DNA of 64,000 nt. Origin: an uncultured bacterium (GTDB lineage Bacteria > Bipolaricaulota > Bipolaricaulia > UBA7950 > UBA9294). The notes under the pieces were generated by a model. The model saw nothing but the letters and a program-made list of their open reading frames with translations, was not told the origin of the DNA and made no database searches. Made by a program: the position numbers and the translations under genes. The stretch is taken from assembly GCA_903857865.1 (NCBI GenBank), contig CAIOGO010000020.1, positions 169,064 through 233,063 of the forward strand, in the 5' to 3' direction. Positions within the stretch are counted from its first letter, which is position 1. Each line of letters opens with the position of its first letter. Positions 1 to 64,000 of the stretch are shown one piece after another.

Positions 1-1105
1 CGAGGATCATCGCGAGGGTCGCACCCAGTTGGGTGACCACAATGCGAGCGGCGAAGATGCGTCCCTGGAGATGCGCAGGCGTCTTCATCTGCCAGATCGC
101 CTGGTTCGCGCCGAGCGCGACCGGCATGAGGGCTTCGGCAAGGAACGCGCCTGCAGTCCACAGGAAGAGGCCGCGACCGACGCCGACGACGACCGTGCCG
201 ACGAGACTCGACGCGCCGACCGCTAGCAGGATCCACTGCATCCTGTGCGTCTTCGGGCCTCCCCAGATACCGACCACGATCCCGCCGACCACCCCGCCGA
301 TCCCGAGGATCATCCGCACCGTCGCGAGGGAGAGCTCGCTCCCGCCACTGCGAGCCAGGATCAGCGGCGAGAGCAGCGCAAACCACACAGACGCCGTGAT
401 GTTCACAACGAGGAGCAGCGCAAGAAGACCGCGCAGGCTCCGGTGGGCAAAGATATAGCGGAAGCCGAGCACCGTGTCGGCCCACAAACCTCGCTTCTTC
501 GGCTCCTCGGACGAGACCCGCACCGGTTGAGGCACCTGAACGAACAGAAGCACGGCGATGGCGAAGACAAAGCTTGCCATGTCGATCATGAGAATGGTCC
601 CGATCCCTGCGAATGCGAGGAGCGCGCCGGCGGCGATCGGTGAGAAGATGCTCGAAGCAGACTCCACGAGCCCGAGCATCGCGTCAGCGCGGGTGTAGTG
701 CTCTTTCGGCACCATCAACGTGATCGACGCGGAGTACGCCGGGATCTGGAATGATCCGAAAACGCCGGAGAACGCTGCCGCCGCGTACAGGTGCCAGATC
801 TCGAGGTGCCCTGTCTTGAACAGCATGAAGATGGCGATCGTCGTGAGCCCGGCCGCGAGGTCGCTCAGCATCATGACCAGCTTCCGGTTCCAACGATCGA
901 CCAGCGCCCCGGCGATGGGCGTCATCACGATCCGCGGGAAGTAGCCGAAGAAGACGACGAGTGCAAGCACGGTGGCCTGTCCCGTGACCTGCCACGCCCA
1001 GATCGTCAGGGCAAACTGCGTCATCCCGCTTCCAAGGACCGACACCATCTGCCCGAACCACACGACGGAGAAACCGAGCATTCCGGAACGTCGCAGCGAA
1101 GACAC
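1..1105 (-). CDS. MFS transporter (MFS_3-like exporter), 3' end beyond the window
   Basis: Integral membrane transporter of the major facilitator superfamily, probably an efflux carrier; the substrate cannot be told. About 368 codons are visible, with alternating hydrophobic helices from the N-terminal VVWFGQMVSVLGSG segment onward. The loop GALVDRWNRK (around residue 65) is the typical MFS motif-A loop after helix 2. The chosen start is GTG at 1105, preceded on this strand by AAAGGAGG with 5 nt spacing. A GGDEF-free, stand-alone context gives no clue to substrate. A 12-bp inverted repeat (1127-1211) lies just upstream of the ribosome binding site. The C-terminus is cut by the window edge. 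Family sure, function within the family not. Confidence 0.88.
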   Translation of the reverse strand, partial: MSSLRRSGMLGFSVVWFGQMVSVLGSGMTQFALTIWAWQVTGQATVLALVVFFGYFPRIVMTPIAGALVDRWNRKLVMMLSDLAAGLTTIAIFMLFKTGHLEIWHLYAAAAFSGVFGSFQIPAYSASITLMVPKEHYTRADAMLGLVESASSIFSPIAAGALLAFAGIGTILMIDMASFVFAIAVLLFVQVPQPVRVSSEEPKKRGLWADTVLGFRYIFAHRSLRGLLALLLVVNITASVWFALLSPLILARSGGSELSLATVRMILGIGGVVGGIVVGIWGGPKTHRMQWILLAVGASSLVGTVVVGVGRGLFLWTAGAFLAEALMPVALGANQAIWQMKTPAHLQGRIFAARIVVTQLGATLAMIL

Positions 1106-1126
1106 CGGTGCCTCCTTTGAGTCGGG

Positions 1127-1211
1127 GGGGGACACATACCACATTCCGTCGCCCGCTCCGAGGAGTGGTACGTGTCGCGGGAAGCACCCGCGAACGAGAT
1201 ATGTGTCCCCC
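1127..1211. repeat. Imperfect palindromic (REP/MITE-like) element
   Basis: GGGGGACACATA at 1127-1138 is repeated in inverted orientation as TATGTGTCCCCC at 1200-1211. The 61-nt centre holds further short complementary segments (CCAC near 1139, GTGG near 1165). It lies in the leader of the MFS gene, about 10 nt upstream of its ribosome binding site, so it could also fold in that mRNA. No T-run follows either arm, so it is not an obvious terminator. Confidence 0.5.
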
Positions 1212-1923
1212 GATCGGACATCCGAGCAGACTACCGCCGACATCGATCGTGACTCATGGACGCGGGTCTCGATCAGGGAGGACTCGGGTTCGATCCGGCT
1301 CGTGCGCACTCGTCGACGGGTCGCGCGTGCACCACCGCGAACCCTTGGGGTCACTGAGCCGTCACCAGTTCCACCTTCAGCATCTGGCCTCGGGAACCGA
1401 AGCCGGCAGGGGCAAGAGCTGTTCGGGCCGTTCGCGAGGCGGCTGAACCCCCAGATCCAGTTCCTCCAGGCCATCCCAACGGCCCGGATATCGCACGCCT
1501 TCTAGGCCTCCAGCGCTTGCTGAGTTCGGCCTACTACCCACATGGCCAGCCCCTCTCGTCGCCGGAGCCTTGCCGGAACGAGGCCTCCCCGCCGACCGCG
1601 GCGCCGCGCGCGGGTCTCACACGCGAGCTCGGCGGCTCAGCGAGACTGCTCGGGGGATTCGGAGCACGCCGTCACGGCCCCGCCGCGCAGGCTCAGCGGC
1701 GCTTCGGATGCGGCTCGACCGTCCGGTACCGCATGCAACTGCTGCTTCGGAGGCATCCGGCCAGGCAATGTGGTCGTGTGTGTCTGCGCGGACACGGATC
1801 GCCGTTCTCCGAAAGCCGGAGGACGTGACTTCCACTTGAGATGCGCCGACCGTGCGGCACCACATCGAGATGACCGCGCACTCATGATTGGGCCCGGGCT
1901 TCATATCTCTGCCACAAGCCTGC

Positions 1924-1953
1924 TTGCCCCAACCCACAAGCGCGAAGTATCCT
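1924..1953 (+). promoter_or_regulatory. Possible sigma70-type promoter of the TolC operon
   Basis: TTGCCC (1924-1929), an 18-nt spacer and TATCCT (1948-1953) lie 50 nt before the GTG start of the TolC gene. Match to consensus is moderate. Confidence 0.3.
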
Positions 1954-2002
1954 CTCCCACGCAATCGATGAACACGCTGGAACAATGCAGGAGGTGCCAC
2001 AG

Positions 2003-3394
2003 GTGTTGGCATTGAGGACAAGCCGAAGGGTGACGCCGGTTCTGATGCTCCTCGTCATAGCGCTCACGGTACCCGGCATGGCGTCGGCCGGGCAATCGCG
2101 GACGATCAGTCCGTCCGAAGCGATCGAGCTTGCAATCGAAAACGACTCGCAGCTTCGTCAGGCAGAGCTCAACCTCAGCCTGGCGACGCTCGAACTTGGG
2201 GCCGCGCAGGTCTCGGCGGTGTTGCCGGCCGTCGGACTCGCCGTCGACCTCCCGAAGCTCACGGCGGCCGGGCTCGGCCAGGAGATCGGCGCCTCGTTGA
2301 CGGCCTCTCTCTCTCTTCCGTGGGGAGATGGGGCCCTCACGGGAGGCTTGGGCTTCAGCTACAACGCTGCGGCCTCCGAGCTCGTCGCGCCGACATGGCA
2401 GATCTCTCTGTCGGACGTCCTCGACCTCGCCCGGCCGAACGCGGCCGCGGAGAGAATCCAGTCGCTCAAGTGGGCCGTCGAGAGCGCCAAGCGCTCGTAC
2501 ACGGCGGCCAAGGCGGATCTGGTCATCTCAACGCTCAAGACCTACGGAACACTCCTCACGGAGGCGAAGCAGGCCGAGTGGGACGCGGAGGCCGTGAACC
2601 GCCTCACCATAGAGCTTGACCAAGTCAAGGACCTGGCGGCACAGGGGTACAAGGGTGACCAAGATGTCAACGAAGCAAGGCTGCTCCTGCTCGACGCCCA
2701 AGTGCAGGCCGAGAAGAGCGCCGATGCCTACGCCACCGACCTCGAAGCGTTTTGCAGAACGACGCTGAGGATCGAGGAAACAAGTCAGCTGTCTTCGATC
2801 GATGTCTCGATGAGCGACCTCCTTGCGGCGGCAGGCAAGCTCCGCGAGGACGAGATCCCGGGAAACGCCATCTCTAGCGCGTCGACGGTCATCGCAGCTC
2901 AGCAGAGCGTGACCACCGCGGAGGACGACCTTCGCCAGGCGCGTGCCGACATGCTGCCCTCCGTGACCGTGGAGGCGGCGCTCGATTCCGATGAGTGGAG
3001 TCTCGGCGTCGGCGTCTCGCTCGACCTGTTTGCGCCGGACCGGAAGGCCAACGTCGAGATCGCCGAGACGAATCTCGACCTCGCCAAGGAGAAGCTAGAC
3101 TCGGCGCGCGAGACGGTGCGAAATGAGATCTTCAACCTTAAGGCATCCCTCTTGTCTGCCGCCCGCGCCGCAGAAAGCCTCTCGCTGGAGGAGGAGAAGT
3201 GGCGGCTTGAGGGGCAGGTCATGACGGCCAAGCGCGCGGCCGGCAGCATCTCCGATACCGATTGGGCGCAGTTCCTCGAAGAGAAGGGTGCCTTCGAGAT
3301 CGACGCGGCGGGGCGTGCCACGTCACTCCTCGTCGCCCACCTCACGTATCGCAACGCCCTTGGTATGGAGCTCAACTGGGAGGAATGGCTGTGA
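2003..3394 (+). CDS. TolC-family outer membrane efflux protein
   Basis: Outer-membrane channel of a tripartite efflux pump. 463 residues. An N-terminal signal peptide (hydrophobic VLMLLVIALTVPG, cleavage near ASA) is followed by two similar halves rich in long amphipathic helices, e.g. AIELAIENDSQLRQAELNLS and a second coiled region near residues 300-430. An in-frame ATG exists at 1985, but AGGAGG at 1989-1994 sits 8 nt before GTG 2003, so GTG 2003 is chosen. The stop overlaps the GTG of the adaptor gene (GTGA, 3391-3394). The gene opens a four-gene operon with adaptor, ABC ATPase and permease, i.e. a MacAB-TolC-type system. Presence of TolC indicates an outer membrane. Confidence 0.88.
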   Translation: MLALRTSRRVTPVLMLLVIALTVPGMASAGQSRTISPSEAIELAIENDSQLRQAELNLSLATLELGAAQVSAVLPAVGLAVDLPKLTAAGLGQEIGASLTASLSLPWGDGALTGGLGFSYNAAASELVAPTWQISLSDVLDLARPNAAAERIQSLKWAVESAKRSYTAAKADLVISTLKTYGTLLTEAKQAEWDAEAVNRLTIELDQVKDLAAQGYKGDQDVNEARLLLLDAQVQAEKSADAYATDLEAFCRTTLRIEETSQLSSIDVSMSDLLAAAGKLREDEIPGNAISSASTVIAAQQSVTTAEDDLRQARADMLPSVTVEAALDSDEWSLGVGVSLDLFAPDRKANVEIAETNLDLAKEKLDSARETVRNEIFNLKASLLSAARAAESLSLEEEKWRLEGQVMTAKRAAGSISDTDWAQFLEEKGAFEIDAAGRATSLLVAHLTYRNALGMELNWEEWL

Positions 3395-4431
3395 AGATCA
3401 AACGAAAGACCTGGAAGATCATCATTACGGTGGGCGTGGTTGCTGTCGCGGTGGCGGTCGCCCTCGTCCTCTTGCTCAATCGGTTCGGTGAGAAGGAAGC
3501 GCCGGTCACCGTCCAGACGTACACGGTGGAGCGCGGCAACGTCAAGAACAGCCTCGTCGTGTACGGGACCGTCCAACCGAAGCAGGAGTACACGTTCACG
3601 TTCAACGGGGATCTGGTCGACGAAATGCTGGTGAGCGTCGGCGCCCGCGTGACCGAGGGACAGGCCCTCGTCAAGCTCGATCCGTCCCAGCAGGAGTTGG
3701 CTCTCCTCCAGGCCCAGCGAGCCCTTGCCGAGGCCAAGGCCAGCGGAGTCCGGGCTGACGTCAACGAGAAGGAAGTCGCCCTGAAGATCGCCCAGGCCAA
3801 CTACGACGACGCCACGCTGAAGGCTCCGTTTGCCGGCGTTGTGACCGAGATCAACCAGGCAACGGAGTCGTCCAAAAGCTGGAGTCTCCTTCTCATCGAC
3901 ACGAGCAAGCTGTACCTCGAAGTCCAGGTCGACCAGTTGGACGCCCCCTCCGTCGCGGTGGGTCAGTCAGCAACCGCCACGATCGAACCCCTCCCCGACA
4001 AGAAGACGTGGGACGTCAAGGTCACCGAGGTCGCCGGCATGGCCGAGGAAGTGGGAAACAGCACGGTCGTCATCACGAAAACGAGCTTCCCGTACTCTGA
4101 CCCGCTCGTCCTCGTGGGGTACACGGTCGAGATGGAGATCGCCACGGCTTCGGCGACCGATGTGCTCGTCGTCCCGATCTCTTGCCTCACCGAGACGCCG
4201 CGCGGATGGATCGTGATGAAGGTCGTGGATGGACAGGCAACGCCCCAGGCCGTCACGATCGGCGTGAAGTCGGACACCTACGCCGAGATCACGAGCGGCC
4301 TCAAGGAGGGCGACGTGCTGCAGAGCGCCGCAAAGACAGCGACCGGCAGCACCCCGACACAGCAGGATAGCGGGTTCCCGGGTGGCGACATGCCGATCGG
4401 CGGATTCGGCGGCGGGCCCGGCATGCCCTAA
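3391..4431 (+). CDS. Periplasmic adaptor (HlyD/MacA-type membrane fusion protein)
   Basis: Links the inner-membrane ABC permease to the TolC channel. 346 residues: basic N-terminus, one membrane anchor (about residues 10-29), lipoyl/barrel-sandwich half motifs around GDLVDEMLVSVGARVTEGQ and APFAGVVTEIN, a short alpha-hairpin between them, then beta-barrel domains; the tail is Gly/Pro-rich (GGFGGGPGMP). The start is taken as GTG 3391, which overlaps the TolC stop and has GGGAGG at 7-nt spacing; ATG 3385 directly abuts that Shine-Dalgarno and is unlikely. Shorter than typical MacA because the coiled-coil hairpin is short. Six nt separate it from the ATPase gene. Confidence 0.9.
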   Translation: MKIKRKTWKIIITVGVVAVAVAVALVLLLNRFGEKEAPVTVQTYTVERGNVKNSLVVYGTVQPKQEYTFTFNGDLVDEMLVSVGARVTEGQALVKLDPSQQELALLQAQRALAEAKASGVRADVNEKEVALKIAQANYDDATLKAPFAGVVTEINQATESSKSWSLLLIDTSKLYLEVQVDQLDAPSVAVGQSATATIEPLPDKKTWDVKVTEVAGMAEEVGNSTVVITKTSFPYSDPLVLVGYTVEMEIATASATDVLVVPISCLTETPRGWIVMKVVDGQATPQAVTIGVKSDTYAEITSGLKEGDVLQSAAKTATGSTPTQQDSGFPGGDMPIGGFGGGPGMP

Positions 4432-4437
4432 ACCATC

Positions 4438-5118
4438 ATGATCGAACTCACGAACGTCACCAAGGACTACCCGATGGGCGAGCTCGTCTACCACGCGTTA
4501 CTTGGGATCACCCTCAGCATTCAGGAACACGAGTTCGCCGCGATTACCGGACCGTCGGGATCGGGCAAGTCAACGCTGCTGCACATCATCGGCGCCGTGC
4601 ATCGGCCCACCTCGGGAGAAGCGCTGTTCGACGGGGAGAACCTCGGTGAGATGTCCCGCGAGGACCTCTCGAAGATCCGCAACGAGAAGATCGGGTTCAT
4701 TTTCCAGAGCTTCTTCCTGCTTCCTCGCGCGACTGCTCAGGCCAACGTCGAGTTGCCCCTCGCCTACGCCGGCGTGCCGCGGAAGAAGCGCACCGAGATC
4801 GCCCGCTCGTGCCTCGAGCGCGTCGGGCTCGCCGACTACGCGGAGCACCGACCGACCCAGCTGTCGGGCGGCCAGTCGCAGCGGGTGGCGATCGCTCGCG
4901 GCCTCGCGAACTCGCCCCGGCTGATCCTGGGAGACGAACCGACGGGAAACCTCGACAGCCACACGACGCAGGAAATCATGGCCCTGTTCCACTCGCTTCA
5001 CGACGAAGGGAGGACGATCGTGCTGGTCACGCACGAGCAGGAGGTCGCGCAGGTCACGAAACGCGAGATCGTCCTGAAGGACGGACTCATCGCGGAGGAT
5101 CGCAATGGGACTACATGA
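4438..5118 (+). CDS. ABC transporter ATP-binding protein (MacB/LolD-type)
   Basis: Cytoplasmic ATPase energising the MacB-like permease encoded next. 226 residues with Walker A GPSGSGKS (38-45), Q-loop FIFQS (88-92), signature [14 protein letters not shown] (142-155), Walker B LILGDEP (162-168) and switch His in VTHEQ. ATPase and permease are separate genes here, whereas E. coli MacB is a fusion. No clear ribosome binding site is visible, suggesting coupling to the adaptor gene. The last 14 nt overlap the permease start. Confidence 0.92.
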
Positions 5119-6331
5119 GATGCTGCGAACCGCCATCACGGCGCTCCGCGCCCACAAGATGCGGACGACGTTGTCGATCCTGGGGATTGTCATTGGCGTC
5201 GCGGCCATCGTCGCGATCATCGCCATTGTCAACGGCGCGACGGCTTCGATGAAGGAACAGATCTCCGGGCTCGGGATGCGGACGATCACCGTCATGATCT
5301 TCCCGAACGCGCTCTCCGCCGCCTCTTCAGCGCGGGCGCTGACGGACGAGTTGACCAGCAAGTTCGAAGCCCTGCCGGACGTCTCCAAGGCAGTCCCGAC
5401 CTCGTCCTCCAACGCAACGGCGATCATCGAGGGGAAGGAGTACTCAACCTCGGTCGCTGGGGCCGTCCCGGAGTACACCGAGCTGTTTGACAACTTCTAC
5501 CCGACAAGCGGCCGGTTCATCTACTCGATGGATGAGCAGCGACGGGTCGTCGTGCTCGGCGCCACCTTCGCCGAGGAGTATTTCTCCGGCGAGGACCCGG
5601 TTGGAAAGAGGCTCACGCTCGTCATCTCAAACCAAACCCTCGCGTTCACGATCATCGGCGTGATGTGCTCGGCGGGGACTGTGGGCATGCAGGACCTCGA
5701 CGACACGATCTACGTGCCGCTCTCGACCATCCAGACGCTCTCTGGATCGCGCCAGTTCACATCGTACATTGCCCAGGCCAAGGACGAGACGTCCGTCAAC
5801 GCCGCGGCGGCGGAGATCGAGGCGGTCCTCAAGGAGGTCATCGCAACCTCCACGACCTCCCAGTCGAGCAACTCCCGCAGTCGGACTCCCTATCGTGTGA
5901 CGCTCCAACAGCAGTACATCGAGACGTACGAGTCGACCGTGGGAACGATGACGCTCATCCTGGGCGGCGTGGCGGCGATCGCGCTTCTCGTGGGCGGCAT
6001 CGGGATCATGAACATCATGCTCGTCTCGGTGACCGAGCGAACCCGCGAGATCGGGATCCGGCTCGCAATTGGAGCACGACCCAAGGACATCCGGACGCAG
6101 TTCCTCGTCGAGGCCATCATGACCAGCTCGATCGGCGGGCTGATCGGCCTCGGTACCGGGTGGCTCTGCGCTTGGCTGGGATCGATGTTCGGCGATTGGC
6201 CGTTCGTCATGTCCGTCTACCCGGCCCTCTTGGCGGTCGGGTTCTCGTTCCTCATCGGGGTAACGTTCGGTCTCTATCCGGCCGTACGCGCCGCCAAGCT
6301 TGACCCGGTCGACGCGCTGCGCTACGAGTGA
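5105..6331 (+). CDS. ABC transporter permease (MacB/FtsX family)
   Basis: Inner-membrane subunit of the tripartite pump. 408 residues: N-terminal helix (about 20-45, LSILGIVIGVAAIVAIIAIV), a large periplasmic MacB_PCD-type domain (about 50-270), then three C-terminal helices of the FtsX domain, including LVGGIGIMNIMLVSVTERTR, the typical family motif before the cytoplasmic coupling loop. GGAGG at 5095-5099 serves ATG 5105 inside the ATPase gene. The substrate of the pump (macrolide, peptide, lipoprotein) is not indicated by the sequence. Last gene of the operon. Confidence 0.9.
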   Translation: MGLHEMLRTAITALRAHKMRTTLSILGIVIGVAAIVAIIAIVNGATASMKEQISGLGMRTITVMIFPNALSAASSARALTDELTSKFEALPDVSKAVPTSSSNATAIIEGKEYSTSVAGAVPEYTELFDNFYPTSGRFIYSMDEQRRVVVLGATFAEEYFSGEDPVGKRLTLVISNQTLAFTIIGVMCSAGTVGMQDLDDTIYVPLSTIQTLSGSRQFTSYIAQAKDETSVNAAAAEIEAVLKEVIATSTTSQSSNSRSRTPYRVTLQQQYIETYESTVGTMTLILGGVAAIALLVGGIGIMNIMLVSVTERTREIGIRLAIGARPKDIRTQFLVEAIMTSSIGGLIGLGTGWLCAWLGSMFGDWPFVMSVYPALLAVGFSFLIGVTFGLYPAVRAAKLDPVDALRYE

Positions 6332-6479
6332 GCGGGCGCAGCCCGTGAATGGGCTCAGCCGGAGATGAGCGCGAGAGGGGATGGTTCTTGCCATTTGGCT
6401 CGGCGCCGCTGGCCCTTGCTCTGCTACAATCAGCGGAGGTCGGTTCGGCTCGGAACGGTCAGACAAGAAAGCGAGGACC

Positions 6480-6947
6480 ATGACGGATCTCAAGCGCGTA
6501 GCCTACTGCGGGCTCTACTGCGGTCTCTGTCTGAATTGCGTCCGCATCCCGCGGCGCGCGGGCGAGTTGAAGGAGCTTCTCAAGAGAGTGTCCGCCGAGG
6601 AGTGGGGGCCGGAGCTCCCCGGTTTCGATGGGTTCTGGCGATTCCTCGACACACTGGCAGAGTTCGAGCCTCGCGCGAGCTGTCGCGAACGCTCGTGCGG
6701 CCCCGAACCCTGCGCTATCCGTACGTGTGCCTCCGCAAAGGGCGTCGACGCGTGCCCGTTCTGCGACGAGTACCCGTGCGACCCCATTCGCGCGATCGCG
6801 AAACGCTACGTCACCTTGCTCGGCGACGGCCAACGCATGCGCGACGTTGGACTCGACCGCTGGATCGAAGAGCAAGAGGCTCACCAAGCCCGCGGCTTCG
6901 CCTACACGGACATCGGCCACGGACCAGCGAGAGCCGCCGAGCGCTAG
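6480..6947 (+). CDS. DUF3795-family cysteine-rich protein
   Basis: 155 residues, function unknown. The N-terminal CGLYCGLCLNC cluster and the C-terminal cysteine series (CRERSCGPEPC, CPFCDEYPC) are typical of DUF3795 and suggest bound zinc or another metal. ATG 6480 is preceded by AAGCGAGGA; the alternative upstream in-frame ATG lacks such a site. A -10-like TACAAT (6425-6430) lies upstream without a good -35. The GNAT gene begins 42 nt downstream in the same direction, so the two may be co-transcribed. Confidence 0.75.
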   Translation: MTDLKRVAYCGLYCGLCLNCVRIPRRAGELKELLKRVSAEEWGPELPGFDGFWRFLDTLAEFEPRASCRERSCGPEPCAIRTCASAKGVDACPFCDEYPCDPIRAIAKRYVTLLGDGQRMRDVGLDRWIEEQEAHQARGFAYTDIGHGPARAAER

Positions 6948-6989
6948 CCGGCGCGGCACCCGGCGTCTGGCCACTCGACAAGGAGGGAC

Positions 6990-7781
6990 ATGAACGTCGT
7001 CGATCTCAGCGAGGATCTCGTACCGCTCTACTGCGTCTGCCTTGAGGATTGGTCGCAAGAGATGAAGGAGGTCGGCACGCGGAAGCGCGACTGGTATGAG
7101 GCGATGCGTAGGAGAGGTCTGCGCGTCAAGCTTGCGCTCGATGCTGCGGGCACCGCGGGCGGCATGATCCAGTACGCGCCCATCGAGGAGTCCTTCGCTT
7201 CCGGGAAAGACCTCTACTTCATCTTCTGCATCTGGGTTCACGGCTACAAGGTCGGCCGCGGCGACTTCCGCAAGAGGGGAATGGGCAAAGCCCTCCTCCA
7301 GGCGGCCGAGGACGACGCCCGCGCCCTCGGCGCGAAGGGCATGGCGGCGTGGGGACTCGCGCTCCCCGTATGGATGAGAGCCTCCTGGTTCCGCAAGCGC
7401 GGCTACCGCGTCGCTGACCGAGACGGGATCCGTCGCCTCCTCTGGAAGCCGTTCGGGAGCGATGCGGAGAAGCCTCGCTGGATCAAGGAGCAGAAGCGCC
7501 CGCCCGCCGTGCCGGGCCAGGTTCAAGTAACGTCGTTCGTCAACGGCTGGTGCCCAGCGCAGAGTATCGCCTGCGAACGCGCCAAGCGCGCGTGTGGCGA
7601 GCTTGGTGCTCGCGTCACCTTCACGGAAATCAGCACCGCAGACGCCGCGACGCTCCGTGAGTGGGGCATCACGGATGGCCTGTTCATCGATGGGAAGCCT
7701 GTCCGGTTCGGCCCTCCCCCGCGCTTCGCGAAGATCAAGCGCCAGATCGAGCGACGGGCGCGGCGGCTGCCGGGTCCCTAG
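6990..7781 (+). CDS. GNAT N-acetyltransferase fused to a YoaP-like thioredoxin-fold domain
   Basis: 263 residues. The first ~150 residues form an acetyltransferase: the acetyl-CoA pyrophosphate-binding segment is FRKRGMGKALLQAAEDDAR. The last ~85 residues carry GWCPAQSIACERAKRAC followed by a beta-alpha pattern ending DGLFIDGKPVRFGPPP, resembling the C-terminal domain seen in YoaP-type GNAT proteins, possibly a redox or thiol-binding module. AAGGAGGG precedes ATG 6990. It converges with the small minus-strand gene ending at 7786. The acyl acceptor is unknown. Confidence 0.72.
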   Translation: MNVVDLSEDLVPLYCVCLEDWSQEMKEVGTRKRDWYEAMRRRGLRVKLALDAAGTAGGMIQYAPIEESFASGKDLYFIFCIWVHGYKVGRGDFRKRGMGKALLQAAEDDARALGAKGMAAWGLALPVWMRASWFRKRGYRVADRDGIRRLLWKPFGSDAEKPRWIKEQKRPPAVPGQVQVTSFVNGWCPAQSIACERAKRACGELGARVTFTEISTADAATLREWGITDGLFIDGKPVRFGPPPRFAKIKRQIERRARRLPGP

Positions 7782-7785
7782 AAGG

Positions 7786-7959
7786 CTAGATGAGCGTGTC
7801 CAGCAGCGAGGCCAGATCGGCGTCGATTTCGGCGGGCGGTTCCCACGTGACGTGGATGACCGGCGCGCCCTGATTCTTCAGGCTCTCCGCGAAATCGCGA
7901 AGCCCGAGGTTGATCGCGATGGGTCCGGTGTCGAGCAACGCCTGCAATGTCGCGGTCAC
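7786..7959 (-). CDS. Small FdrA/AllG-associated protein (stand-alone AllG N-terminal module)
   Basis: 57 codons beginning at GTG 7959, which overlaps the FdrA stop (GTGA) and has GGGAGG 4-5 nt upstream. The product contains INLGLRDFAESLKNQG followed by VIHVTWEPPAE. In E. coli YlbE (AllG) a very similar pattern (INVG..F...LK.Q...V....W.PP) forms the first ~60 residues of the protein. The AllG encoded at 9553-10803 lacks exactly this segment. I infer a split subunit in which this peptide supplies the module. Last gene of the minus-strand operon. Too short for routine gene callers, so it may be missed elsewhere. Confidence 0.7.
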   Translation of the reverse strand: MTATLQALLDTGPIAINLGLRDFAESLKNQGAPVIHVTWEPPAEIDADLASLLDTLI

Positions 7960-9536
7960 TTGGCCTCCCTGTTGCCTGAGAGTCTTCCAACGAGCTCGCA
8001 AGCCGCTGAGGTGGCCCGCGCGTTGCTGGTGCATACGAGCGCCCCCGCGTCGCGGAGAGTCGTTTCCTGATCTTCAAGACCCTGCGGGTCCCCGTCCGTC
8101 CCGCAGACAGACGCGATGACCGCGAGGTGCCCGCCTCGCCGCTCGGCGCCCGCGCGTGCACGTCGGATCGCGTCTGCCAGATCGCCGGCCGGGTCCTGCG
8201 CGGCGCCATACCCCAAGATCACGTCCAGGAGGAGAACGGCGGCTTCTGCATCCTCGCCTACAGCCAGAACGTGGGCCCTGCGCTGCGTGGCGTCGATCAT
8301 CGGGTGCGGTCTCCCCTCGGTGAACTCGTCGGAGCCCATGTCGACGAGCGTGTGCTCGCAGCACGCGTCTCCCTCGACCCATGCGTGCATGCTGGGCAGG
8401 GGAGCGTTGGAACCTGCCGTCATTCCCCGGTCTCTCAGGATCTGCTGAGCCTGGTAGCAGAACGTACCTCCCGCGAACAGCCCGCGGATGTACTTCTGCT
8501 CAGAGTTCATTCTCTCCGCCTCGGCACCAACCCATCCCCGTACGTCCACGGCCGCTGCCGTCGCGGACAGGTCAGATGCGCCCATCGCCCGCAGGGCCAT
8601 GGCTGCCGCTTCGTCCAGCGTGCGGGCGACAAGCGTCGAGGAACCGCGTGGCCGCGTCACAGCTTCCGCGCCGAGAAGACAGACGACGGTCGGCTTGGAA
8701 CAGCCCGCGAGAACAGCCATCAGCGAAGGCAGAGTCCTCGCACCTGGCGGCTTCGACAAGACGACGATCGCTCGTGTCCCTTGATCCCATTCGAGCGCCC
8801 GCACAGCCGCCAGGGTGGAGATGCCGCCGATGGCGTCGGAGAGGTCTCGGCTACCCGTGCCCAACGCGTGCGAGATGCCCGATCCCGCTCGATGCACGAG
8901 GCAAGTGAACTCCTGAAGTCCCGTGCCCGAGGACGCAACGACGCCGATTGGCCCCCGGCGCACGACGTTCGCGAAACCCAACCCGATGCCGGCGACGATC
9001 GCGGAACCGCAGTCCGGCCCCATCACGATCAGCCCGGCCTGCGCCGCCTTCCGCTTCAGGGCGAGCTCGTCCTCCACGGCGACGTGATCGCTGAACAGAA
9101 AGACGTTGAGGCCCGCGTCCAGCGCGACGTCAGCCTCTCGAGAGGCATAGTGCCCCGGCACAGAGACCAGCGCCACGTTGGAGGCCGGCTGCCTGGTCAA
9201 CGCCTCGCGCCATGACGATGCGGAGATGGAGGAGACGGCATCCTCGTTTCGCACGAGGTGCGAGTCGAGATCGTCGAAGACGCTGCGGACAGCGTCTCGC
9301 TCCCCGCGCAGCGCAAGGACGAGGTCGTTGGCTGTGGCCTCTCTGAGCCCGGCGGGATCGAAGCCTAGGTCGAGGAGCATCTTGCGGTTATTCGCCGTCG
9401 CCATCACGGCCGCCGCATCCTCGATCCCCGGAAGCTTGGCCAAGCGGCTGGCGACGGACATCAGGAACACCGAGTCGTAGTACCGGTTCTTCCGGATCGC
9501 GACATCGCTGGTCGCGTTGCCTCTCCCGTTTCCCAT
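7956..9536 (-). CDS. fdrA: FdrA-family protein (oxamate carbamoyltransferase subunit AllF-like)
   Basis: 526 residues, related to the succinyl-CoA synthetase alpha fold. An N-terminal domain (to about 110) is followed by a CoA-binding-like Rossmann domain with DAGLNVFLFSDHV, MGPDCG and VVASSGTGLQE, then a ligase-CoA-like C-terminal half (about 300-520). In E. coli FdrA acts with YlbE and YlbF; these were assigned as the subunits of oxamate carbamoyltransferase, which converts oxalurate plus phosphate to oxamate and carbamoyl phosphate. Start ATG 9536 has CGGAGGG 9 nt upstream; the frame is open further upstream but runs into AllG. Gap to AllG is 16 nt. Confidence 0.85.
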   Translation of the reverse strand: MGNGRGNATSDVAIRKNRYYDSVFLMSVASRLAKLPGIEDAAAVMATANNRKMLLDLGFDPAGLREATANDLVLALRGERDAVRSVFDDLDSHLVRNEDAVSSISASSWREALTRQPASNVALVSVPGHYASREADVALDAGLNVFLFSDHVAVEDELALKRKAAQAGLIVMGPDCGSAIVAGIGLGFANVVRRGPIGVVASSGTGLQEFTCLVHRAGSGISHALGTGSRDLSDAIGGISTLAAVRALEWDQGTRAIVVLSKPPGARTLPSLMAVLAGCSKPTVVCLLGAEAVTRPRGSSTLVARTLDEAAAMALRAMGASDLSATAAAVDVRGWVGAEAERMNSEQKYIRGLFAGGTFCYQAQQILRDRGMTAGSNAPLPSMHAWVEGDACCEHTLVDMGSDEFTEGRPHPMIDATQRRAHVLAVGEDAEAAVLLLDVILGYGAAQDPAGDLADAIRRARAGAERRGGHLAVIASVCGTDGDPQGLEDQETTLRDAGALVCTSNARATSAACELVGRLSGNREAK

Positions 9537-9552
9537 GGCGCGCCGCCCTCCG

Positions 9553-10803
9553 CTACCCTCCGTGCTTCGCCGCGAAGCGGCGCACGGCCTTCTCAAAGCA
9601 CTCCATCGGCGGGCGAACCAAGCCGGCACCGATGATGGGGTGTCCCGGCTCCCTGTGTGCCATCGCCGTGTCAATGACGGGCGCGATGCCCGTCTTCACG
9701 ACCTTGCGAACGTCGATACCTACGGCCGTCCCCTCGAACCCCAACGCGGGAATCAAGTACTCGCCGCTTTGGCCAATGCAGATCTGCCGCATCTGCCGAC
9801 TGTAGTTGAGTGCCTCGTCCGGCGTCCCGCCGACGAAGCTCAGGATTCCAGGCGCGCCTCCGAGAACGAATCCGCCCCAGCCCACAGTTTCTGTGATGGC
9901 CGAATCCCCCATGTCGAGTCCCGCGTCGGCTTCGCTGAACCCGGGGAGGAAGAGGCCGTGAATCGCGGGGGCGGGACCGACGAACCACTCGTCGCCAAGA
10001 TCACTCACCTGAATGCCGAACTCCGTCCCATTCCGCGCCATCGCCGTGACCCCGGTGCTGTAGGGGATCGCTCGCCCAGCGTCGGCAATCGACTTCGCCG
10101 CCGCCATCGACAACCCGAGAAAGAGGAGGTCGTGGCCGCCCAGATACCCTAGCGTCGCCGCCAGTTGCTCCTGGGGGAGGCCGGCCTTCACGAGGGGGAC
10201 GGCCATCGCGCAGGCAAACAGCTTCGACGCGGCAATCGGGCGATTGTGAAGCTCGTCGCCCATCTGCAGCGCCTTGGTGATGATTGGCTTCAGCGCAACC
10301 CCGCCGGCACTTCTGACGGCCTTGCGCAGCGCCGGCGCCCAGACGTCACGCCACGTGACAAGTCCCTGCAGCGCTTCGGATCCGTAGTCGCCGAACTGCT
10401 GCCGGCCCTCCACCTGGCGGCAGAACGAACGGTTCCCGAAGGCTCGGTTCTCGACCACGAACACCCACATCGACCGCGTGATCGTCCCGGCCATGGGGCC
10501 GACGGCCTGATGGTGGTGGTTCGGTTCGAACGAGATCTCGCCGCCGCGGAGCAGCGCCTCCGCTTCGGCGCCGTCTTTCGCCCACCCTTCGAACAACGCA
10601 ATGCCGATGCACGCCCCTCGTTGGGCGCCGCTCATTCGCTGCCACTCTACGGGAGGGCCGGCGTGAAGGATCATCCGATCCCGAAGCCCGGGAATGACGT
10701 CCCCCGCCGGGGCGACGTCCACCAGGACCGGATCCCCCGCGTTCATCCGCCGCAGGAACTCGGCATTCGCGTCCTCGATGCGTTGCTTTAGATCAGCTCC
10801 CAT
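9553..10803 (-). CDS. DUF1116 protein (oxamate carbamoyltransferase subunit AllG/YlbE-like)
   Basis: 416 residues matching the DUF1116 family through its length: MILHAGPPVEWQRMSGAQRG, AVGPMAGTITRSMWVF, QMGDELHNRP, TAMARNGTEFGIQVS and GDSAITETVGWGGF are family hallmarks. Partner of FdrA and AllH in the proposed oxalurate-cleaving complex. Compared with E. coli YlbE the N-terminal ~60-residue module is missing and seems to be encoded separately at 7786-7959. The start ATG 10803 lies inside the end of the upstream gene (11-nt overlap), with a GGAGGTATCC Shine-Dalgarno. Confidence 0.87.
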   Translation of the reverse strand: MGADLKQRIEDANAEFLRRMNAGDPVLVDVAPAGDVIPGLRDRMILHAGPPVEWQRMSGAQRGACIGIALFEGWAKDGAEAEALLRGGEISFEPNHHHQAVGPMAGTITRSMWVFVVENRAFGNRSFCRQVEGRQQFGDYGSEALQGLVTWRDVWAPALRKAVRSAGGVALKPIITKALQMGDELHNRPIAASKLFACAMAVPLVKAGLPQEQLAATLGYLGGHDLLFLGLSMAAAKSIADAGRAIPYSTGVTAMARNGTEFGIQVSDLGDEWFVGPAPAIHGLFLPGFSEADAGLDMGDSAITETVGWGGFVLGGAPGILSFVGGTPDEALNYSRQMRQICIGQSGEYLIPALGFEGTAVGIDVRKVVKTGIAPVIDTAMAHREPGHPIIGAGLVRPPMECFEKAVRRFAAKHGG

Positions 10804-11809
10804 GGATACCTCCCGCAGCGATCCTCATCCGAATCCCTCCCGACGATTCGACTAACGGCCGACGTTCGCGACGAGCCGCCACGTCGCCGTTCTCCGTCGA
10901 GGGCACGTCGCTCAACAGCGCGGCCGAAAGCCCCGCCAACATGTCCCATCCCGATGTGTGACCAATCCGAATCACGCGCTCAGCCTGCCGCGCAATGCCC
11001 TCACAAGAGCCTCCCATCAACGTCTCCCGCGCCAGGGCATGCAACGGCTCCGGGCCGTACCCTGCGGCGAGATCGGACAGGATCGCGTGACTAATCCTGT
11101 TCGTCAGCATCGATGCGCTGGTGACCCAATCCCTCACCATGTCCCGGTCGATCCACGTCTCGTCGAAGTCCGCGCATTCCTGCTGCCGCAACCCAAACAA
11201 GAGTCCGCCAAGGAAGTCGTCGCCCGACGGCGTCAGCCCCTCGCCGAGCCCTACGAGAGCGCTTCCCGCAAGCAGCAGGCCCGCGGCATCGCGCGCCCGC
11301 AACGCGCGCACGACGTCCCTGACGCGACCGCTCGCCAGATCAAGCCAGCCACCCATCTGCCCTTCTCCCGCTCTACCCAAACGTTGCGCGCTGGCTGCAA
11401 ACCCGAACACCAGCTGCGCCAAACCCCGCGGCTGATACCGCAGCGTGAGCGCGCCAAGTCCGCGCGTCAACGCTGCTGCCCCCCCATCCGACGTTACGGA
11501 TGCGCTCCCCGAGGGAGCCGCCTCCCAGACGGCTCCGTCCAGGGCGATCAAGACGTGCCGGCCGCAGCGGAGGACGGATCCGTCGCGCCGGCAGACATCG
11601 CCTTCCCGCAAGCTCCCCTTGTCCAGCGGTACGAGCACACACCGGCGATGAAGAATCGAGCCGGGCGGCGACAGCCACAGGATCTCACCCTCCGGCTCTT
11701 CAAGATACGTCGCTCGAGATCCCGTCCCAATGACCCGAGCCGTGAAGTTGGAGCGCCCCAGTTCGCGATCGGCGAATCTTCCCACAGTCAGGACGCGCGT
11801 GACCTGCAT
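10793..11809 (-). CDS. DUF2877 protein (oxamate carbamoyltransferase subunit AllH/YlbF-like)
   Basis: 338 residues. The DUF2877 hallmark LVGLGEGLTPSGDDFLGGLL lies near residue 200, a Gly-rich acidic motif probably at the active site. Third subunit of the AllFGH set. ATG 11809 is chosen because AAGGAGAG lies 9 nt upstream; an in-frame upstream ATG at 11839 lacks one. It follows the BMP binding-protein gene by 105 nt; that gap holds a strong hairpin (11868-11900). Confidence 0.82.
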   Translation of the reverse strand: MQVTRVLTVGRFADRELGRSNFTARVIGTGSRATYLEEPEGEILWLSPPGSILHRRCVLVPLDKGSLREGDVCRRDGSVLRCGRHVLIALDGAVWEAAPSGSASVTSDGGAAALTRGLGALTLRYQPRGLAQLVFGFAASAQRLGRAGEGQMGGWLDLASGRVRDVVRALRARDAAGLLLAGSALVGLGEGLTPSGDDFLGGLLFGLRQQECADFDETWIDRDMVRDWVTSASMLTNRISHAILSDLAAGYGPEPLHALARETLMGGSCEGIARQAERVIRIGHTSGWDMLAGLSAALLSDVPSTENGDVAARRERRPLVESSGGIRMRIAAGGIHGS

Positions 11810-11867
11810 GGGCTCGCTCTCCTTCGACCTTGCTGCCAACCGGAAGACTATCGGACGCAGCCGCCAG

Positions 11868-11900
11868 GGCGGCGCCGCGCTTCGATCGCTCGGCGCCGCC
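11868..11900 (-). promoter_or_regulatory. Strong intra-operon hairpin after the binding-protein gene
   Basis: GGCGGCGCCG (11868-11877) and CGGCGCCGCC (11891-11900) form a perfect 10-bp GC stem with a 13-nt loop, 15 nt past the stop codon of the ABC binding protein. No T-run follows, so a stabiliser or partial attenuator that raises binding-protein yield over downstream genes is more likely than a full terminator. Confidence 0.6.
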
Positions 11901-11914
11901 AGGCTGTTCCCTTC

Positions 11915-13000
11915 CTACTGAGGCGACCCGATGATCCCCTCGACCAACCAGTCGAAGTCGCCCATCTTCTCATTGCCCCAGGCCTCGCCTTCGGCAATGC
12001 GGACCACGCCGTTCTGATCCTTGATCGGACCGGTGAACGGATTCAGCAACCCTGCGTTGAAGCCCTCCGTAACAGATAGGACGAACTCCCGCACGTTCTG
12101 CGGAACGCTCGGTCCAAACGGCGCGATCTCGAGGAACCCCTCGGCGAGGCCCATACGGATGAACCCCGGTGCCCAGGTCCCGTCGATGACCTTCTGCGCG
12201 TTCTGGGTGTAGAAGTCGCCCCAGGTAAGGCCCAATCCTGTGACCCAGCCGGTCGGAGCGAACTGCTGCGATTCGAGAGACATGAAGCCGATCGAGTACA
12301 CGCCCGCCGCTTCCGCCGCCTGCAGCACGGCAATTGGCGAATCGAGGTGCATGGTGATCACATCGCAACCCTGGTCAATCAGTGCCTGCGTGGCTGCGGC
12401 CTCCTTGGTCGTGTCGCCCCAGCTGAATGTCCAGACGAGATGCGTCTCGACATTCGGATTGACGGCCCGCGCCCCGAGATGGAACCCATTGACGTTGCCG
12501 AGCGTGAAGCCGAGCGGCATGCCGGCGACGAAACCGAGCTTGTTCGTCTCGGTCATCATCCCCGCGGCAACGCCCATGAGGAAGAACGTCTGCTGCGTCT
12601 TTGCGAAGTAGTTCCCGAAGTTCGCACGCACTTCCCATCCGCCGGGGTGAATGAACTTCACGTCGGGATGACGTTCCGCCACGGCAATCGCCGGGTACTG
12701 GAACGGGAATCCCGCCGCGATGATCAACTTCGCGCCCTGCTGGATCATGGTTTCCATGACACTCTCGGCCTCGGAGTCAGATACGTACTCCGCCACGATG
12801 ACCTTCACGCACGGCAAGTTGCGCTGCACTTCCATCAGCGCGTCGTAGTGCGACTGGTTGTACCCCGCGTCGTTCTTGGCTCCGCCCATCAACATGCCGA
12901 TGGTCAAGCATGGATCGGCGGCCGACGCAGACGCGCCGAACACGGCCGCAGCCGAGAGCACGAGAAGCAACGTAAGAGCAAAACGATTGAGCCCTCTCAT
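11915..13000 (-). CDS. BMP-family ABC transporter substrate-binding (lipo)protein
   Basis: 361 residues with a signal peptide (hydrophobic FALTLLLVLSAAAVFGASASA). The mature part has the BMP/PnrA fold pattern: IGMLMGGAKNDAGYNQSHYD at the start, AEYVSDSEAESVMETMIQQG, and KLGFVAGMPLGFTLGN in mid-protein. BMP-family receptors are known to bind nucleosides and related compounds. The lipobox is not obvious (no Cys directly after the signal), so it may be a free periplasmic protein. GGAGGA precedes ATG 13000. It belongs with two permeases and a double ATPase encoded upstream. Confidence 0.9.
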   Translation of the reverse strand: MRGLNRFALTLLLVLSAAAVFGASASAADPCLTIGMLMGGAKNDAGYNQSHYDALMEVQRNLPCVKVIVAEYVSDSEAESVMETMIQQGAKLIIAAGFPFQYPAIAVAERHPDVKFIHPGGWEVRANFGNYFAKTQQTFFLMGVAAGMMTETNKLGFVAGMPLGFTLGNVNGFHLGARAVNPNVETHLVWTFSWGDTTKEAAATQALIDQGCDVITMHLDSPIAVLQAAEAAGVYSIGFMSLESQQFAPTGWVTGLGLTWGDFYTQNAQKVIDGTWAPGFIRMGLAEGFLEIAPFGPSVPQNVREFVLSVTEGFNAGLLNPFTGPIKDQNGVVRIAEGEAWGNEKMGDFDWLVEGIIGSPQ

Positions 13001-13107
13001 GGTCCTCCTCCTTGCGAATACCTTTCACGATCCTGTTCCGCTCGTTCCACCGCCGCGACTCTCGCCACCGACCACCTCCCTACCCATGCAGAGCTGCACG
13101 TCCAACG

Positions 13108-14025
13108 TCAATCCTCTCCGTAGTACACGCGCCCAAGACCGCCCGGCGCCGCGGACCGTCGCGATCCCGCCCACAAGACGAGAACACCGAGGGTCAGGAC
13201 GTAGGGAATCATGTTGAGCAGGAAGGGCGAAATCCCCGTGCCCTGAGCCTGCAGCTGCAACTGAAGTGTCACCGCGCCGCCGAAAAGCACGGCGCCGACG
13301 ATCGCCCGCAGGGGATGCCAGCGCGAGAAGATCACGAGCGCCACGGCGATGAATCCCCGCCCGCCCGTCATCCCTTCCGTCCACGCCATCGCCAACGCGA
13401 GGGACAGATGCGCGCCGGCAAGCCCCGCGAGACACCCATTCAAGAACTGGGCCTGATATCGCAGAAGATCCACTCGCCTACCCGCTGCGTATGCAGCCGT
13501 TGGGCTCTCCCCCACCGTGCGAAGACTCAGCCCCCAACGCGTCCGGAAGAGGGCCCACCAGACGAGCACCGCCACGGGCACGGACAGGTAGACGAGAACG
13601 TCGTAGCTGAACATCGTCTTCGTTACCCACGGCAGCTGGGCGAGCCCCGGGATCTGATACCGCGCCAGCCCGACGATTCGCTTGCCGATGTATGCCTTCC
13701 CGATCAGCGCGCTCAGCCCGATGCCAAGGAACATGAGAGCCAGACCACTGGCCAGCTGGTTCGCGCGGCGCGTGACAGCAAGGTACGCGTACAGCATGTT
13801 GAACACCCCGCCGGCCAGCACGGCTATCGCGACCCCCAGGAATGGGTTCCCCGTCTCGGCCGTCACGGCGAACCCGACGGACGCGCCCACGAGAAGAATC
13901 CCCTCCAACCCAAGGTTGACCATCCCTGCCCGCTGGCCGATCACCTCGCCGAGCGTCGCGTAGAGCAGCGGAACGCCGAACATGATGCAGCCGGAGACCA
14001 CGCCTCGGATCAGCGTCCACGTCAT
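13108..14025 (-). CDS. ABC transporter permease, BMP/nucleoside type (second permease)
   Basis: 305 residues, about 8-9 hydrophobic helices, with the family features TLGEVIGQRAGMVNLGLEGI at the N-terminus and RTRWGLSLRTVGESPTAAYA in the cytoplasmic coupling loop. Start ATG 14025 overlaps the stop of the first permease (ATGA, 14022-14025) with GGAGGAAGGC upstream. The reading frame is open for another 129 codons upstream, but that is the shadow of the other permease. Forms the heterodimeric membrane channel with the neighbouring permease. Confidence 0.9.
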   Translation of the reverse strand: MTWTLIRGVVSGCIMFGVPLLYATLGEVIGQRAGMVNLGLEGILLVGASVGFAVTAETGNPFLGVAIAVLAGGVFNMLYAYLAVTRRANQLASGLALMFLGIGLSALIGKAYIGKRIVGLARYQIPGLAQLPWVTKTMFSYDVLVYLSVPVAVLVWWALFRTRWGLSLRTVGESPTAAYAAGRRVDLLRYQAQFLNGCLAGLAGAHLSLALAMAWTEGMTGGRGFIAVALVIFSRWHPLRAIVGAVLFGGAVTLQLQLQAQGTGISPFLLNMIPYVLTLGVLVLWAGSRRSAAPGGLGRVYYGED

Positions 14026-15077
14026 GCCTTCCTCCTTCTCCAGAAATGCGGCTGGACGAGCACGACGAACAGAATGATCGCCATGAGGACGTTGACCGCC
14101 GCAAACGGGACACCCTGGGTCAACTGCAGCACGCTGCCGCCGGAGAAGACGACGGCCAACAGGAAGGACATCGCCAGCATCCCGAGCGGACTTCCCCCCG
14201 CGAGCCAGCTGATCATGAACCCGACGAACCCATACCCAGGAGAGAAACCGGCTCGCAGACGGCCGTACAGCGCCGACACCTCGGCCATGCCGGCCAGTCC
14301 GGCAACCCCTCCCGCGACGAACAGGACCACGACCATGGTTAGCCCCACTCGGATGCCGAGGCGCCGCGCCGCCTCCGGGTTTCCGCCGATGGCGCGCATC
14401 TTGAGTCCCCACTCCGTCCGGTACACGACGAACCAGTAGGCCGCGAGGGCCACCAGCGCAAGGAGGAGGCCAAGGTGAATCCGCGTGTCTCCGAATCGGG
14501 GCAGCCGGGCGGCGGCGGGAAACGCCGCCGACTGCGGGTACGCGGAGCTATCCGCCGATCGCCACGCCCCATACACGAAATACCCGACGATCAGCGGAGC
14601 GATGTAGTTCATCAGCAGGGTGGAGATCGTCTCGTTGACCCAGCCCTTCGCCCGTAGCAGTCCCGCGATCGCGGCCCAACTGCCGCCGCCGACAAAGCCG
14701 AGGACGACGAGGAGCGGGATGAAGACGCCGGCGGGCAGGGAGGTAAACGTGATGGCGCCCCACGTGGCGAGCCATGCCCCCATGTAGAGCTGCCCTTCAC
14801 CGCCCACGTTGATCAATCCCAACCGCGACGGCAACGCCACGGCGATGGCAGTGAGGAGGAGCGGAATCATCCGCACGATCACTTCGGACAGCCCGTTCGA
14901 GGTCCCGAGCGTGATGTTCATGATATCGACGTAGGCTTTGATGGGATCCTTGCCCGCGACGAGCAAGACGGCCGCGTACGCCGCCAGAGCGATGACGAGG
15001 ATGATGGCGTACCGAGCTGCGGCCAACGCCCAGACCCGTCGCGCCCCGCCTGCAGCCCCGGCCAAAGCACTACGCAT
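14022..15077 (-). CDS. ABC transporter permease, BMP/nucleoside type (first permease)
   Basis: 351 residues with an N-terminal helix ([20 protein letters not shown]), the segment [20 protein letters not shown] and the coupling loop [20 protein letters not shown] typical of this permease family. Start ATG 15077 overlaps the end of the ATPase gene by 8 nt. Partner of the permease at 13108-14025. Confidence 0.9.
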
Positions 15078-16623
15078 CGCAGCTCCCCGTCATGAGATGG
15101 CCGATCTCCTCGCGACAGATCCCGCTTGGCACAGCCGTGCGAACAATCCGGCCCTCGAACAACACGATGAGCCGATCGCTCAGCCCGTAGAGCTCGTCAA
15201 GGTCCTCGGAAACAAGAAGCACCCCCGCTCCTCCATTCCGGATCGCGGTCAACAGTCGGCGCGCCGACATCGCGCTGACCATATCGAGCCCGCGGGTCGG
15301 ATACGACGCCACGACCAAGCGGGGCCGTCGTCCCATCTCTCGCGCGAGGACGGCTCGCTGCAAGTTCCCGCCAGATAGCGTTCGGGCCTGGGCATACACC
15401 GCGGGCTCCCCGAACCCCAGCGCGGCGTACGAACGTTCCACGTCAGCGCGCGCCGCCGCCCAATCCATCGCCAACCCGCCCCGGCGCGAGTACTTCCCAG
15501 GGTTTCCAAGCGCGGCATTCTGCAACAGGGTCATCCACGGCACGGCGCCCATCGCAAGCGGCTCCTCGGGAACGAACCCCACCCCGCTGCGGCGGATGCG
15601 GCCCGCCGACCACCGCGTGGCATCCTCCCCGAACAGAACCTTCCGCCCAGCTTGGCAAGGCAGGAGCCCGAGGATGACGTCCGCCAGTTCGCGTTGCCCG
15701 TTGCCCGAGACCCCGGCAACGCCGACGATCTCTCCAGGCCGCAGGGTGAGGTCGATGTCCTTCACTCCCGTCTGCCCGGCGTGGGCCTTGGACGTGACAC
15801 GGTGCAATTCCAGGAGCGGCGCTGCAGCCTCATCCTGTTGGCATTCGGAGAGGCTGCCGTCAATCGGCGCCGCCGCTTCGAACATCAGGACAACAAGGTC
15901 CTTCTCCGTCGCCTCGCCGCGACTCAGCGTCCCGGCAACTCGGCCGCGCCGCATGACCGTGATGCGGTCCGCACAAGCAAGGACCTCGCGCATCTTGTGC
16001 GTAATGAAGACGATCGAGTAGCCGCTTGCGCGAAGCTTCCCGAACACGTCGAACAGGCTTTCGATCTCGTGTGGCGCCAGCACGCGCGTCGCCTCGTCGA
16101 AGATGAGCATCCTGGCGTCCGCCAAGAGAAGCTTCAGAACCTCCACTTTCTGCTGGTCCCCGATGCACAGATCCCGAACCAAAGCTTCCGGATCGACGTC
16201 CAAACCGTACCGAGCTGAGACCTCTCGAATCCGTTCGGCGATCTTGCGCCTGCGCGGAATCCTGGGGAGATCCGGCAGGTACAGTGAGATGTTCTCCGCC
16301 ACGGTCAGTGCCGGGACGAGGGTGAAGGTCTGGAAGACCATCCCAATGCGAAGACGTCGCGCATCGAGAGGCGATCGGATGGCCTCAGGCTTCCCGTCCA
16401 CGAGAATCTCCCCCTGATCCGCGTGGTAGAAACCGTACAGGATCTTCATCAGCGTGCTCTTGCCCGCCCCGTTCTCCCCAAGCAAGGCATGGATCTCCCC
16501 GTGGCGGATGTCAAGATCCACAGCATCGTTCGCCTGCACGCTGCCGAAACGCTTGGAGATCCCGCGCAGAGAGATGAGCGGGTCTCCGTCGGTCGAATCC
16601 ACGCCACCTAGTCTCTTTGGCAT
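15070..16623 (-). CDS. ABC transporter ATP-binding protein with two ATPase domains (BMP/sugar type)
   Basis: 517 residues with two nucleotide-binding domains in tandem, as in nucleoside and ribose importers. Domain 1: Walker [10 protein letters not shown], signature-like [15 protein letters not shown], Walker [12 protein letters not shown] where the usual P is replaced (DEATRVL). Domain 2: degenerate Walker [10 protein letters not shown], signature [14 protein letters not shown]. Degenerate second-site Walker A is usual for this class. Start ATG 16623 (GAGGAT close upstream) is preferred; an in-frame GTG a few codons later is possible. First gene of the importer operon, about 220 nt downstream of the PucR-type regulator. 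Confidence 0.88.
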
Positions 16624-16725
16624 ATCCTCACTATGGTCTGACGGATCCCATCGCGCACACCCCGGCCAGACGTCCGCTCGCCGCACGCCGATCGCCGGGG
16701 CCGCACGATGGAGATCCAGCTCCCC

Positions 16726-16753
16726 ATTATGCTTTCCACGTCTCCTCTCGCAA
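16726..16753 (-). promoter_or_regulatory. Candidate promoter of the importer/AllFGH operon
   Basis: On the minus strand TTGCGA (16753-16748), 16-nt spacer, CATAAT (16731-16726). It lies about 100 nt upstream of the double-ATPase gene and downstream of the PucR-type gene, so the operon could be driven separately and be the target of that regulator. Confidence 0.4.
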
Positions 16754-16843
16754 TGGCGAAATCAGACAAGCGAGCGCCCTCGCATTGTGGAGTATCGACA
16801 AAACACCGCCGGACGGCGTGGGCCAAGATGGGGACGCCGAGCG

Positions 16844-18556
16844 TCACTCCGTCCCGCGATCGCTGCCCGCCAGGAGCGGGTAGAGATGAAGCGCGACTTC
16901 CAGCGTGAGCCGGCGCTGCGGATCGGACAACGCGTCGCCGGCGATCTCGCGAATCTTCGCCAAGCGGTATCGGAGCGTGTTGTAGTGGATGCCGAGAGCC
17001 CTGGAAGTCTGCGCGTGGTTCTGGTTCTTGGCTAGGAAGACGCGCAGCGTCTCGACCAAGTCGGCGGAGCGGCGGCGATCGTGCTCCAGAAAGGGGCCAA
17101 GGATATCCTCGCAGAAGGCTCTGAGGGTGGCGGCCGACTCGACCGTCGGCACGAATCTGAACAGTCCGAGGTCATCGAAGTGCGCTACGTGGCTTCCCTT
17201 GCCGCCCGCGAGGGCGCGGCCGATCTCGAGGCTGTGTCGCGCGTCGCCGTACGCTTGGCGGAAGCTGTCCAACGAGTCGGCCACCCGGCTGACGCCTATC
17301 GACACCGTGTGGGGAGCATTCTCCGACTCGATGCGCGCACAAAGGCGCCGCAGCGGCTCGAGGAGTTCAGCCTTGTCCTGCGCGATCTCCTTGCGGCGAA
17401 GCGGCAAAAACGCGACCAAGTGCGGACCCTTCCGCCAGAACGTCGCACCTTCGTGGAGAACGCGGATGTACCGACGCGCGAGGTGCAGACTCGACTCGAC
17501 GCTGCTTTGCTCGCTTCGCTCTTTCTGCGCGAGCAGCGTGTCCGGGGCCACATCCGGGCCGACAAACACCACGAGGAACGGCGAGACAAGGCGACTCCCC
17601 AAGCGTTCCGAAACCTGGGCGGCATTCTGGCGAGCGCTTGCCTGTTCCGAGAGCAGTCCCTCAAGGATCTCGTTCCGGAACTGCTGCTCGACCTGACTGA
17701 TGGACAGCCGCTCCATCATCTTGAGGGCCGCAACGGTTGCGCCATGCTCAATCGCCATCACGGCTCGCGACTCAATCGCCGCGGAGAGGGGACCCCAGAC
17801 GATGATGCTGCCGAGTTCCGCGGCACTCACCTCGATCGCACACACCACGTGTTCGAGCGCTTCCGTCCCCACCGCAACGCACGCCCGGCGCACGGAATGT
17901 CCCTCGATCTCGTCAAGGTATGTAGGCGCGTAGGCCGGCGCGAGATACGAGTCGCCTACGCCATCCCGCTCCGTGAGCGCCGTCTTCCATGGCGCTCCAA
18001 GATCCCCGCCGCTTCCGAGCACACGCCGGAAGCGGTCGACGATCGACACGGGGTGCCCAGCGACTTCCGCAATCACTTCCGCGATGCTCGCGTAGTCGCC
18101 GCCAACCAGGACGAGATCGAGGAGACGCCGGAGAATTCTCTCCGACTGCCGCAACTCCTCAGCCTGGAGATCGAGAATACGCGCCGTCAAGGGCTGGATG
18201 ATGTCGACGAACGAGACGCGCGGCGGAAGCTCGATCAGCGGGAAGTCCAAGCGGTCCGCATCTTCCAGCATCACGGGCGGGAGCTGTTCGAGATACGACT
18301 CCATGGTCACCGCCAGTCCGGCGAGACCCTTCTCCGCCAGACGCGGGATCAGCGTTTCCACGGCGGCTCGATCGTCGTGCAAGGGATACATCGTCGTGAC
18401 GAGCAGCTCGCCCGCGTGAACCCAATTGACGATGTCGGGGACTTCCATGACGTTGACGGAGCCGACCACATTGTCCAGCCCCCCGGATCCTGCAACCACC
18501 TTGGCTTGGCGTAGAGGCTCGGCCAGGGTCAGCGCCTCACGCAGCGTCAATCGCAC
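16844..18556 (-). CDS. PucR-family transcriptional regulator
   Basis: 570 residues. N-terminal PucR domain (about 1-125, LTLREALTLAEPLRQAKVVA...VNVMEVPDIVNWV), a middle GAF/CdaR-GGDEF-like sensory part, and a C-terminal helix-turn-helix (HTH_30) with FLAKNQNHAQTSRALGIHYN and TLRYRLAKIREI at about 505-540. PucR-type proteins are known activators of purine and ureide catabolism. GTG 18556 has GGAGG 7 nt upstream. Divergent to the GGDEF gene and in the same direction as the importer/AllFGH operon, which it most likely controls. Confidence 0.9.
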   Translation of the reverse strand: MRLTLREALTLAEPLRQAKVVAGSGGLDNVVGSVNVMEVPDIVNWVHAGELLVTTMYPLHDDRAAVETLIPRLAEKGLAGLAVTMESYLEQLPPVMLEDADRLDFPLIELPPRVSFVDIIQPLTARILDLQAEELRQSERILRRLLDLVLVGGDYASIAEVIAEVAGHPVSIVDRFRRVLGSGGDLGAPWKTALTERDGVGDSYLAPAYAPTYLDEIEGHSVRRACVAVGTEALEHVVCAIEVSAAELGSIIVWGPLSAAIESRAVMAIEHGATVAALKMMERLSISQVEQQFRNEILEGLLSEQASARQNAAQVSERLGSRLVSPFLVVFVGPDVAPDTLLAQKERSEQSSVESSLHLARRYIRVLHEGATFWRKGPHLVAFLPLRRKEIAQDKAELLEPLRRLCARIESENAPHTVSIGVSRVADSLDSFRQAYGDARHSLEIGRALAGGKGSHVAHFDDLGLFRFVPTVESAATLRAFCEDILGPFLEHDRRRSADLVETLRVFLAKNQNHAQTSRALGIHYNTLRYRLAKIREIAGDALSDPQRRLTLEVALHLYPLLAGSDRGTE

Positions 18557-18752
18557 GATCGTCCTCCTGTCTAGAAGGCCAAGCCAGCTCCTCGGTCTCT
18601 ATCATGGCACAAGTTCCCGCTTCGCGTGCAACCCAACCGCGAAGCGCGACCGGGCGCGCCCAGTCCTTCTCGGCACTGCGCACGGCCCCGATCCAGTGCC
18701 ATCAGCATGGCGTGGCCCGCCCCGCCAGCTGATCGCCACCACGCCCGCGGTG

Positions 18753-18783
18753 TTGGCTTGCGTCGCCGGAGAAGGGCTAGACT
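18753..18783 (+). promoter_or_regulatory. Promoter-like block of a GGDEF gene, shared with 29272-29301
   Basis: TTGGCT (18753-18758), 19-nt spacer, TAGACT (18778-18783). The stretch from 18761 onward (CGTCGCCGGAG..GGGCTAGACTA) recurs almost unchanged before the MASE1-HD-GYP gene at 29279-29302, and similarity continues for about 60 nt to the ribosome binding sites. Confidence 0.5.
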
Positions 18784-18818
18784 AGGTCAGGAAGTGGACG
18801 GTTCACCGGGGGCGGGTC

Positions 18819-20543
18819 ATGGGCAGCGGAAGACAGAGTGGAGTTGGCGACCGAGATGAGCCACGAAGTCTGCGCGAACGAGTCGATCAACTAGAGCAGC
18901 TCAACGCGCAGCTCAAGGATTCCGAAGAGAGGCTTCAGATCCTGTTCGAGCGTGCTCCCGACGGCTACTACCTCAGCGACCTCAAGGGAACATTCGTGGA
19001 TGGCAACGCGGCTGCCGAGAGGATCACCGGCTACAAGAAGGGGGAGCTGATTGGCAAGAGCTTCCTCAAGTTGAAGCTCCTGTCGACGAGGGACGTGCTG
19101 AGAGCCGCCTCTCTCCTAGCGAGGAACGTGCTGGGACGTTCGACAGGCCCCGACGAGTTCACCCTGGCTCGCAAGAATGGAACTCCAGTTCCGGTCGAGA
19201 TACAAACCCACCCAGTGAGAATCGGCAATCGGCGCTTGGTTCTTGGCATCGCGCGGGACATCACCGAGCGCAAGCGCGTGGAACATCAGCTCAGGGAGCG
19301 CATGAAGGAACTGCAGGCATTCTACAGTCTGGCCGAGATCGCGGAGAAGGTAGATATCTCTCTGGACGAGCTGTGTCAGGAACTGACGGACATCCTACCG
19401 AGGAGCTGGCAATACGAGGACATCGCCTGCGCCAAGATTGTGGTCGGGGACCGTGAGTTCCGCACGGACAACTTCGCAGAGTCCCCGTGGAGGCAATCCG
19501 CGCCAGTCAGGGTGAGAGGTGTCGCCATAGGGGCGATCCATGTCGGCTACCTTGACGAGAGACCAGAAGAGGACGAAGGCCCATTCCTGAAGGGAGAGAG
19601 GCGACTCATCGATGCCCTTGCCGAGCGACTAGGACGTATCACTGAGCGCAAGCGGACGGAGCAGGCGCTACACGCGAGCGAGGAACGGTACCACACGCTG
19701 TTTGACGAAACCAGCGACGGGATAGCCCTGGCGGAGGCAGATACAGGTACGATCTTGGACTGCAACGCCGCGTTGTGCCGGATGGTGGAACGCGACAAGA
19801 CGGAACTACTGGGTCAGCCGCAGTCCATCCTCCATCCTCCACAAGATTGGGCCGGCGGGAAGACTCCGACCTTCCAGCAGCACCGCGCAGGCGATGCCGG
19901 CCGACCTCTTCAAGAGACCCTCATTTCGAAGAGCGGCAAGATGGTCCCGGTGGAGATCCGAGCCGCCCGTGTTGAGTTAGAAGGCCGCACCTGTCTGCTA
20001 GGTGTGTTCCGCAACGTCAGCGAACGCAAGCAGTTCGAGGAAGAGCTCGCCCGCATGGCGCGGCACGACCCCCTCACCGGGACTCTCAACTGCTACGCCC
20101 TTCAAGAGCTGCTGGAACGCGAAGCCAGTCGATCAGAACGATACGCCCATCCCATCAGCTTCTTGATGATCGACGTCAACCGGTTCAAGGAGATCAACGA
20201 TCGGTTCGGCCATGCCATGGGGGACAAGGTGCTCCAGGCGATAGCGACAGTCATTCAGCACAACATCCGCGACGCAGACATCCTAGTCCGCTATGGAGGC
20301 GACGAGTTCCTGGTCATTCTCCCGGAGACCAACGGCGAAACCGACGTTGTCAAGGGCCGCATCCTGGCAGAGGTCGCCCGGAGGAACGCAGCGAACCCCC
20401 TCCTGGAGTTCCCCGTGACTCTGGCCATCGGCAGCGCTCACTGGAGTCCAGGGAGCGGCCAAACGATGGAGCAGGTCCTTGCCGAGACTGACAGGCTGAT
20501 GTACGAGGACAAGAGGAAGAGCCTACCGGCCCCTGCCGCGTAG
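18819..20543 (+). CDS. PAS-GAF-PAS diguanylate cyclase (GGDEF)
   Basis: 574 residues, no membrane segment, so probably cytoplasmic. A short N-terminal coiled region, PAS domain (about 35-150, ends with RDITERKR), a GAF-like domain (about 160-275), a second PAS (about 285-405, ends with RNVSERKQ) and a GGDEF domain (about 410-570). The active-site motif is YGGDEFL; RDAD five residues upstream fits the inhibitory RxxD site, so the enzyme should be active and product-inhibited. ATG 18819 follows a weak GGGGGCGGG. Makes c-di-GMP in response to an unknown signal. Confidence 0.9.
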   Translation: MGSGRQSGVGDRDEPRSLRERVDQLEQLNAQLKDSEERLQILFERAPDGYYLSDLKGTFVDGNAAAERITGYKKGELIGKSFLKLKLLSTRDVLRAASLLARNVLGRSTGPDEFTLARKNGTPVPVEIQTHPVRIGNRRLVLGIARDITERKRVEHQLRERMKELQAFYSLAEIAEKVDISLDELCQELTDILPRSWQYEDIACAKIVVGDREFRTDNFAESPWRQSAPVRVRGVAIGAIHVGYLDERPEEDEGPFLKGERRLIDALAERLGRITERKRTEQALHASEERYHTLFDETSDGIALAEADTGTILDCNAALCRMVERDKTELLGQPQSILHPPQDWAGGKTPTFQQHRAGDAGRPLQETLISKSGKMVPVEIRAARVELEGRTCLLGVFRNVSERKQFEEELARMARHDPLTGTLNCYALQELLEREASRSERYAHPISFLMIDVNRFKEINDRFGHAMGDKVLQAIATVIQHNIRDADILVRYGGDEFLVILPETNGETDVVKGRILAEVARRNAANPLLEFPVTLAIGSAHWSPGSGQTMEQVLAETDRLMYEDKRKSLPAPAA

Positions 20544-20623
20544 TCTGTACAGACAGGACGTCGATGCGTGAAGGGTTGCACCACACTCGATTCGCGTGGC
20601 AATCGGCGAACGCGCGTAGCGAA

Positions 20624-20728
20624 CTCTCACGCCAAGAGCGCAGAGGACGAAAGGTAAGGAACGTTCTGTATTCTCTGTTCCCCGTCTTAGCGATCTTGAC
20701 GCGCTTTGCGTGATGCGGCGGTCAACGC
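20624..20728. repeat. Dispersed inverted 'CGCCAAGAGCGCA' / 'CTTGGCGATCTTG' repeat
   Basis: CTCTCACGCCAAGAGCGCA at 20624-20642 and a degenerate opposite arm TTAGCGATCTTGACGCGCTT at 20687-20706. The same two arms recur at 35092-35130 and 35246-35278, and the second arm at 21664-21713. Intergenic between convergent genes. Confidence 0.5.
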
Positions 20729-20775
20729 GCTCTGAAGGCTCGCCCGGTGGCTCTCGTCTTGCAGAAGGTCGTGTC

Positions 20776-21129
20776 CTATTGAACGTAGCCGACGCAAAGG
20801 GCAATGGCCGCAGAAACGTCGTCCACCTCGCCTTGTGTCACGGAGCCAAGCAGCTTGAGGAATCTGTCTTCCGACACCGATTTCACTTGCAGTGCATCTG
20901 CGCTTGATGCTTTGCCCAATCCATTGGCCTTTGAGGCGCCAAGCCTTGTGTGCCACGGGAACCGCTGGTAGCGATCTTGCCACTCAGTCACAGGAACAAT
21001 GATGCGGAGAGCGAGTCGACCAATCGAATCGTCTTGGACGACCAGCGCCGGGCGAACCTTCTGGATCTCATTGCCGACAGATGGGTCAAAGCTGACCAGC
21101 CAGACTTCTCCCCTACGGGGCTTTCTCAT
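20776..21129 (-). CDS. MazF/PemK-family toxin
   Basis: 117 residues. The N-terminal RRGEVWLVSFDPSVGNEI followed by KVRPALVVQDD is the family hallmark; TRLGASKANGLGKASSADA and the C-terminal helix also fit. MazF toxins are sequence-specific mRNA endoribonucleases held inactive by a co-expressed antitoxin. Start ATG 21129 lies inside the upstream antitoxin gene (17-nt overlap), the usual coupled arrangement. Flanked on both sides by dispersed repeats, consistent with a mobile origin. Confidence 0.85.
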   Translation of the reverse strand: MRKPRRGEVWLVSFDPSVGNEIQKVRPALVVQDDSIGRLALRIIVPVTEWQDRYQRFPWHTRLGASKANGLGKASSADALQVKSVSEDRFLKLLGSVTQGEVDDVSAAIALCVGYVQ

Positions 21130-21358
21130 ACAGGTCGTGTTCGCCGAAAGCCTCAAAAGCAGTGAGCGCTCTGTCCGAGGAATAGACTTCGCTCGCCTCT
21201 TCGCAGATCTCCCTGAGAATGCGCTGACGGTCCGCCACGCTCAACTTCATTAGATCTCGCGCCGAATACGGCGGAACGTGGCTCGGCCCAACCGTACCCA
21301 GTTCATCGGATGACACATTCCCTCCCGCACGTACCTGCTGGCCGTGCCTGATCTTCAT
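21113..21358 (-). CDS. Antitoxin of the MazF-type pair
   Basis: 81 residues; identified mainly by position directly upstream of, and overlapping, the toxin gene. The C-terminal half (SVADRQRILREICEEASEVY ... EHDLYEKAP) is an acidic helical segment of the kind that wraps a MazF dimer; no classic AbrB or RHH N-terminus is evident. GGAGG with 6-nt spacing precedes ATG 21358. The frame is open further upstream into repeat sequence, which I do not regard as coding. Confidence 0.7.
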   Translation of the reverse strand: MKIRHGQQVRAGGNVSSDELGTVGPSHVPPYSARDLMKLSVADRQRILREICEEASEVYSSDRALTAFEAFGEHDLYEKAP

Positions 21359-21376
21359 GGTGCGCCTCCATAAAGG

Positions 21377-21382
21377 AGTATA
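21377..21382 (-). promoter_or_regulatory. -10 box of the toxin-antitoxin operon
   Basis: TATACT on the minus strand 18 nt upstream of the antitoxin start, with the ribosome binding site in between. No good -35 box; it lies about 30 nt from the edge of the palindromic element at 21409. Confidence 0.4.
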
Positions 21383-21408
21383 CACATCGACAGCGGGGCG
21401 TATCACGC

Positions 21409-21656
21409 TGTAGCGTCGCACCTTGTGTGCGACGTTGACGTGCGACAGTCGCGAATCTGGAACAACCCGAACGTCGGAGGCCAGCTTGCGGCATCGCTGA
21501 ACCGCCGCAAGCCCTAGCTCTCGGCACCAACGAACGCCGGGAGCCCTGTCTGCCCAACATCTGCGACAGGCAGACAAGCTTGCGGCATCGCTGAACCGCC
21601 GCAAGCCCTAGCTCTCGGCACCAACGAACGCCGGGAGCCAAGCTCCCGACGCTACA
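21409..21656. repeat. Palindromic element with TGTAGCGTCG...CGACGCTACA ends, long copy
   Basis: Begins TGTAGCGTCG and ends CGACGCTACA like the 84-bp element at 35137-35220, and shares its first 28 nt with few changes (the two hairpin arms covary: GCACC/GTGTGC here). The interior holds a 63-nt direct repeat (21483-21545 and 21577-21639), each with a GCTTGCGGC/GCCGCAAGC stem. Its right end forms CGGGAGC-CAA-GCTCCCG. No transposase is encoded. Confidence 0.7.
21483..21639. repeat. 63-nt direct repeat, two copies with a 94-nt period
   Basis: Copies at 21483-21545 and 21577-21639 look identical; both carry a 9-bp hairpin GCTTGCGGC/GCCGCAAGC. They form the interior of the palindromic element. Confidence 0.85.
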
Positions 21657-21663
21657 CCCTGGT

Positions 21664-21713
21664 CCTCTTGGCGATCTTGGCGTCCTTTGCGTGATGCGGG
21701 CGGTCACCGCCCG
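21664..21713. repeat. Dispersed CTTGGCGATCTTGGCG repeat
   Basis: CTCTTGGCGATCTTGGCG followed by TCCTTTGCGTGATGCGG; also found at 20687-20728 and 35246-35278. It follows the end of the palindromic element by 7 nt, as at 35246 (25 nt). Confidence 0.6.
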
Positions 21714-21723
21714 ACTGCCGACC

Positions 21724-22995
21724 TCACCCTTCGACGTCGAGGGCCGAGCGGAGTCTCTTGTCTTCGACCACCGTGTCGCTGAGGCGGACGCTGTCGGCGC
21801 CGAGGTAGGCGGCGAACTCGGCGACGCAGGTTCGTAGGGCGTCGCGTATCGCGGCGTTCGGGCGCACGCCCTTCTCCCACCACCAGCCGGAGAGCGTCAA
21901 GACGCGCCTCTTCTTGTCGAAGACGGGCTCGACGCGCGCGATGAATCGGTCGCCGTAGAGGACGGGGAGAACGTAGTAGCCGTACGCACGCTTCTCTTTC
22001 GGTTTGTAGATCTCCCAGCAGTAGTCGAAGTCGAAGACCTGGCGCAGGAGCTCGCGGTCCCAGGTGAGGTTGTCGAGCGGCGCGATGAAGGTGGCCGAGG
22101 CCGTGGCGGCCGGCGCCTTCGAAGGCTCGCCGGCAGCTTCGAGGGTCGGGAGGTCGACGGCTCGAACGAAGAACAAGCGCTTCGGAACACCGTCCACGGC
22201 GACAGGGACGACGTCTCCGCGCTCGGCGAGCCGCGTCAGCACGGCCGCGCGTGCCGCCGTGCCCTTCACTCCCATGATCGCCCACCAGTACTCGGGGGCG
22301 CCACTCGCCGGAGCGAGCCCAAGGCTGCCGATGCGCCGCACGACGTGCCAGTCTTGGTAGTCCTCATCCGCCGGGTGTGGGTCGGGGGCCTCGAGGATCT
22401 CTCGAGGCAGAATCCGCTCGGCGAGGTCAAAGTAGCGGATGCTGCGGGCGCGGTGATGCACGAGGACGATCCCCATGGCCGACAGAATCTCGAGCGAGGC
22501 TCCGACGAGCCGCTTCTTTCGCCCCCACCACCAATCGACCGTGGCGTCGTGCTCGATGTCGCGCGACGAGAGCGGGCCACGCTTTCGGATCTCCTCCAGC
22601 ACGAACGGGGCGAGCTTCATCTCCGGGGTCTCCGGCTTTCCGTGCTGCTTGACCATGAGCGCTCGGTGCCGCGCGAACGACGGCCAGTGCGCGCTTTGGA
22701 CGATGGCCGCCATCTTGTCCCATCCGACGTACAAGCGCCGCTCGTTGTACATCAGCTTCTCGAGGAGCGATGGGCGATAGCCGGCAACTCGCGACTGGAG
22801 GACAAGATCGGGGTTCCGCCCGACGATGTCGATCGGGTCGAACTGGATGCAGCCGATATGGCGGAAGAGATCCATGACACCGTCCGCCCCATCGAGGCGA
22901 CGAGGCGGAGACAGCCGCTGATGCGCGAGCAGGAACCGCCTCGCGTGCGAGGGATCCAAGACGACTTTCGGGACAGGAAGATGATTCTTTGCCAT
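21724..22995 (-). CDS. AlkX/YcaQ-type DNA glycosylase (winged-helix HTH_42 family)
   Basis: 423 residues. Three winged-helix-like regions in the N-terminal 250 residues, then a beta-rich C-terminal part (FIAPLDNLTWDRELLRQVFD ... YGYYVLPVLYGDRFIARVEP). The segment GCIQFDPIDIV near residue 50 fits the catalytic Q-x-D motif of the AlkX (YcaQ) branch of the AlkZ-like glycosylases, which unhook DNA interstrand crosslinks. ATG 22995 is chosen because conservation begins there; no good ribosome binding site, and an in-frame ATG at 23043 is an alternative. Stand-alone gene. Confidence 0.8.
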   Translation of the reverse strand: MAKNHLPVPKVVLDPSHARRFLLAHQRLSPPRRLDGADGVMDLFRHIGCIQFDPIDIVGRNPDLVLQSRVAGYRPSLLEKLMYNERRLYVGWDKMAAIVQSAHWPSFARHRALMVKQHGKPETPEMKLAPFVLEEIRKRGPLSSRDIEHDATVDWWWGRKKRLVGASLEILSAMGIVLVHHRARSIRYFDLAERILPREILEAPDPHPADEDYQDWHVVRRIGSLGLAPASGAPEYWWAIMGVKGTAARAAVLTRLAERGDVVPVAVDGVPKRLFFVRAVDLPTLEAAGEPSKAPAATASATFIAPLDNLTWDRELLRQVFDFDYCWEIYKPKEKRAYGYYVLPVLYGDRFIARVEPVFDKKRRVLTLSGWWWEKGVRPNAAIRDALRTCVAEFAAYLGADSVRLSDTVVEDKRLRSALDVEG

Positions 22996-23484
22996 GACGG
23001 ATCCATTCCAGCCAGACCGCTGGGAGGATAACGAGGCCGACATCGCCGATCCACCGAACGTGAATCGGCCCTTCTCCGCTGATCGTCCTTGCTCGGGTCC
23101 CACTACGGAAGCACGCCCTCTTGGACAATGCGCGAACTCGCTCCGCGCACCGTCAGCGCCCCGCGTTCCCGACAGTGGCGACAACCTCAGGACGCAGCCG
23201 CCGCGATTGCCGGAGGGGACCGTAGCGCTCCCGTCGTCTCGAAGCGGCCGGCTGTAGCGACGTGCGTCCAGGTCTGCCGCCCCGCGCACACCGCACGGGC
23301 TCCCATCAGGCTGCCGAACTGAGCGAGCCCACACGCACACCATCACCCAGCCGCACAGTCGCGTCGGCTACTGGCCTGCCTGACGCATTGGTCGCCGCTG
23401 CTCGATGTGCGTTAGGCTAGCTCCAGAGGCGGACCGAACGGTGGGGCGGATCCATCATCGTTCGGCCAGACAGAGGGAGGGACC
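22996..23484. other. Gene-free intergenic stretch
   Basis: About 490 nt between the divergent glycosylase and GGDEF genes. I see no protein pattern; a promoter-like pair at 23388-23418 is the only feature. Confidence 0.45.
23388..23418 (+). promoter_or_regulatory. Promoter-like pair of the two-CW GGDEF gene
   Basis: TTGGTC (23388-23393), 19-nt spacer, TAGGCT (23413-23418). Same geometry as the pairs before the genes at 18819 and 29343. Confidence 0.4.
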
Positions 23485-24471
23485 ATGAACAGCGCCAGCC
23501 GGGATCTAGAGTGCGAGCCCATCCTGAAGCGGATCCGGGAGGAGATCCTACCCCTCTTCGAAAGCGCCGTCGTAGACGATCGTGTCGTCTTTCAGAACCC
23601 CCATCTCGTGCGCTGCTGGGAGCAGCTGAGCTGCGACCGGAAGCATTGCCCCGCCTTTCAGAAGAACCCCGTCCGGTGTTGGCAGGTTGTGGGCACGTAC
23701 TGCGGCGGCAAGGTCCAGGGGCAGTTTGTCGAGAAGTACGCGACGTGCAGGGCTTGCCCCACGTTTGTGGCGGCGTGCCCTACGCTTGTGGAGGAGTTGG
23801 GCGAACACCTCAACAACATGCTGTTCCTGCTGAGGGCTGAGAAGCGGCGCGCGCAGGAGGCCATGCGAAGATCAGAGCACCTGAACAAGGAGCTGACGTC
23901 GGCCCTTGAGAATCTGGACGCCCGCAATCGGGAGATCCAGGAGATCATGACAACCGACAGACTGACCGGCCTATACAACCGCAACTACCTATTCACGATG
24001 CTCGAGGATGAGTTCGCTCGCGCGGCCAGGCGGAGCGAGTACACGTTCTGTCTCCTGATGATCGATATCGATGACTTCAAGAGCGTCAACGACACGTTTG
24101 GACACAGCAACGGAGACAGGATGCTGTCGCGCTTCGGGATCGTGCTTGGGGAGGGCATCCGCAAGTTCGACCGCGCCTTCCGATACGGCGGCGAGGAATT
24201 CGTCGTGGTCCTTCCGGATACCGAACTGGCCGTTGCCCGCCTGGTTGCAGAGAGAATTCGATATGCATTTGAGAAGGAAACCTTCGTCTTTGTCGCGGCG
24301 GGCAAGGACAAGTCGGCAGACGTGTCACGTACGCTCAGCATCGGTGCTGTGACCCCATCGCCCGAAGTCACGGCGGAGCTCCTCCTAGCGCAGGCCGACG
24401 AAGCCATGTATGCCGCAAAGACCCAGGGAAAGAACAGGGTTGTGATGTTTGGTGGCTTGCGCAACGCGTAA
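23485..24471 (+). CDS. Diguanylate cyclase with N-terminal two-CW cysteine domain
   Basis: 328 residues. The N-terminal ~110 residues hold a Cys-rich module: CWEQLSCDRKHCPAF, then CWQVVGTYC, then CRACPTFVAACP, the pattern of two-CW domains, probably a metal or redox sensor. A coiled coil (about 115-155) leads to a GGDEF domain (about 155-325) with YGGEEFV at the active site and RKFD at the inhibitory-site position, so an active, product-inhibited enzyme is expected. AGGGAGGG precedes ATG 23485. Cytoplasmic. The tail-to-tail neighbour is an HD-GYP phosphodiesterase gene. Confidence 0.88.
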   Translation: MNSASRDLECEPILKRIREEILPLFESAVVDDRVVFQNPHLVRCWEQLSCDRKHCPAFQKNPVRCWQVVGTYCGGKVQGQFVEKYATCRACPTFVAACPTLVEELGEHLNNMLFLLRAEKRRAQEAMRRSEHLNKELTSALENLDARNREIQEIMTTDRLTGLYNRNYLFTMLEDEFARAARRSEYTFCLLMIDIDDFKSVNDTFGHSNGDRMLSRFGIVLGEGIRKFDRAFRYGGEEFVVVLPDTELAVARLVAERIRYAFEKETFVFVAAGKDKSADVSRTLSIGAVTPSPEVTAELLLAQADEAMYAAKTQGKNRVVMFGGLRNA

Positions 24472-24614
24472 CACTCTGAACCGCCCCGCGTTGCACGTAG
24501 ACTCGATTGCGTGGAATTGGGGACGGTCCCATTCCGTAGCGACGATGGAGGGCGCAGTTGGCGGCGTGTCTGTTTTCACGTGCGGCAACGGAATAGCGGT
24601 AGCAGAGCCTGCGT

Positions 24615-25619
24615 CTAGGCTGGGCCGGCCCCCTTCCATTCGAATGTGAATCCACCCTCCGCAAAGACGCCAAGACATGCATCGACGACGGCCTCGTCGT
24701 AGAGAAGGCCTCTCCCGCGTGCGACTTCCTCTAGGGCCGCCTCGACTCCGAGCGCCGGGCGATACGGTCGATGGGACGACATTGCCTCGACGACGTCGGA
24801 CACGGCGAGAATCCGCGCCTCTAGCAGAATAGAGGGACCGCGCAATCCTTGAGGGTACCCAGATCCATTCATGCGCTCGTGGTGCTGGAGGACGATGTCT
24901 GCCACCGGCCACGGGAAACTCACGGGCTTGAGAATGTCGTATCCAGCCCGGGGATGGTTCCTCACTAGTTGGAACTCCACGCTAGTCAACCTGCCGGGTT
25001 TGTTCAGAATCTCGGCAGGGACTGATAGCTTGCCAATGTCATGAACCGTCGCTGCAACATGAAGCCCCTCTCTGTCTCCCTCCGCTAGGCCCATCCTCTC
25101 GGCAATTGCGCCGGCGAGTCGCGCCACGCGGTCTTGATGCCCGGCCGTGTGGGGATCCCTGGACTCAACTGCTGCGCCCAGCGCGCGCACCACCTGGCCA
25201 AGGGCATTGCGGATTCTCTCACCCGCCGTCTTGCGCTCATCGATGTCCTGGACGATGTGCAGGAAGAGATACCGTCCGGTGCTCGGGTGGCGACCGATAG
25301 GGTAGACGCAGGAGTTCAGCCACCTGCCTTGCGCGGAGTCGAACAGCTCTCGCTCCACGGTGATGTTTCCTCGCGCGACAGCTTCTTCCAGCGGACAGCC
25401 CGGAAAGGGGCCATCCGTCCCGTGCACCACCTTGGGGCAGAAACGGCCAATGATCGCGCTTGGGTCGACGCCCAGAGCTTGGGTGACTGCCTTGTTCGCA
25501 AGCCCGATGCGGTGCTCGTCGTCCACGACCAGGACGTAGAACGGCAAGCCGTCAATCAACTCTTGACATGAGGGCGACAGGTGACTCGGAAGAGAGTCCC
25601 CATCCCCGCTAGTCTGCAT
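24615..25619 (-). CDS. PAS-HD-GYP cyclic-di-GMP phosphodiesterase
   Basis: 334 residues: PAS domain (about 20-140) with a Cys-containing segment FCPKVVHGTDGPFPGCPLEE, then HD-GYP (about 150-325). Key motifs: AGHQDRVARLAGAIAE, HDIGKLSVPAEIL, HHERMNGSGYPQGLRG. The Asp usual before GxGYP is Asn here (HHERMNGSGYP), a mild departure. HD-GYP enzymes hydrolyse c-di-GMP. ATG 25619 has GGGAGGG 10 nt upstream; an in-frame ATG 12 codons earlier lacks a site. Convergent with the two-CW GGDEF gene. Confidence 0.88.
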   Translation of the reverse strand: MQTSGDGDSLPSHLSPSCQELIDGLPFYVLVVDDEHRIGLANKAVTQALGVDPSAIIGRFCPKVVHGTDGPFPGCPLEEAVARGNITVERELFDSAQGRWLNSCVYPIGRHPSTGRYLFLHIVQDIDERKTAGERIRNALGQVVRALGAAVESRDPHTAGHQDRVARLAGAIAERMGLAEGDREGLHVAATVHDIGKLSVPAEILNKPGRLTSVEFQLVRNHPRAGYDILKPVSFPWPVADIVLQHHERMNGSGYPQGLRGPSILLEARILAVSDVVEAMSSHRPYRPALGVEAALEEVARGRGLLYDEAVVDACLGVFAEGGFTFEWKGAGPA

Positions 25620-26122
25620 CAGAATCGGTCCCTCCCCCAGAAGTGCTTCCTCCAATATACGGTATCCGGCGGGAGCAAGTCACAGCTCGTCTTGCGGTGC
25701 CAACGGCAAGCGGGATGACTTGGCCCCGGAAGTGCTTCGGGGGAGCCAGGATCCCGACCGATCACGGGGCGGGGTTGGAGTGCCGGGGAGGCCAATCCAA
25801 GAACCTCTCGAGCCTCACGTCATCGGGGGTGCCGCGTTCAGCGGGGAGGAGTCGGCGGGCCGCTGTCTCAGAGTACGCCGATCTGGACATCGAGAGCCAT
25901 TCCGCTATGGAGCCTGAGGGATTCGGACTCCAGATCCGCCTCAGCGGCCAGTGCTCGAGTTGTGATGCCAAATGCAGCGCGCTTTCCACCGCTGGTTGGG
26001 AGTGGAGGATGCTCCTGGGACACTGCCGCGTCGATGGATGGACGAGATCACGTGGCTTCCGGCCTCCCGCAACGGTCGCCTGTAGAGAACAATGTCCTCA
26101 GACCCGCGCCGTTGCGGGCGCT
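25620..26122. other. Gene-free intergenic stretch
   Basis: About 500 nt between two HD-GYP units. Open frames exist on both strands but show no recognisable pattern. A -10-like TATATT lies near 25653 on the minus strand for the HD-GYP gene. Confidence 0.4.
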
Positions 26123-26288
26123 CTAGTTCCCAAACGCGAACCTTCCTTCGGAGAAGAGCCGGAGACAGGTCTCGACGACCTGGGAGTCGTAGAGCTCCCC
26201 CTCGCCTTCTGACACAGTCGCCAAGGCTCTGTCGATCCCGAGAGCTGGGCGGTTATGGCCGGTGCGACGCCATTGCCTCGACGACATC
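26123..26288 (-). pseudogene. Decayed C-terminal remnant of an HD-GYP gene
   Basis: On the minus strand DVVEAMASHRP (26288 down to about 26256) is followed, after a +1 frame change, by NRPALGIDRALATVSEGEGE and LYDSQVVETCLRLF up to a stop at 26123. This is the end of an HD-GYP domain closely similar to those at 24615 and 26358. One extra A in the Tyr codon (TAAC for TAC) explains the frameshift. Nothing of the HD motif region is left upstream, because the 5' end of the intact HD-GYP gene of the opposite strand begins there. Confidence 0.75.
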
Positions 26289-26357
26289 GACCTCACTCGG
26301 GCCATGGCGGGCGGATGTTGGCATGGAGAGAAACGCAGGCATACTGATGATGGGGTG

Positions 26358-29213
26358 ATGGGCATGCGCAGAGGCGCTAAGTCCCCCAAGCCTGAGGACT
26401 GGGAGGACACCTATCGAACGCTGGTCGAGAACTCGCTTCAAGGACTCGTCATCTTCCAGGATGGCCGCGTCGTCCTTGCCAACTCCGCTGTCTCGGATCT
26501 CCTCGGGTACACGCATGACGAAATGCTTGCCTTCTCCGCCGAAGAGCAGGCCGATCTGATTCACTCGGACGACCGGGAGCGGGTTCTCGAGCGGATGCAA
26601 AGGAGACTGACTGGAGAGCCGCTCCCCAGAACAGGGGAGTTCCGCCTCCTCCATAGGACTGGATCCACGGTCTGGGTCCAAGCGTTGGCGCGGCGGATCG
26701 AGTTCCGTGGCCGTCCGGCGATCCAGTCGGTGTACCTTGACGTCACGGAGGAGGTTGAGGCGAGAGAGCGTCTCCGACGCACCACGCGCGCCCTCACGGC
26801 GCTGTGGCACTGCAACGAGGCGCTCCAGCGCGCTGACGAGGAGACGGAGATGCTCCAGCAAGCCTGCCACTGCCTCGTCAAGGACAGCGGCTACACGTTG
26901 GCATGGGTGGGATACGCCGAGGATGATCCGGAGAAAACGATTCGCCCCGTCGCTGAGTCTGGGTTCGAGCGAGGGTATCCGGGCGCGATCACCGTTCGCT
27001 GGGGTGACGATGAGTACGCCGGGGGGCCTTCAGGCAAGGCGGTTCGGAACGGGACACCGTCCATCTGCCACGACACGATGACCGATCCCGAGTTCGAGCC
27101 GTGGCGAGAGCAAGCTCGGAGATACGGCTACAGGTCCTCGATCGCGCTCCCTCTCAAGACGGACGACCGTGTGTTCGGCGTTCTTAGTCTCTACGCGTCG
27201 GCGCCGGATGCGTTTGACGAAGAGGAGGCTCGACTCTTGGAGCGACTCGCCGCCGATCTCTCGTACGGGATACTGGGAATGCGCAGACGAAACACGCTAC
27301 GTGAATCGGAGGAGCGCTACCGCGTTCTGGTCGAGGCGTCTCCCGACGCCATTGCGCAGACTGACTTGGATGGGCGTATCGTCGCCGCCAACCGCCAGAT
27401 GGCGGGGATTCACGGCTACGAGGAGGCGCAGGATCTGATCGGGAAAGACGCCGTCGACCTCTTCGCGGAGGAAGAGCGACAGCACGCGCGCGTCACCATG
27501 GAGAAGGTGCTCGAGTCTGGGGGGATCAGGGATGTCGCGCACACGCTTCTAAGAGCCGATGGGACGCGTATTCCCGGGGAGCTGAGCGCCTCAGTGATTC
27601 GGGACTCGAGTGCAAGACCGATCGGCCTCATGGCCATCATCAGGGATGTGACAGAGCACAAGAAGGCACAAGACGCCTTGGCGGAGAGCGAGCTGAAGTA
27701 TCGCACACTGGTGGAGACTGCAAGCGAAGGGATCGCCGTAATCAAGGACGGGCGGCTTGTCTTTGTCAACCCCGCGACCTCTGTGCTGGCCGGCGTCTCT
27801 AGCGAGGAACTCCTTGCTAGGCCATTCATCAACTTCGTCCACCCCGACGATCGGAGCATGGTTCTCGAGCGGCACCAGGCGCGTATGAGGGGGGAGGAGG
27901 TGCCGAGCGTGTACGTATTCCGGGTCGCCCGCGGAGACGGCGCCATTCGGTGGGCAGAAGTGAAGGCCGTCCGAGTTGACTGGCAGGGGGAGCCCGCGAC
28001 TCTGAACCTTCTGAGCGACATCACCGAACGCAGACAGGCGGAGTTGGAGCGTGAGCGCCTCCTCAGAGAGCAGGTCGCCGTGAGCCAGCTCGCCCTCGCC
28101 TTGGGGGAGACACTGGACCTGGGTGAGATCTACCAGAGGCTGTATGACCGCGTGCGCACTCTGATCGATGCGGAGGGGTTCATCGTCTCATCCTACGACC
28201 CCGAGAACAAGCTCATCCGGGCGGAGTTCCTCATCTCCGAGGGGATCCGTCACGACACGAGCGGCTTCCCGCTCATTCCGCTTGAGGAGGAGGGTTGCGG
28301 GACACAGAGCCGGGTCATCCGGACCGGCGAACCGCTGTATCTGCCGGACTTCCGCGAGGCGATGACACAGACAAGGAGCCAGTACACGTTCGACGAGAAA
28401 GGTTCCGTTGTCGAAGGGCCTCCGCCGCCCGGCGCGGAGGAGACCTCGACGAATTCCGCGCTCCTCGTGCCACTGAGAGTTGCGGGGAAGACGATTGGGG
28501 TCCTTCAGCTCCAGAGCAACCAGCGGGACGCCTACACGGAAGAGGCGAAGAACCTTCTCTGCGGCCTAGCGAACGTCGCGGCGGTCGCGATCCAGAACGC
28601 GCAGCTCTACAGGACGATCGAGAAGGCGCTCGAGACCACGATCCAGACCCTGGGGCTGACGACAGAGACGCGCGACCCGTATACCGCCGGCCATCAGCGA
28701 CGGGTGGCGGATCTCGCCTGCGCCATCGCGAAGGAGATGCATGCTGAGGAACAGTCGATCCGCGGGATCCGCGCCGCCAGCCTAGTCCACGACATCGGGA
28801 AGCTCTCTATCCCGGCTGAGATCCTGAGCAGACCGTCCGCGCTGACGCCTCTCGAGTTCGGCCTTGTGAAGGCGCACCCTCAGACTGCCTACGACATCCT
28901 CAAAGGGATCGTCTTCCCCTGGCCGGTGGTGGAGATGGTCCTACAGCACCACGAGCGCCTGGACGGCTCGGGGTACCCGCAAGGGCTCAGGGGTAACGCG
29001 ATCCTACTTGGGGCGAGGATCCTCGCCGTGGCTGACGTCGTCGAGGCGATGGCCTCCCACCGCCCCTATCGCCCCGCGCTCGGTGTGGACAAGGCGCTGG
29101 CGGAGTTGGAGGCGGGAGCGGGCGTGCTGTACGACTCCGAGGTCGTTGGGGCGTGCCGTCAGCTGTTCCAGGCAGGGTACTCGCTCTCTTCGCCACCATC
29201 AGAGGCCCAATGA
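26358..29213 (+). CDS. Multi-PAS/GAF HD-GYP phosphodiesterase
   Basis: 951 residues, no membrane segment. Order: PAS (about 20-135, SVYLDVTEEVE end), GAF (about 155-310), PAS (about 320-435), PAS (about 440-560, LSDITERRQ end), GAF (about 580-755, including FPLIPLEEEGCGTQSRVIRT), HD-GYP (about 760-940). HD-GYP motifs are complete: AGHQRRVADLACAIAKEMHA, HDIGKLSIPAEIL, HHERLDGSGYPQGL. Expected to hydrolyse c-di-GMP under control of several small-molecule or redox signals. The start is uncertain between ATG 26358 and 26364; the frame is open to 26262 but that part overlaps the HD-GYP remnant. GAF-HD-GYP portion is closely similar to that of the next gene. Confidence 0.87.
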   Translation: MGMRRGAKSPKPEDWEDTYRTLVENSLQGLVIFQDGRVVLANSAVSDLLGYTHDEMLAFSAEEQADLIHSDDRERVLERMQRRLTGEPLPRTGEFRLLHRTGSTVWVQALARRIEFRGRPAIQSVYLDVTEEVEARERLRRTTRALTALWHCNEALQRADEETEMLQQACHCLVKDSGYTLAWVGYAEDDPEKTIRPVAESGFERGYPGAITVRWGDDEYAGGPSGKAVRNGTPSICHDTMTDPEFEPWREQARRYGYRSSIALPLKTDDRVFGVLSLYASAPDAFDEEEARLLERLAADLSYGILGMRRRNTLRESEERYRVLVEASPDAIAQTDLDGRIVAANRQMAGIHGYEEAQDLIGKDAVDLFAEEERQHARVTMEKVLESGGIRDVAHTLLRADGTRIPGELSASVIRDSSARPIGLMAIIRDVTEHKKAQDALAESELKYRTLVETASEGIAVIKDGRLVFVNPATSVLAGVSSEELLARPFINFVHPDDRSMVLERHQARMRGEEVPSVYVFRVARGDGAIRWAEVKAVRVDWQGEPATLNLLSDITERRQAELERERLLREQVAVSQLALALGETLDLGEIYQRLYDRVRTLIDAEGFIVSSYDPENKLIRAEFLISEGIRHDTSGFPLIPLEEEGCGTQSRVIRTGEPLYLPDFREAMTQTRSQYTFDEKGSVVEGPPPPGAEETSTNSALLVPLRVAGKTIGVLQLQSNQRDAYTEEAKNLLCGLANVAAVAIQNAQLYRTIEKALETTIQTLGLTTETRDPYTAGHQRRVADLACAIAKEMHAEEQSIRGIRAASLVHDIGKLSIPAEILSRPSALTPLEFGLVKAHPQTAYDILKGIVFPWPVVEMVLQHHERLDGSGYPQGLRGNAILLGARILAVADVVEAMASHRPYRPALGVDKALAELEAGAGVLYDSEVVGACRQLFQAGYSLSSPPSEAQ

Positions 29214-29271
29214 GCCGCCTTGTGAGCGGAGGATGATCTTAGAACTCTGTCGCCTCAGGCGATGGACGCGT

Positions 29272-29301
29272 TTGTCTTCGTCGCCGGAGGCGGGCTAGAC
29301 T
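29272..29301 (+). promoter_or_regulatory. Promoter-like block, duplicate of the one before 18819
   Basis: TTGTCT (29272-29277), 18-nt spacer, TAGACT (29296-29301), inside a block that matches 18761-18784 almost base for base. It lies 41 nt before the start of the MASE1-HD-GYP gene. Confidence 0.5.
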
Positions 29302-29342
29302 ACCTCAAGAACTGGATTGTTCGCCGGGGGTCATAGCCGCCA

Positions 29343-32300
29343 GTGATCAAGGACCTTCTATCCTCCAGGACGATCAAACGAGCCGCCCTGATTGTGGGGT
29401 GCTACCTGGCCCTGTATGCGCTGCTCGATTGTGCAAGCCTGATATTCCGGACCGATCCCGTTGCGTCCATCTGGTATCTGTCGGACGGGCTCAGCCTGGC
29501 ACTGTTGCTTGTCTTCGGGGTTCGCTATGCGCCTGCGATTGTCTTCTCAGCGCTCATCACCAACTTCGTCTTCTTCCCGAATCCTGCGCCGGCAGCCATC
29601 ATGGTGGCCTGGTCCATCATCTTCCCTCTGCCCTTTGCCGCGACCGCAACCCTGCTGCGCCACAAGTTGCGGGTTGAAGTCCCACCGCGCCACTTGCGTG
29701 ACGTGGCTTTCCTCATCCTTGGCTGCCTGGTGCTCTCGCTGACCCTGGCGGGAGTGTTTATCCTGACCGTCCTTTTCTCCAAGGGTGCTATGCCATCCGC
29801 GCAGGCTGCCTTCGCCGAGTGGCCGGCAGTGGCCTTCCGCTGGTGGATTGGCGAGGCGATCGGACTGGTTCTCGTAACCCCGCTGGTCTTACTCACGGTG
29901 GCCCCGTGGCTCAAGGCGCGCCTGGGTTCTCTGCAGCGGCGAACAAGGCCCCGACCGCCGGTGGCTATCCGGTCGATCGCCGAAGCATCGGCGCAGCTGT
30001 TGAGCATTGCCATCGTGGTGACGGGTGTCTTTGGGACGGGAGGCGCCAGCGGCCTGCCCTTCTTCTACCTGTGTTTCCTGCCCCTCGTCTGGATCACACT
30101 CCGTCATGGCTTGCGAGGCGCTACCCTGGCGATCGCGCTGATCGACACGGGCGCCATCCTGATGGCGCACTTCTCCGGTTTTCCCTTCGACCATATCGCC
30201 GACCTGCAGATCTTCATGCTGACCCTGGGACTGACCGGCCTGACCCTGGGTGCGGTGGTGGATGAGCAACGCGAGTCCGAGACGCAAAGCCGCCGCCGCG
30301 CCGGAGAATTGGCCGCGGAGCGGGACTTCCGGGAAGCCGTGCTGCAGACGGCCCAGGTCACGGTCCTCATCCTCGACTCGGCGGGGCGCATCGTGCGATT
30401 CAATCGTCACTTCGAAGAGCTCTCCGGTGTCTCCCTCGAGGAGGCCAGAGGCAGAGACTGGTTCGAGACCTTCCTGCCTAAGGAAGAACAAGCTCGCATT
30501 CGCACGCTGTTCACCGGCGCCCTTGCCGGCCAGCAGACGCGAGGCAGTGTCAATCCGATTGTCATACGGAATGGGGAGTACCGATGGTTGGAGTGGTACG
30601 ACAAGACACTCACGCACGACTCCGGCGAGGTCACGCTGGTATGTATCGGCGTGGACGTGACCGAGAAGAGGAGGATGCTGCGACAGCAAGCATTGGTCGC
30701 CGAGACTCTCGTCATCCTCAATCGACCCAACGAGTGGAAGAATCTGATCATTGACATCCTGGAGGCCATCCAGGCGTCGACTGGCGTGGAAGCGGTCGCC
30801 ATCCGGCTGGAGCACGCGGGGGACTTCCCGTACGCTGCCGTTCGCGGCTTCCCGCCCGAGTTCGTAGCTATCGAGACGAGCCTCGTCGACTGCGACGCAG
30901 CGGGCCGTCCGAAGCGCGACGCGCAAGGTGGCAAAGAGCTCGCCTGCATGTGCGGAAACGTGATCTGCGGGCGCACCGATCCCGCGTTCCCGTTCTTCAC
31001 GGAGGGGGGAAGCTTCTGGACCAACAGCACGACTCAGCTCCTCGCGTCGACGACTGGGAAGGAGCGACAGTCGGCAACGCGGGATCAGTGCAACGCCTTC
31101 GGCTACGAATCCGTGGCTCTGATCCCTGTCCGCGCCAACGGCAACACGATCGGCCTTCTCCAACTCAATGACCGTCGCACGGACCGGTTCAGTGCAGAGA
31201 TGATTCAGTTCTTCGAGGAATTGAGCGCCAGCATTGGCGTCGCGTTCAAACGACAACAGGCCGAGGAGCGGTATCGGTCGCTGTTTGAGCGAAACATGGC
31301 TGGGGTCTACACCACAGCGATGGATGGACGGTTCATCGCGTGCAACAGAGCGTTCTCCGACATGTTGGGCTTCGCCTCGCCAGACGAGGTTCTGTCGCTT
31401 CATGCCTCGGAGTTGTACTTCAATGCCGCTGACCGTGAAGAGTTCCTCGGGGGGCTGCACGCGGCGGGGGAAATCGTTGGCAAGGAGTGTCGTCTTCGGC
31501 GCAAGGACGGACAGCCGATCTGGGTTGTCGAGAGCGCTTCCCTCATCCAGACGGGGAGTGGGGGCGAAACGACGCTGCAGGGGACTGTCGTTGATGTGAC
31601 GCAGCTGCGAGAGACGAAAGTGGCGTTGGACGAGAACGAGGCGAAATATCGTCAGCTCGTGGAGAACCTCAACGACGTGATCTTCACCGTCGATCTCGCG
31701 GGGATGATCACGTACGTCAGCGAGCCGGTACGCCAACTCGCCGGCTATGCACCCGAGGAGCTGGTCGGGCATCCGTTCCGCGAGATCATCCACCCCGACG
31801 ATGTCCCAGACCTTGACCGCCGCTTCCGCGGGGTCCTGGAGAACCGCCTCGAACCTTGGGACTTCCGGTATCGCACCAAGGACAGGGAGATCCGATGGGC
31901 ACGCACGTCGAGTCGCCCCATCGTAGAGAGCGGCCGCCCGGTTGGCATCCGAGGCATGCTTTCCGACATCACCGACCGCAAACAGGCGGAGCAGAAGATC
32001 GCAGCCCTGGCGCGCTTTCCAGCCGAGAACCCCAGCCCAGTCCTGCGAGTGGAGGAAAGCGGGAAGATCGTCTATGCCAACCCCGTAGGCGAATCGCTCT
32101 TGCACTTCAGAGCGGGCGAGTATCTGCCCCCAGACTGGCACGAAGAGCTCGTCAGTGCTGTGAGAGACCACGCTCGCAGAACTGCAGACCTCAACATGGG
32201 AGAGCAGGTCTACTCGGTCACGTTCGCACCAATCCCCCACGCCGGTTACGTCAATGTCTACGCGATGGACGTCACCAAGCGCAAGCATGGAGAAGCGGAG

Positions 32301-33467
32301 CGCAATCGTCTCCTCGCTCGCCAGGTCACGCTGAACCGTGTCACGCTCGCCCTCGGCGCGTTGACGGAGCTGCCAGCCGTGCTCCGCACGCTGTACGGCG
32401 AGGTTCGGACCCTCCTCGATGCCGACGGGTTCTTCGCCTCGAGGTATTACAAGGACACGCAGCTCATCACCGCCTTGTTTGCGATCGACGAGGGTGGGGA
32501 ACGCGACGTCTCGACCTTCCCCCCCATTCCGCTTGCGCCGGAGGGAAAGGGGATGCAGAGCCAAGTCTTGCGAACTGGCAAACCCCTCAACGTCCCCGAC
32601 TGGCTCGAGGGAGAACGCAGGATGCAGACCGTGCACCACCTGGCGCCCGATGGCACGTTCACCCCGCCGCCGCCGGAGACCGAACGCGACGACTGCACGA
32701 AGTCGGCGCTCCTCGTTCCCCTCTTGTTCCGGGGCGAACCGATCGGCGTACTCCAGGTGCAATCCAACCGACTGAACGCCTATTCGGACGAGGACGTGGA
32801 CCTCCTCGCCGGCCTGGCCAACGTGGCCGCGATCTCCATCCAGAATTCGCTGCTGCTCGCCGAGGCCGAGCAGGCCGAGCGTGTTCTGCGCCTCAGCCTC
32901 GAAGGGACGCTGCACGCGGTCAGCGCAGCCGCGGAGACGCGCGATCCGTATACGGCCGGGCACCAGCGGCGGGTCACCGCCCTCGCGGTCACCATCGCCC
33001 GCGAGCTCGGGCTCTCGGACGACGAGTGCAACACGCTACGCATCGCAGGAACAGTCCACGATATCGGGAAGCTCGGCATCCCGGCGGAGATCCTGTCCAA
33101 GCCCGGCCCACTGTCTGCGATCGAGCTTGACCTCATCCGCGAGCACCCTCAGACAGCGTACAAGATCCTCGCGGATGTGCCGTTCCCCGGCCCGGTGGCG
33201 GAAATCGTCCTGCAACACCACGAGCGTCTGGATGGCAGTGGGTATCCTCGCGCCCTCGCGGGAGACCAGATGTTTCGCGAGGCGCGCATCCTCGCTGTCG
33301 CCGACGTCGTCGAAGCGATGGCCTCGCATCGACCGTACCGCGCGGCGCGCAGCATCGACGCCGCTCTCGGCGAGATCGAACAGAATGCCGGGCGCCTCTA
33401 CGACTCCGAGGCCGTAGAGGCCTGCATCCGTCTCTTCCGCGACAAGGGCTACGCCCTCCCCGCGTGA
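29343..33467 (+). CDS. MASE1-PAS/GAF-HD-GYP membrane sensor phosphodiesterase
   Basis: 1374 residues. The N-terminal ~300 residues form a MASE1-type membrane sensor with about eight helices (SIWYLSDGLSLALLLVFG is a characteristic segment). Then PAS (about 320-440), GAF (about 455-635), PAS (about 640-755), PAS (about 765-880), a short PAS-like part (about 885-980), GAF (about 995-1175) and HD-GYP (about 1185-1370) with HDIGKLGIPAEIL and HHERLDGSGYP. Integrates membrane and cytosolic signals to degrade c-di-GMP. Start GTG 29343 lacks a strong ribosome binding site. The last third resembles the upstream HD-GYP protein, pointing to a duplication. Confidence 0.87.
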   Translation: MIKDLLSSRTIKRAALIVGCYLALYALLDCASLIFRTDPVASIWYLSDGLSLALLLVFGVRYAPAIVFSALITNFVFFPNPAPAAIMVAWSIIFPLPFAATATLLRHKLRVEVPPRHLRDVAFLILGCLVLSLTLAGVFILTVLFSKGAMPSAQAAFAEWPAVAFRWWIGEAIGLVLVTPLVLLTVAPWLKARLGSLQRRTRPRPPVAIRSIAEASAQLLSIAIVVTGVFGTGGASGLPFFYLCFLPLVWITLRHGLRGATLAIALIDTGAILMAHFSGFPFDHIADLQIFMLTLGLTGLTLGAVVDEQRESETQSRRRAGELAAERDFREAVLQTAQVTVLILDSAGRIVRFNRHFEELSGVSLEEARGRDWFETFLPKEEQARIRTLFTGALAGQQTRGSVNPIVIRNGEYRWLEWYDKTLTHDSGEVTLVCIGVDVTEKRRMLRQQALVAETLVILNRPNEWKNLIIDILEAIQASTGVEAVAIRLEHAGDFPYAAVRGFPPEFVAIETSLVDCDAAGRPKRDAQGGKELACMCGNVICGRTDPAFPFFTEGGSFWTNSTTQLLASTTGKERQSATRDQCNAFGYESVALIPVRANGNTIGLLQLNDRRTDRFSAEMIQFFEELSASIGVAFKRQQAEERYRSLFERNMAGVYTTAMDGRFIACNRAFSDMLGFASPDEVLSLHASELYFNAADREEFLGGLHAAGEIVGKECRLRRKDGQPIWVVESASLIQTGSGGETTLQGTVVDVTQLRETKVALDENEAKYRQLVENLNDVIFTVDLAGMITYVSEPVRQLAGYAPEELVGHPFREIIHPDDVPDLDRRFRGVLENRLEPWDFRYRTKDREIRWARTSSRPIVESGRPVGIRGMLSDITDRKQAEQKIAALARFPAENPSPVLRVEESGKIVYANPVGESLLHFRAGEYLPPDWHEELVSAVRDHARRTADLNMGEQVYSVTFAPIPHAGYVNVYAMDVTKRKHGEAERNRLLARQVTLNRVTLALGALTELPAVLRTLYGEVRTLLDADGFFASRYYKDTQLITALFAIDEGGERDVSTFPPIPLAPEGKGMQSQVLRTGKPLNVPDWLEGERRMQTVHHLAPDGTFTPPPPETERDDCTKSALLVPLLFRGEPIGVLQVQSNRLNAYSDEDVDLLAGLANVAAISIQNSLLLAEAEQAERVLRLSLEGTLHAVSAAAETRDPYTAGHQRRVTALAVTIARELGLSDDECNTLRIAGTVHDIGKLGIPAEILSKPGPLSAIELDLIREHPQTAYKILADVPFPGPVAEIVLQHHERLDGSGYPRALAGDQMFREARILAVADVVEAMASHRPYRAARSIDAALGEIEQNAGRLYDSEAVEACIRLFRDKGYALPA

Positions 33468-33493
33468 GCGCCGCGCCCTCATCGGCTCCATAG

Positions 33494-33760
33494 CCTTCTC
33501 CCCACAACTCTGCGTGCTCTGCGGTAGAGACCGGTTGTGGACGGGAAGTCACCGCAGAGGACGCAGAGGTCGCAGAGGTCGCAGAGAAAGCAGGGTTACT
33601 GAGCAATGACTCCACGACCTCACGATGAACCCTCGAACGACGCCCGTCGGCTGCAAGTCCTTCTCCCCGCAACTCTGCGCGCTCTGCGGTAGAGACCAGT
33701 TGTCGTTCGCTGCGTAGGACCCCGGAGACCGCAGAGGACACAGAGGTCGCAAAGAAAGCG
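33494..33760. repeat. Tandem repeat of an ACTCTGCG...CTCTGCGGTAGAGACC unit
   Basis: Unit 1 33494-33590 and unit 2 33659-33760, period about 165 nt. Each starts CCTTCTCCCC.CAACTCTGCG, contains CTCTGCGGTAGAGACC and ends ACCGCAGAGGAC.CAGAGG with AAAGC. The tail (GCAGAGG.CGCAAAG) resembles the repeat at 35092-35130, so related repeats lie on both sides of the ATPase gene. Confidence 0.7.
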
Positions 33761-33781
33761 AGGAGTGATCAGTAACGCCGG

Positions 33782-33810
33782 TTGACGAATTGCGGGAGGC
33801 CGTCTACTAT
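33782..33810 (+). promoter_or_regulatory. Promoter of the DUF4143 ATPase (leaderless geometry)
   Basis: TTGACG (33782-33787), 17-nt spacer, TACTAT (33805-33810). The in-frame ATG starts at 33820, only 9 nt after the -10 box, so transcription would begin at or next to the start codon. A competing reading: GGGAGG (33794-33799) serves ATG 33809, giving a 4-codon leader peptide whose stop overlaps ATG 33820. Confidence 0.5.
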
Positions 33811-33819
33811 GCAGTCGTT

Positions 33820-35064
33820 ATGAATAATCGACGCACATCAGCCTATCGGACGAGGGGGGCCGCGGACTGTTGGCAGGCCGCCGCGACCCAGTTCCCGGTC
33901 TTGCTCCTGACCGGGCCCCGACAGGTCGGCAAGACCACCCTCCTGCGCCACTTGTCCGCAGCCAACCGGCGCTACGTGACGCTGGACGATCTGGCCGCGC
34001 GGGATCTGGCGCGGCGGGACCCGGACCTGTTCCTGCAAAAGTACCGGCCACCGGTGCTGATTGACGGAATCCAGTATGCGCCCGAAGTGCTCACGGCCAT
34101 TAAACTCGCGGTGGATCGCGACCGCCTTCCCGGCGCCTTCTGGCTGACCGGCTCCCAGCAGTTCGCGGTCATGAAAGGCATTACCGAGACGCTGGCCGGA
34201 CGCGTGGCGATCCTCACGCTGCTGGGGTTCACCCAGCGGGAAACCGACGGGCGCCCGGCAGCCCTACCTCCCTTCCTGCCGGACGAGGCGGCGCTCCAGG
34301 CGCGGTCAACGACGGCGGCCACCCTGACGCTGCACGACGTGTATGCGCGGATCTGGCGGGGCAGTATGCCCGCACTGGTTACCGGGCAGATCCGCGACCG
34401 GGATCTGTTCTATCGCTCGTACGTCCAGACGTACCTCGAGCGCGATGTGCGGGATTTGACGCAGGTCGGCGACCTGAACGCCTTTGGGCGCTTCCTGCGC
34501 GCGGTGGCGGCGCGGACGGCCCAGATGCTCAACTATTCCGACCTGGCCCGGGACTGCGCCATCAGCGTCAACACGGCCCGGAAATGGATGAGCGTTCTGG
34601 AAGGCAGTTTCCAGGTGGCCATCTTGCCGGCGTATCACACCAATCTGTCGAAGCGCCTGGTTGCCACGCCGAAAGTCCATTTCCTCGATACGGGGCTATG
34701 CGCCTATCTGACGGAGTGGTCGTCTCCCGAGACGCTCGAAGCCGGCGCCATGTCGGGGGCACTGTTCGAGACCTTTGTCTTCGGAGAGATTCTAAAGTCG
34801 TGGCACAACCAGGGCCGGCACCCCGCCTTTCATTACTACCGCGACAAGGATGGGCGGGAGATCGATCTGCTGATCGCGCACGATGGCCGGTTGTGGCCGG
34901 TTGAAATCAAGAAGGCGGCTCTGGTACGGGAAGCCGACACGGCGGCGTTTCGAACGCTGGCCGGGCGGGGGACCCAAACCGGCCATGGGGCCGTCGTCTG
35001 TCTCGGCGCGGAGCGAATGCCGTTGAACCGGGAGGTGGATGTAATCCCGGTGGGATGGGTGTGA
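33820..35064 (+). CDS. AAA-family ATPase with DUF4143 (AAA_14)
   Basis: 414 residues. Walker A GPRQVGKTTLLRHL at about 30, followed by DDLAARDLARRDPDLFLQKY, typical of AAA_14. The Walker B segment reads PVLIDGIQYAPE; the family usually has D-E-hydrophobic-Q, so the catalytic Glu is replaced by Gly (one A-to-G change, GAA to GGA). The C-terminal DUF4143 part has the nuclease-like ending REIDLLIAHDGRLWPVEIKK (an E/D-x-K core). DUF4143 ATPases are common, mobile and poorly understood. A TTG at 33790 is an upstream alternative start. The gene sits between dispersed repeats. Confidence 0.85.
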   Translation: MNNRRTSAYRTRGAADCWQAAATQFPVLLLTGPRQVGKTTLLRHLSAANRRYVTLDDLAARDLARRDPDLFLQKYRPPVLIDGIQYAPEVLTAIKLAVDRDRLPGAFWLTGSQQFAVMKGITETLAGRVAILTLLGFTQRETDGRPAALPPFLPDEAALQARSTTAATLTLHDVYARIWRGSMPALVTGQIRDRDLFYRSYVQTYLERDVRDLTQVGDLNAFGRFLRAVAARTAQMLNYSDLARDCAISVNTARKWMSVLEGSFQVAILPAYHTNLSKRLVATPKVHFLDTGLCAYLTEWSSPETLEAGAMSGALFETFVFGEILKSWHNQGRHPAFHYYRDKDGREIDLLIAHDGRLWPVEIKKAALVREADTAAFRTLAGRGTQTGHGAVVCLGAERMPLNREVDVIPVGWV

Positions 35065-35091
35065 TGGGGTCAATCCAAACGCTCGCAGTGA

Positions 35092-35278
35092 CTCTCACGC
35101 CAAGAGCGCAAAGGTCGCAAAGAAGGACAGGCTCACTGTAGCGTCGGAGCTTGTCTCCGACGTTGACGTGTCGGGAAACGACGTCGAACCCGAACGTCGG
35201 AGACAAGCTCCGACGCTACAAGGGAACGGCGGAATCGTCGCGGTTCTCTTGGCGATCTTGGCATCCTTTGCGCGATGG
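35092..35278. repeat. Inverted CGCCAAGAGCGCA / CTTGGCGATCTTGG arms enclosing the 84-bp palindrome
   Basis: CTCTCACGCCAAGAGCGCA (35092-35110) plus AAGGTCGCAAAG on the left; CTCTTGGCGATCTTGGCATC (35246-35265) plus CTTTGCGCG on the right. The same arms occur at 20624-20728 without a palindrome inside, which looks like an unfilled site. Confidence 0.5.
35137..35220. repeat. 84-bp palindromic element with perfect 28-nt inverted ends
   Basis: The first 28 nt (35137-35164, TGTAGCGTCGGAGC...) and the last 28 nt (35193-35220, ...GCTCCGACGCTACA) are perfect reverse complements, and each arm is itself a hairpin (GTCGGAG/CTCCGAC). Related to 21409-21656. REP- or MITE-like; no coding capacity. Confidence 0.8.
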
Positions 35279-35405
35279 ACGGCCAGTTTCACACCCAGAG
35301 CGTAAAGGAACACAGGTTCGTAGAGTCCGTTGGGCGCAAGGGCGAACGAAAAGAGAGGCCGCCGGACGCAGCCGACGACCTCTTGACACGACTCTGCTTC
35401 TTGTA

Positions 35406-35421
35406 GGCAGCTGAAGCTGCC
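35406..35421 (-). terminator. Hairpin downstream of the secreted-protein gene
   Basis: GGCAGC-TGAA-GCTGCC, a 6-bp stem with a 4-nt loop, 30 nt past the stop of the gene at 35451. No T-run, so only a weak terminator candidate. Confidence 0.3.
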
Positions 35422-35450
35422 TGCAGCCGCTAGGCTGCTTCCCACCGCGG

Positions 35451-35912
35451 CTAGTTCGTCGTCGCGGTGTACTGAATCACCAGGTTGTAGCTGCCCTGGG
35501 GAACGCTCGCCAGGTCCTCGGCCGACAGCGTCAGCGCGTAGGACACGTTGATGTCGGAGACTCCCCACGCGCCAGAGGTCCGGTCGAACGACCGTCCCAA
35601 CGCCGCATCCAGCACGACCTGGCTAGCCCCGGTGGGTAGCGTGGACGTCGCCCACAAGATCGTGTTCGATAGCGACCAACTCGCCGTGCTTAGCACGCGG
35701 AGCTTGGTCCCGTTCGAGCCCGCGTAGGTGCCGGGGCCGGTGACGTTCGGGAAGCTGACGTCGCCGCTGCCGACGATCGACAGGGAGATCCACGACGGGA
35801 CGACAAACGATGCGTTCACAGATACGGCCGACTGGGCCGCCCAGCCGGCCACCGCCGTCCCCATGACCATGCCAACAACGGCCAACAAACCCACGAACTT
35901 CCTCATCCTCAT
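35451..35912 (-). CDS. Small secreted protein under c-di-GMP riboswitch control
   Basis: 153 residues, family not recognised. A signal peptide (RKFVGLLAVVGMVMGTAVAG, cleavage near GWA-AQ) is followed by a Ser/Thr/Val-rich, cysteine-free beta pattern ending YNLVIQYTATTN, resembling secreted beta-sandwich adhesin or coat-type modules. ATG 35912 has GGAGG with 7-nt spacing; an in-frame ATG ten codons upstream is less likely. The leader carries a GEMM-I riboswitch, so a surface, attachment or motility-to-sessility role is a reasonable inference. Confidence 0.75.
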   Translation of the reverse strand: MRMRKFVGLLAVVGMVMGTAVAGWAAQSAVSVNASFVVPSWISLSIVGSGDVSFPNVTGPGTYAGSNGTKLRVLSTASWSLSNTILWATSTLPTGASQVVLDAALGRSFDRTSGAWGVSDINVSYALTLSAEDLASVPQGSYNLVIQYTATTN

Positions 35913-35938
35913 TGAAACACCTCCACGGTTCGTCGAGC

Positions 35939-36049
35939 GCATCTAGCGGCTCGGCCACCATCAGGCCGCGGGCTAGACCTGCCCGCGCCACCCGGAAGGT
36001 CCGTAGCTTTGCGTCCCGCCCTTTCGAACGGTTTGCCTTGGATAGATGC
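35939..36049 (-). promoter_or_regulatory. c-di-GMP-I (GEMM-I) riboswitch
   Basis: Read on the minus strand, 36037 to 35966 shows the GEMM-I core in order: GGCAAACC, a GTTC-GAAA-GGGC tetraloop hairpin, GGGACGCAAAGC, then an arm with GACCT ... AGGTC and TAGCCCGCGG. This matches the Vc2-class consensus closely, including the GAAA tetraloop and the invariant GGGACGCAAAGC. GCATCTA (36049-36043) can close the structure with TAGATGC (35945-35939). The ribosome binding site of the secreted-protein gene lies 15 nt beyond, which suggests control of translation or of a nearby structure (GGCC/GGCC stem around 35950). Confidence 0.87.
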
Positions 36050-36333
36050 TTCTCCGAGGATCGCTTTGTGGTATCGCAGCGGACCGCCCGCTACGATCTC
36101 GCTCGGATACCGATCCGAGACGTTGGCAGCTTAGCACGGGAACCGTTGGATGTCTGTGGTCCACATCACCGCGGCCAGGTCCAAGAAAGGGACACACGCG
36201 GCACGCCGACCGCGCCATCGTCCCCATCGCGGCGCCTCGTGGAAGCGATGATCTTCGCGACGATCGGCATCGTCGGCGTGCGCCACCCTGCGAGGGCTGC
36301 GCGCCTTGCGTTGCCGACGGTGGGAGGTTGCTC
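36050..36333. other. Intergenic stretch between riboswitch and histidine kinase
   Basis: About 285 nt that must hold divergent promoters. An in-frame open stretch precedes the kinase start but shows no domain. I see no convincing -35/-10 pair. Confidence 0.4.
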
Positions 36334-37983
36334 ATGGAGGAGGCGCGAGCTCGCGGCGGCATGGTCGACGATTCGACCGGCACGTCCCCGCGCGCCACAG
36401 CGAGTGGGACCACCGGGTCGGTCGAGGGACTGCAGGACGTCCTCGCGCGCATCGGGACGGCCCTCTACGTCGTCAACGCGGAGACCGAGGAGTACGCCGC
36501 CTTCAGCCCGATGTACACGACGCTCCTCGGCTACACGCTGGAAGATGTCGCCGCCCACGGCGGCCGGAGGCTCTTCCTCCAGCATCTGATCCTGAGCGAT
36601 GAGGTCGAGGAGAAGACACACGGCTTCTCGCGCATTCAGGACGGGCAGGCCGCGGCATCGATCCGCGAGCATCGCATCTGGTGTCGCCACAAGGACGGTT
36701 CGCTCCGCTACATGGAGGATCACTGGATTCCTGAGTACGCCGACGGCCGCCTCGTGCGCACCTACGGCATCCTCCGCGACATCACCGCGCAGAAGGAGAC
36801 CGAGGACGCCCTCGTCGAGACGGAAGGCACGTACCGCACGCTGTTCGACAGCGTCGCTGACCCAATCGTGATCTTCGAGAAGCAGACGAACAGAATCCTC
36901 GACTGCAACCAAGCGATGCTGCCGAGGTTCGGGTATTCGCTCGCCGAGCTGAGGTCGCTGACGCCGCTCGACTTGGTCGCGCCCGGCGAGACGAAGGCGG
37001 CGGCGGAGAAGAACATCGACGACGAAGACGACACCAGCGCTCACGAGTACATCTTCCTCACCAAGGCCGGACAGGAGATCCCTGTGGAGACTCACACCGC
37101 CGACGTGCGCTATCGGGGCCAGGACGCCTGGATCACGATCCTGCGCGACATCACCGAGCGCCGCGAGGCCGCAGAGCGCGCGAAGCGCTACACGGCGGAG
37201 ATCGAGGCCGCAAACGAGGAGATCAAGCAGTTCGCCTACATCGTGTCCCACGACCTGCGCGCCCCGCTCGTGAACCTGCGCGGCTTCTCCGCCGAGCTGC
37301 GCCGCGCGCTGGACGGAGTTCTCCCCCTGGCGCGGCAGGCCGTGGAGGCTCTGCCCGCGGCCGACCAGCGCGTTGCCCACGACTCGATCGAGGAGGACAT
37401 CCCTGAAGCGCTGGGTTTCATCGACTCCTCGGTGACGCGCATGGATTCGTTCATCAACGCCGTCCTCAAGCTGTCGCGCATCGGCCGTCGGGAACTCGCC
37501 TATCGGCCCCTCGACCCGCGCCCGCTCGTCGAGGAGATCCTGCGAACTCTAGCGCACCAGCAGGCGGCGCACGACGCCACGGTGACGGTCGCCGATCTCC
37601 CCCAAGTGACCGCCGACCGAACAGCCTTGGAGCAGATCTTCGGCAATCTGCTGGCGAACGCCCTCCTGTACTTGGTTCCCGGTCGGCCCGGGAGGATCGA
37701 GGTTGGCGGCGCGCGCGGCAAGACCGAGACGACGTTCTGGGTGCGCGACAACGGGCGCGGAATTGCCGCCGAGGACGCCGACAAGGTCTTTGCGCCGTTC
37801 CGCCGGGCGGGGAAGCAGGACGTGCCCGGCGAGGGAATGGGACTATCCTACGTACACACCATGGTCCGCCAGCACGGGGGCCGCATCTGGTTCGAGTCGA
37901 CGCCCGACGTGGGCACGACGTTCTTCTTCACTCTCTCGCATTCCCTTGGTGACCAAGGAGGAAGCCATGCCGAACGGCCATGA
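36334..37983 (+). CDS. PAS-PAS histidine kinase
   Basis: 549 residues, no membrane helix. PAS 1 (about 30-155, ends RDITAQKE), PAS 2 (about 160-280, ends RDITERRE), a HisKA-type dimerisation domain with the phospho-acceptor box IVSHDLRAPLVNLRGF (about 305), and a HATPase domain (about 430-540) with N-box IFGNLLANALLYL, G1 DNGRGIAAED and G2 GEGMGLSYVH. GGGAGG with 6-nt spacing supports ATG 36334. It overlaps the response regulator gene by 17 nt and heads a three-gene signalling operon that ends in a diguanylate cyclase. Confidence 0.9.
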   Translation: MEEARARGGMVDDSTGTSPRATASGTTGSVEGLQDVLARIGTALYVVNAETEEYAAFSPMYTTLLGYTLEDVAAHGGRRLFLQHLILSDEVEEKTHGFSRIQDGQAAASIREHRIWCRHKDGSLRYMEDHWIPEYADGRLVRTYGILRDITAQKETEDALVETEGTYRTLFDSVADPIVIFEKQTNRILDCNQAMLPRFGYSLAELRSLTPLDLVAPGETKAAAEKNIDDEDDTSAHEYIFLTKAGQEIPVETHTADVRYRGQDAWITILRDITERREAAERAKRYTAEIEAANEEIKQFAYIVSHDLRAPLVNLRGFSAELRRALDGVLPLARQAVEALPAADQRVAHDSIEEDIPEALGFIDSSVTRMDSFINAVLKLSRIGRRELAYRPLDPRPLVEEILRTLAHQQAAHDATVTVADLPQVTADRTALEQIFGNLLANALLYLVPGRPGRIEVGGARGKTETTFWVRDNGRGIAAEDADKVFAPFRRAGKQDVPGEGMGLSYVHTMVRQHGGRIWFESTPDVGTTFFFTLSHSLGDQGGSHAERP

Positions 37984-38413
37984 GGTCAGCATTCTCATCG
38001 TCGAAGACGACCCCGGGCACGCCCGCCTGATCGAGAAGAACCTCAAGCGGTCGAACATCACCAACTCCGTGACCGCCGTGTCGGACGGCCAGCAGGCGCT
38101 TGACTTCCTGTTCGGGACGGGCGCGTTTGCCGGGAAGGAGCTGCCCGCCCAGCTCCTCGTCCTCCTCGACCTCAACATGCCGGTTCTCGACGGCTACCAG
38201 GTCCTCGAGCGGATGAAGGCGGACCCGCGCACGAAGCGGATCCCCGTCATCATCCTGACGACGACCGATGACCCGCGAGAAGTGGCCCGCTGCTACGAGC
38301 TCGGCTGCAACGTCTACATCACCAAGCCGGTGGACTACGTGAAGTTCGCCGACGCGATCGCCAAGTTGGGACTTCTCTTGTCGATCGTGGCGGTCCCGGG
38401 TGGGAAGGCATGA
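37967..38413 (+). CDS. Single-domain response regulator (Rcp1-like)
   Basis: 148 residues, one receiver domain: acidic pocket IVEDDPGH near residue 12, phospho-acceptor in LLDLNMPVLDGY (about 70), Thr in ILTTTDD and Lys in ITKPVDY. No output domain. AAGGAGG precedes ATG 37967 inside the kinase gene. Likely takes phosphate from the kinase and relays it, or competes with the receiver domain of the next gene, with which it overlaps by ATGA. Confidence 0.92.
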   Translation: MPNGHEVSILIVEDDPGHARLIEKNLKRSNITNSVTAVSDGQQALDFLFGTGAFAGKELPAQLLVLLDLNMPVLDGYQVLERMKADPRTKRIPVIILTTTDDPREVARCYELGCNVYITKPVDYVKFADAIAKLGLLLSIVAVPGGKA

Positions 38414-39696
38414 CCGCGCCCGAGACGACCCTCCGCCTGCTATACATGGAAGACGACCCCGGACTCGGCCGCCTGGTGCAGAAGAGGTTAGGGCGCGAGA
38501 GCTGGTCGGTCGACCTGGCCGAAGACGGCGAGCGTGGGCTGGCCCTGTTCGCCGAGGGTGCGCACGACGTCCTCCTCCTCGACCACGACATGCCGGTGCT
38601 CAGCGGCCTTCGCGTCATCGAACGCCTCGCGTCCGAAAACCGGTTGCCTCCGACGATCATGCTCACGGGCGCCGGCAACGAGCAGACGGCGGTCGAGGCG
38701 ATGAAGCTCGGCGTCGGCGACTACCTCATCAAGGACGCCGCCGGGGCGTACCTCGAACTCCTGCCGTCCGTCATTCGGCGCGTCATGGAGCACCATCGCC
38801 TGGAGGACGAAAAGGCGGCGGCCGAGGAAGCGCTGCGCGCGAGTGAGGCGCGCTTCCGCACCGTGGCGGAGACGGCGGCTGACGCGATCATCTGCTCCGA
38901 TCGCGCAGATCGCGTGTTCCTCTGGAACCGAGGGGCGGAACGGATGTTCGGCTACACGGAGAGCGAGGCGCTCGGGATGAGCACCCGCATCCTCTTCTCC
39001 GATCCCGCCGGCGCGCCGCTGACGAAGGGCACGAAGCCCGCGCGCTTCGACAGCCGCGGCTGCCGCAAGGACGGCGCGCTCTTCCCCGTCGAGGTGTCCG
39101 TCACGGATTGGGCGACCCAGCATGAGACACACCACACGACCATCGTCCGCGACGTCAGCGAGCGCAAGGAGTACGAGGAGAAGCTCGCCTACATGGCTCA
39201 CCACGACTCGCTGACCGGGGTCTTCAATCGCCACCACCTGAGCGCCGTGCTCGAGACGGAGACCGCGCGCGCCGAGCGGTACAAGCATCCGATCGGGTTC
39301 CTGATGATCGACGTCAACCGATTCAAGATGATCAACGACACCCTCGGGCACCGAACCGGAGACCTCGTGGTGCAGGCGATGGCCGACGTCCTCCTCAAGG
39401 CCGTGCGGCGAGCGGACCTCGTCTTCCGCTACGGCGGCGACGAGTTCCTCATCGTCCTCCCCGAGACGGATGGCAGTACGCGGTTCGTCAAGGATCACAT
39501 CCTCGCGGCCCTCGAACAGTGGAACAAGGCGAGCGACCTCCTCGACTTCGACGTCACCCTCTCGATCGGTGTCGCACACTGGGCGCCCGGCTGTGGAAAG
39601 AGCACAGACGAGGCGCTGAACGAGGCCGACGCAGCCATGTACCGCGAGAAACGCGCAAGCGCGATGCAGGATGCCGGCGGCGCGTCGGTCGCATAG
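38410..39696 (+). CDS. Receiver-PAS-GGDEF response regulator (diguanylate cyclase)
   Basis: 428 residues. Receiver domain (1-125): MEDDPGLG, phospho-acceptor Asp in LLLDHDMPVLSG, ITxxLTG/A switch as IMLTGAG, Lys in LIKDAAG. PAS (about 145-260, ends RDVSERKE), GGDEF (about 265-420) with YGGDEFL and RRAD at the inhibitory-site position. Start ATG 38410 overlaps the previous stop (ATGA). Phosphorylation by the kinase encoded two genes upstream should control c-di-GMP synthesis; the riboswitch gene divergent to this operon is a possible target. Confidence 0.92.
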   Translation: MTAPETTLRLLYMEDDPGLGRLVQKRLGRESWSVDLAEDGERGLALFAEGAHDVLLLDHDMPVLSGLRVIERLASENRLPPTIMLTGAGNEQTAVEAMKLGVGDYLIKDAAGAYLELLPSVIRRVMEHHRLEDEKAAAEEALRASEARFRTVAETAADAIICSDRADRVFLWNRGAERMFGYTESEALGMSTRILFSDPAGAPLTKGTKPARFDSRGCRKDGALFPVEVSVTDWATQHETHHTTIVRDVSERKEYEEKLAYMAHHDSLTGVFNRHHLSAVLETETARAERYKHPIGFLMIDVNRFKMINDTLGHRTGDLVVQAMADVLLKAVRRADLVFRYGGDEFLIVLPETDGSTRFVKDHILAALEQWNKASDLLDFDVTLSIGVAHWAPGCGKSTDEALNEADAAMYREKRASAMQDAGGASVA

Positions 39697-39711
39697 CGCC
39701 CACCTCGCCGC

Positions 39712-39717
39712 TACACT
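39712..39717 (+). promoter_or_regulatory. -10 box 8 nt before the reductase start (leaderless geometry)
   Basis: TACACT at 39712-39717 with ATG at 39726 and no Shine-Dalgarno in between. No clear -35 box. Confidence 0.35.
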
Positions 39718-39725
39718 CCCCAGCG

Positions 39726-40349
39726 ATGGCCGAGCCAAGCACGCGCACGATGGCGTTGGGGCTGGTCGGAAGCCCGATCCGCGGCGGAAACGTCGACCTC
39801 CTCGTCGACCAGGTGCTCGCGGGCGCCGCCAGCCAGGGCGCGCACGTCGAGAAGGTCTTCCTCAACGATCTCACCATCCGCCCCTGCCAAAGCTGCGGCC
39901 CAGTTCCCCACGATGTGGGTTCACATGCGGGTCATTGCCGCATCGACGACGACATGCGCGAGGTCCACGCGCTCCTCGATACGGCCGACATCCTGATCCT
40001 CGGCACGCCCGTCTACTTCGACACGGTGAGCGCCCAGATGAAGCTCATGATCGACCGCTGCAACTGCATGACGCCCCTCGTCGAGCGCCCCGACGGCACG
40101 TGCGCGTTCGTGGAACGCCCCGCGTGCCGGAAGCGCGCCGTCCTCGTCGCCGTCGCGGGATCCAGGCAGCAGTTTCGCACCCTGCGCGTCACCGTCAACG
40201 CCTTCCTCAAGTGGGTGGGTGCAGAGCTCGTCGAGGAAGTCCTGTACGCTCACGACTCGACCACGCGCGGCAGCGTCAGGGACGATCCGAAGACCCTCGA
40301 GGCCGCCTTTCGTGCCGGCGTCCGCGCCGTCGGGCAGACCGGAGTCTAG
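39726..40349 (+). CDS. Flavodoxin-fold NAD(P)H-dependent FMN reductase
   Basis: 207 residues. Flavin-phosphate loop GLVGSPIRGGNVDLLVDQVL near the N-terminus; a Cys motif RPCQSCGPVPH ... GHCRIDDDM as in the iron-sulfur flavoprotein/NADPH-dependent FMN reductase family; TPVYFDTVSAQMKLMIDR follows. The CxxC plus C may hold a metal or act as redox thiols. No ribosome binding site upstream. Converges on the amidohydrolase gene: a single CTAG (40346-40349) supplies both stop codons. Confidence 0.85.
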   Translation: MAEPSTRTMALGLVGSPIRGGNVDLLVDQVLAGAASQGAHVEKVFLNDLTIRPCQSCGPVPHDVGSHAGHCRIDDDMREVHALLDTADILILGTPVYFDTVSAQMKLMIDRCNCMTPLVERPDGTCAFVERPACRKRAVLVAVAGSRQQFRTLRVTVNAFLKWVGAELVEEVLYAHDSTTRGSVRDDPKTLEAAFRAGVRAVGQTGV

Positions 40350-41611
40350 AACGAAACAAGAAGAGGGTTGATGGGTCGGCGGTCCCATTCTGGGGAGCGT
40401 GGAATCACGCGCCCGTCCTTCATGACCCAGCCGACGTCACGCAACGCGGAAATGTCGTGGAGCGGGTCGCGCTCGACCAGGATGAGGTCCGCCCGCTTGC
40501 CCGGCTCCACCGTCCCGAGCGCCTCCGTTTGGCCCAATGCCATCGCTCCGATCCGGGTGGCGGACTCTATCGCTTCCATGGGCGTCAGCCCCAATTTCAC
40601 GAGGAACGCAACTTCCTCCGGAAGCAGTGCCCACGGCTTGTCGGCCATCACGAAGTCCGTTCCCGCGGCGATCGGAACTCCGCAGGATCTCGCGAGCCTC
40701 ATCGTCTCCGGCAGCTGCTCGACGCATTGCGCGAACCAGATCGCGCTCTCTTCGATGTCGCGCGGGTCGCTTCCTGCGAAGCCCTCAGGAGGTCCATCGC
40801 GTCTTTGCAGTCGTTCGGCCAGGTCGTGCTTCACCCAGAGCGTGGGCACGAGGACGATGCCCTCTCGCGCCATCCGCTCCGCCGTCTCTTCGTCGAGGAA
40901 ACTGCCGTGCTCGATCGTGTCCACGCCGGCCTGGACTGCCGCGCGGACCGAGACGAGGTTCGCGGCGTGGATCGCAACCCGCAGACCCAGACGATGTGCT
41001 TCATCTACTCCTGCCTCGATCTCGTCTTGCGAAAACTCTGGGAAATCGGTGCGGTGTGACGAGAGGAGCTTGATGAAGTCAACGCCAGCCTTGCGCTCCT
41101 CTCGGACGGCCTGGCGCACGGCGGAGGGTGAGTCCACCTCACGGACCCCCGGGAGCCCCGAGCCGTGGCCGCCCGTCATGCACAGGCCTCGGCCCGCGGT
41201 GAACACCCGCGGGCCGAGGATGATGCCGCGCTCGATCGCCGCACGAAGCGCCAGGTTCGCGCGCCCCCCGCACGCGTCCCGAACCGTCGTGATTCCCGCC
41301 TGCAGAGCGGAGCGCAGATTGTGGATCGCGACGGCGGTGCTGTAGGCCTCGGCGGAACCTGGACTCGAAACCGGAGAGAACCACGGGTGCGAGACGTGGA
41401 CGTGCGCGTCGATCATTCCCGGAAGGAGGTGCCGCCCCTCCGCGTCGACGACCGCCGCGCCCTGCGGAACCTTCACCCGTCCCTGGGCTCCCACGGCCTC
41501 AATGCAGTCGCCGCGAACGACGACCACGGCGTCCCGCAGCGGGGGCGCTCCTGTGCCGTCCATCAGCGTGGCGCCGATGATGGCGCTCGACGTATTCGAC
41601 TTCCCCGCCAC
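40346..41611 (-). CDS. Metal-dependent amidohydrolase (imidazolonepropionase/Xaa-Pro dipeptidase-like)
   Basis: 421 residues, amidohydrolase superfamily. Metal ligands visible: MIDAHVHVSH (HxH, about 63), a Lys in GVDFIKLLSS likely to be carboxylated, His in AIHAAN and TIEHGSF, and Asp in AAGTDFVM. The closest known activities are hydrolysis of imino-acid dipeptides and related amides. GTG 41611 is chosen because AGGAGG lies 5 nt upstream; an in-frame GTG at 41638 has none. Placed between a reductase and a creatininase-family gene, near the peptide-importer operon, so a role in processing imported amides is plausible. Confidence 0.85.
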   Translation of the reverse strand: MAGKSNTSSAIIGATLMDGTGAPPLRDAVVVVRGDCIEAVGAQGRVKVPQGAAVVDAEGRHLLPGMIDAHVHVSHPWFSPVSSPGSAEAYSTAVAIHNLRSALQAGITTVRDACGGRANLALRAAIERGIILGPRVFTAGRGLCMTGGHGSGLPGVREVDSPSAVRQAVREERKAGVDFIKLLSSHRTDFPEFSQDEIEAGVDEAHRLGLRVAIHAANLVSVRAAVQAGVDTIEHGSFLDEETAERMAREGIVLVPTLWVKHDLAERLQRRDGPPEGFAGSDPRDIEESAIWFAQCVEQLPETMRLARSCGVPIAAGTDFVMADKPWALLPEEVAFLVKLGLTPMEAIESATRIGAMALGQTEALGTVEPGKRADLILVERDPLHDISALRDVGWVMKDGRVIPRSPEWDRRPINPLLVSF

Positions 41612-41678
41612 TTCCTCCTCCTGTTCAAACCCTCCCACACCGCACAGATGATTGGATCCCCACGGCCCGCCCCCGTGC

Positions 41679-41684
41679 TATGAT
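41679..41684 (+). promoter_or_regulatory. -10 box of the creatininase-family gene
   Basis: TATGAT (41679-41684), 32 nt before the start codon. TTGGAT at 41652 is too distant (21 nt) for a good -35. Confidence 0.35.
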
Positions 41685-41716
41685 ATCCGGGACATCCGTG
41701 GAGGCCCCGAGGGAAC

Positions 41717-42472
41717 ATGCCGGAACTCGCGAAGCTGACATGGCCGCAGGCGCGGCAGGCGATCCAGACGTGCGACGTCGCCCTCTTGCCCGTGGGTTCG
41801 GTCGAGCAGCACGGGCCGCATCTGCCGTTGGGCACGGACTGGTTTATCGCCCATCACATCGCGGCTCAAGTTGCGCGCGCCCCACGATGGCTTCTTCTCC
41901 CGGGCGTTGTCGTCGGCGTGTCCCACGAGCACCTCCAGTTCTGGGGAACGCTGACGGTGTCGGCCGACGAGCTGCGTGCCCTTGTGCTTGCCGCCGTTCG
42001 TTCCGCAGCCACGCACGGGATGAGGCGATTCGTGCTCGTCAACGGGCATGGGAGCAATGGCGCCGCTCTTGACGAGGCCGCGCGCCTGCTGCGCGCCGAT
42101 GGCATCGCTGCCTACGTCTTCAACTGGTGGCAGGCGATCGCGGACACCTTGTCGGCGTTGTCTCTCCAGCCGGTCGATCACGCCGGCCCCGTGGAGACGA
42201 GCCTGATCCTGGCCATCGATCCGGGACTCGTGCACGGCGACGGCCTCCGGGATGCCGGACAGGGAACCGAATGGGGAACCTTCGTCGAAGGAGTCCAGGT
42301 CGAGTTCGACGCGATCCGCTTCACCGAGGCCGGCAACGTCGGGGACCCGCGGCTGGCCGACGCGGCCAAAGGCCATGTCCTTATGGCGGAGGCCGTCGCC
42401 AAGCTCACGCAGTTCTGCATCTGGCTGGCCGACCAACGCGACGATCCCCTCGCCGCCGCGCACAAGCCCTAG
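41717..42472 (+). CDS. Creatininase-family amidohydrolase
   Basis: 251 residues, full family length. The metal site GSVEQHGPHLPLGTD (about 27-41) supplies Glu, His and Asp in creatininase spacing; VLVNGHGSNGAAL (about 105) supplies the next His. Genuine creatininase has a Glu two residues after that His, whereas here it is Ser, so creatinine may not be the substrate; other members cleave cyclic or linear amides. Start ATG 41717 is preceded by GAGGGAAC. It is opposite to the hydantoinase operon and may act on its ring-amide substrates or products. Confidence 0.85.
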   Translation: MPELAKLTWPQARQAIQTCDVALLPVGSVEQHGPHLPLGTDWFIAHHIAAQVARAPRWLLLPGVVVGVSHEHLQFWGTLTVSADELRALVLAAVRSAATHGMRRFVLVNGHGSNGAALDEAARLLRADGIAAYVFNWWQAIADTLSALSLQPVDHAGPVETSLILAIDPGLVHGDGLRDAGQGTEWGTFVEGVQVEFDAIRFTEAGNVGDPRLADAAKGHVLMAEAVAKLTQFCIWLADQRDDPLAAAHKP

Positions 42473-42556
42473 TCTTCGCAAGTACGAACGGGCCTCTGTT
42501 CGCATCGTCTCCTGTGGTCGACGGACACCGGTCGGGTGAGCGCTGACTTCCGCACG

Positions 42557-44317
42557 TCACCCACCCGCAGGAGCCGTCGTGCCCGCCCCGCCTCGCAGCC
42601 GCTTCGTCCTCGCCCAGTCAATGCTCAAGGGTTCCGTAGTGAGCGCGACACCGTAGACAGCTTCCGCATCCTGGCGCGTAACGTATCCATTGGCGACATC
42701 GTCGAGGACCCGCTCCGCGTCCCGATCCTTGGGCTCCCCGTAGCCTCCTCCGGTTCCCGTGATGAAACGAACCAGGGTTCCGGCAGGCGCAAGCTCATTC
42801 GAGAACCGCCCTCGCGTCTCCATCCGCCCGTCCGGATAGGTCACTTCGACGCGGTTCGGCGAACCCTCCAGCCCCCCGGCTAGTCCCCACGGTGGGAACC
42901 GGCTGCGGCCGAAGCTCGCCGTGATTCGCGCGGAGGAGTTCAGAATCCGATAGTCCTTGACGATGCCCAATCCCCCGCGCCACCGGCCGTGTCCGGCCCC
43001 GGCCTCGTGAAGCGCGAACTGCTCCACGATCAGGGGGTACTTCGCTTCGGCCACCTCGGCCGATAGGACGTAGGTCTCCCCGTCGGCCGTGCACACGAGC
43101 CCGCTCTCGCCGTCCTTCCCAAGCGCCGCGCCCCATCCCCCCGCGTTCGGCTCCACCGAGAAGAACCACGCTCCCGTCGCGTCGTGCTGACCGCTCACGG
43201 TCGTGCCGCACACACTGAGGAAGTGGCCCGCGGGAATCCTCGAGGGTAAAGCAGCGGACAGCGCCCGCCAGATGACGTCGCCGGCATACGCGGCCGCTTC
43301 CCAGTACGTGCTCACGGGGGCCGGTCGTCTTGGGTTGAACACGGTGTCCTCGGGGACGACGACGCGCAACGGCGCGAAGAAGCCTTCATTCGGGGCGGCG
43401 TGGGGCGAGAGCACGCTCTGGTAGGCGAACTTCACCGTGCTGAGGAGGACCGACAAGGGGCAGTTGATCGGGCCGGCGCAGGTGCCGCCCGTCCCCGTGA
43501 AGTCGACCACGAACTCTCGATCCGTGATGGTGACCCGCACGCGAACCGGGACGGGGTCGCCCCCGAGGCCATTGTCGTCGATGAACTCCTCAGCCTCGTA
43601 GACGCCGTGCGGGAGTGCCTGCAGCTCGGTCAAGGCTTCGCGCCGGCCCTGTTCGAGCGAGATGTCGATCGCGTCGAGCACGGCATCGAGGCCGAACTTG
43701 CCGCACAATTCACCAATGCGCCGCGCTGCCACGTGCAGCGACGCGGCCTGCGCGCGCATGTCGCCAAGCGTCAGCTCCGGTGCCCGGACGTTGCGGGTGA
43801 CGATGTCCACGATGTCTCTCACCTCCGCTCCTTCGCGGACGAGCCGGACGGCCGGGAACTGAATCCCCTCCTGGAAGATGTCCGTGGCCGTCGGCGACCA
43901 ACTGCCAGGATCCTTGCCGCCAACGTCGTTCCAGTGCGCCTTGCTGGCGGCGAACAAGACGAGTCGGCCGTCGACGAAGATGGGAAGGATGAGGACAATG
44001 TCGTTCTGGTGGGTGGCTCCCCCCATGTAGGGATCGTTGCACATGAACACGTCCCCAGGACGCATGTCCTGGGGGCCGAACTTCCGGAGAACGTCGCGCA
44101 CGGCGTCGGTCAAGACCCCGATGAAGGCCGGAATGCCGTTCGCCTGCGCGACCATGCGTCCCTGGCTGTCGATGACGGCGCACCCGTAGTCGAGGACTTC
44201 GTAGATCACCGTGCTCTTCGCCGTCCGCCCCAGCGATACGAACATCTGCTCGGCGGCGGAGATGAGCGCCCGCTTGATGACTTCCACCGTGAACGGATCC
44301 GTCCGCCGTCCTTTCAT
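42557..44317 (-). CDS. Hydantoinase/oxoprolinase B subunit (copy 1)
   Basis: 586 residues. Whole-length HyuB pattern: DPFTVEVIKRALISAAEQMF start, CNDPYMGGATHQNDIVLILP, DFTGTGGTCAGPINCP, PNEGFFAPLRVVVPEDTVFN, GGLGIVKDYRIL and GGGYGEP near the end. With the A subunit it forms ATP-dependent ring-opening amidohydrolases (N-methylhydantoinase, 5-oxoprolinase, caprolactamase) or acetophenone-type carboxylases. ATG 44317 overlaps the HyuA stop (ATGA). Last gene of the long minus-strand run. Paralogue of 53671-55431. Confidence 0.9.
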   Translation of the reverse strand: MKGRRTDPFTVEVIKRALISAAEQMFVSLGRTAKSTVIYEVLDYGCAVIDSQGRMVAQANGIPAFIGVLTDAVRDVLRKFGPQDMRPGDVFMCNDPYMGGATHQNDIVLILPIFVDGRLVLFAASKAHWNDVGGKDPGSWSPTATDIFQEGIQFPAVRLVREGAEVRDIVDIVTRNVRAPELTLGDMRAQAASLHVAARRIGELCGKFGLDAVLDAIDISLEQGRREALTELQALPHGVYEAEEFIDDNGLGGDPVPVRVRVTITDREFVVDFTGTGGTCAGPINCPLSVLLSTVKFAYQSVLSPHAAPNEGFFAPLRVVVPEDTVFNPRRPAPVSTYWEAAAYAGDVIWRALSAALPSRIPAGHFLSVCGTTVSGQHDATGAWFFSVEPNAGGWGAALGKDGESGLVCTADGETYVLSAEVAEAKYPLIVEQFALHEAGAGHGRWRGGLGIVKDYRILNSSARITASFGRSRFPPWGLAGGLEGSPNRVEVTYPDGRMETRGRFSNELAPAGTLVRFITGTGGGYGEPKDRDAERVLDDVANGYVTRQDAEAVYGVALTTEPLSIDWARTKRLRGGAGTTAPAGG

Positions 44318-46362
44318 CGCGAACTCCCTTCGGCGAGGATGAGGTCGCCGAACGCGTTCCGAACCGCACTCTGGTTGGCAAGGACGACGGTCGTCGACGA
44401 CGGCTCCTCGAGAATCGCAGGACCGCGCACCTCTCGCCCCACGGGCAGCAGACCCCGTTCGTAGACGGGCGTCTCGGCCCAGCCGCCTTCCTCGAAGAGG
44501 ACATTCCGTAGACCCTTCCGAGCCTCGTCAAGAGATCGCGATCCGGTCGCCCCGGGCCGCGCACCGGGCTTCGGAACTTCCCCCCAGATGGTCACGTGGA
44601 GGTTCACCACCTCCGCTTCCTCGTCGAGCCGGAATGCATACGCGCGCTCATGAAGGCCGTGGAATCGTTCCAGCAACGAGGAAACCGGCTCGCGGGGGTC
44701 GAGCGGAGTGCGGACCGTGTGCTCCTGCCCCTCGTAACGCAGGTCGACGGACCGCTGCAGCCACGTTCGCGTGACGTTCCCCTGCCGTTCCGTCGAGAAG
44801 GACTCGACCGCCTCCCCACTCAGGCCTTCGAGCCTCGCAAGGACGGTCGGCCACGTGCGCGCATTGCACGCCATGACGCGCGTTCGCACGAGATCCTGAC
44901 GCAGATCGGTCATGAGCATTCCCCACGCAGAGAACTGCCCAGGGGCCTCGGGAATCACCACCGTCCCGATGTGAAGCTGGCGCGCGAGGGTCGGCGCGTG
45001 CAGTCCACCGGCGCCTCCGTAGGCGACGAGCGTGAAGTCACGCGGGTCGTAGCCGCGCTCGATCGTGGCGCGTTCGAGCGCGGCCTGCATGTTCGCGTTC
45101 ACCAGTCTGAGGATCCCGATGGCTCCCTCCTCGCGGGACAGACCAATGGACTCGGCCAGCGCCGCGACGGCCGTCTCGGCGCGCTCTCGGTGGAGAGCCA
45201 TGCGGCCTCCGAGGAAGTAGCCGGCACTCAAGCGACCAGCGAGAAGGTTCGCGTCGGTGACCGTCGGCAGTGTGCCGCCGAGCCCATAGCACGCTGGACC
45301 CGGGCTCGCGCCCGCGCTGCGCGGCCCAACATGGAGGGCGTTCCCTTTGTCGAGCCACGCGATCGAGCCTCCACCGGCACCAACTTCCACAACGTCGATC
45401 ACGGGGATCTTGAGCGGATAGCCGGCCCAGGTCTGTGACCGCTCCAGGTGGTAGTCCGTCCGCACGGCCACCTCTCCAGCCTCAATGACACTCACCTTGG
45501 CCGTCGTGCCGCCCATGTCGAAGGCGATCGCGCTCGCCTTTCCGAGCCTGCGCACCACGGAGCTGGCACCGATCACTCCTCCCACCGGCCCGGATTCCAC
45601 CAAGTGAATGGGCATGCGCCGCGAGCGGCCGAATGAGGCTGTCCCCCCATTCGATTGCATGGCAAGAGGCGCGCCGGAGAACCCACGCTCAGCGAGCTTC
45701 CGCTCCAGGGATGCAAGGTACGCGTCTGCCACCGGGCGCACGTACGCGTTCAGCACGACCGTGTTCGTTCGCTCGTACTCACGCCATTCCTGCGTCATCT
45801 CGTGGGAGGCGCAGACGGGGATCCCCGGGCAGAGACGCTCCAGCAGATCCTTCGCCCTCTTCTCGTGTTCGGCGTTGGCGTACGAGTGGAGGAAACACAC
45901 CGCGATGGCTTCTGCACCGCTCCGCCGACACTCGGCGGCGGCCAGCTCGACGTCCTCCTCGCACAGCGGTTCCCGCACTTCGCCCTTCCAGGTCACGCGC
46001 TCCCGCACCTCCAGGCGGAGGCGGCGAGGCACGAAGGGGCGAGGCTTGCAGTACATCAGGTTGTACATGTCGGTGCGATTCGCCCGCTGAATCTCAAGGA
46101 CGTCGCGGAAGCCCCGCGTCGTGATGAGCGCAACGCGACACCCTGTCCTCTCGGTCAGGGCGTTGATGACCACCGTCGTCCCGTGAACGAACTGTGAGAC
46201 GTCGGACAAGGGCACCGCGGCTTCTCCTATTGCATCCAGCACGCCGAGCGCGAAGTCCCCCGGAGTGGTGAGGGTCTTTCCGAGCGTCAGCTCACCCGAT
46301 GCCTCGTCCAATGCGACGAGGTCCGTGAACGTCCCCCCGATGTCGATCGCCAGGCGGCGCAT
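44314..46362 (-). CDS. Hydantoinase/oxoprolinase A subunit (copy 1)
   Basis: 682 residues of the ASKHA-fold HyuA family that phosphorylates the substrate amide. Signatures: IDIGGTFTDLVALDE at the N-terminus, HGTTVVINALTERTG, FDMGGTTAKVSVIEAG mid-protein, VGAGGGSIAWLDKGNALHVG and AYGGAGGLHAPTLARQL. Start ATG 46362 shares one base with the stop of the ABC ATPase gene (TGATG). Directly downstream of a peptide-type importer, so the importer probably brings in the substrate. Paralogue of 55428-57470. Confidence 0.9.
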   Translation of the reverse strand: MRRLAIDIGGTFTDLVALDEASGELTLGKTLTTPGDFALGVLDAIGEAAVPLSDVSQFVHGTTVVINALTERTGCRVALITTRGFRDVLEIQRANRTDMYNLMYCKPRPFVPRRLRLEVRERVTWKGEVREPLCEEDVELAAAECRRSGAEAIAVCFLHSYANAEHEKRAKDLLERLCPGIPVCASHEMTQEWREYERTNTVVLNAYVRPVADAYLASLERKLAERGFSGAPLAMQSNGGTASFGRSRRMPIHLVESGPVGGVIGASSVVRRLGKASAIAFDMGGTTAKVSVIEAGEVAVRTDYHLERSQTWAGYPLKIPVIDVVEVGAGGGSIAWLDKGNALHVGPRSAGASPGPACYGLGGTLPTVTDANLLAGRLSAGYFLGGRMALHRERAETAVAALAESIGLSREEGAIGILRLVNANMQAALERATIERGYDPRDFTLVAYGGAGGLHAPTLARQLHIGTVVIPEAPGQFSAWGMLMTDLRQDLVRTRVMACNARTWPTVLARLEGLSGEAVESFSTERQGNVTRTWLQRSVDLRYEGQEHTVRTPLDPREPVSSLLERFHGLHERAYAFRLDEEAEVVNLHVTIWGEVPKPGARPGATGSRSLDEARKGLRNVLFEEGGWAETPVYERGLLPVGREVRGPAILEEPSSTTVVLANQSAVRNAFGDLILAEGSSR

Positions 46363-47342
46363 CACTCTCCCTCGGGACCGCACCAGTGGTTGCAGCGGAC
46401 GACGTGCCCGGGTGCGATCTCGCGCATCTCCGGATCCAATTCCGCGCAGGAATCCCCCCGCTCGGAACATCGGGAGTGAAAACTGCACCCAGGCGGGATG
46501 TTGACCGGACTTGGGATCTCGCCCTTGGAGATCGCCTTGTGCGGTTTCAGAGCCTCTTCCTCGTCGGACACGACGGGGATCGAGGATAGGAGCATCTTCG
46601 TGTACGGGTGAACCGGGTGCTCGAAGAACTCCACGGTGGGGGCGATCTCGCACAACTTGCCCAGGTACATGATAGCCACGCGGCTCGCGACGTTCCGCAT
46701 CAGCGAGAGGTCGTGCGTGATGAACAGGTACGTTAGGTTCAGCTCGCGACGCAAGCGGATCAGCAGGTTGATGATCTTTGCCTGGACGGAAACATCGAGC
46801 GCCGACGTGGGCTCGTCGAGCAGCACGAGGGACGGGTTTGTGGCTAGAGCTCTGGCCAGAGCCACCATCTGCTTCTCGCCTCCGCCGATCGCCTGTGGGT
46901 ACTTGTACAGATACTCGTCCGCGGGCAGCTCGACCATCTCCAAGAGGGCCTTCATCCTGGCCAGACGATCGCGGCTCGTCCCGACTCGGTGCACCGCGAG
47001 CGGGACCGAGAGGATCTGTTTGATCGTCCGCTTCGGGTTGAGGGACGAGCCCGGATCCTGGAAGACAATCCGCAGATCGCCCTTCACATGTTTCGGCCTC
47101 CGGTTGAATGCCGCGCCGATCGTCTCACCCTTGAAGAGGATGTCACCCGACGTGGGGGGGTACATGCCGACGATGCACTGCGCCGTGGTCGTCTTGCCGG
47201 ACCCGGATTCCCCGACGAGGCCCAGCGTGTCGCCGGGAGCCATGACGAACGAGATCCCGTCGATGGCTCGAACCAGCCCCTGTTTGGTCGGAAAGCACTT
47301 CGTTAGGTTCTCTACACTCAAGATGCTCTCGGGCATCGCCAT
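46362..47342 (-). CDS. Oligopeptide-type ABC importer ATPase (DppF/OppF-like)
   Basis: 326 residues. Walker A GESGSGKTT, Q-loop IVFQDPGSSLNPK, signature region IGGGEKQMVALARALA (LSGGQ altered to IGGGE), Walker B LVLLDEPTSALD, and the C-terminal oligopeptide-importer extension with Cys cluster CSFHSRCSERGDSC that likely binds an iron-sulfur cluster in this subfamily. ATG 47342 shares one base with the stop of the DppD-like gene. Pairs with the next ATPase. Confidence 0.9.
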   Translation of the reverse strand: MAMPESILSVENLTKCFPTKQGLVRAIDGISFVMAPGDTLGLVGESGSGKTTTAQCIVGMYPPTSGDILFKGETIGAAFNRRPKHVKGDLRIVFQDPGSSLNPKRTIKQILSVPLAVHRVGTSRDRLARMKALLEMVELPADEYLYKYPQAIGGGEKQMVALARALATNPSLVLLDEPTSALDVSVQAKIINLLIRLRRELNLTYLFITHDLSLMRNVASRVAIMYLGKLCEIAPTVEFFEHPVHPYTKMLLSSIPVVSDEEEALKPHKAISKGEIPSPVNIPPGCSFHSRCSERGDSCAELDPEMREIAPGHVVRCNHWCGPEGE

Positions 47343-48322
47343 CAACTCCGATACAGGTAGCAGGCCACAACGTGCCCCTCGCCGACGCTGAAGAACTCGG
47401 GGGCCGTCTCCTTGCACACGGGCATCACATGAACGCACCTCGGATGGAACCGACATCCGGACGGTGGGTCGAGGTAGTTCGGGATGCGTCCGGGAATCCC
47501 GTCGCTGATTCCCACTCCCGTCAATCGGGGCACACTCTCCATCAGGCCTTGGGTGTACGGGTGGCGCGGGGCGGCCAGCAGATCCTTCGTCCGGCCGGTT
47601 TCCACCATCGTCCCGGCATACATGATGTACATGCGTTGGGTGAGGTCGCGCACCACGCCCATCGAGTGGGTGATGATGAGGACGGACGTGCCTTTCTCGT
47701 CGACCAGCTCGTCAAGCTTCCTCAGAATCTGATCCTGGATCGTGACATCAAGATTGGTCGTCGGTTCGTCCGCCAGAAGGAGCTGTGCTTCGCGCGACAG
47801 GGCCTCCGCAATGCATACGCGCTGTCGCATCCCGCCGGAGAGTTGGCTGGGGTAGTTGTGCATGATCCGCTCAGGGTCAGGCATTCCCGTCTCGTGAAGC
47901 GCGGCGATGCACCGGGCCTCGATTTCCCGTCTGGAGAGGCGGCCCCTTCCGCGGCCTCCCATCGAATCCTTCAGGATGTCCCGAAGCTGCGTGCCCACCG
48001 TGAACATAGGGTTCAGGGATTGGAGCGGGTCCTGGAAGATCGCCGTCATCTCCCGCCGCCGCAAGTCGCGGATGCCCCGATGCGACATCCTCAAGATGTC
48101 CGCCCCGCGGTACAGAATCTCGCCCGACGCGACTTCCGCGGGAGGCGTCGGCAACACCCTCAGGATCGACTTCACCGTCGTCGTCTTGCCGCACCCTGTC
48201 TCGCCCACCAGGCCGACCCGCTCGCCACTGTCTACCTCGAGCCGTGCCCGGTTCAGCACCCGAAGGTGCCCCTCGAAGATGCGGTAGCCAACGCACAGAT
48301 CCTTCACCTCGAGAAGCGCCAC
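47342..48322 (-). CDS. Oligopeptide-type ABC importer ATPase (DppD/OppD-like)
   Basis: 326 residues. Walker A GETGCGKTT, Q-loop AIFQDPLQSLNP, signature LSGGMRQRVCIAEALS, Walker B LLLADEPTTNLD, and a C-terminal Cys motif CRFHPRCVHVMPVC. Energises uptake together with the DppF-like ATPase. Three nt separate it from the DppC-like permease gene. Confidence 0.92.
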   Translation of the reverse strand: MALLEVKDLCVGYRIFEGHLRVLNRARLEVDSGERVGLVGETGCGKTTTVKSILRVLPTPPAEVASGEILYRGADILRMSHRGIRDLRRREMTAIFQDPLQSLNPMFTVGTQLRDILKDSMGGRGRGRLSRREIEARCIAALHETGMPDPERIMHNYPSQLSGGMRQRVCIAEALSREAQLLLADEPTTNLDVTIQDQILRKLDELVDEKGTSVLIITHSMGVVRDLTQRMYIMYAGTMVETGRTKDLLAAPRHPYTQGLMESVPRLTGVGISDGIPGRIPNYLDPPSGCRFHPRCVHVMPVCKETAPEFFSVGEGHVVACYLYRS

Positions 48323-48325
48323 GTG

Positions 48326-49222
48326 TCACACCTCCTCGACGGCGAACACGTCGCGCAGCCCGTCGCCGACCAAGTTGAATGCCAGGATTACGAGCACGAT
48401 GGCAAGAGCGGGAAAGATCGTGCTCCACCACTCGCCGGGCAACCGTTTCGCCCCGTCGGCCACCATGGTGCCAAGGCAGGGCGTGGGCGGTTGCGCTCCC
48501 AGCCCGACGAAGCTCAGAGATGCTCCTAGGAGAATGACGATGCCCATGTCCAAGGTCATCTTCGTCAGGATCGGCGCCAGGCAGTTGGGGAGCATCTCCC
48601 GGAATAGGATGTGCGCCTCGCTCGCGCCGGAGAACTCCGCTTCGCGGATGAAGAACTGGTTCCGCATGGAAGAGGAAACCGCAAACACGAGTCGGCAGTA
48701 CCACGGCCACCACAGGAGGGCGATCGCGAACATCTCGTTCAAGAGACTCGGAGTCAGCATCGCCGTGATCGCTAGAGCCAACACAAGCGGCGGTACGGCG
48801 AGGAAGACGTCCGTGACCCTCATGATCGTCGTCTCGACCCAGGTCCCGCGGTGATACCCTGCGATGAGTCCGAGAATGACGCCCGGCGCAACCCCGAGGC
48901 CCAGGACGACAATCCCGAGAAGGAGCGAGAAGCGATAGCCGAAGATGACGCGAGTGAATACGTCACGGCCGATTCGGTCGGTGCCGAAAAGGTGCTCCCA
49001 ACTGGGCGGCTGCCCCGCCGCTTTGAAGTTGGTGTAGGGCCCGGCGTGCGCGGGGTACGGCGTGATGTAGGATGCCAGTCCCGTGGCAAGCACGATCACG
49101 ACCAGAACAACCAGGCCAACGACGGAGAGGGGATTCCGCGAGAACTTGTACCACCCCTTGGCAAGGCCCCGCCGTCTCAGAGCAAAGGAGGCGGCGAGGT
49201 CAGCGCGCTTCTCTTGCCACAT
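48326..49222 (-). CDS. Oligopeptide-type ABC importer permease (DppC-like)
   Basis: 298 residues, about six helices. N-terminal RNPLSVVGLVVLVVIVLATG, then the DppC hallmark HLFGTDRIGRDVFTRVIFGY and the coupling motif EAEFSGASEAHILFREMLPN. Forms the membrane channel with the DppB-like partner encoded just upstream (3-nt gap). Confidence 0.92.
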   Translation of the reverse strand: MWQEKRADLAASFALRRRGLAKGWYKFSRNPLSVVGLVVLVVIVLATGLASYITPYPAHAGPYTNFKAAGQPPSWEHLFGTDRIGRDVFTRVIFGYRFSLLLGIVVLGLGVAPGVILGLIAGYHRGTWVETTIMRVTDVFLAVPPLVLALAITAMLTPSLLNEMFAIALLWWPWYCRLVFAVSSSMRNQFFIREAEFSGASEAHILFREMLPNCLAPILTKMTLDMGIVILLGASLSFVGLGAQPPTPCLGTMVADGAKRLPGEWWSTIFPALAIVLVILAFNLVGDGLRDVFAVEEV

Positions 49223-49225
49223 GGT

Positions 49226-50245
49226 TCAGCCTCCTCTCCGCTGGATCCGGATGGTGGGGTCCAAGAACGAGATGATGATGTCCACCGCGAGATTCACGAG
49301 CGCGAACGTGACGCCCATGACGACGACCACGGCCACCATCGCGTTGAGATCCTTGTTCAGCATGGTCGTCACCGCGTAACGCGAGAAGCCGGGCCACATG
49401 TAAACGAGCTCGACGAGGAATGCGTTGGACATGAGGAAGGCGAAGTCAAGCCCCATGACGGTGATCGTGGGGATGATCGATGGCCGAAGCAGGTACTTGA
49501 AGACCAACCGCGACGTCCGAATGCCGTGCACCCTGTGCATTGTGATGTAGTCCTTGTTCAGGTTCTCGACGATCGACGACCGTGTGATACGACCTTCCTG
49601 GGCAATGTGAATGACCGCCAGGCTGAAGGCCGGAAGCAGCAAGTGGTTCAGGGCAACGAGAGCCGTCTTCACCTGCCCGGCGAGGAGACTGTCCAGAACC
49701 ATGAATCCCGTCACGGTCGGAGGCGGCTGCATCATGATGGGGAGTCGGCCCACGCTAGGCGCGAGGCGAAACACCTGGCTGAACAGGAACATGAGGAGGA
49801 TTGCGATCACGAAGGACGGCGTCGCGATCCCCAGGTAGGACACGAGGCGCGACAGCCCGTCGAACCAGGAGTTGCGGAAGTAGCCCGCGAGGATCCCCAT
49901 GATCTGGCCGAAGACAAGCGAGATCAGCGTGGCGAAAAGGATGAGTTCGAGTGTCGCGGGGATGTACTGGGCGAGATCGGTCGTGACCGGCCGTCTCGTG
50001 TACGAGGACTTGCCCAGGTCACCGTGCATCACGTTCCGGATCCAGTAGTAGTACTGCACGGGAAAGGGCTTGTCGAGATGCATCTCCACGCGCATCTGCT
50101 GCACCTGGTCCTGCGAGGCCAGGAACCCGAGCGCCGCGCGGGCGGGGTCGCCCGGTACGACGCGCGCGATGGAGAAGATCAAGAGCGACAGCCCGAAGAG
50201 GACAAAGATCGATTGCACGAGCCTCAGACCGATGTACTTGGCCAT
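49226..50245 (-). CDS. Oligopeptide-type ABC importer permease (DppB-like)
   Basis: 339 residues, six helices. Typical start LRLVQSIFVLFGLSLLIFSI and RVVPGDPARAALG, and coupling loop YITMHRVHGIRTSRLVFKYL. First permease of the importer. A 10-bp hairpin separates it from the binding-protein gene. Confidence 0.92.
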   Translation of the reverse strand: MAKYIGLRLVQSIFVLFGLSLLIFSIARVVPGDPARAALGFLASQDQVQQMRVEMHLDKPFPVQYYYWIRNVMHGDLGKSSYTRRPVTTDLAQYIPATLELILFATLISLVFGQIMGILAGYFRNSWFDGLSRLVSYLGIATPSFVIAILLMFLFSQVFRLAPSVGRLPIMMQPPPTVTGFMVLDSLLAGQVKTALVALNHLLLPAFSLAVIHIAQEGRITRSSIVENLNKDYITMHRVHGIRTSRLVFKYLLRPSIIPTITVMGLDFAFLMSNAFLVELVYMWPGFSRYAVTTMLNKDLNAMVAVVVVMGVTFALVNLAVDIIISFLDPTIRIQRRGG

Positions 50246-50272
50246 AGTGTCCTTGAGTGCCCTTTCGCCAGA

Positions 50273-50299
50273 GAGGGAGGGCCCATCGAGCCCTCCCTC
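50273..50299 (-). promoter_or_regulatory. Strong intra-operon hairpin after the binding-protein gene
   Basis: GAGGGAGGGC (50273-50282) and GCCCTCCCTC (50290-50299) form a perfect 10-bp stem with a 7-nt loop, 19 nt past the stop of the binding protein and 27 nt before the permease start. No T-run. Same layout as 11868-11900 in the other importer operon. Confidence 0.65.
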
Positions 50300-50318
50300 C
50301 GGCCTATACCCACTGCAC

Positions 50319-51962
50319 CTATCTGCCTGCCGCCTCCTTCATGACGAGATTGATGCGCCAGTTGTGCATGTTCTCGCTCGGACCGACGAAGGCGATCTCC
50401 TCCAGCGGCCCTGCGATGTACGCCTGGTGCGCAAACAGCGTCGGCTTCTGGTACGGGTAGAGCGCTAGGGCGTGGTCCGCGATGATCGGCTGCAGGAGCT
50501 CGTACGTCAGGAGTCGCGAGAATGCATTCGGCTCCGCCCGCGTGCTGTCGAGCATCTGGATCAGCTGAGGATCGTCGAAGTACCAGTGGGCTTCGAAGAT
50601 CCACCCAAGGCCTCCCGGAGAGAACATCGAGTACATGAAGTAGTCGTACGTGGGGAACGCCTGCGGCGCGAACAGGAAGATGGTCATGTTCGGCGTCGAC
50701 TCCGCGGAGGAGCATTCGGCCGAGTACTGCGGCCATGGGGGTCCCGCAACCTCGACCCGCACGCCAAGTTGTGCCATATCCGCCTGCAGCTGCAGGCCGA
50801 CCTCCTCTTCGAAGTCAAGGCCGCCGCAGTAGTGGTACACCAGCGTGATGTCCCTGAGGTTGTTCGCGTACTTCGAGAGAGCGAGCTCCTGTCGCGCCCG
50901 CTCCAGGTTCTGCGCCCGCGGCTGCGGCTCAATGGGCACATAGCCTGCCATGTTTGGCAGGATGATCCCGGTCTCGCCGTTGCCGAACGGTTCCCAGGGC
51001 CCGACGACCCCTACGTAGTCGAATGCATAGAGGATCGCCTTGCGGAAGTGCTCGTCGTCCGTAGGGGCCACCTTGGAGTTCATCCACACGGTTACGTTCT
51101 GAGCCCAGACGTAGCTGAGATCGAGCATCGGGTCGCTCTGGATCTGAGTCAATTGAGGCACGGTCCAGCCGCCGTTGATCTCAAGGTCCAGCCCGCCGCT
51201 CTTCAGGAGGGTCATCAAGGAGGTGTAGTCGGTCTCCATGATGAAGATCAGGCGCTCGATGGGCACCTCGTCCGGCCCCCAGCCCTCGTTCGACCAGCCA
51301 TCGAAGTAGCCGAGGAAGCGCGTCGCATCGAGGCGCTGCCCCGGGATGTGGGTGACCATGACGTAGGGACCCGTTCCGGCATCGTGCGTCGACAGCCAAT
51401 CCTCGCCGTAGTCACCCAGGTCGCCGTAGTTGCCTGGCTGCTTGACGTTCGCGAGCACGACTGCCTTCTCCACGGGGAAGAACAGCGCCAGAGTCTCCGG
51501 GAAGATCGCGCTTGGCTTCTCGAGAGCGAAGTCCACCGTGTACCGGTCGATCACGGTCGCCGTGACTTTCCCCAGCGGCCCCGAGTTTCCTCTGCCCATC
51601 GTGATGAACCGCGTCATTGAGAATGCGACGTCCTCGGCGGTCAGCTCATGGCCCGAATGGAAGAGCACGCCTTGGCGCAACGCGAACCGCCAGTGCGTGA
51701 GGTCTCCTCCGACCGCCTGCCAGCTTGTAGCCAAGTGAGCCCGCACAGATCCGTCGGGCGTCGGATAGACCATGGGGCTGTACAGGTTGTACATCGCCTC
51801 CGTGTCGTACCAGTCCGAAGCCGTCGCCGGATCCGCCGTGATCACCGGGTACCCATTGATGACCGCCACGTTGTCCGTGGCACATACACCGACAAAGCAT
51901 CCAAAGCCGACCGTGAGGGCAAACGCCGCCACGATCACGCGCAGGACCTTCTTGTTCCTCAC
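50319..51962 (-). CDS. Oligopeptide-type ABC substrate-binding protein (SBP_bac_5)
   Basis: 547 residues with a signal peptide (VLRVIVAAFALTVGFGCFVG). A Cys in GFGC could be a lipobox, but the context is imperfect. The mature protein has the family-5 pattern: NLYSPMVYPTPDGSVRAHLA, FALRQGVLFHSGHELTAEDV, STHDAGTGPYVM and FRKAILYAFDYVGV. Binds peptides or other amides outside the membrane. Start GTG 51962 follows AGAGGTGATG. It is 144 nt downstream of the M24 gene, and this gap may hold its own promoter. Confidence 0.9.
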   Translation of the reverse strand: MRNKKVLRVIVAAFALTVGFGCFVGVCATDNVAVINGYPVITADPATASDWYDTEAMYNLYSPMVYPTPDGSVRAHLATSWQAVGGDLTHWRFALRQGVLFHSGHELTAEDVAFSMTRFITMGRGNSGPLGKVTATVIDRYTVDFALEKPSAIFPETLALFFPVEKAVVLANVKQPGNYGDLGDYGEDWLSTHDAGTGPYVMVTHIPGQRLDATRFLGYFDGWSNEGWGPDEVPIERLIFIMETDYTSLMTLLKSGGLDLEINGGWTVPQLTQIQSDPMLDLSYVWAQNVTVWMNSKVAPTDDEHFRKAILYAFDYVGVVGPWEPFGNGETGIILPNMAGYVPIEPQPRAQNLERARQELALSKYANNLRDITLVYHYCGGLDFEEEVGLQLQADMAQLGVRVEVAGPPWPQYSAECSSAESTPNMTIFLFAPQAFPTYDYFMYSMFSPGGLGWIFEAHWYFDDPQLIQMLDSTRAEPNAFSRLLTYELLQPIIADHALALYPYQKPTLFAHQAYIAGPLEEIAFVGPSENMHNWRINLVMKEAAGR

Positions 51963-52106
51963 TCTACATCACCTCTTGCCGCTTCCTTCGATCGCGCACA
52001 CTCCTTCCTCCTTGCACCTGCGCCCTCTGCCACCTCCTTCTTCTTCCTCGCCTCTAGTGGAGAGACAACGCCTTTCCGCGGCGTCCAGCCGCCACGGTTA
52101 ACGAAC

Positions 52107-53216
52107 TCAGCGAACGACGCACAGCTCATGCGTCGCCGCGGTCATCGCTCGTGCCCCAGACTCCGTCACAACGACGACGTCCTCAATCCGAACACCGAAT
52201 CGATCCGGGAAGTAGACGCCCGGCTCGATCGAGAATGTCATCCCCTTCTGCAATGGAAGAGAGTTCCCTTCCGCGATGTATGGGTGTTCGTGAATGTCCA
52301 ATCCGATGCCGTGGCCCGTCCGGTGAATGAATTCCCGCCCAAGACCCTCGCCCTCCAGGTGCTCACGCGCCGTCCGGTCGATGTCACACGCTCGTTGCCC
52401 AGGCCGCACGGCCGCTACTGCGAGGCGCTGCGCTTCCTTCACCGCCGCGTGAGCCCGGCGGACCTCGTCGGATGGCCGACCACAAACAACCGTCCGACTG
52501 ATGTCCGAACAGTACCCGCCCACTCGGCATCCGAAGTCCAGGATCACCACATCCCCGCGGCACACGCGGCGGTCGCCGGCGCGATAGTGTGGAAGAGCGG
52601 AGTTCGGGCCCGTGGCAACCAGGGTCTTGAACGCCGGCTCCTCGGCGCCAGCCTCGACCATCGCCTCCTCAAGCTGCGCGGCCAGCTCGAGCTCCGTCCT
52701 CCCCTCGAATCCGGCCTCCAGAATCCCAGCGAAAGCCGCGTCGGCGCATGCGCCCGCTCTCTCCAGAAGCGCAACCTCATCGGAATCCTTGCGCATGCGC
52801 AGCGCCGCGAGCACGCTCCCGGCGGACGCGAACTGGCACTGCGGCAAGGCTTTCTGGATTGGAAGGAGGGACGAAGCCCAGAGCCCGTCATCGACCAGGA
52901 CGCACCCGTGAGGCGCAAGCCTTCCGAGCGCTTCGCTCAAGGCTCCCGCCGCCCCCTCTCCGTCCGACCAGGCAACGACGTCCGCACGTCCCGATGCTTT
53001 CCTCGTCTGTGCTTCGTAGAGCTGCGGCACGACAAACAACGCGTCGCCTTCCGCGGGGACAAGCAACAGGAGCAGCCTCTCCCCCGGCTCGTCGGAGAAG
53101 CCGGTCAGGTACTTCATCGACGATGAGAGGCCGACCACCAGCAGGCTGGCGCCCTGGCGCCCGACCTCGACCTGCGCTGCGCGAAGTCTCTCGCTGTGGC
53201 GCGTCGGATGGCTCAT
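52107..53216 (-). CDS. M24-family metallopeptidase (Xaa-Pro aminopeptidase/prolidase type)
   Basis: 369 residues: creatinase-type N-terminal domain (1-130) and pita-bread catalytic domain. The five metal ligands are present: Asp in VILDFGC, Asp in YCSDISRTV, His in IHRTGHGIGLDIHE, Glu in FSIEPGVYFP and Glu in VRIEDVVVV. Creatinase proper lacks these ligands, so an aminopeptidase P or prolidase activity on proline-containing peptides is expected. ATG 53216 overlaps the stop of the DUF3830 gene (ATGA). Fits processing of peptides brought in by the importer. Confidence 0.9.
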   Translation of the reverse strand: MSHPTRHSERLRAAQVEVGRQGASLLVVGLSSSMKYLTGFSDEPGERLLLLLVPAEGDALFVVPQLYEAQTRKASGRADVVAWSDGEGAAGALSEALGRLAPHGCVLVDDGLWASSLLPIQKALPQCQFASAGSVLAALRMRKDSDEVALLERAGACADAAFAGILEAGFEGRTELELAAQLEEAMVEAGAEEPAFKTLVATGPNSALPHYRAGDRRVCRGDVVILDFGCRVGGYCSDISRTVVCGRPSDEVRRAHAAVKEAQRLAVAAVRPGQRACDIDRTAREHLEGEGLGREFIHRTGHGIGLDIHEHPYIAEGNSLPLQKGMTFSIEPGVYFPDRFGVRIEDVVVVTESGARAMTAATHELCVVR

Positions 53217-53674
53217 CGGGCATCTCCAGCTTGGCTGGCGGCGCGCATCCGGACTCGCTCGAATCCCTGTCGCCAGATGCGCAGGCCGATCTCAGTCGCC
53301 AGCAGCCATTGATCCTGGGGAATCCGCGCGAACACGTTGACCGGAAGGTAGCCGCGGTGATCGCGCGTCACTTCGGCGCCGTAGTACAGAGCGAGGGCTT
53401 CGCACGCCTTCGCCCCTTTCTCCCATTCCCGCCAGTAAATGACGTCCCCCGTGTTCACCGTCGAGGTGTCGTTCTCGCGCGCGGGAGCGCCCGGCCCGAG
53501 CGCGATCGGAAAGTTGACCTCGCGACCCGACCAACGGGAGTGCGACACTGTGGCCTCCAACGGCAGGGCGCGGAGCACCGCCCCGCAAGTCTCGGGGGCG
53601 GAATCCCACAGAACGGCCGCCCTCACCACGCCCCCACGCTCGAACTCGAACTCGATCTCCGTCGGATGCTTCAT
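53213..53674 (-). CDS. DUF3830 cyclophilin-like protein
   Basis: 153 residues, small beta-barrel of the cyclophilin-like fold. Pattern: EFERGGVVRAAVLWDSAPET, then SHSRWSGREVNFP, and GDVIYWREW. DUF3830 members usually sit beside amidohydrolase or hydantoinase genes, but their role is unknown. ATGA overlaps on both sides tie it translationally to HyuB and the M24 gene. Confidence 0.75.
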   Translation of the reverse strand: MKHPTEIEFEFERGGVVRAAVLWDSAPETCGAVLRALPLEATVSHSRWSGREVNFPIALGPGAPARENDTSTVNTGDVIYWREWEKGAKACEALALYYGAEVTRDHRGYLPVNVFARIPQDQWLLATEIGLRIWRQGFERVRMRAASQAGDAR

Positions 53675-55431
53675 GCCGACGTCTCCTTCCGGAGCGCCTT
53701 CCGGAGCGCAGTGGTCGCAGCGCGGTCGACCTGAAGCGTTGCCGGGTCGATCACGACGTCATACTCGTCACGAGCGGCAGCCATCGACACGTAGCCGTCG
53801 ACGACGTCGCGGGCAACGCGGTTGGGGTCGCGCTCAACCGCGTTCCCGTACCCTCCACCTCCGCCACCTCGGAAGCTGACCACTTCGCCCTTCTTGAGCG
53901 GCAGATTCGAGATCTTCCGCCACTCTTCCTTGCTCCCGTCCAGACGTTCGACAACCGTGAGGTTGGTCTTCCCGGGCTGTCCGCCGAACACGCCCCACGG
54001 CGGCGTGTACTTGACGCGATCCGTGGTCACCGTCAGCCCGGCGTCCGATCCCAACCGGTAGTCCCGCCGAACCCCAAGACCTCCGCGTGACTTGCCTGCA
54101 CCGCCCGAGTCCTGCACAAGCTCGTAGCGCTCCACTCGCCACGGGTACCTCACCTCGACCACTTCGGCCGGCACGTTGTACGTGTCGCCAAGCGTCATCG
54201 AGAAGAGAGCTGCCTCCCCGTCCTCAAGCGGCTTTCCGCCATACCCTCCGGCGTCGGCTTCAGCACACACGTAGTACTTGCCGGACTTCGGGTCGACGCC
54301 GTAGATGAAGTTGGCCATCGAGTCTCCGAAATGACCGCCGCGCACTCGATCCGGAATCGCCGGCGCGAGGGCCTTCAAGAAGAGGTCGGGGATCGTGGTC
54401 GAGGGCGTCGGCCACATCGCGCAGGCTGCCGGGAACCGCGGCTTGAGGAAGCTGCCGTCGGGAATCACGATTCGCAGGGCACGGAAGAAGCCTTCATTGC
54501 ACGGCAGGTGCGGCGTCGTCACGATCTTGAACGCGTATCGCGTCGCCGAAATCGTCGACGGCTCCGGCGTGTTCATCGGCCCGCGATTCTGGGGACCCGT
54601 GCCGGTGAAGTCCGCCGTGAGCTCGTCGTCCTTCACGGTAATCGTCAGCTTCAGAAGAAGTTTCTCGTCGAGGGGCGCATCGTCGTTCCCATCTCCATCC
54701 AGAATGGCCTCCGCCGAGTACGTCCCGTTCGGAATGCGGCGCACGGCGGCCCGCGCCATGCGCTCGCCCTGCAGCAGGATCTCGTTGAGAGCGCCGACGG
54801 TGGTCTTCAGCCCGAACCGATCGATCACGTCGGAGAAGCGTTGGCTTCCCTTGCGAACGGCCGCCACCATGGCGCGGATGTCGCCGAGGACGGCGTCAGG
54901 CACGCGCGTGTTCGCGCGAATCAGCCGGAACACGTCCTCGTTGTTCTTCCCCTCAACGAGGAGCTTCACGGGAGGCATGCGGAAGCCTTCCTGGAACACC
55001 TCCGTCGTGTCGCTGTACCAGCCGCCGGGGTAGATGCCGCCCATGTCCACGGTGTGCCCGCGAAATGCGGCCCAGCCCCGAATCTCCCCGTCAAAGAAGA
55101 CCGGGCACAGCGTGACAAGGTCAGGGCAGTGCGTGCCGCCGCCGTTGTACGGGTCGTTGCACAGAATCACATCGCCAGGCCGGAGGTTCTCCCGCCCGAT
55201 CGTCTCGTAGGTTGATCGCACGGCGTAGCCGAGGTTCGCCAGAAAGATCGGAAGACCGGGCGTCTCGGCGATCAGGTTCGCCTCGCCATCGAGGATGCCG
55301 CAGCTGAAGTCGACGACCTCGTAGAGGATCGGACTGTACGCGGCCCTCTCCACGGTCCGACGGATGTCGCGACTGGCTGCAATCAACCGGTTGCGGATGA
55401 CCTCGAGGGTCACGGGATCGATCTTCATCAC
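53671..55431 (-). CDS. Hydantoinase/oxoprolinase B subunit (copy 2)
   Basis: 586 residues, the same length as copy 1. MKIDPVTLEVIRNRLIAASR start, CNDPYNGGGTHCPDLVTLCP, DFTGTGPQNRGPMNTP, PCNEGFFRALRIVIPDGSFL, RGGLGVRRDYRLG and a Gly-rich RGGGGGGYGN segment near the end. Overlaps HyuA copy 2 by ATGA. The two B copies differ across most of their length, so they probably serve different substrates. Confidence 0.9.
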   Translation of the reverse strand: MMKIDPVTLEVIRNRLIAASRDIRRTVERAAYSPILYEVVDFSCGILDGEANLIAETPGLPIFLANLGYAVRSTYETIGRENLRPGDVILCNDPYNGGGTHCPDLVTLCPVFFDGEIRGWAAFRGHTVDMGGIYPGGWYSDTTEVFQEGFRMPPVKLLVEGKNNEDVFRLIRANTRVPDAVLGDIRAMVAAVRKGSQRFSDVIDRFGLKTTVGALNEILLQGERMARAAVRRIPNGTYSAEAILDGDGNDDAPLDEKLLLKLTITVKDDELTADFTGTGPQNRGPMNTPEPSTISATRYAFKIVTTPHLPCNEGFFRALRIVIPDGSFLKPRFPAACAMWPTPSTTIPDLFLKALAPAIPDRVRGGHFGDSMANFIYGVDPKSGKYYVCAEADAGGYGGKPLEDGEAALFSMTLGDTYNVPAEVVEVRYPWRVERYELVQDSGGAGKSRGGLGVRRDYRLGSDAGLTVTTDRVKYTPPWGVFGGQPGKTNLTVVERLDGSKEEWRKISNLPLKKGEVVSFRGGGGGGYGNAVERDPNRVARDVVDGYVSMAAARDEYDVVIDPATLQVDRAATTALRKALRKETSA

Positions 55432-57470
55432 GCCTCCCCACTCAGCGAAACGATCAGGTTGCCGTACTCGTCCACGCGACAGCTCTGCCCGGTCTCCACA
55501 GCGGTCGTAGCCGTCGCCTCCTCGATCAGCGCGGGCCCGGCGACGACGTTGTCGGACAACAGGCGCTCACGTCGAAGGACAGCGAAGGATTGGTAGCGCC
55601 CGTTGCCGACATACACCTTCCGCTCGCCCATCCGCGCGGCCGCGGGAGGCGTGGGCTTGCCTGCGGGGATCTTCTCCAGAAGAGGCTTGTTCACGTTCCC
55701 GATACCGATGACCTTCAGCGACACGACTTCCTTAGGCTCCTCCGGGGCGTTGTGGCCATAGACGCGAAGGTGCGTCTCATCGAAACTCGCCGCGAGCAAG
55801 GCCTTCGACGACTCCGTCACCGGCGCGGCGGCCGCGACAGCCAGCGTGTGCTCCTGTCCTGTGTAGCGCAGGTCCACGACGTAGCTGACGGTGATCCGGG
55901 AGTCCTCGATCTCCTCCTTCTCAAAGACGCCGCGGATGCGCTCTTCCAGGCTTCTGAACACGCCGTTCAACTCCGCAGGGCTTGCACCGACCAGCGGCGC
56001 GATGTAGGTCTGCTCGAGATCGTGGCGCAGGTCGGCCATCAACATCCCCCACGCCGAGAAGACGCCCGAGTACGGAGGAACGATGACCGTCGGGATGAGT
56101 AGCTCCTTGGCAATGGCCGCCGCGTGGATGGGTCCCGCGCCGCCGAACGCCACCATCACGAACTCCCGAGGGTCATAGCCGCGCTTGACGGTCATGGACT
56201 GCAGGAGTCCCGACATGTTCGTGTTGACGATCTTCACGATCCCGAGCGCGGCTTCATCCACGCTGAGGTCGAAGTGATCGGCCATGCTCCGGATCGCTTG
56301 CTCGGCAAGGCTCTTGGAGATCTGCATCTCGCCGCCGAGGAAGTAGCCGGGATCCAGAATCCCAAGCTGGAGATTCGCATCTGTCACCGTCGGCTCCTTG
56401 CCGCCTCGCATGTAGCACGCCGGTCCCGGCTGGGCGCCGGCACTCTGGGGACCCACATGCATGGCGCCCGCCTCGTCAATCCAGGCGATGCTGCCTCCCC
56501 CCGCACCGATCTCGCGCAGGTCAACAACGGGGAGAAGGATCGGGCGGCCCTCCACGACGTACTGCTCCGCCGTCTCTGGTAGTCCGTGCGTGATGATGGA
56601 TGTCTTCGCCGTCGTTCCGCCCATGTCGTACGAAATCACGTTCTCGAAGCCAACGAGCTTCGCGAGCTGCGCGGCGCCGATGGCGCCTCCCGCCGGCCCG
56701 GACTCCACCATGGCGATCGGCATTTCGCGCGCCACGCTCGCTGCCATCACGCCGCCGTTCGACTGCATGATCTGCAGAATCTGTCCGAAGCCGCGTCCCC
56801 TAAGCTCATCCTCGAGGTCGTTCAGGTATGTGCGCACGACGGGCATCACGTACGCGTTCTGGACCGTCGTGCTCGTGCGTTCGAACTCGTAGTACCGTCG
56901 CGTAATGAGGTGCGAGAGCGAGACGGCCACTCCCGGCAAGCGCTGCTGGAGGAACGCACCGATGCCCGCCTCGTGCTCCGGATTCGCGTACGCGTTCAGA
57001 AGGCACACGGCGACCGACTCCACCTTCTCCCGCTCAAGAACGCCCAACACCCTCTCTAGATCGGCCGTCGCCAGCGGGCGCACGACCTTGCCGTCGGCGT
57101 CGATCCGCTCCTGAACCTCGAGCCGCAGATGGCGCGGAACCAGCGGACGAGGCTTCCGATAGAGCGCATCGTACATCTCGGTCCGATTGCAGCGACCGAT
57201 CTCCAACACGTCGCGGAAGCCCTCCGTGGTGACCAGTGCCGTCTTCGCCCCCTTCCCTTCGATCAGGGCGTTGATGACGACCGTCGTCCCGTGAGAGAGG
57301 AACGAGGCATCGCAAAGCGGCTTGTCGAACTTCTCGATGCATTCGATCGTCCCAATCGCCGGGTTGTGCGGTGTAGATGAGACCTTGCTGATCGCGATCT
57401 TCCCCGTCTTCTCGTCGAGGAGTACGCCGTCAGTGAAAGTCCCACCTACATCCGTGCTCACTCTATACAT
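55428..57470 (-). CDS. Hydantoinase/oxoprolinase A subunit (copy 2)
   Basis: 680 residues. TDVGGTFTDGVLLDEKTG, HGTTVVINALIEGKG, YDMGGTTAKTSIITHG, IGAGGGSIAWIDEAGAMHVG and AFGGAGPIHAAAIAKELL are the ASKHA and family signatures. ATG 57470 has GGAGG with 7-nt spacing and lies 8 nt inside the end of the regulator gene. ATP-dependent opening of a ring amide (hydantoin, oxoproline or lactam) is the expected reaction. Confidence 0.9.
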   Translation of the reverse strand: MYRVSTDVGGTFTDGVLLDEKTGKIAISKVSSTPHNPAIGTIECIEKFDKPLCDASFLSHGTTVVINALIEGKGAKTALVTTEGFRDVLEIGRCNRTEMYDALYRKPRPLVPRHLRLEVQERIDADGKVVRPLATADLERVLGVLEREKVESVAVCLLNAYANPEHEAGIGAFLQQRLPGVAVSLSHLITRRYYEFERTSTTVQNAYVMPVVRTYLNDLEDELRGRGFGQILQIMQSNGGVMAASVAREMPIAMVESGPAGGAIGAAQLAKLVGFENVISYDMGGTTAKTSIITHGLPETAEQYVVEGRPILLPVVDLREIGAGGGSIAWIDEAGAMHVGPQSAGAQPGPACYMRGGKEPTVTDANLQLGILDPGYFLGGEMQISKSLAEQAIRSMADHFDLSVDEAALGIVKIVNTNMSGLLQSMTVKRGYDPREFVMVAFGGAGPIHAAAIAKELLIPTVIVPPYSGVFSAWGMLMADLRHDLEQTYIAPLVGASPAELNGVFRSLEERIRGVFEKEEIEDSRITVSYVVDLRYTGQEHTLAVAAAAPVTESSKALLAASFDETHLRVYGHNAPEEPKEVVSLKVIGIGNVNKPLLEKIPAGKPTPPAAARMGERKVYVGNGRYQSFAVLRRERLLSDNVVAGPALIEEATATTAVETGQSCRVDEYGNLIVSLSGEA

Positions 57471-58542
57471 CGCTTCCTCCTGGTCGTTGCCTGTCTCGTC
57501 CTCCGTCGGCCAACCTCCGGGACGGCGCTTCCTCCGACACCGCCTGCCACGCCTCTTCCGCTTCCCCAATTGCCGCCGACATGCGTGCGAGCAGCAGCTT
57601 CGCTCCTCCGCTGGCCTCCGTCGTGCAGACGTGCGGCGTTCCCGCGGGGAGGTGGTAGCAGTCTCCCGCCGCCAAGGCGTACGGCTCTTCGGCGATCCTC
57701 AACTGAACCCGTCCGTCGAGGACGTAGCCGAATTCCTCGTCGTCGGGCGCGATCTCTCCCTGCCCGTAGCTTGAGGGGATCTCCGCAACCAGCACTTCGA
57801 GGACTCCTGCGGGAAGACTCCCGCTCAGGAATCGATACGCAACCGTGCTATCGGACAGCTTCACATGGGGCGTGCTGTCAGTCCCGGTCCGGAGGGGCTC
57901 ATGCAACGTCGGCACCCTGGCCACATCGGCGGGGTTTCCTCCGAGGAGCGCGATCGCCCGGGCGTAGCGCGCTGTCTGAATCCACAGCACCTTCGCCCCC
58001 CCGTTGTCGTTGGTTGAGCACCGGTGCGACGTTGTCCCAAGGACGTGGTAGCTGTCGCCCCTGCCCAATCCGTATGCGTCTTCGCCGATCGTGACGTCGA
58101 GCGAGCCCTCGAGCACGTAGCCGAACTCCTCACCATCGTGGACGTGCCTCTCATGACTGCTGCCCGGCGTCATCTCTCCGATCAACACTTCGAACCGACG
58201 CCCAGGGAACTTCGCACTTAGGAACCGGTAGTGGATCGAGGTTCCGGATAGGCTGAGGTACGACTGATTGTCGCCCTTCGTGATCGCCGTCGGGCGTGGG
58301 TCGACAAGGAACGCCATGCCCGGTCCGTTGGTCATTACGAGCATATCGGCGAGCGAGACATCCAGAGCGGCGCAAATCGCCTGCAGAGACTGGATCGAGA
58401 ACGACGACAGGCCCCGCTCGATTTGAGAAAGGAACCCAATCGACAGTCCGCACTGCTGGGAGAGCACGCGCAAGGAGAGTCCCCGCAGGCGCCGGAGATG
58501 TCGCACCTTTCGCCCGACCTCCTCAAGGCGGTCTGTTTCCAT
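57463..58542 (-). CDS. XRE-family regulator with two cupin domains
   Basis: 359 residues. HTH_3 domain (about 8-62: LRRLRGLSLRVLSQQCGLSI, SQIERGLSSFSIQSLQ), cupin 1 (about 100-185, HDGEEFGYVLEGSLDVTIGE) and cupin 2 (about 230-320, DDEEFGYVLDGRVQLRIAEE). The common architecture has one cupin; the second looks like an internal duplication. The cupins likely sense a small ligand. The gene heads the hydantoinase/importer run and overlaps HyuA. Its promoter contains half of a GTGAAC-type palindrome, so autoregulation is likely. The start codon is only 5 nt from the -10 box. Confidence 0.88.
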   Translation of the reverse strand: METDRLEEVGRKVRHLRRLRGLSLRVLSQQCGLSIGFLSQIERGLSSFSIQSLQAICAALDVSLADMLVMTNGPGMAFLVDPRPTAITKGDNQSYLSLSGTSIHYRFLSAKFPGRRFEVLIGEMTPGSSHERHVHDGEEFGYVLEGSLDVTIGEDAYGLGRGDSYHVLGTTSHRCSTNDNGGAKVLWIQTARYARAIALLGGNPADVARVPTLHEPLRTGTDSTPHVKLSDSTVAYRFLSGSLPAGVLEVLVAEIPSSYGQGEIAPDDEEFGYVLDGRVQLRIAEEPYALAAGDCYHLPAGTPHVCTTEASGGAKLLLARMSAAIGEAEEAWQAVSEEAPSRRLADGGRDRQRPGGSDV

Positions 58543-58547
58543 CCACC

Positions 58548-58577
58548 ACTCTAGTACGCCGAGTGAACGTCTGTCAA
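58548..58577 (-). promoter_or_regulatory. Promoter of the XRE-bicupin operon
   Basis: On the minus strand TTGACA (58577-58572), an 18-nt spacer and TAGAGT (58553-58548). ATG 58542 follows after 5 nt without a Shine-Dalgarno, predicting a leaderless mRNA. GTTCACTC (part of 58561-58568) lies in the spacer and is a half-site of the operator at 58582-58600. Confidence 0.6.
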
Positions 58578-58581
58578 GAGG

Positions 58582-58600
58582 GAGTGAACGCCGTTCACTC
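58582..58600. promoter_or_regulatory. Operator candidate: GAGTGAAC-GCC-GTTCACTC palindrome
   Basis: Perfect 8-bp inverted repeat with a 3-nt centre in the 197-nt gap between the two divergent XRE-cupin genes. Additional half-sites GAGTGAAC at 58561-58568 and GGTGAAC at 58603-58609 give a spaced array, expected for a dimeric XRE regulator. Confidence 0.7.
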
Positions 58601-58701
58601 GCGGTGAACTGGCGGGCGTCGATGGGTCCCTTGTCGATGTGCGGTCAGGCTACGCACGCACACCTCCGCAATCGACTCTCGCTGCCCCGCCGCGTCCGCC
58701 T

Positions 58702-58730
58702 TTGCTGCCCCTGTTCTCTGCGCCTATACT
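58702..58730 (+). promoter_or_regulatory. Promoter of the XRE-cupin gene (leaderless geometry)
   Basis: TTGCTG (58702-58707), 17-nt spacer, TATACT (58725-58730). ATG 58740 follows after 9 nt, with no Shine-Dalgarno between. Confidence 0.5.
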
Positions 58731-58739
58731 CGCGCGGTC

Positions 58740-59348
58740 ATGGTCTCCCTTGGCGTCAGGATTCGTGACCTGCGAAAGGCCCAAGATCTCAGTCTGGCAC
58801 AGCTTGCGAAGCGATGCGGCTGCTCGACGAGTTTTCTGTCCCAGCTCGAGCGCGGGCTCTCCTCCATCTCTATCCCCGTTCTTGGAACGGTTTGTGATGC
58901 CCTCTCGGTCTCCCTCAGCCAGTTCTTCTCCGGACTCGAGGCGGACGACGATGAGGGGGACGTCAAGGATCCGCTTTCGTCCGTCCTCCGCGTCAGCGAG
59001 CAGGTCGGCATCAACCTCTCCAAGGCAGCCATCAAGTACCGCTTCCTGACGCGCGATCTCCCGCTACGTGGCTTCGACATCGTCGTCGGCGAGATTCCGT
59101 CGGGCTACGTCTACCCACCCGCCGCACACGATGGCGAGGAGTTTGGCTACATCCTGGAGGGGCACCTGCGACTCTGGATCGAGGATCGGGAGACCGACCT
59201 CGGACCCGGGGACAGCTACCACGTCGTTTCGACATCGCCTCACGGGTATCAGGCTCTGGGATCGGAGTCGGTGAAGGTGCTGTGGGTGCAGACCGTACAG
59301 CACCTGGAGATCCGCGAGGGCGTTCCTGTCAGTCGCTCGTCGGCCTAG
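58740..59348 (+). CDS. XRE-family regulator with one cupin domain
   Basis: 202 residues. HTH_3 (about 5-60: RIRDLRKAQDLSLAQLAKRC, SQLERGLSSISIPVLG) and a C-terminal cupin (about 105-185, HDGEEFGYILEGHLRLWIED). Clearly related to the divergent bicupin regulator, including the SQLERGLSSxSI recognition region, so both may recognise the same GTGAAC-type sites. Convergent to the glycyl radical enzyme gene. Target genes are not certain; the divergent operon or the glycyl radical enzyme are candidates. Confidence 0.88.
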   Translation: MVSLGVRIRDLRKAQDLSLAQLAKRCGCSTSFLSQLERGLSSISIPVLGTVCDALSVSLSQFFSGLEADDDEGDVKDPLSSVLRVSEQVGINLSKAAIKYRFLTRDLPLRGFDIVVGEIPSGYVYPPAAHDGEEFGYILEGHLRLWIEDRETDLGPGDSYHVVSTSPHGYQALGSESVKVLWVQTVQHLEIREGVPVSRSSA

Positions 59349-59368
59349 GCGTCGGAGATCGCGCCCCG

Positions 59369-61729
59369 CTACAGCTCGCTGTGCGCCGTCCGGGCGATCA
59401 CTTCGTCCTGCAGCGGGCGGTCGAGTCGGTGGAAGTAGTCGCTGTAGCCGGCGACGCGCACGATAAGGTCTCGATACTCCTCAGGATGCTCCTGCGCTCG
59501 GCGCAAGGTCTCGGAGTCCACCACGTTGAACTGGATGTGGTGCCCGTCGTATCGGAAGTACGTGCGAACGAGATCGGCCACCTTGCGCAGTCCCGCCTCG
59601 CCCTTGAGAACGTCGGGGAGGAAACGCTGGTTCAGTAGCGTGCCGCCGGTGCGCACGTGGTCGATCTTCCCGACCGAGCGGATCACGGCCGTCGGCCCGT
59701 GGGTGTCGGCGCCCTGCGTTGGCGAGATCCCGTCCGAGAGAGGCACCCCGGCGCGGCGTCCGTTCGCGCTCGCTCCGGCGACGCTGCCGAAGTACACGTG
59801 GACGGTCGTCGGCAGGAGGTTGACCCGATACCTGCCCCCCTTGGTGTTCGGGCGACCGTCGAGCGCGTCGAAGTAGGTGTCGAAGACGGCGCGGGCGATG
59901 GTGTCGGCACGGTCGTCGTCGTTTCCGAAGAACGGCGACTCCTCGGCAAGTAGGCGACGCTCGCGAGCGTGCCCGACGAAATCGTGTTCGAGCGCGTCCA
60001 GCAGAGCGTCCATGGTCAGGGTCCGTCGTTCGAAGACATGCTCCCGGATCGCCGACAACGAGTCCGTCGTCGTCCCGAGTCCGACGCCCTGAATGTACGT
60101 CGTCGGGTGACGCGGCCCCGGCCCGTTGTAGTCCTCGCCCTTCGCAATGCAGTCGTCGACAAAGACGGACAAGAACGGAGCCGGCATGTGCTCCGCGAAC
60201 AGGCGCTCGATGCGGCTGTTGCCTTCGATCTTGAGGTCGACGAAGTAGCGCAGCTGCGCGCGGTACGCCGCGAACAGATCGTCAAACGTCCGGAACTGGC
60301 GCGGGTCGCCGGTGGCGGGCCCGATTCGCTTGCCCGTTCGCACGTCGACGCCGTCGTGCAACGCGAGTTCGAGAAGTTTTGGCCAGTTCATGTAGCCGGT
60401 CAAGACGCAGCTCTCGGTCCCGAACGCGCTGATCTCGACGCAACCGCTCGGCCCGCCCGATCTTGCCTCCTCGAGCGACTTCCCGACGCGGAGGAACTCC
60501 TGCACGATGGCGTCGGTGTTGAAGATCGACGGCTGCCCGAAGCCCTTTCGCACGACCTCGAGGGCGCGCAGGAGGAATCGATCCGGGCTCTTCTTCGACA
60601 GCTGGATGCACGAGCCGGTGTACGGCAGGCGCATCTCCTCGATCACCTCGAGGATGAGGTACGAGAGATCGTTCACGGCGTCGTCGCCGGTCGACGTCAC
60701 GCCGCCGACGTTGATCAAGGTGAAGTCGTTGTACGTCGCGCTCTGTTCCTCGGTCACGCCGACCTTCGGGGGCGCCGGCTGGTTCGAGAACTTGATCCAG
60801 AAGCACTCGAGCAGCTCTCTCGCCTCTTCGCGCGTCAACCGGCCTGCGTCGAGGTCGCGCCGATAGAAGGGATAGAGATTCACATCGAGGCGACCGGGAT
60901 TGAGGGAGTCCCACTCGTTCAGCTCGGTGATGACGCCTAGATGGACGAACCAGTACATCTGCAGGGCCTCGTGGAACGTGCGCGGCGCCCGCGCCGGCAC
61001 CCACGAGCAGACCTCCTCGATGCGCGCCAACTCCTCCCGACGCGTCGGGTTCGTCTCGATCGCCGCCAAGCGCCGCGCCTCTTCGGCGTGCCGCTCGGCC
61101 AAGCGAATCACGCTGTCGCAGGCGATCGACATCGCCTCGAGTTCGTCGACCCGTGCCTCCCAGCCCGGCTCCCCCCGCTCCTCGATGCCGCGGCGAGAGG
61201 CCTCGATCCGCGCCTGGAAGTCGCGCAATCCGAGTCGGTAGATCTTCCCGTCCAGAACCGCGTGTCCCGGCGATCGCTGCTCCATGAACTCGGTGAACAC
61301 GCCGGCTGTGAACGCATCCATCCACTCCGGCGAGACGGCGGCGAACACTTTCTCCCGCATCGTCCGCCCTTCCCAGTACGGGATCACGGTGTCGCGGTAC
61401 AGGTCGACGACCCCGTCATCGACCTCGAACGGCGTCTTGCTCCGCGTCGCGAGGATGCGCAGGTCTTCGAGCGAATGGCAGCAGAGCTCCGGATACGTCG
61501 GCGTCGCTTTCGGCGCGGGCCCGCGCTCTCCGACGATCAGTTCTCCGTCCCCGATCGGGGTCGCCTTCTGCTCGAGCAGGTAGCGCAGCGCCTTGGCGCG
61601 GTGCACGGGCACCGAGTCGTCGCCGCGGCTTTCTCTCTCGAACCGGGTCAAGAGGTCCGCCCGCTCCCCGCTCACGGTCGGCGGACTGGCCACGCACGCG
61701 TCCCTCAGCCTTCGGATCCGCTCGTTCAT
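59369..61729 (-). CDS. hypD: Glycyl radical enzyme, trans-4-hydroxy-L-proline dehydratase type
   Basis: 786 residues. Thiyl Cys430 and Glu432 in SGCVEISAFG; radical Gly761 in VRVAGYSDYF. Residues I recall as lining the HypD active site are all found at a constant offset of -4: Phe148, His156, Ser330, Phe336, Tyr446, Leu639 and Thr641. This strongly supports dehydration of trans-4-hydroxy-L-proline to pyrroline-5-carboxylate. The loop after the catalytic Cys (CVEISAFGTES) seems to differ from the clostridial form. The activase gene lies 4 nt upstream. No pyrroline-5-carboxylate reductase is in the window. Oxygen-sensitive enzyme, hence anaerobic growth. Confidence 0.88.
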   Translation of the reverse strand: MNERIRRLRDACVASPPTVSGERADLLTRFERESRGDDSVPVHRAKALRYLLEQKATPIGDGELIVGERGPAPKATPTYPELCCHSLEDLRILATRSKTPFEVDDGVVDLYRDTVIPYWEGRTMREKVFAAVSPEWMDAFTAGVFTEFMEQRSPGHAVLDGKIYRLGLRDFQARIEASRRGIEERGEPGWEARVDELEAMSIACDSVIRLAERHAEEARRLAAIETNPTRREELARIEEVCSWVPARAPRTFHEALQMYWFVHLGVITELNEWDSLNPGRLDVNLYPFYRRDLDAGRLTREEARELLECFWIKFSNQPAPPKVGVTEEQSATYNDFTLINVGGVTSTGDDAVNDLSYLILEVIEEMRLPYTGSCIQLSKKSPDRFLLRALEVVRKGFGQPSIFNTDAIVQEFLRVGKSLEEARSGGPSGCVEISAFGTESCVLTGYMNWPKLLELALHDGVDVRTGKRIGPATGDPRQFRTFDDLFAAYRAQLRYFVDLKIEGNSRIERLFAEHMPAPFLSVFVDDCIAKGEDYNGPGPRHPTTYIQGVGLGTTTDSLSAIREHVFERRTLTMDALLDALEHDFVGHARERRLLAEESPFFGNDDDRADTIARAVFDTYFDALDGRPNTKGGRYRVNLLPTTVHVYFGSVAGASANGRRAGVPLSDGISPTQGADTHGPTAVIRSVGKIDHVRTGGTLLNQRFLPDVLKGEAGLRKVADLVRTYFRYDGHHIQFNVVDSETLRRAQEHPEEYRDLIVRVAGYSDYFHRLDRPLQDEVIARTAHSEL

Positions 61730-61733
61730 CGTC

Positions 61734-62699
61734 TCACCCTCCGATAGTGACCGGTTTGCCCGTCAAGCGGCGCAGTCCCTCGGCCGCGCGCTCTACCTCT
61801 TGCGGCCCCGCGCCGGGGACGATCGGCAGCGCCGCCGTCCGGCCCAGCCGCTCGAGCTTGACCTCTCCCGCCCGGTGATACGGCAACACCTGCACCGCTT
61901 CTACGGACCGGAGATCGCGGACGAATCGACCTATCGCCGCCAAATTCCCCAGATCGTCGTTGATCCCAGGGATCAGAGGAACGCGCACCCACATGCGCGC
62001 CCCCAGAGCGTCAAGGAGGCGGGCGTTCGCGAGGATCTGCTGGTTGGGCACGCCCGTCTCCGCCTCGTGCCGCGCGCACTCCATGACCTTGAGGTCGTAG
62101 AGGAAGAGATCGGTGACCTTCGCGAAGGCTTCGACCACCTCGGTCGGCCCGTAGCCGCAGGTGTCGACCGCAGTGTGGATGCGCCGCGCGCGACACGCAT
62201 CGAGGATCCCGAGAGAGAACTCAGCCTGAGACAGCGGCTCGCCACCGGACAGCGTCACCCCGCCGCACGACTGGTCGTAGAAGAGAACGTCACGATCGAT
62301 CTCGGCAAGCAGATCGTCGAGCGACTCTCTTCGCCCAATGACCGCGCGCGCCCGCGCCGAGCAAGCCGCGACGCACCGGCTGCACCCCGCGCACGCGTCG
62401 CGATCCGTCCAAGCGACGCCGCCCCGAAGGGAGACGCAGCCTTCCGGACATGCGGACACGCAGGCGCCGCAGCCGACGCAGGAAACCGCATCGAAGAAGA
62501 TCTCGGGAGAAGCGTGCTGGCTCTCCGGGTTGTGACACCACCGGCACGACAGAGGGCAGCCTTTAAGGAAGACCGACGTCCGTATGCCCGGCCCGTCGTG
62601 GATGGCGAACCGCTTGACGTCGAAGACAACGCCCGCTTGCGCCGACGCGCAGCCAGCGCCATGCAGTGTCACTTCACGATCTTTCACATCCGCACCCAT
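61734..62699 (-). CDS. Glycyl radical enzyme activase (radical SAM)
   Basis: 321 residues. Radical-SAM cluster motif CPLSCRWCHNPES (CxxxCxxC) near residue 48, an inserted ferredoxin-like part with two Cys clusters (CVGCGACVSACPEGC and CAGCSRCVAAC), then GGVTLSGGEPLSQAEF and VDTCGYGPTEV. It installs the glycyl radical on the HypD-type enzyme encoded 4 nt downstream. ATG 62699 has GAGG with 6-nt spacing; the longer open frame upstream is non-coding. First gene of the two-gene operon. Confidence 0.92.
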   Translation of the reverse strand: MGADVKDREVTLHGAGCASAQAGVVFDVKRFAIHDGPGIRTSVFLKGCPLSCRWCHNPESQHASPEIFFDAVSCVGCGACVSACPEGCVSLRGGVAWTDRDACAGCSRCVAACSARARAVIGRRESLDDLLAEIDRDVLFYDQSCGGVTLSGGEPLSQAEFSLGILDACRARRIHTAVDTCGYGPTEVVEAFAKVTDLFLYDLKVMECARHEAETGVPNQQILANARLLDALGARMWVRVPLIPGINDDLGNLAAIGRFVRDLRSVEAVQVLPYHRAGEVKLERLGRTAALPIVPGAGPQEVERAAEGLRRLTGKPVTIGG

Positions 62700-62718
62700 G
62701 CTATTCCTCATCCGAGCG

Positions 62719-62724
62719 ATTGTA
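62719..62724 (-). promoter_or_regulatory. -10 box of the activase/HypD operon
   Basis: TACAAT on the minus strand, 19 nt before the activase start with its Shine-Dalgarno in between. The -35 region is not clear, which may indicate an activator; I see no FNR-type TTGAT-N4-ATCAA box. Confidence 0.45.
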
Positions 62725-62817
62725 GCGCAGTTCAAAGGCGCAAGTTGCCCTAGCCTCGTACAGTCCCACTGCACATCGCGTAGACAGGTTGCCAAAGCCA
62801 TCGGCGCACGGGCCAAC

Positions 62818-64000
62818 TCAGCCGAGAATTGCCTTGAGGTCCGCCTCCGGCGTGGTGATCGGCGTGAGGGCGAAGGTCTTGACAAGCATGTCGAGCACGG
62901 CGGGCGTGACGAACGCAGGCAGCGAAGGTCCGATGCGGATGTTCTTGACCCCGAGATGGAGCAGGGTCAGGAGGATGACGACCGCCTTCTGCTCGTACCA
63001 CGAGAGAATGAACGAGAGCGGCAGCGAGTTCACGTCGGTCTCGAACGCGCCCGCAAGCGCAACGGCGATCTGGATCGCCGAATACGCGTCGTTGCACTGG
63101 CCGACATCAAGCAGTCGCGGGATGCCGGCCACTTCGCCAAAGTCGAGCTTGTTGAATCGGTACTTGCCGCAGGCGAGCGTCAGGATCACGCAATCCCGCG
63201 GCACGCGCTGTGCGAACTCGGTGTAGTAGTTCCTACCAGGCTTCGCGCCATCGCAGCCGCCGACGAGGAAGAAGTGGCGAACCTTGCCACTCTTCACGGC
63301 ATCGACGACGGCTCCGGCAACGCCGAGGACGGCATGGTGTCCGAACCCCACGGTGATCGTCCGGTCCGACCCCGCCTGCGCGAAACCGGGGGCAGCAAGA
63401 GCGGCGGCGATGACCGGCGAGAAGTCACGGCCAGCGACGTGCCGGACGCTGGGAAACGCCACCAGACCACAGGTGAAGATGCGGTCGATGTAGGTCTCTC
63501 GCGGCTTCTGGATGCAGTTCGTCGTCATCACAATGGCGCCGGGGAAGGCGTCGAACTCCTTCTGCTGGTCCTGCCAGGCACCGCCGTAGTTCCCCACCAG
63601 GTGCTTGTACTTCTTCAAGCCGGGATAGCCGTGGGCGGGCAACATCTCGCCGTGCGTATAGACATGGATATCCTTCCCCTTCGTCTGCTTCAGCAACTCC
63701 TCCAGATCCTTGAGGTCGTGTCCAGACACGAGGATGGCTTTGCCCGCGGCGGGTTCCATGCGCACAGCGGTCGGCTCAGGCGCGCCGTAGGCGCCCGTGT
63801 TCGCCTCGTCGAGCAACTCCATCACACGGAGGTTCACTTCCCCGCAGCGGAGGCACATGGCCGTGAGCGCTCCGATGTCGGTCGGATCGCCTGCCAGGAA
63901 GTCGAGCGCCTCGTGGAAGAAGGACCATACGACCTCGTCTTCCTTGCCGAGGACGAGCGCGTGATCGGCGTACGCAGCCGCGCCCTTGAGTCCGTACGTC
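62818..64000 (-). CDS. hcp: Hydroxylamine reductase / hybrid cluster protein, 5' end beyond the window
   Basis: 394 codons visible, running off the right edge. Segments typical of Hcp: [97 protein letters not shown] and [12 protein letters not shown]; several of these Cys and Glu residues hold the hybrid Fe-S-O cluster. Hcp handles hydroxylamine or nitric oxide under anaerobic conditions. The missing N-terminal ~150 residues would hold the other cluster, so the class cannot be read. 118 nt upstream of the activase gene on the same strand. Confidence 0.93.

Follow-up and report, generated by a model that had tools for sequence, protein, structure and literature searches.

Which signal is read by the leader of a small secreted-protein gene in an uncultured member of Candidatus Bipolaricaulota, and how this signal could reach translation, are the questions raised by the 64,000-nucleotide stretch of DNA analysed here (contig CAIOGO010000020.1; hereinafter, the window). 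A first-pass annotation, made from the letters alone, had placed a near-consensus GEMM-I (c-di-GMP-I) aptamer in front of this gene and proposed to search 35930-36060 of the minus strand with the corresponding covariance model.

The aptamer in the window

The search returned an above-threshold aptamer at 35941-36046 (minus strand) and thereby confirmed the annotation. RF01051 (c-di-GMP-I) matched with 57.5 bits against a gathering threshold of 35, which places the element in this family, and RF03167 matched the same interval with 59.1 bits against 59 (E 2.1e-11 over 64 kb). Across the 64-kb window the c-di-GMP-I aptamer was the only Rfam match above threshold. Model R1, built from spliced outer aptamers (see below), gave 83.5 bits at 35938-36050; the window aptamer is of this outer type and is followed by the start codon 28 nt further on. 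The parts of the leader and its gene are as follows.

36043-36049, minus strand: P1 5' strand GCAUCUA, partner of 35939-35945; outer P1 is 100% paired in alignment A2, with UA<->CG changes
35939-35945, minus strand: P1 3' strand UAGAUGC (A2 structure test)
36016-36031, minus strand: P2 hairpin CCGUUC-GAAA-GGGCGG with GAAA tetraloop (sequence and A2 helix 2)
35998-36007, minus strand: P3 5' strand GCUACGGACC (RF03167 alignment and A2 tests)
35949-35959, minus strand: P3 3' strand GGUGGCCGAGC (RF03167 alignment); relatives place its counterpart beyond the inner aptamer
35968-35986, minus strand: GC hairpin GCGGGC-AGGUCUA-GCCCGC (sequence and A2), at the site of the relatives' inner aptamer
35957-35965, minus strand: putative anti-SD strand CCUGAUGGU, shared with P3; 2.3 expected pairs, weaker than in nested relatives
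35920-35929, minus strand: ACCGUGGAGG, anti-SD partner and Shine-Dalgarno (SD) GGAGG (sequence; SD accessibility computed)
35451-35912, minus strand: gene of P0001, a 153-aa secreted protein of predicted beta-sandwich fold, ATG at 35912, stop at 35451 (ORF translation)

The bases read from the sequence at the ligand contacts are G20, A47 and C92, which we take to be the ordinary c-di-GMP set in Vc2 numbering. The best match carries the label of a 'GGC variant', and another ligand was considered on that account; it was rejected, as position 47 is A and RF01051 scores well over its own threshold. Judged by its sequence, the window leader is a genuine c-di-GMP riboswitch aptamer, which presumably binds this ligand.

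A nested double aptamer in related leaders

Homologues of P0001 occur in the phylum, and aptamers, usually two, lie upstream of nearly all of them. The pair has a peculiar layout: the 5' half of aptamer 1 (P1, P2 and the P3 5' strand) is followed by a complete aptamer 2 and only then by the 3' half of aptamer 1, the distal GGUGGCCGAGCCGC-UAGAUGC, which supplies the P3 and P1 strands. Searching for this distal half revealed the arrangement in families f1, f3, f4, f5 and f7, with at least 38 nested leaders in 26 genomes, including the leader of a paralogue in the source genome itself (L002 on contig C9). Wherever the gene behind a leader could be read, it belonged to one family of small secreted proteins, that of P0001. 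The aligned set comprised 37 distinct nested leaders and the window copy; a further nested leader, L232, was kept outside it. A pattern scan of genome contigs listed at least 116 loci, among which nested cores from outside the phylum were sought; the records with nested cores were those of Bipolaricaulota, save L131 and L178 (the latter labelled uncultured bacterium). It should be added that L131 (JAJRTG010000045.1) is labelled Neomarinimicrobiota and is probably a mislabelled Bipolaricaulota.

Two further observations were made on these loci. L113, L148, L178 and L217 carry two or three consecutive P0001-family genes, with a separate nested double aptamer for each of them, and the inner P3 loops of L148, L178, L220, L224, L091 and L092 contain long GGGTTC/GAACC-rich inserts resembling mobile repeats.

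Such a pair could also be read as two ordinary aptamers in series, each closed locally, with the distal GGUGGCCGAG..UAGAUGC acting solely as expression platform. True tandems do exist in the phylum (L045, G060), and Rfam itself reports a nested pair as two neighbouring matches, the 5' one with 32-47 bits. The alignment argues against this reading. For the full nested structure, 93.9% of cells in A2 were paired, 144 cells had two-sided changes against 41.7 in shuffles (0 of 500) and at most 41 when the structure was slid, and covariation was 0.307 against at most 0.082 when slid. The distal pairing of outer P1 and P3 is kept by compensatory changes that occur in step: UA, CG and UG occur at one and the same pair of P1, all 27 leaders with 5' CGGACC have CCG distally, and the distal sequence is CAG or ACG in each of the 11 leaders in which one base is deleted. 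A local partner for P1 is, by eye, not evident.

Furthermore, the flanks of the inner aptamer form a helix, here termed P3ext, which brackets it and whose sequence differs wholly between lineages while the pairing is kept (UAGGCAG/CUGCCUA, UAGAC/GUCUA, AGGUAUG/CGUACCU, CUAAGAG/CUCUUAG and GGGCUGC/GCAGCCU). In an exact permutation of nine lineage representatives, the cognate P3ext pairing was the best of 362,880, and in the same test the anti-SD pairing was reached by 96 and that of P1 by 456; the sequences are related, so these counts are not strict probabilities, and the tests nevertheless agree. In L232, P1, P3, P3ext and the anti-SD helix all pair despite base changes. When canonical single aptamers were scored, a covariance model of the spliced outer halves exceeded one built with the local 3' sequence by 7.4 bits on average, and was higher in 31 of 33. 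RNAalifold recovered P2 and most of P3 from the spliced outer halves and missed P1, because the alignment had misplaced the P1 5' strand. Moreover, the window copy and L031, from another genome, are single aptamers in which the two halves found in the nested leaders are joined, scoring 59-62 bits.

Two complete aptamers with local P1 and P3 of their own were thus found in neither case: the window has one aptamer, and the relatives pair around the inner one. The ordinary tandem pair was rejected on the distal covariation, and we regard it as very improbable. As judged by covariation, aptamer 2 is nested inside aptamer 1. A whole second aptamer lies between the P3 strands in L002 and 37 other leaders; in the window copy, the outer halves are joined via the GC hairpin at 35968-35986. 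Since this hairpin stands at the inner-aptamer site, the window leader is a one-aptamer form, either a derivative or a parallel simple version of the nested design, its inner aptamer having been lost or never acquired. The first-pass annotation had the order of aptamer and gene right and overlooked the conserved nested design of the relatives.

Elements upstream of the aptamer

A 10-bp inverted repeat precedes the window leader and is recurrent in its own GTDB family.

36073-36097, minus strand: inverted repeat ATCGTAGCGG-GCGGT-CCGCTGCGAT

Most family-f1 leaders have a near-perfect repeat of the type ATTGCAGCGG-n3-5-CCGCTGCAAT 20-30 nt 5' of P1, possibly an operator or a 5' RNA hairpin. A conserved CCTCA (window 36055-36061; A2 columns 11-16) precedes outer P1 by about 12 nt in nearly all leaders; it may be a pairing partner of the SD or indicate where transcription begins.

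Predicted switching mechanism

Just 5' of the distal P3 strand, the strand CCUAAUGGU has its complement in ACCAUUAGG, a sequence that abuts the SD or extends into it; 93.5% of the cells are paired. The helix of family f3 stops just short of the SD. Sequence comparison shows this anti-SD helix to be conserved. Its 5' strand shares nucleotides with P3ext and the tip of P3, so the anti-SD helix and outer P3/P3ext would be mutually exclusive. Unliganded partition functions gave 3-12 expected pairs for the anti-SD helix and near zero for outer P1/P3 in 36 of 37 nested leaders. With the outer aptamer forced, SD accessibility rose only from a mean of 0.16 to one of 0.39; the corresponding values for the window copy were 0.04 (free) and 0.41. 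Calculated without ligand and tertiary terms, the forced fold had a mean energy cost of about 17 kcal/mol, against 8 kcal/mol for the window copy. In a subgroup of tandem paralogues (L113c, L138b, L148c, L192b and L220) the forced outer aptamer lowered SD accessibility, in several of them on account of a 5' CCUC able to base-pair with the SD.

We propose the following sequence of events for the common form, in which a complete second aptamer within stem P3 of the first is closed by P3ext. At low c-di-GMP, CCUAAUGGU would pair with ACCAUUAGG at the SD, blocking outer P3 and keeping translation off. Once the inner aptamer has bound c-di-GMP, the two outer halves would be brought together, whereupon the outer aptamer could bind a second c-di-GMP, complete P3/P3ext and P1 and free the SD, turning translation ON. 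Two ligands acting in series would make the response sharp and cooperative. The window copy, with a permanent GC hairpin in place of the inner aptamer, would be the one-ligand version. Ligand binding, cooperativity and the need for two ligands in the nested form and one in the window form are what we infer from these folds.

That c-di-GMP turns translation ON is the most likely sign and the weakest step of the model; it is deduced from unliganded folds, which form the anti-SD helix and not the outer aptamer. The opposite sign would follow, with or without nesting, if P1, formed upon ligand binding, brought the conserved 5' CCUC beside the GAGG of the SD and masked it. This accords with the conservation of CCUCA at its distance from P1, with 2.5-3.8 CCUC-SD pairs in one subgroup when the outer aptamer is forced, and with the precedent of Vc2, a translational OFF switch (PMC9262584). 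The masking helix would, however, have four pairs only and is near zero in most leaders, and in many family-f1 leaders an AT-rich, -10-like stretch precedes CCTCA, which may lie at the transcription start. An OFF switch is accordingly held to be unlikely, and the ON sign is retained below.

The secreted output protein and other aptamer targets

P0001 had been described as a 153-residue secreted beta-rich protein without recognised family, and this description holds: its N-terminus resembles a signal peptide (about residues 1-26), neither Pfam nor NCBIfam has a curated family for it, and a beta-sandwich is predicted. Complete members of the family are small secreted proteins of 139-177 aa. Structure prediction, which had been suggested for this protein, gave an immunoglobulin-like sandwich resembling donor-strand-exchange pilins and TasA/TLP fibres (AlphaFold, pLDDT 82.9), with a low-confidence N-terminal segment after the signal peptide. 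Among the best fold neighbours in Foldseek and VIA-align were TLP-1a/b, the PapG pilin domain, CsuA/B, FimG and TasA, with Z of 7.5 for 9ikj/9ikk, 7.0 for PapG pilin, 6.7 for CsuA/B and 6.0 for TasA; these fibre-protein matches are modest (Z at most 7.5), and eukaryotic PapD-like/MSP domains are similar. Sequence profiles gave no significant match to TasA/TLP or chaperone-usher pilins, the only hit being 9ikk with E 0.39, and no paper on TLP-1 was found in the literature searched.

The source genome has seven aptamer matches in six leaders, with the following targets.

P0001 of the window: one aptamer
Paralogue on contig C9, 68% identical to P0001: two aptamers (leader L002, nested)
1847-aa protein with 14 cadherin/Big_9 repeats (L015 1929-7472, minus strand; genome C20 near 164.4 kb): c-di-GMP-I aptamer in leader
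PKD-repeat secreted protein: aptamer in leader
109-aa protein with only a weak DUF4388 match: aptamer in leader
673-aa secreted protein: aptamer in leader

A third, more distant P0001 paralogue, at C20:235244, stands in a locus free of aptamers. It adjoins a secreted protein (L016 4078-5235, minus strand) that looks chaperone-like by eye and has nothing above cut-off in Pfam; the gene pair recurs in L035 and possibly includes an assembly factor. Across the phylum, 94 of 100 Bipolaricaulota genomes have c-di-GMP-I-type aptamers.

The annotation had also called P0001 a likely c-di-GMP-regulated surface factor. A role at the surface is plausible: fibre and pilus subunits have folds similar to the predicted one, and large secreted or adhesin-like proteins make up most of the genome's other aptamer targets. 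The most likely role of the family, as suggested by the models, is that of a donor-strand fibre subunit. Alternatively, the protein could be secreted to act singly, as an adhesin or matrix component that forms no polymer. This would agree with there being no recognised usher or chaperone adjoining the window gene and with Z values that common beta-sandwich arrangements also reach. Most of the top-scoring bacterial neighbours in fold are nevertheless fibre subunits and pilins, and a low-confidence segment behind the signal peptide is as expected of a free donor strand, so that we consider the lone adhesin rather doubtful and prefer the fibre subunit. Taken as a whole, the leader is quite probably a c-di-GMP-I translational ON switch whose design was encountered here in Bipolaricaulota alone, and its output is a small secreted subunit, probably of a pilus- or TasA-like fibre.

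Neighbouring genes

The kinase, regulator and GGDEF genes reported for the opposite strand were verified by Pfam domain matches.

36046-37983, strand opposite to P0001: PAS histidine kinase (ORF)
37991-38413, strand opposite to P0001: receiver protein
38410-39696, strand opposite to P0001: receiver-PAS-GGDEF protein
26262-29213 and 29343-33467, strand opposite to P0001: two large PAS/GAF/HD_5 (HD-GYP-type) proteins

The listed start of the kinase ORF (36046) overlaps the aptamer in antisense, and its true start is probably downstream. An 'island' linking synthesis, degradation and output of the messenger, as had been suggested, did not survive comparison: by tblastn, these neighbours are absent from 21 of 22 related loci. 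A single GGDEF match, on L231, was the exception; this short contig had been included on the strength of a weak pattern match with two mismatches, and no P0001-family gene was shown on it. As the neighbours fail to recur, we regard the 'c-di-GMP island' as a local adjacency that is not conserved.

Comparison with known systems and significance

With c-di-GMP-I (GEMM-I; RF01051/RF03167) riboswitches the leader shares the three-stem aptamer, the GAAA tetraloop, G20/A47/C92 and above-threshold scores; it differs from the canonical form in that the outer P3 loop houses a whole second aptamer (relatives) or a GC hairpin (window). Tandem c-di-GMP-I riboswitches, of which a review counts 347 doublets and 12 triplets (PMC9481103; see also Bc3-5 RNA, PMC4759541), likewise place a pair of same-ligand aptamers ahead of a single gene. 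Unlike these, the nested aptamers are not in series: a single shared expression platform belongs to the outer aptamer, whose folding depends on strands flanking the inner one. The glycine riboswitch (two aptamers, one platform; PMC5666159) also sets two like aptamers jointly before one gene, but side by side, whereas in the nested leaders one lies within the other. Contiguous riboswitches are treated in PMC12452182; the word 'nested' is absent from both this paper and PMC9481103. No nested riboswitch was found in the literature searched, which consisted mainly of open papers and is weak evidence of absence. Surveys counting neighbouring Rfam matches would class nested pairs as tandems. As for the output, P0001 resembles donor-strand-exchange fibres and pilins (TasA 8aur, TLP-1a/b 9ikj/9ikk, PapG, CsuA/B, FimG) in its predicted immunoglobulin-like sandwich with a free N-terminal segment, and differs from them in having neither a significant sequence match nor recognised assembly machinery at the window gene.

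It is probable that a natural riboswitch, conserved in five Bipolaricaulota families, has one complete aptamer inserted into a stem of a second one with the same ligand; its two sites would act cooperatively to turn ON a fibre subunit specific to the phylum, and the window copy would be one of its single-site derivatives. Known multi-aptamer riboswitches hold their sensors in a row; nesting would make the folding of one sensor physically depend on the other and may be a simple route to cooperative, switch-like control, testable and open to copying in synthetic RNA. For this uncultured phylum, the leaders point at candidate output genes of c-di-GMP, apparently encoding surface fibres.
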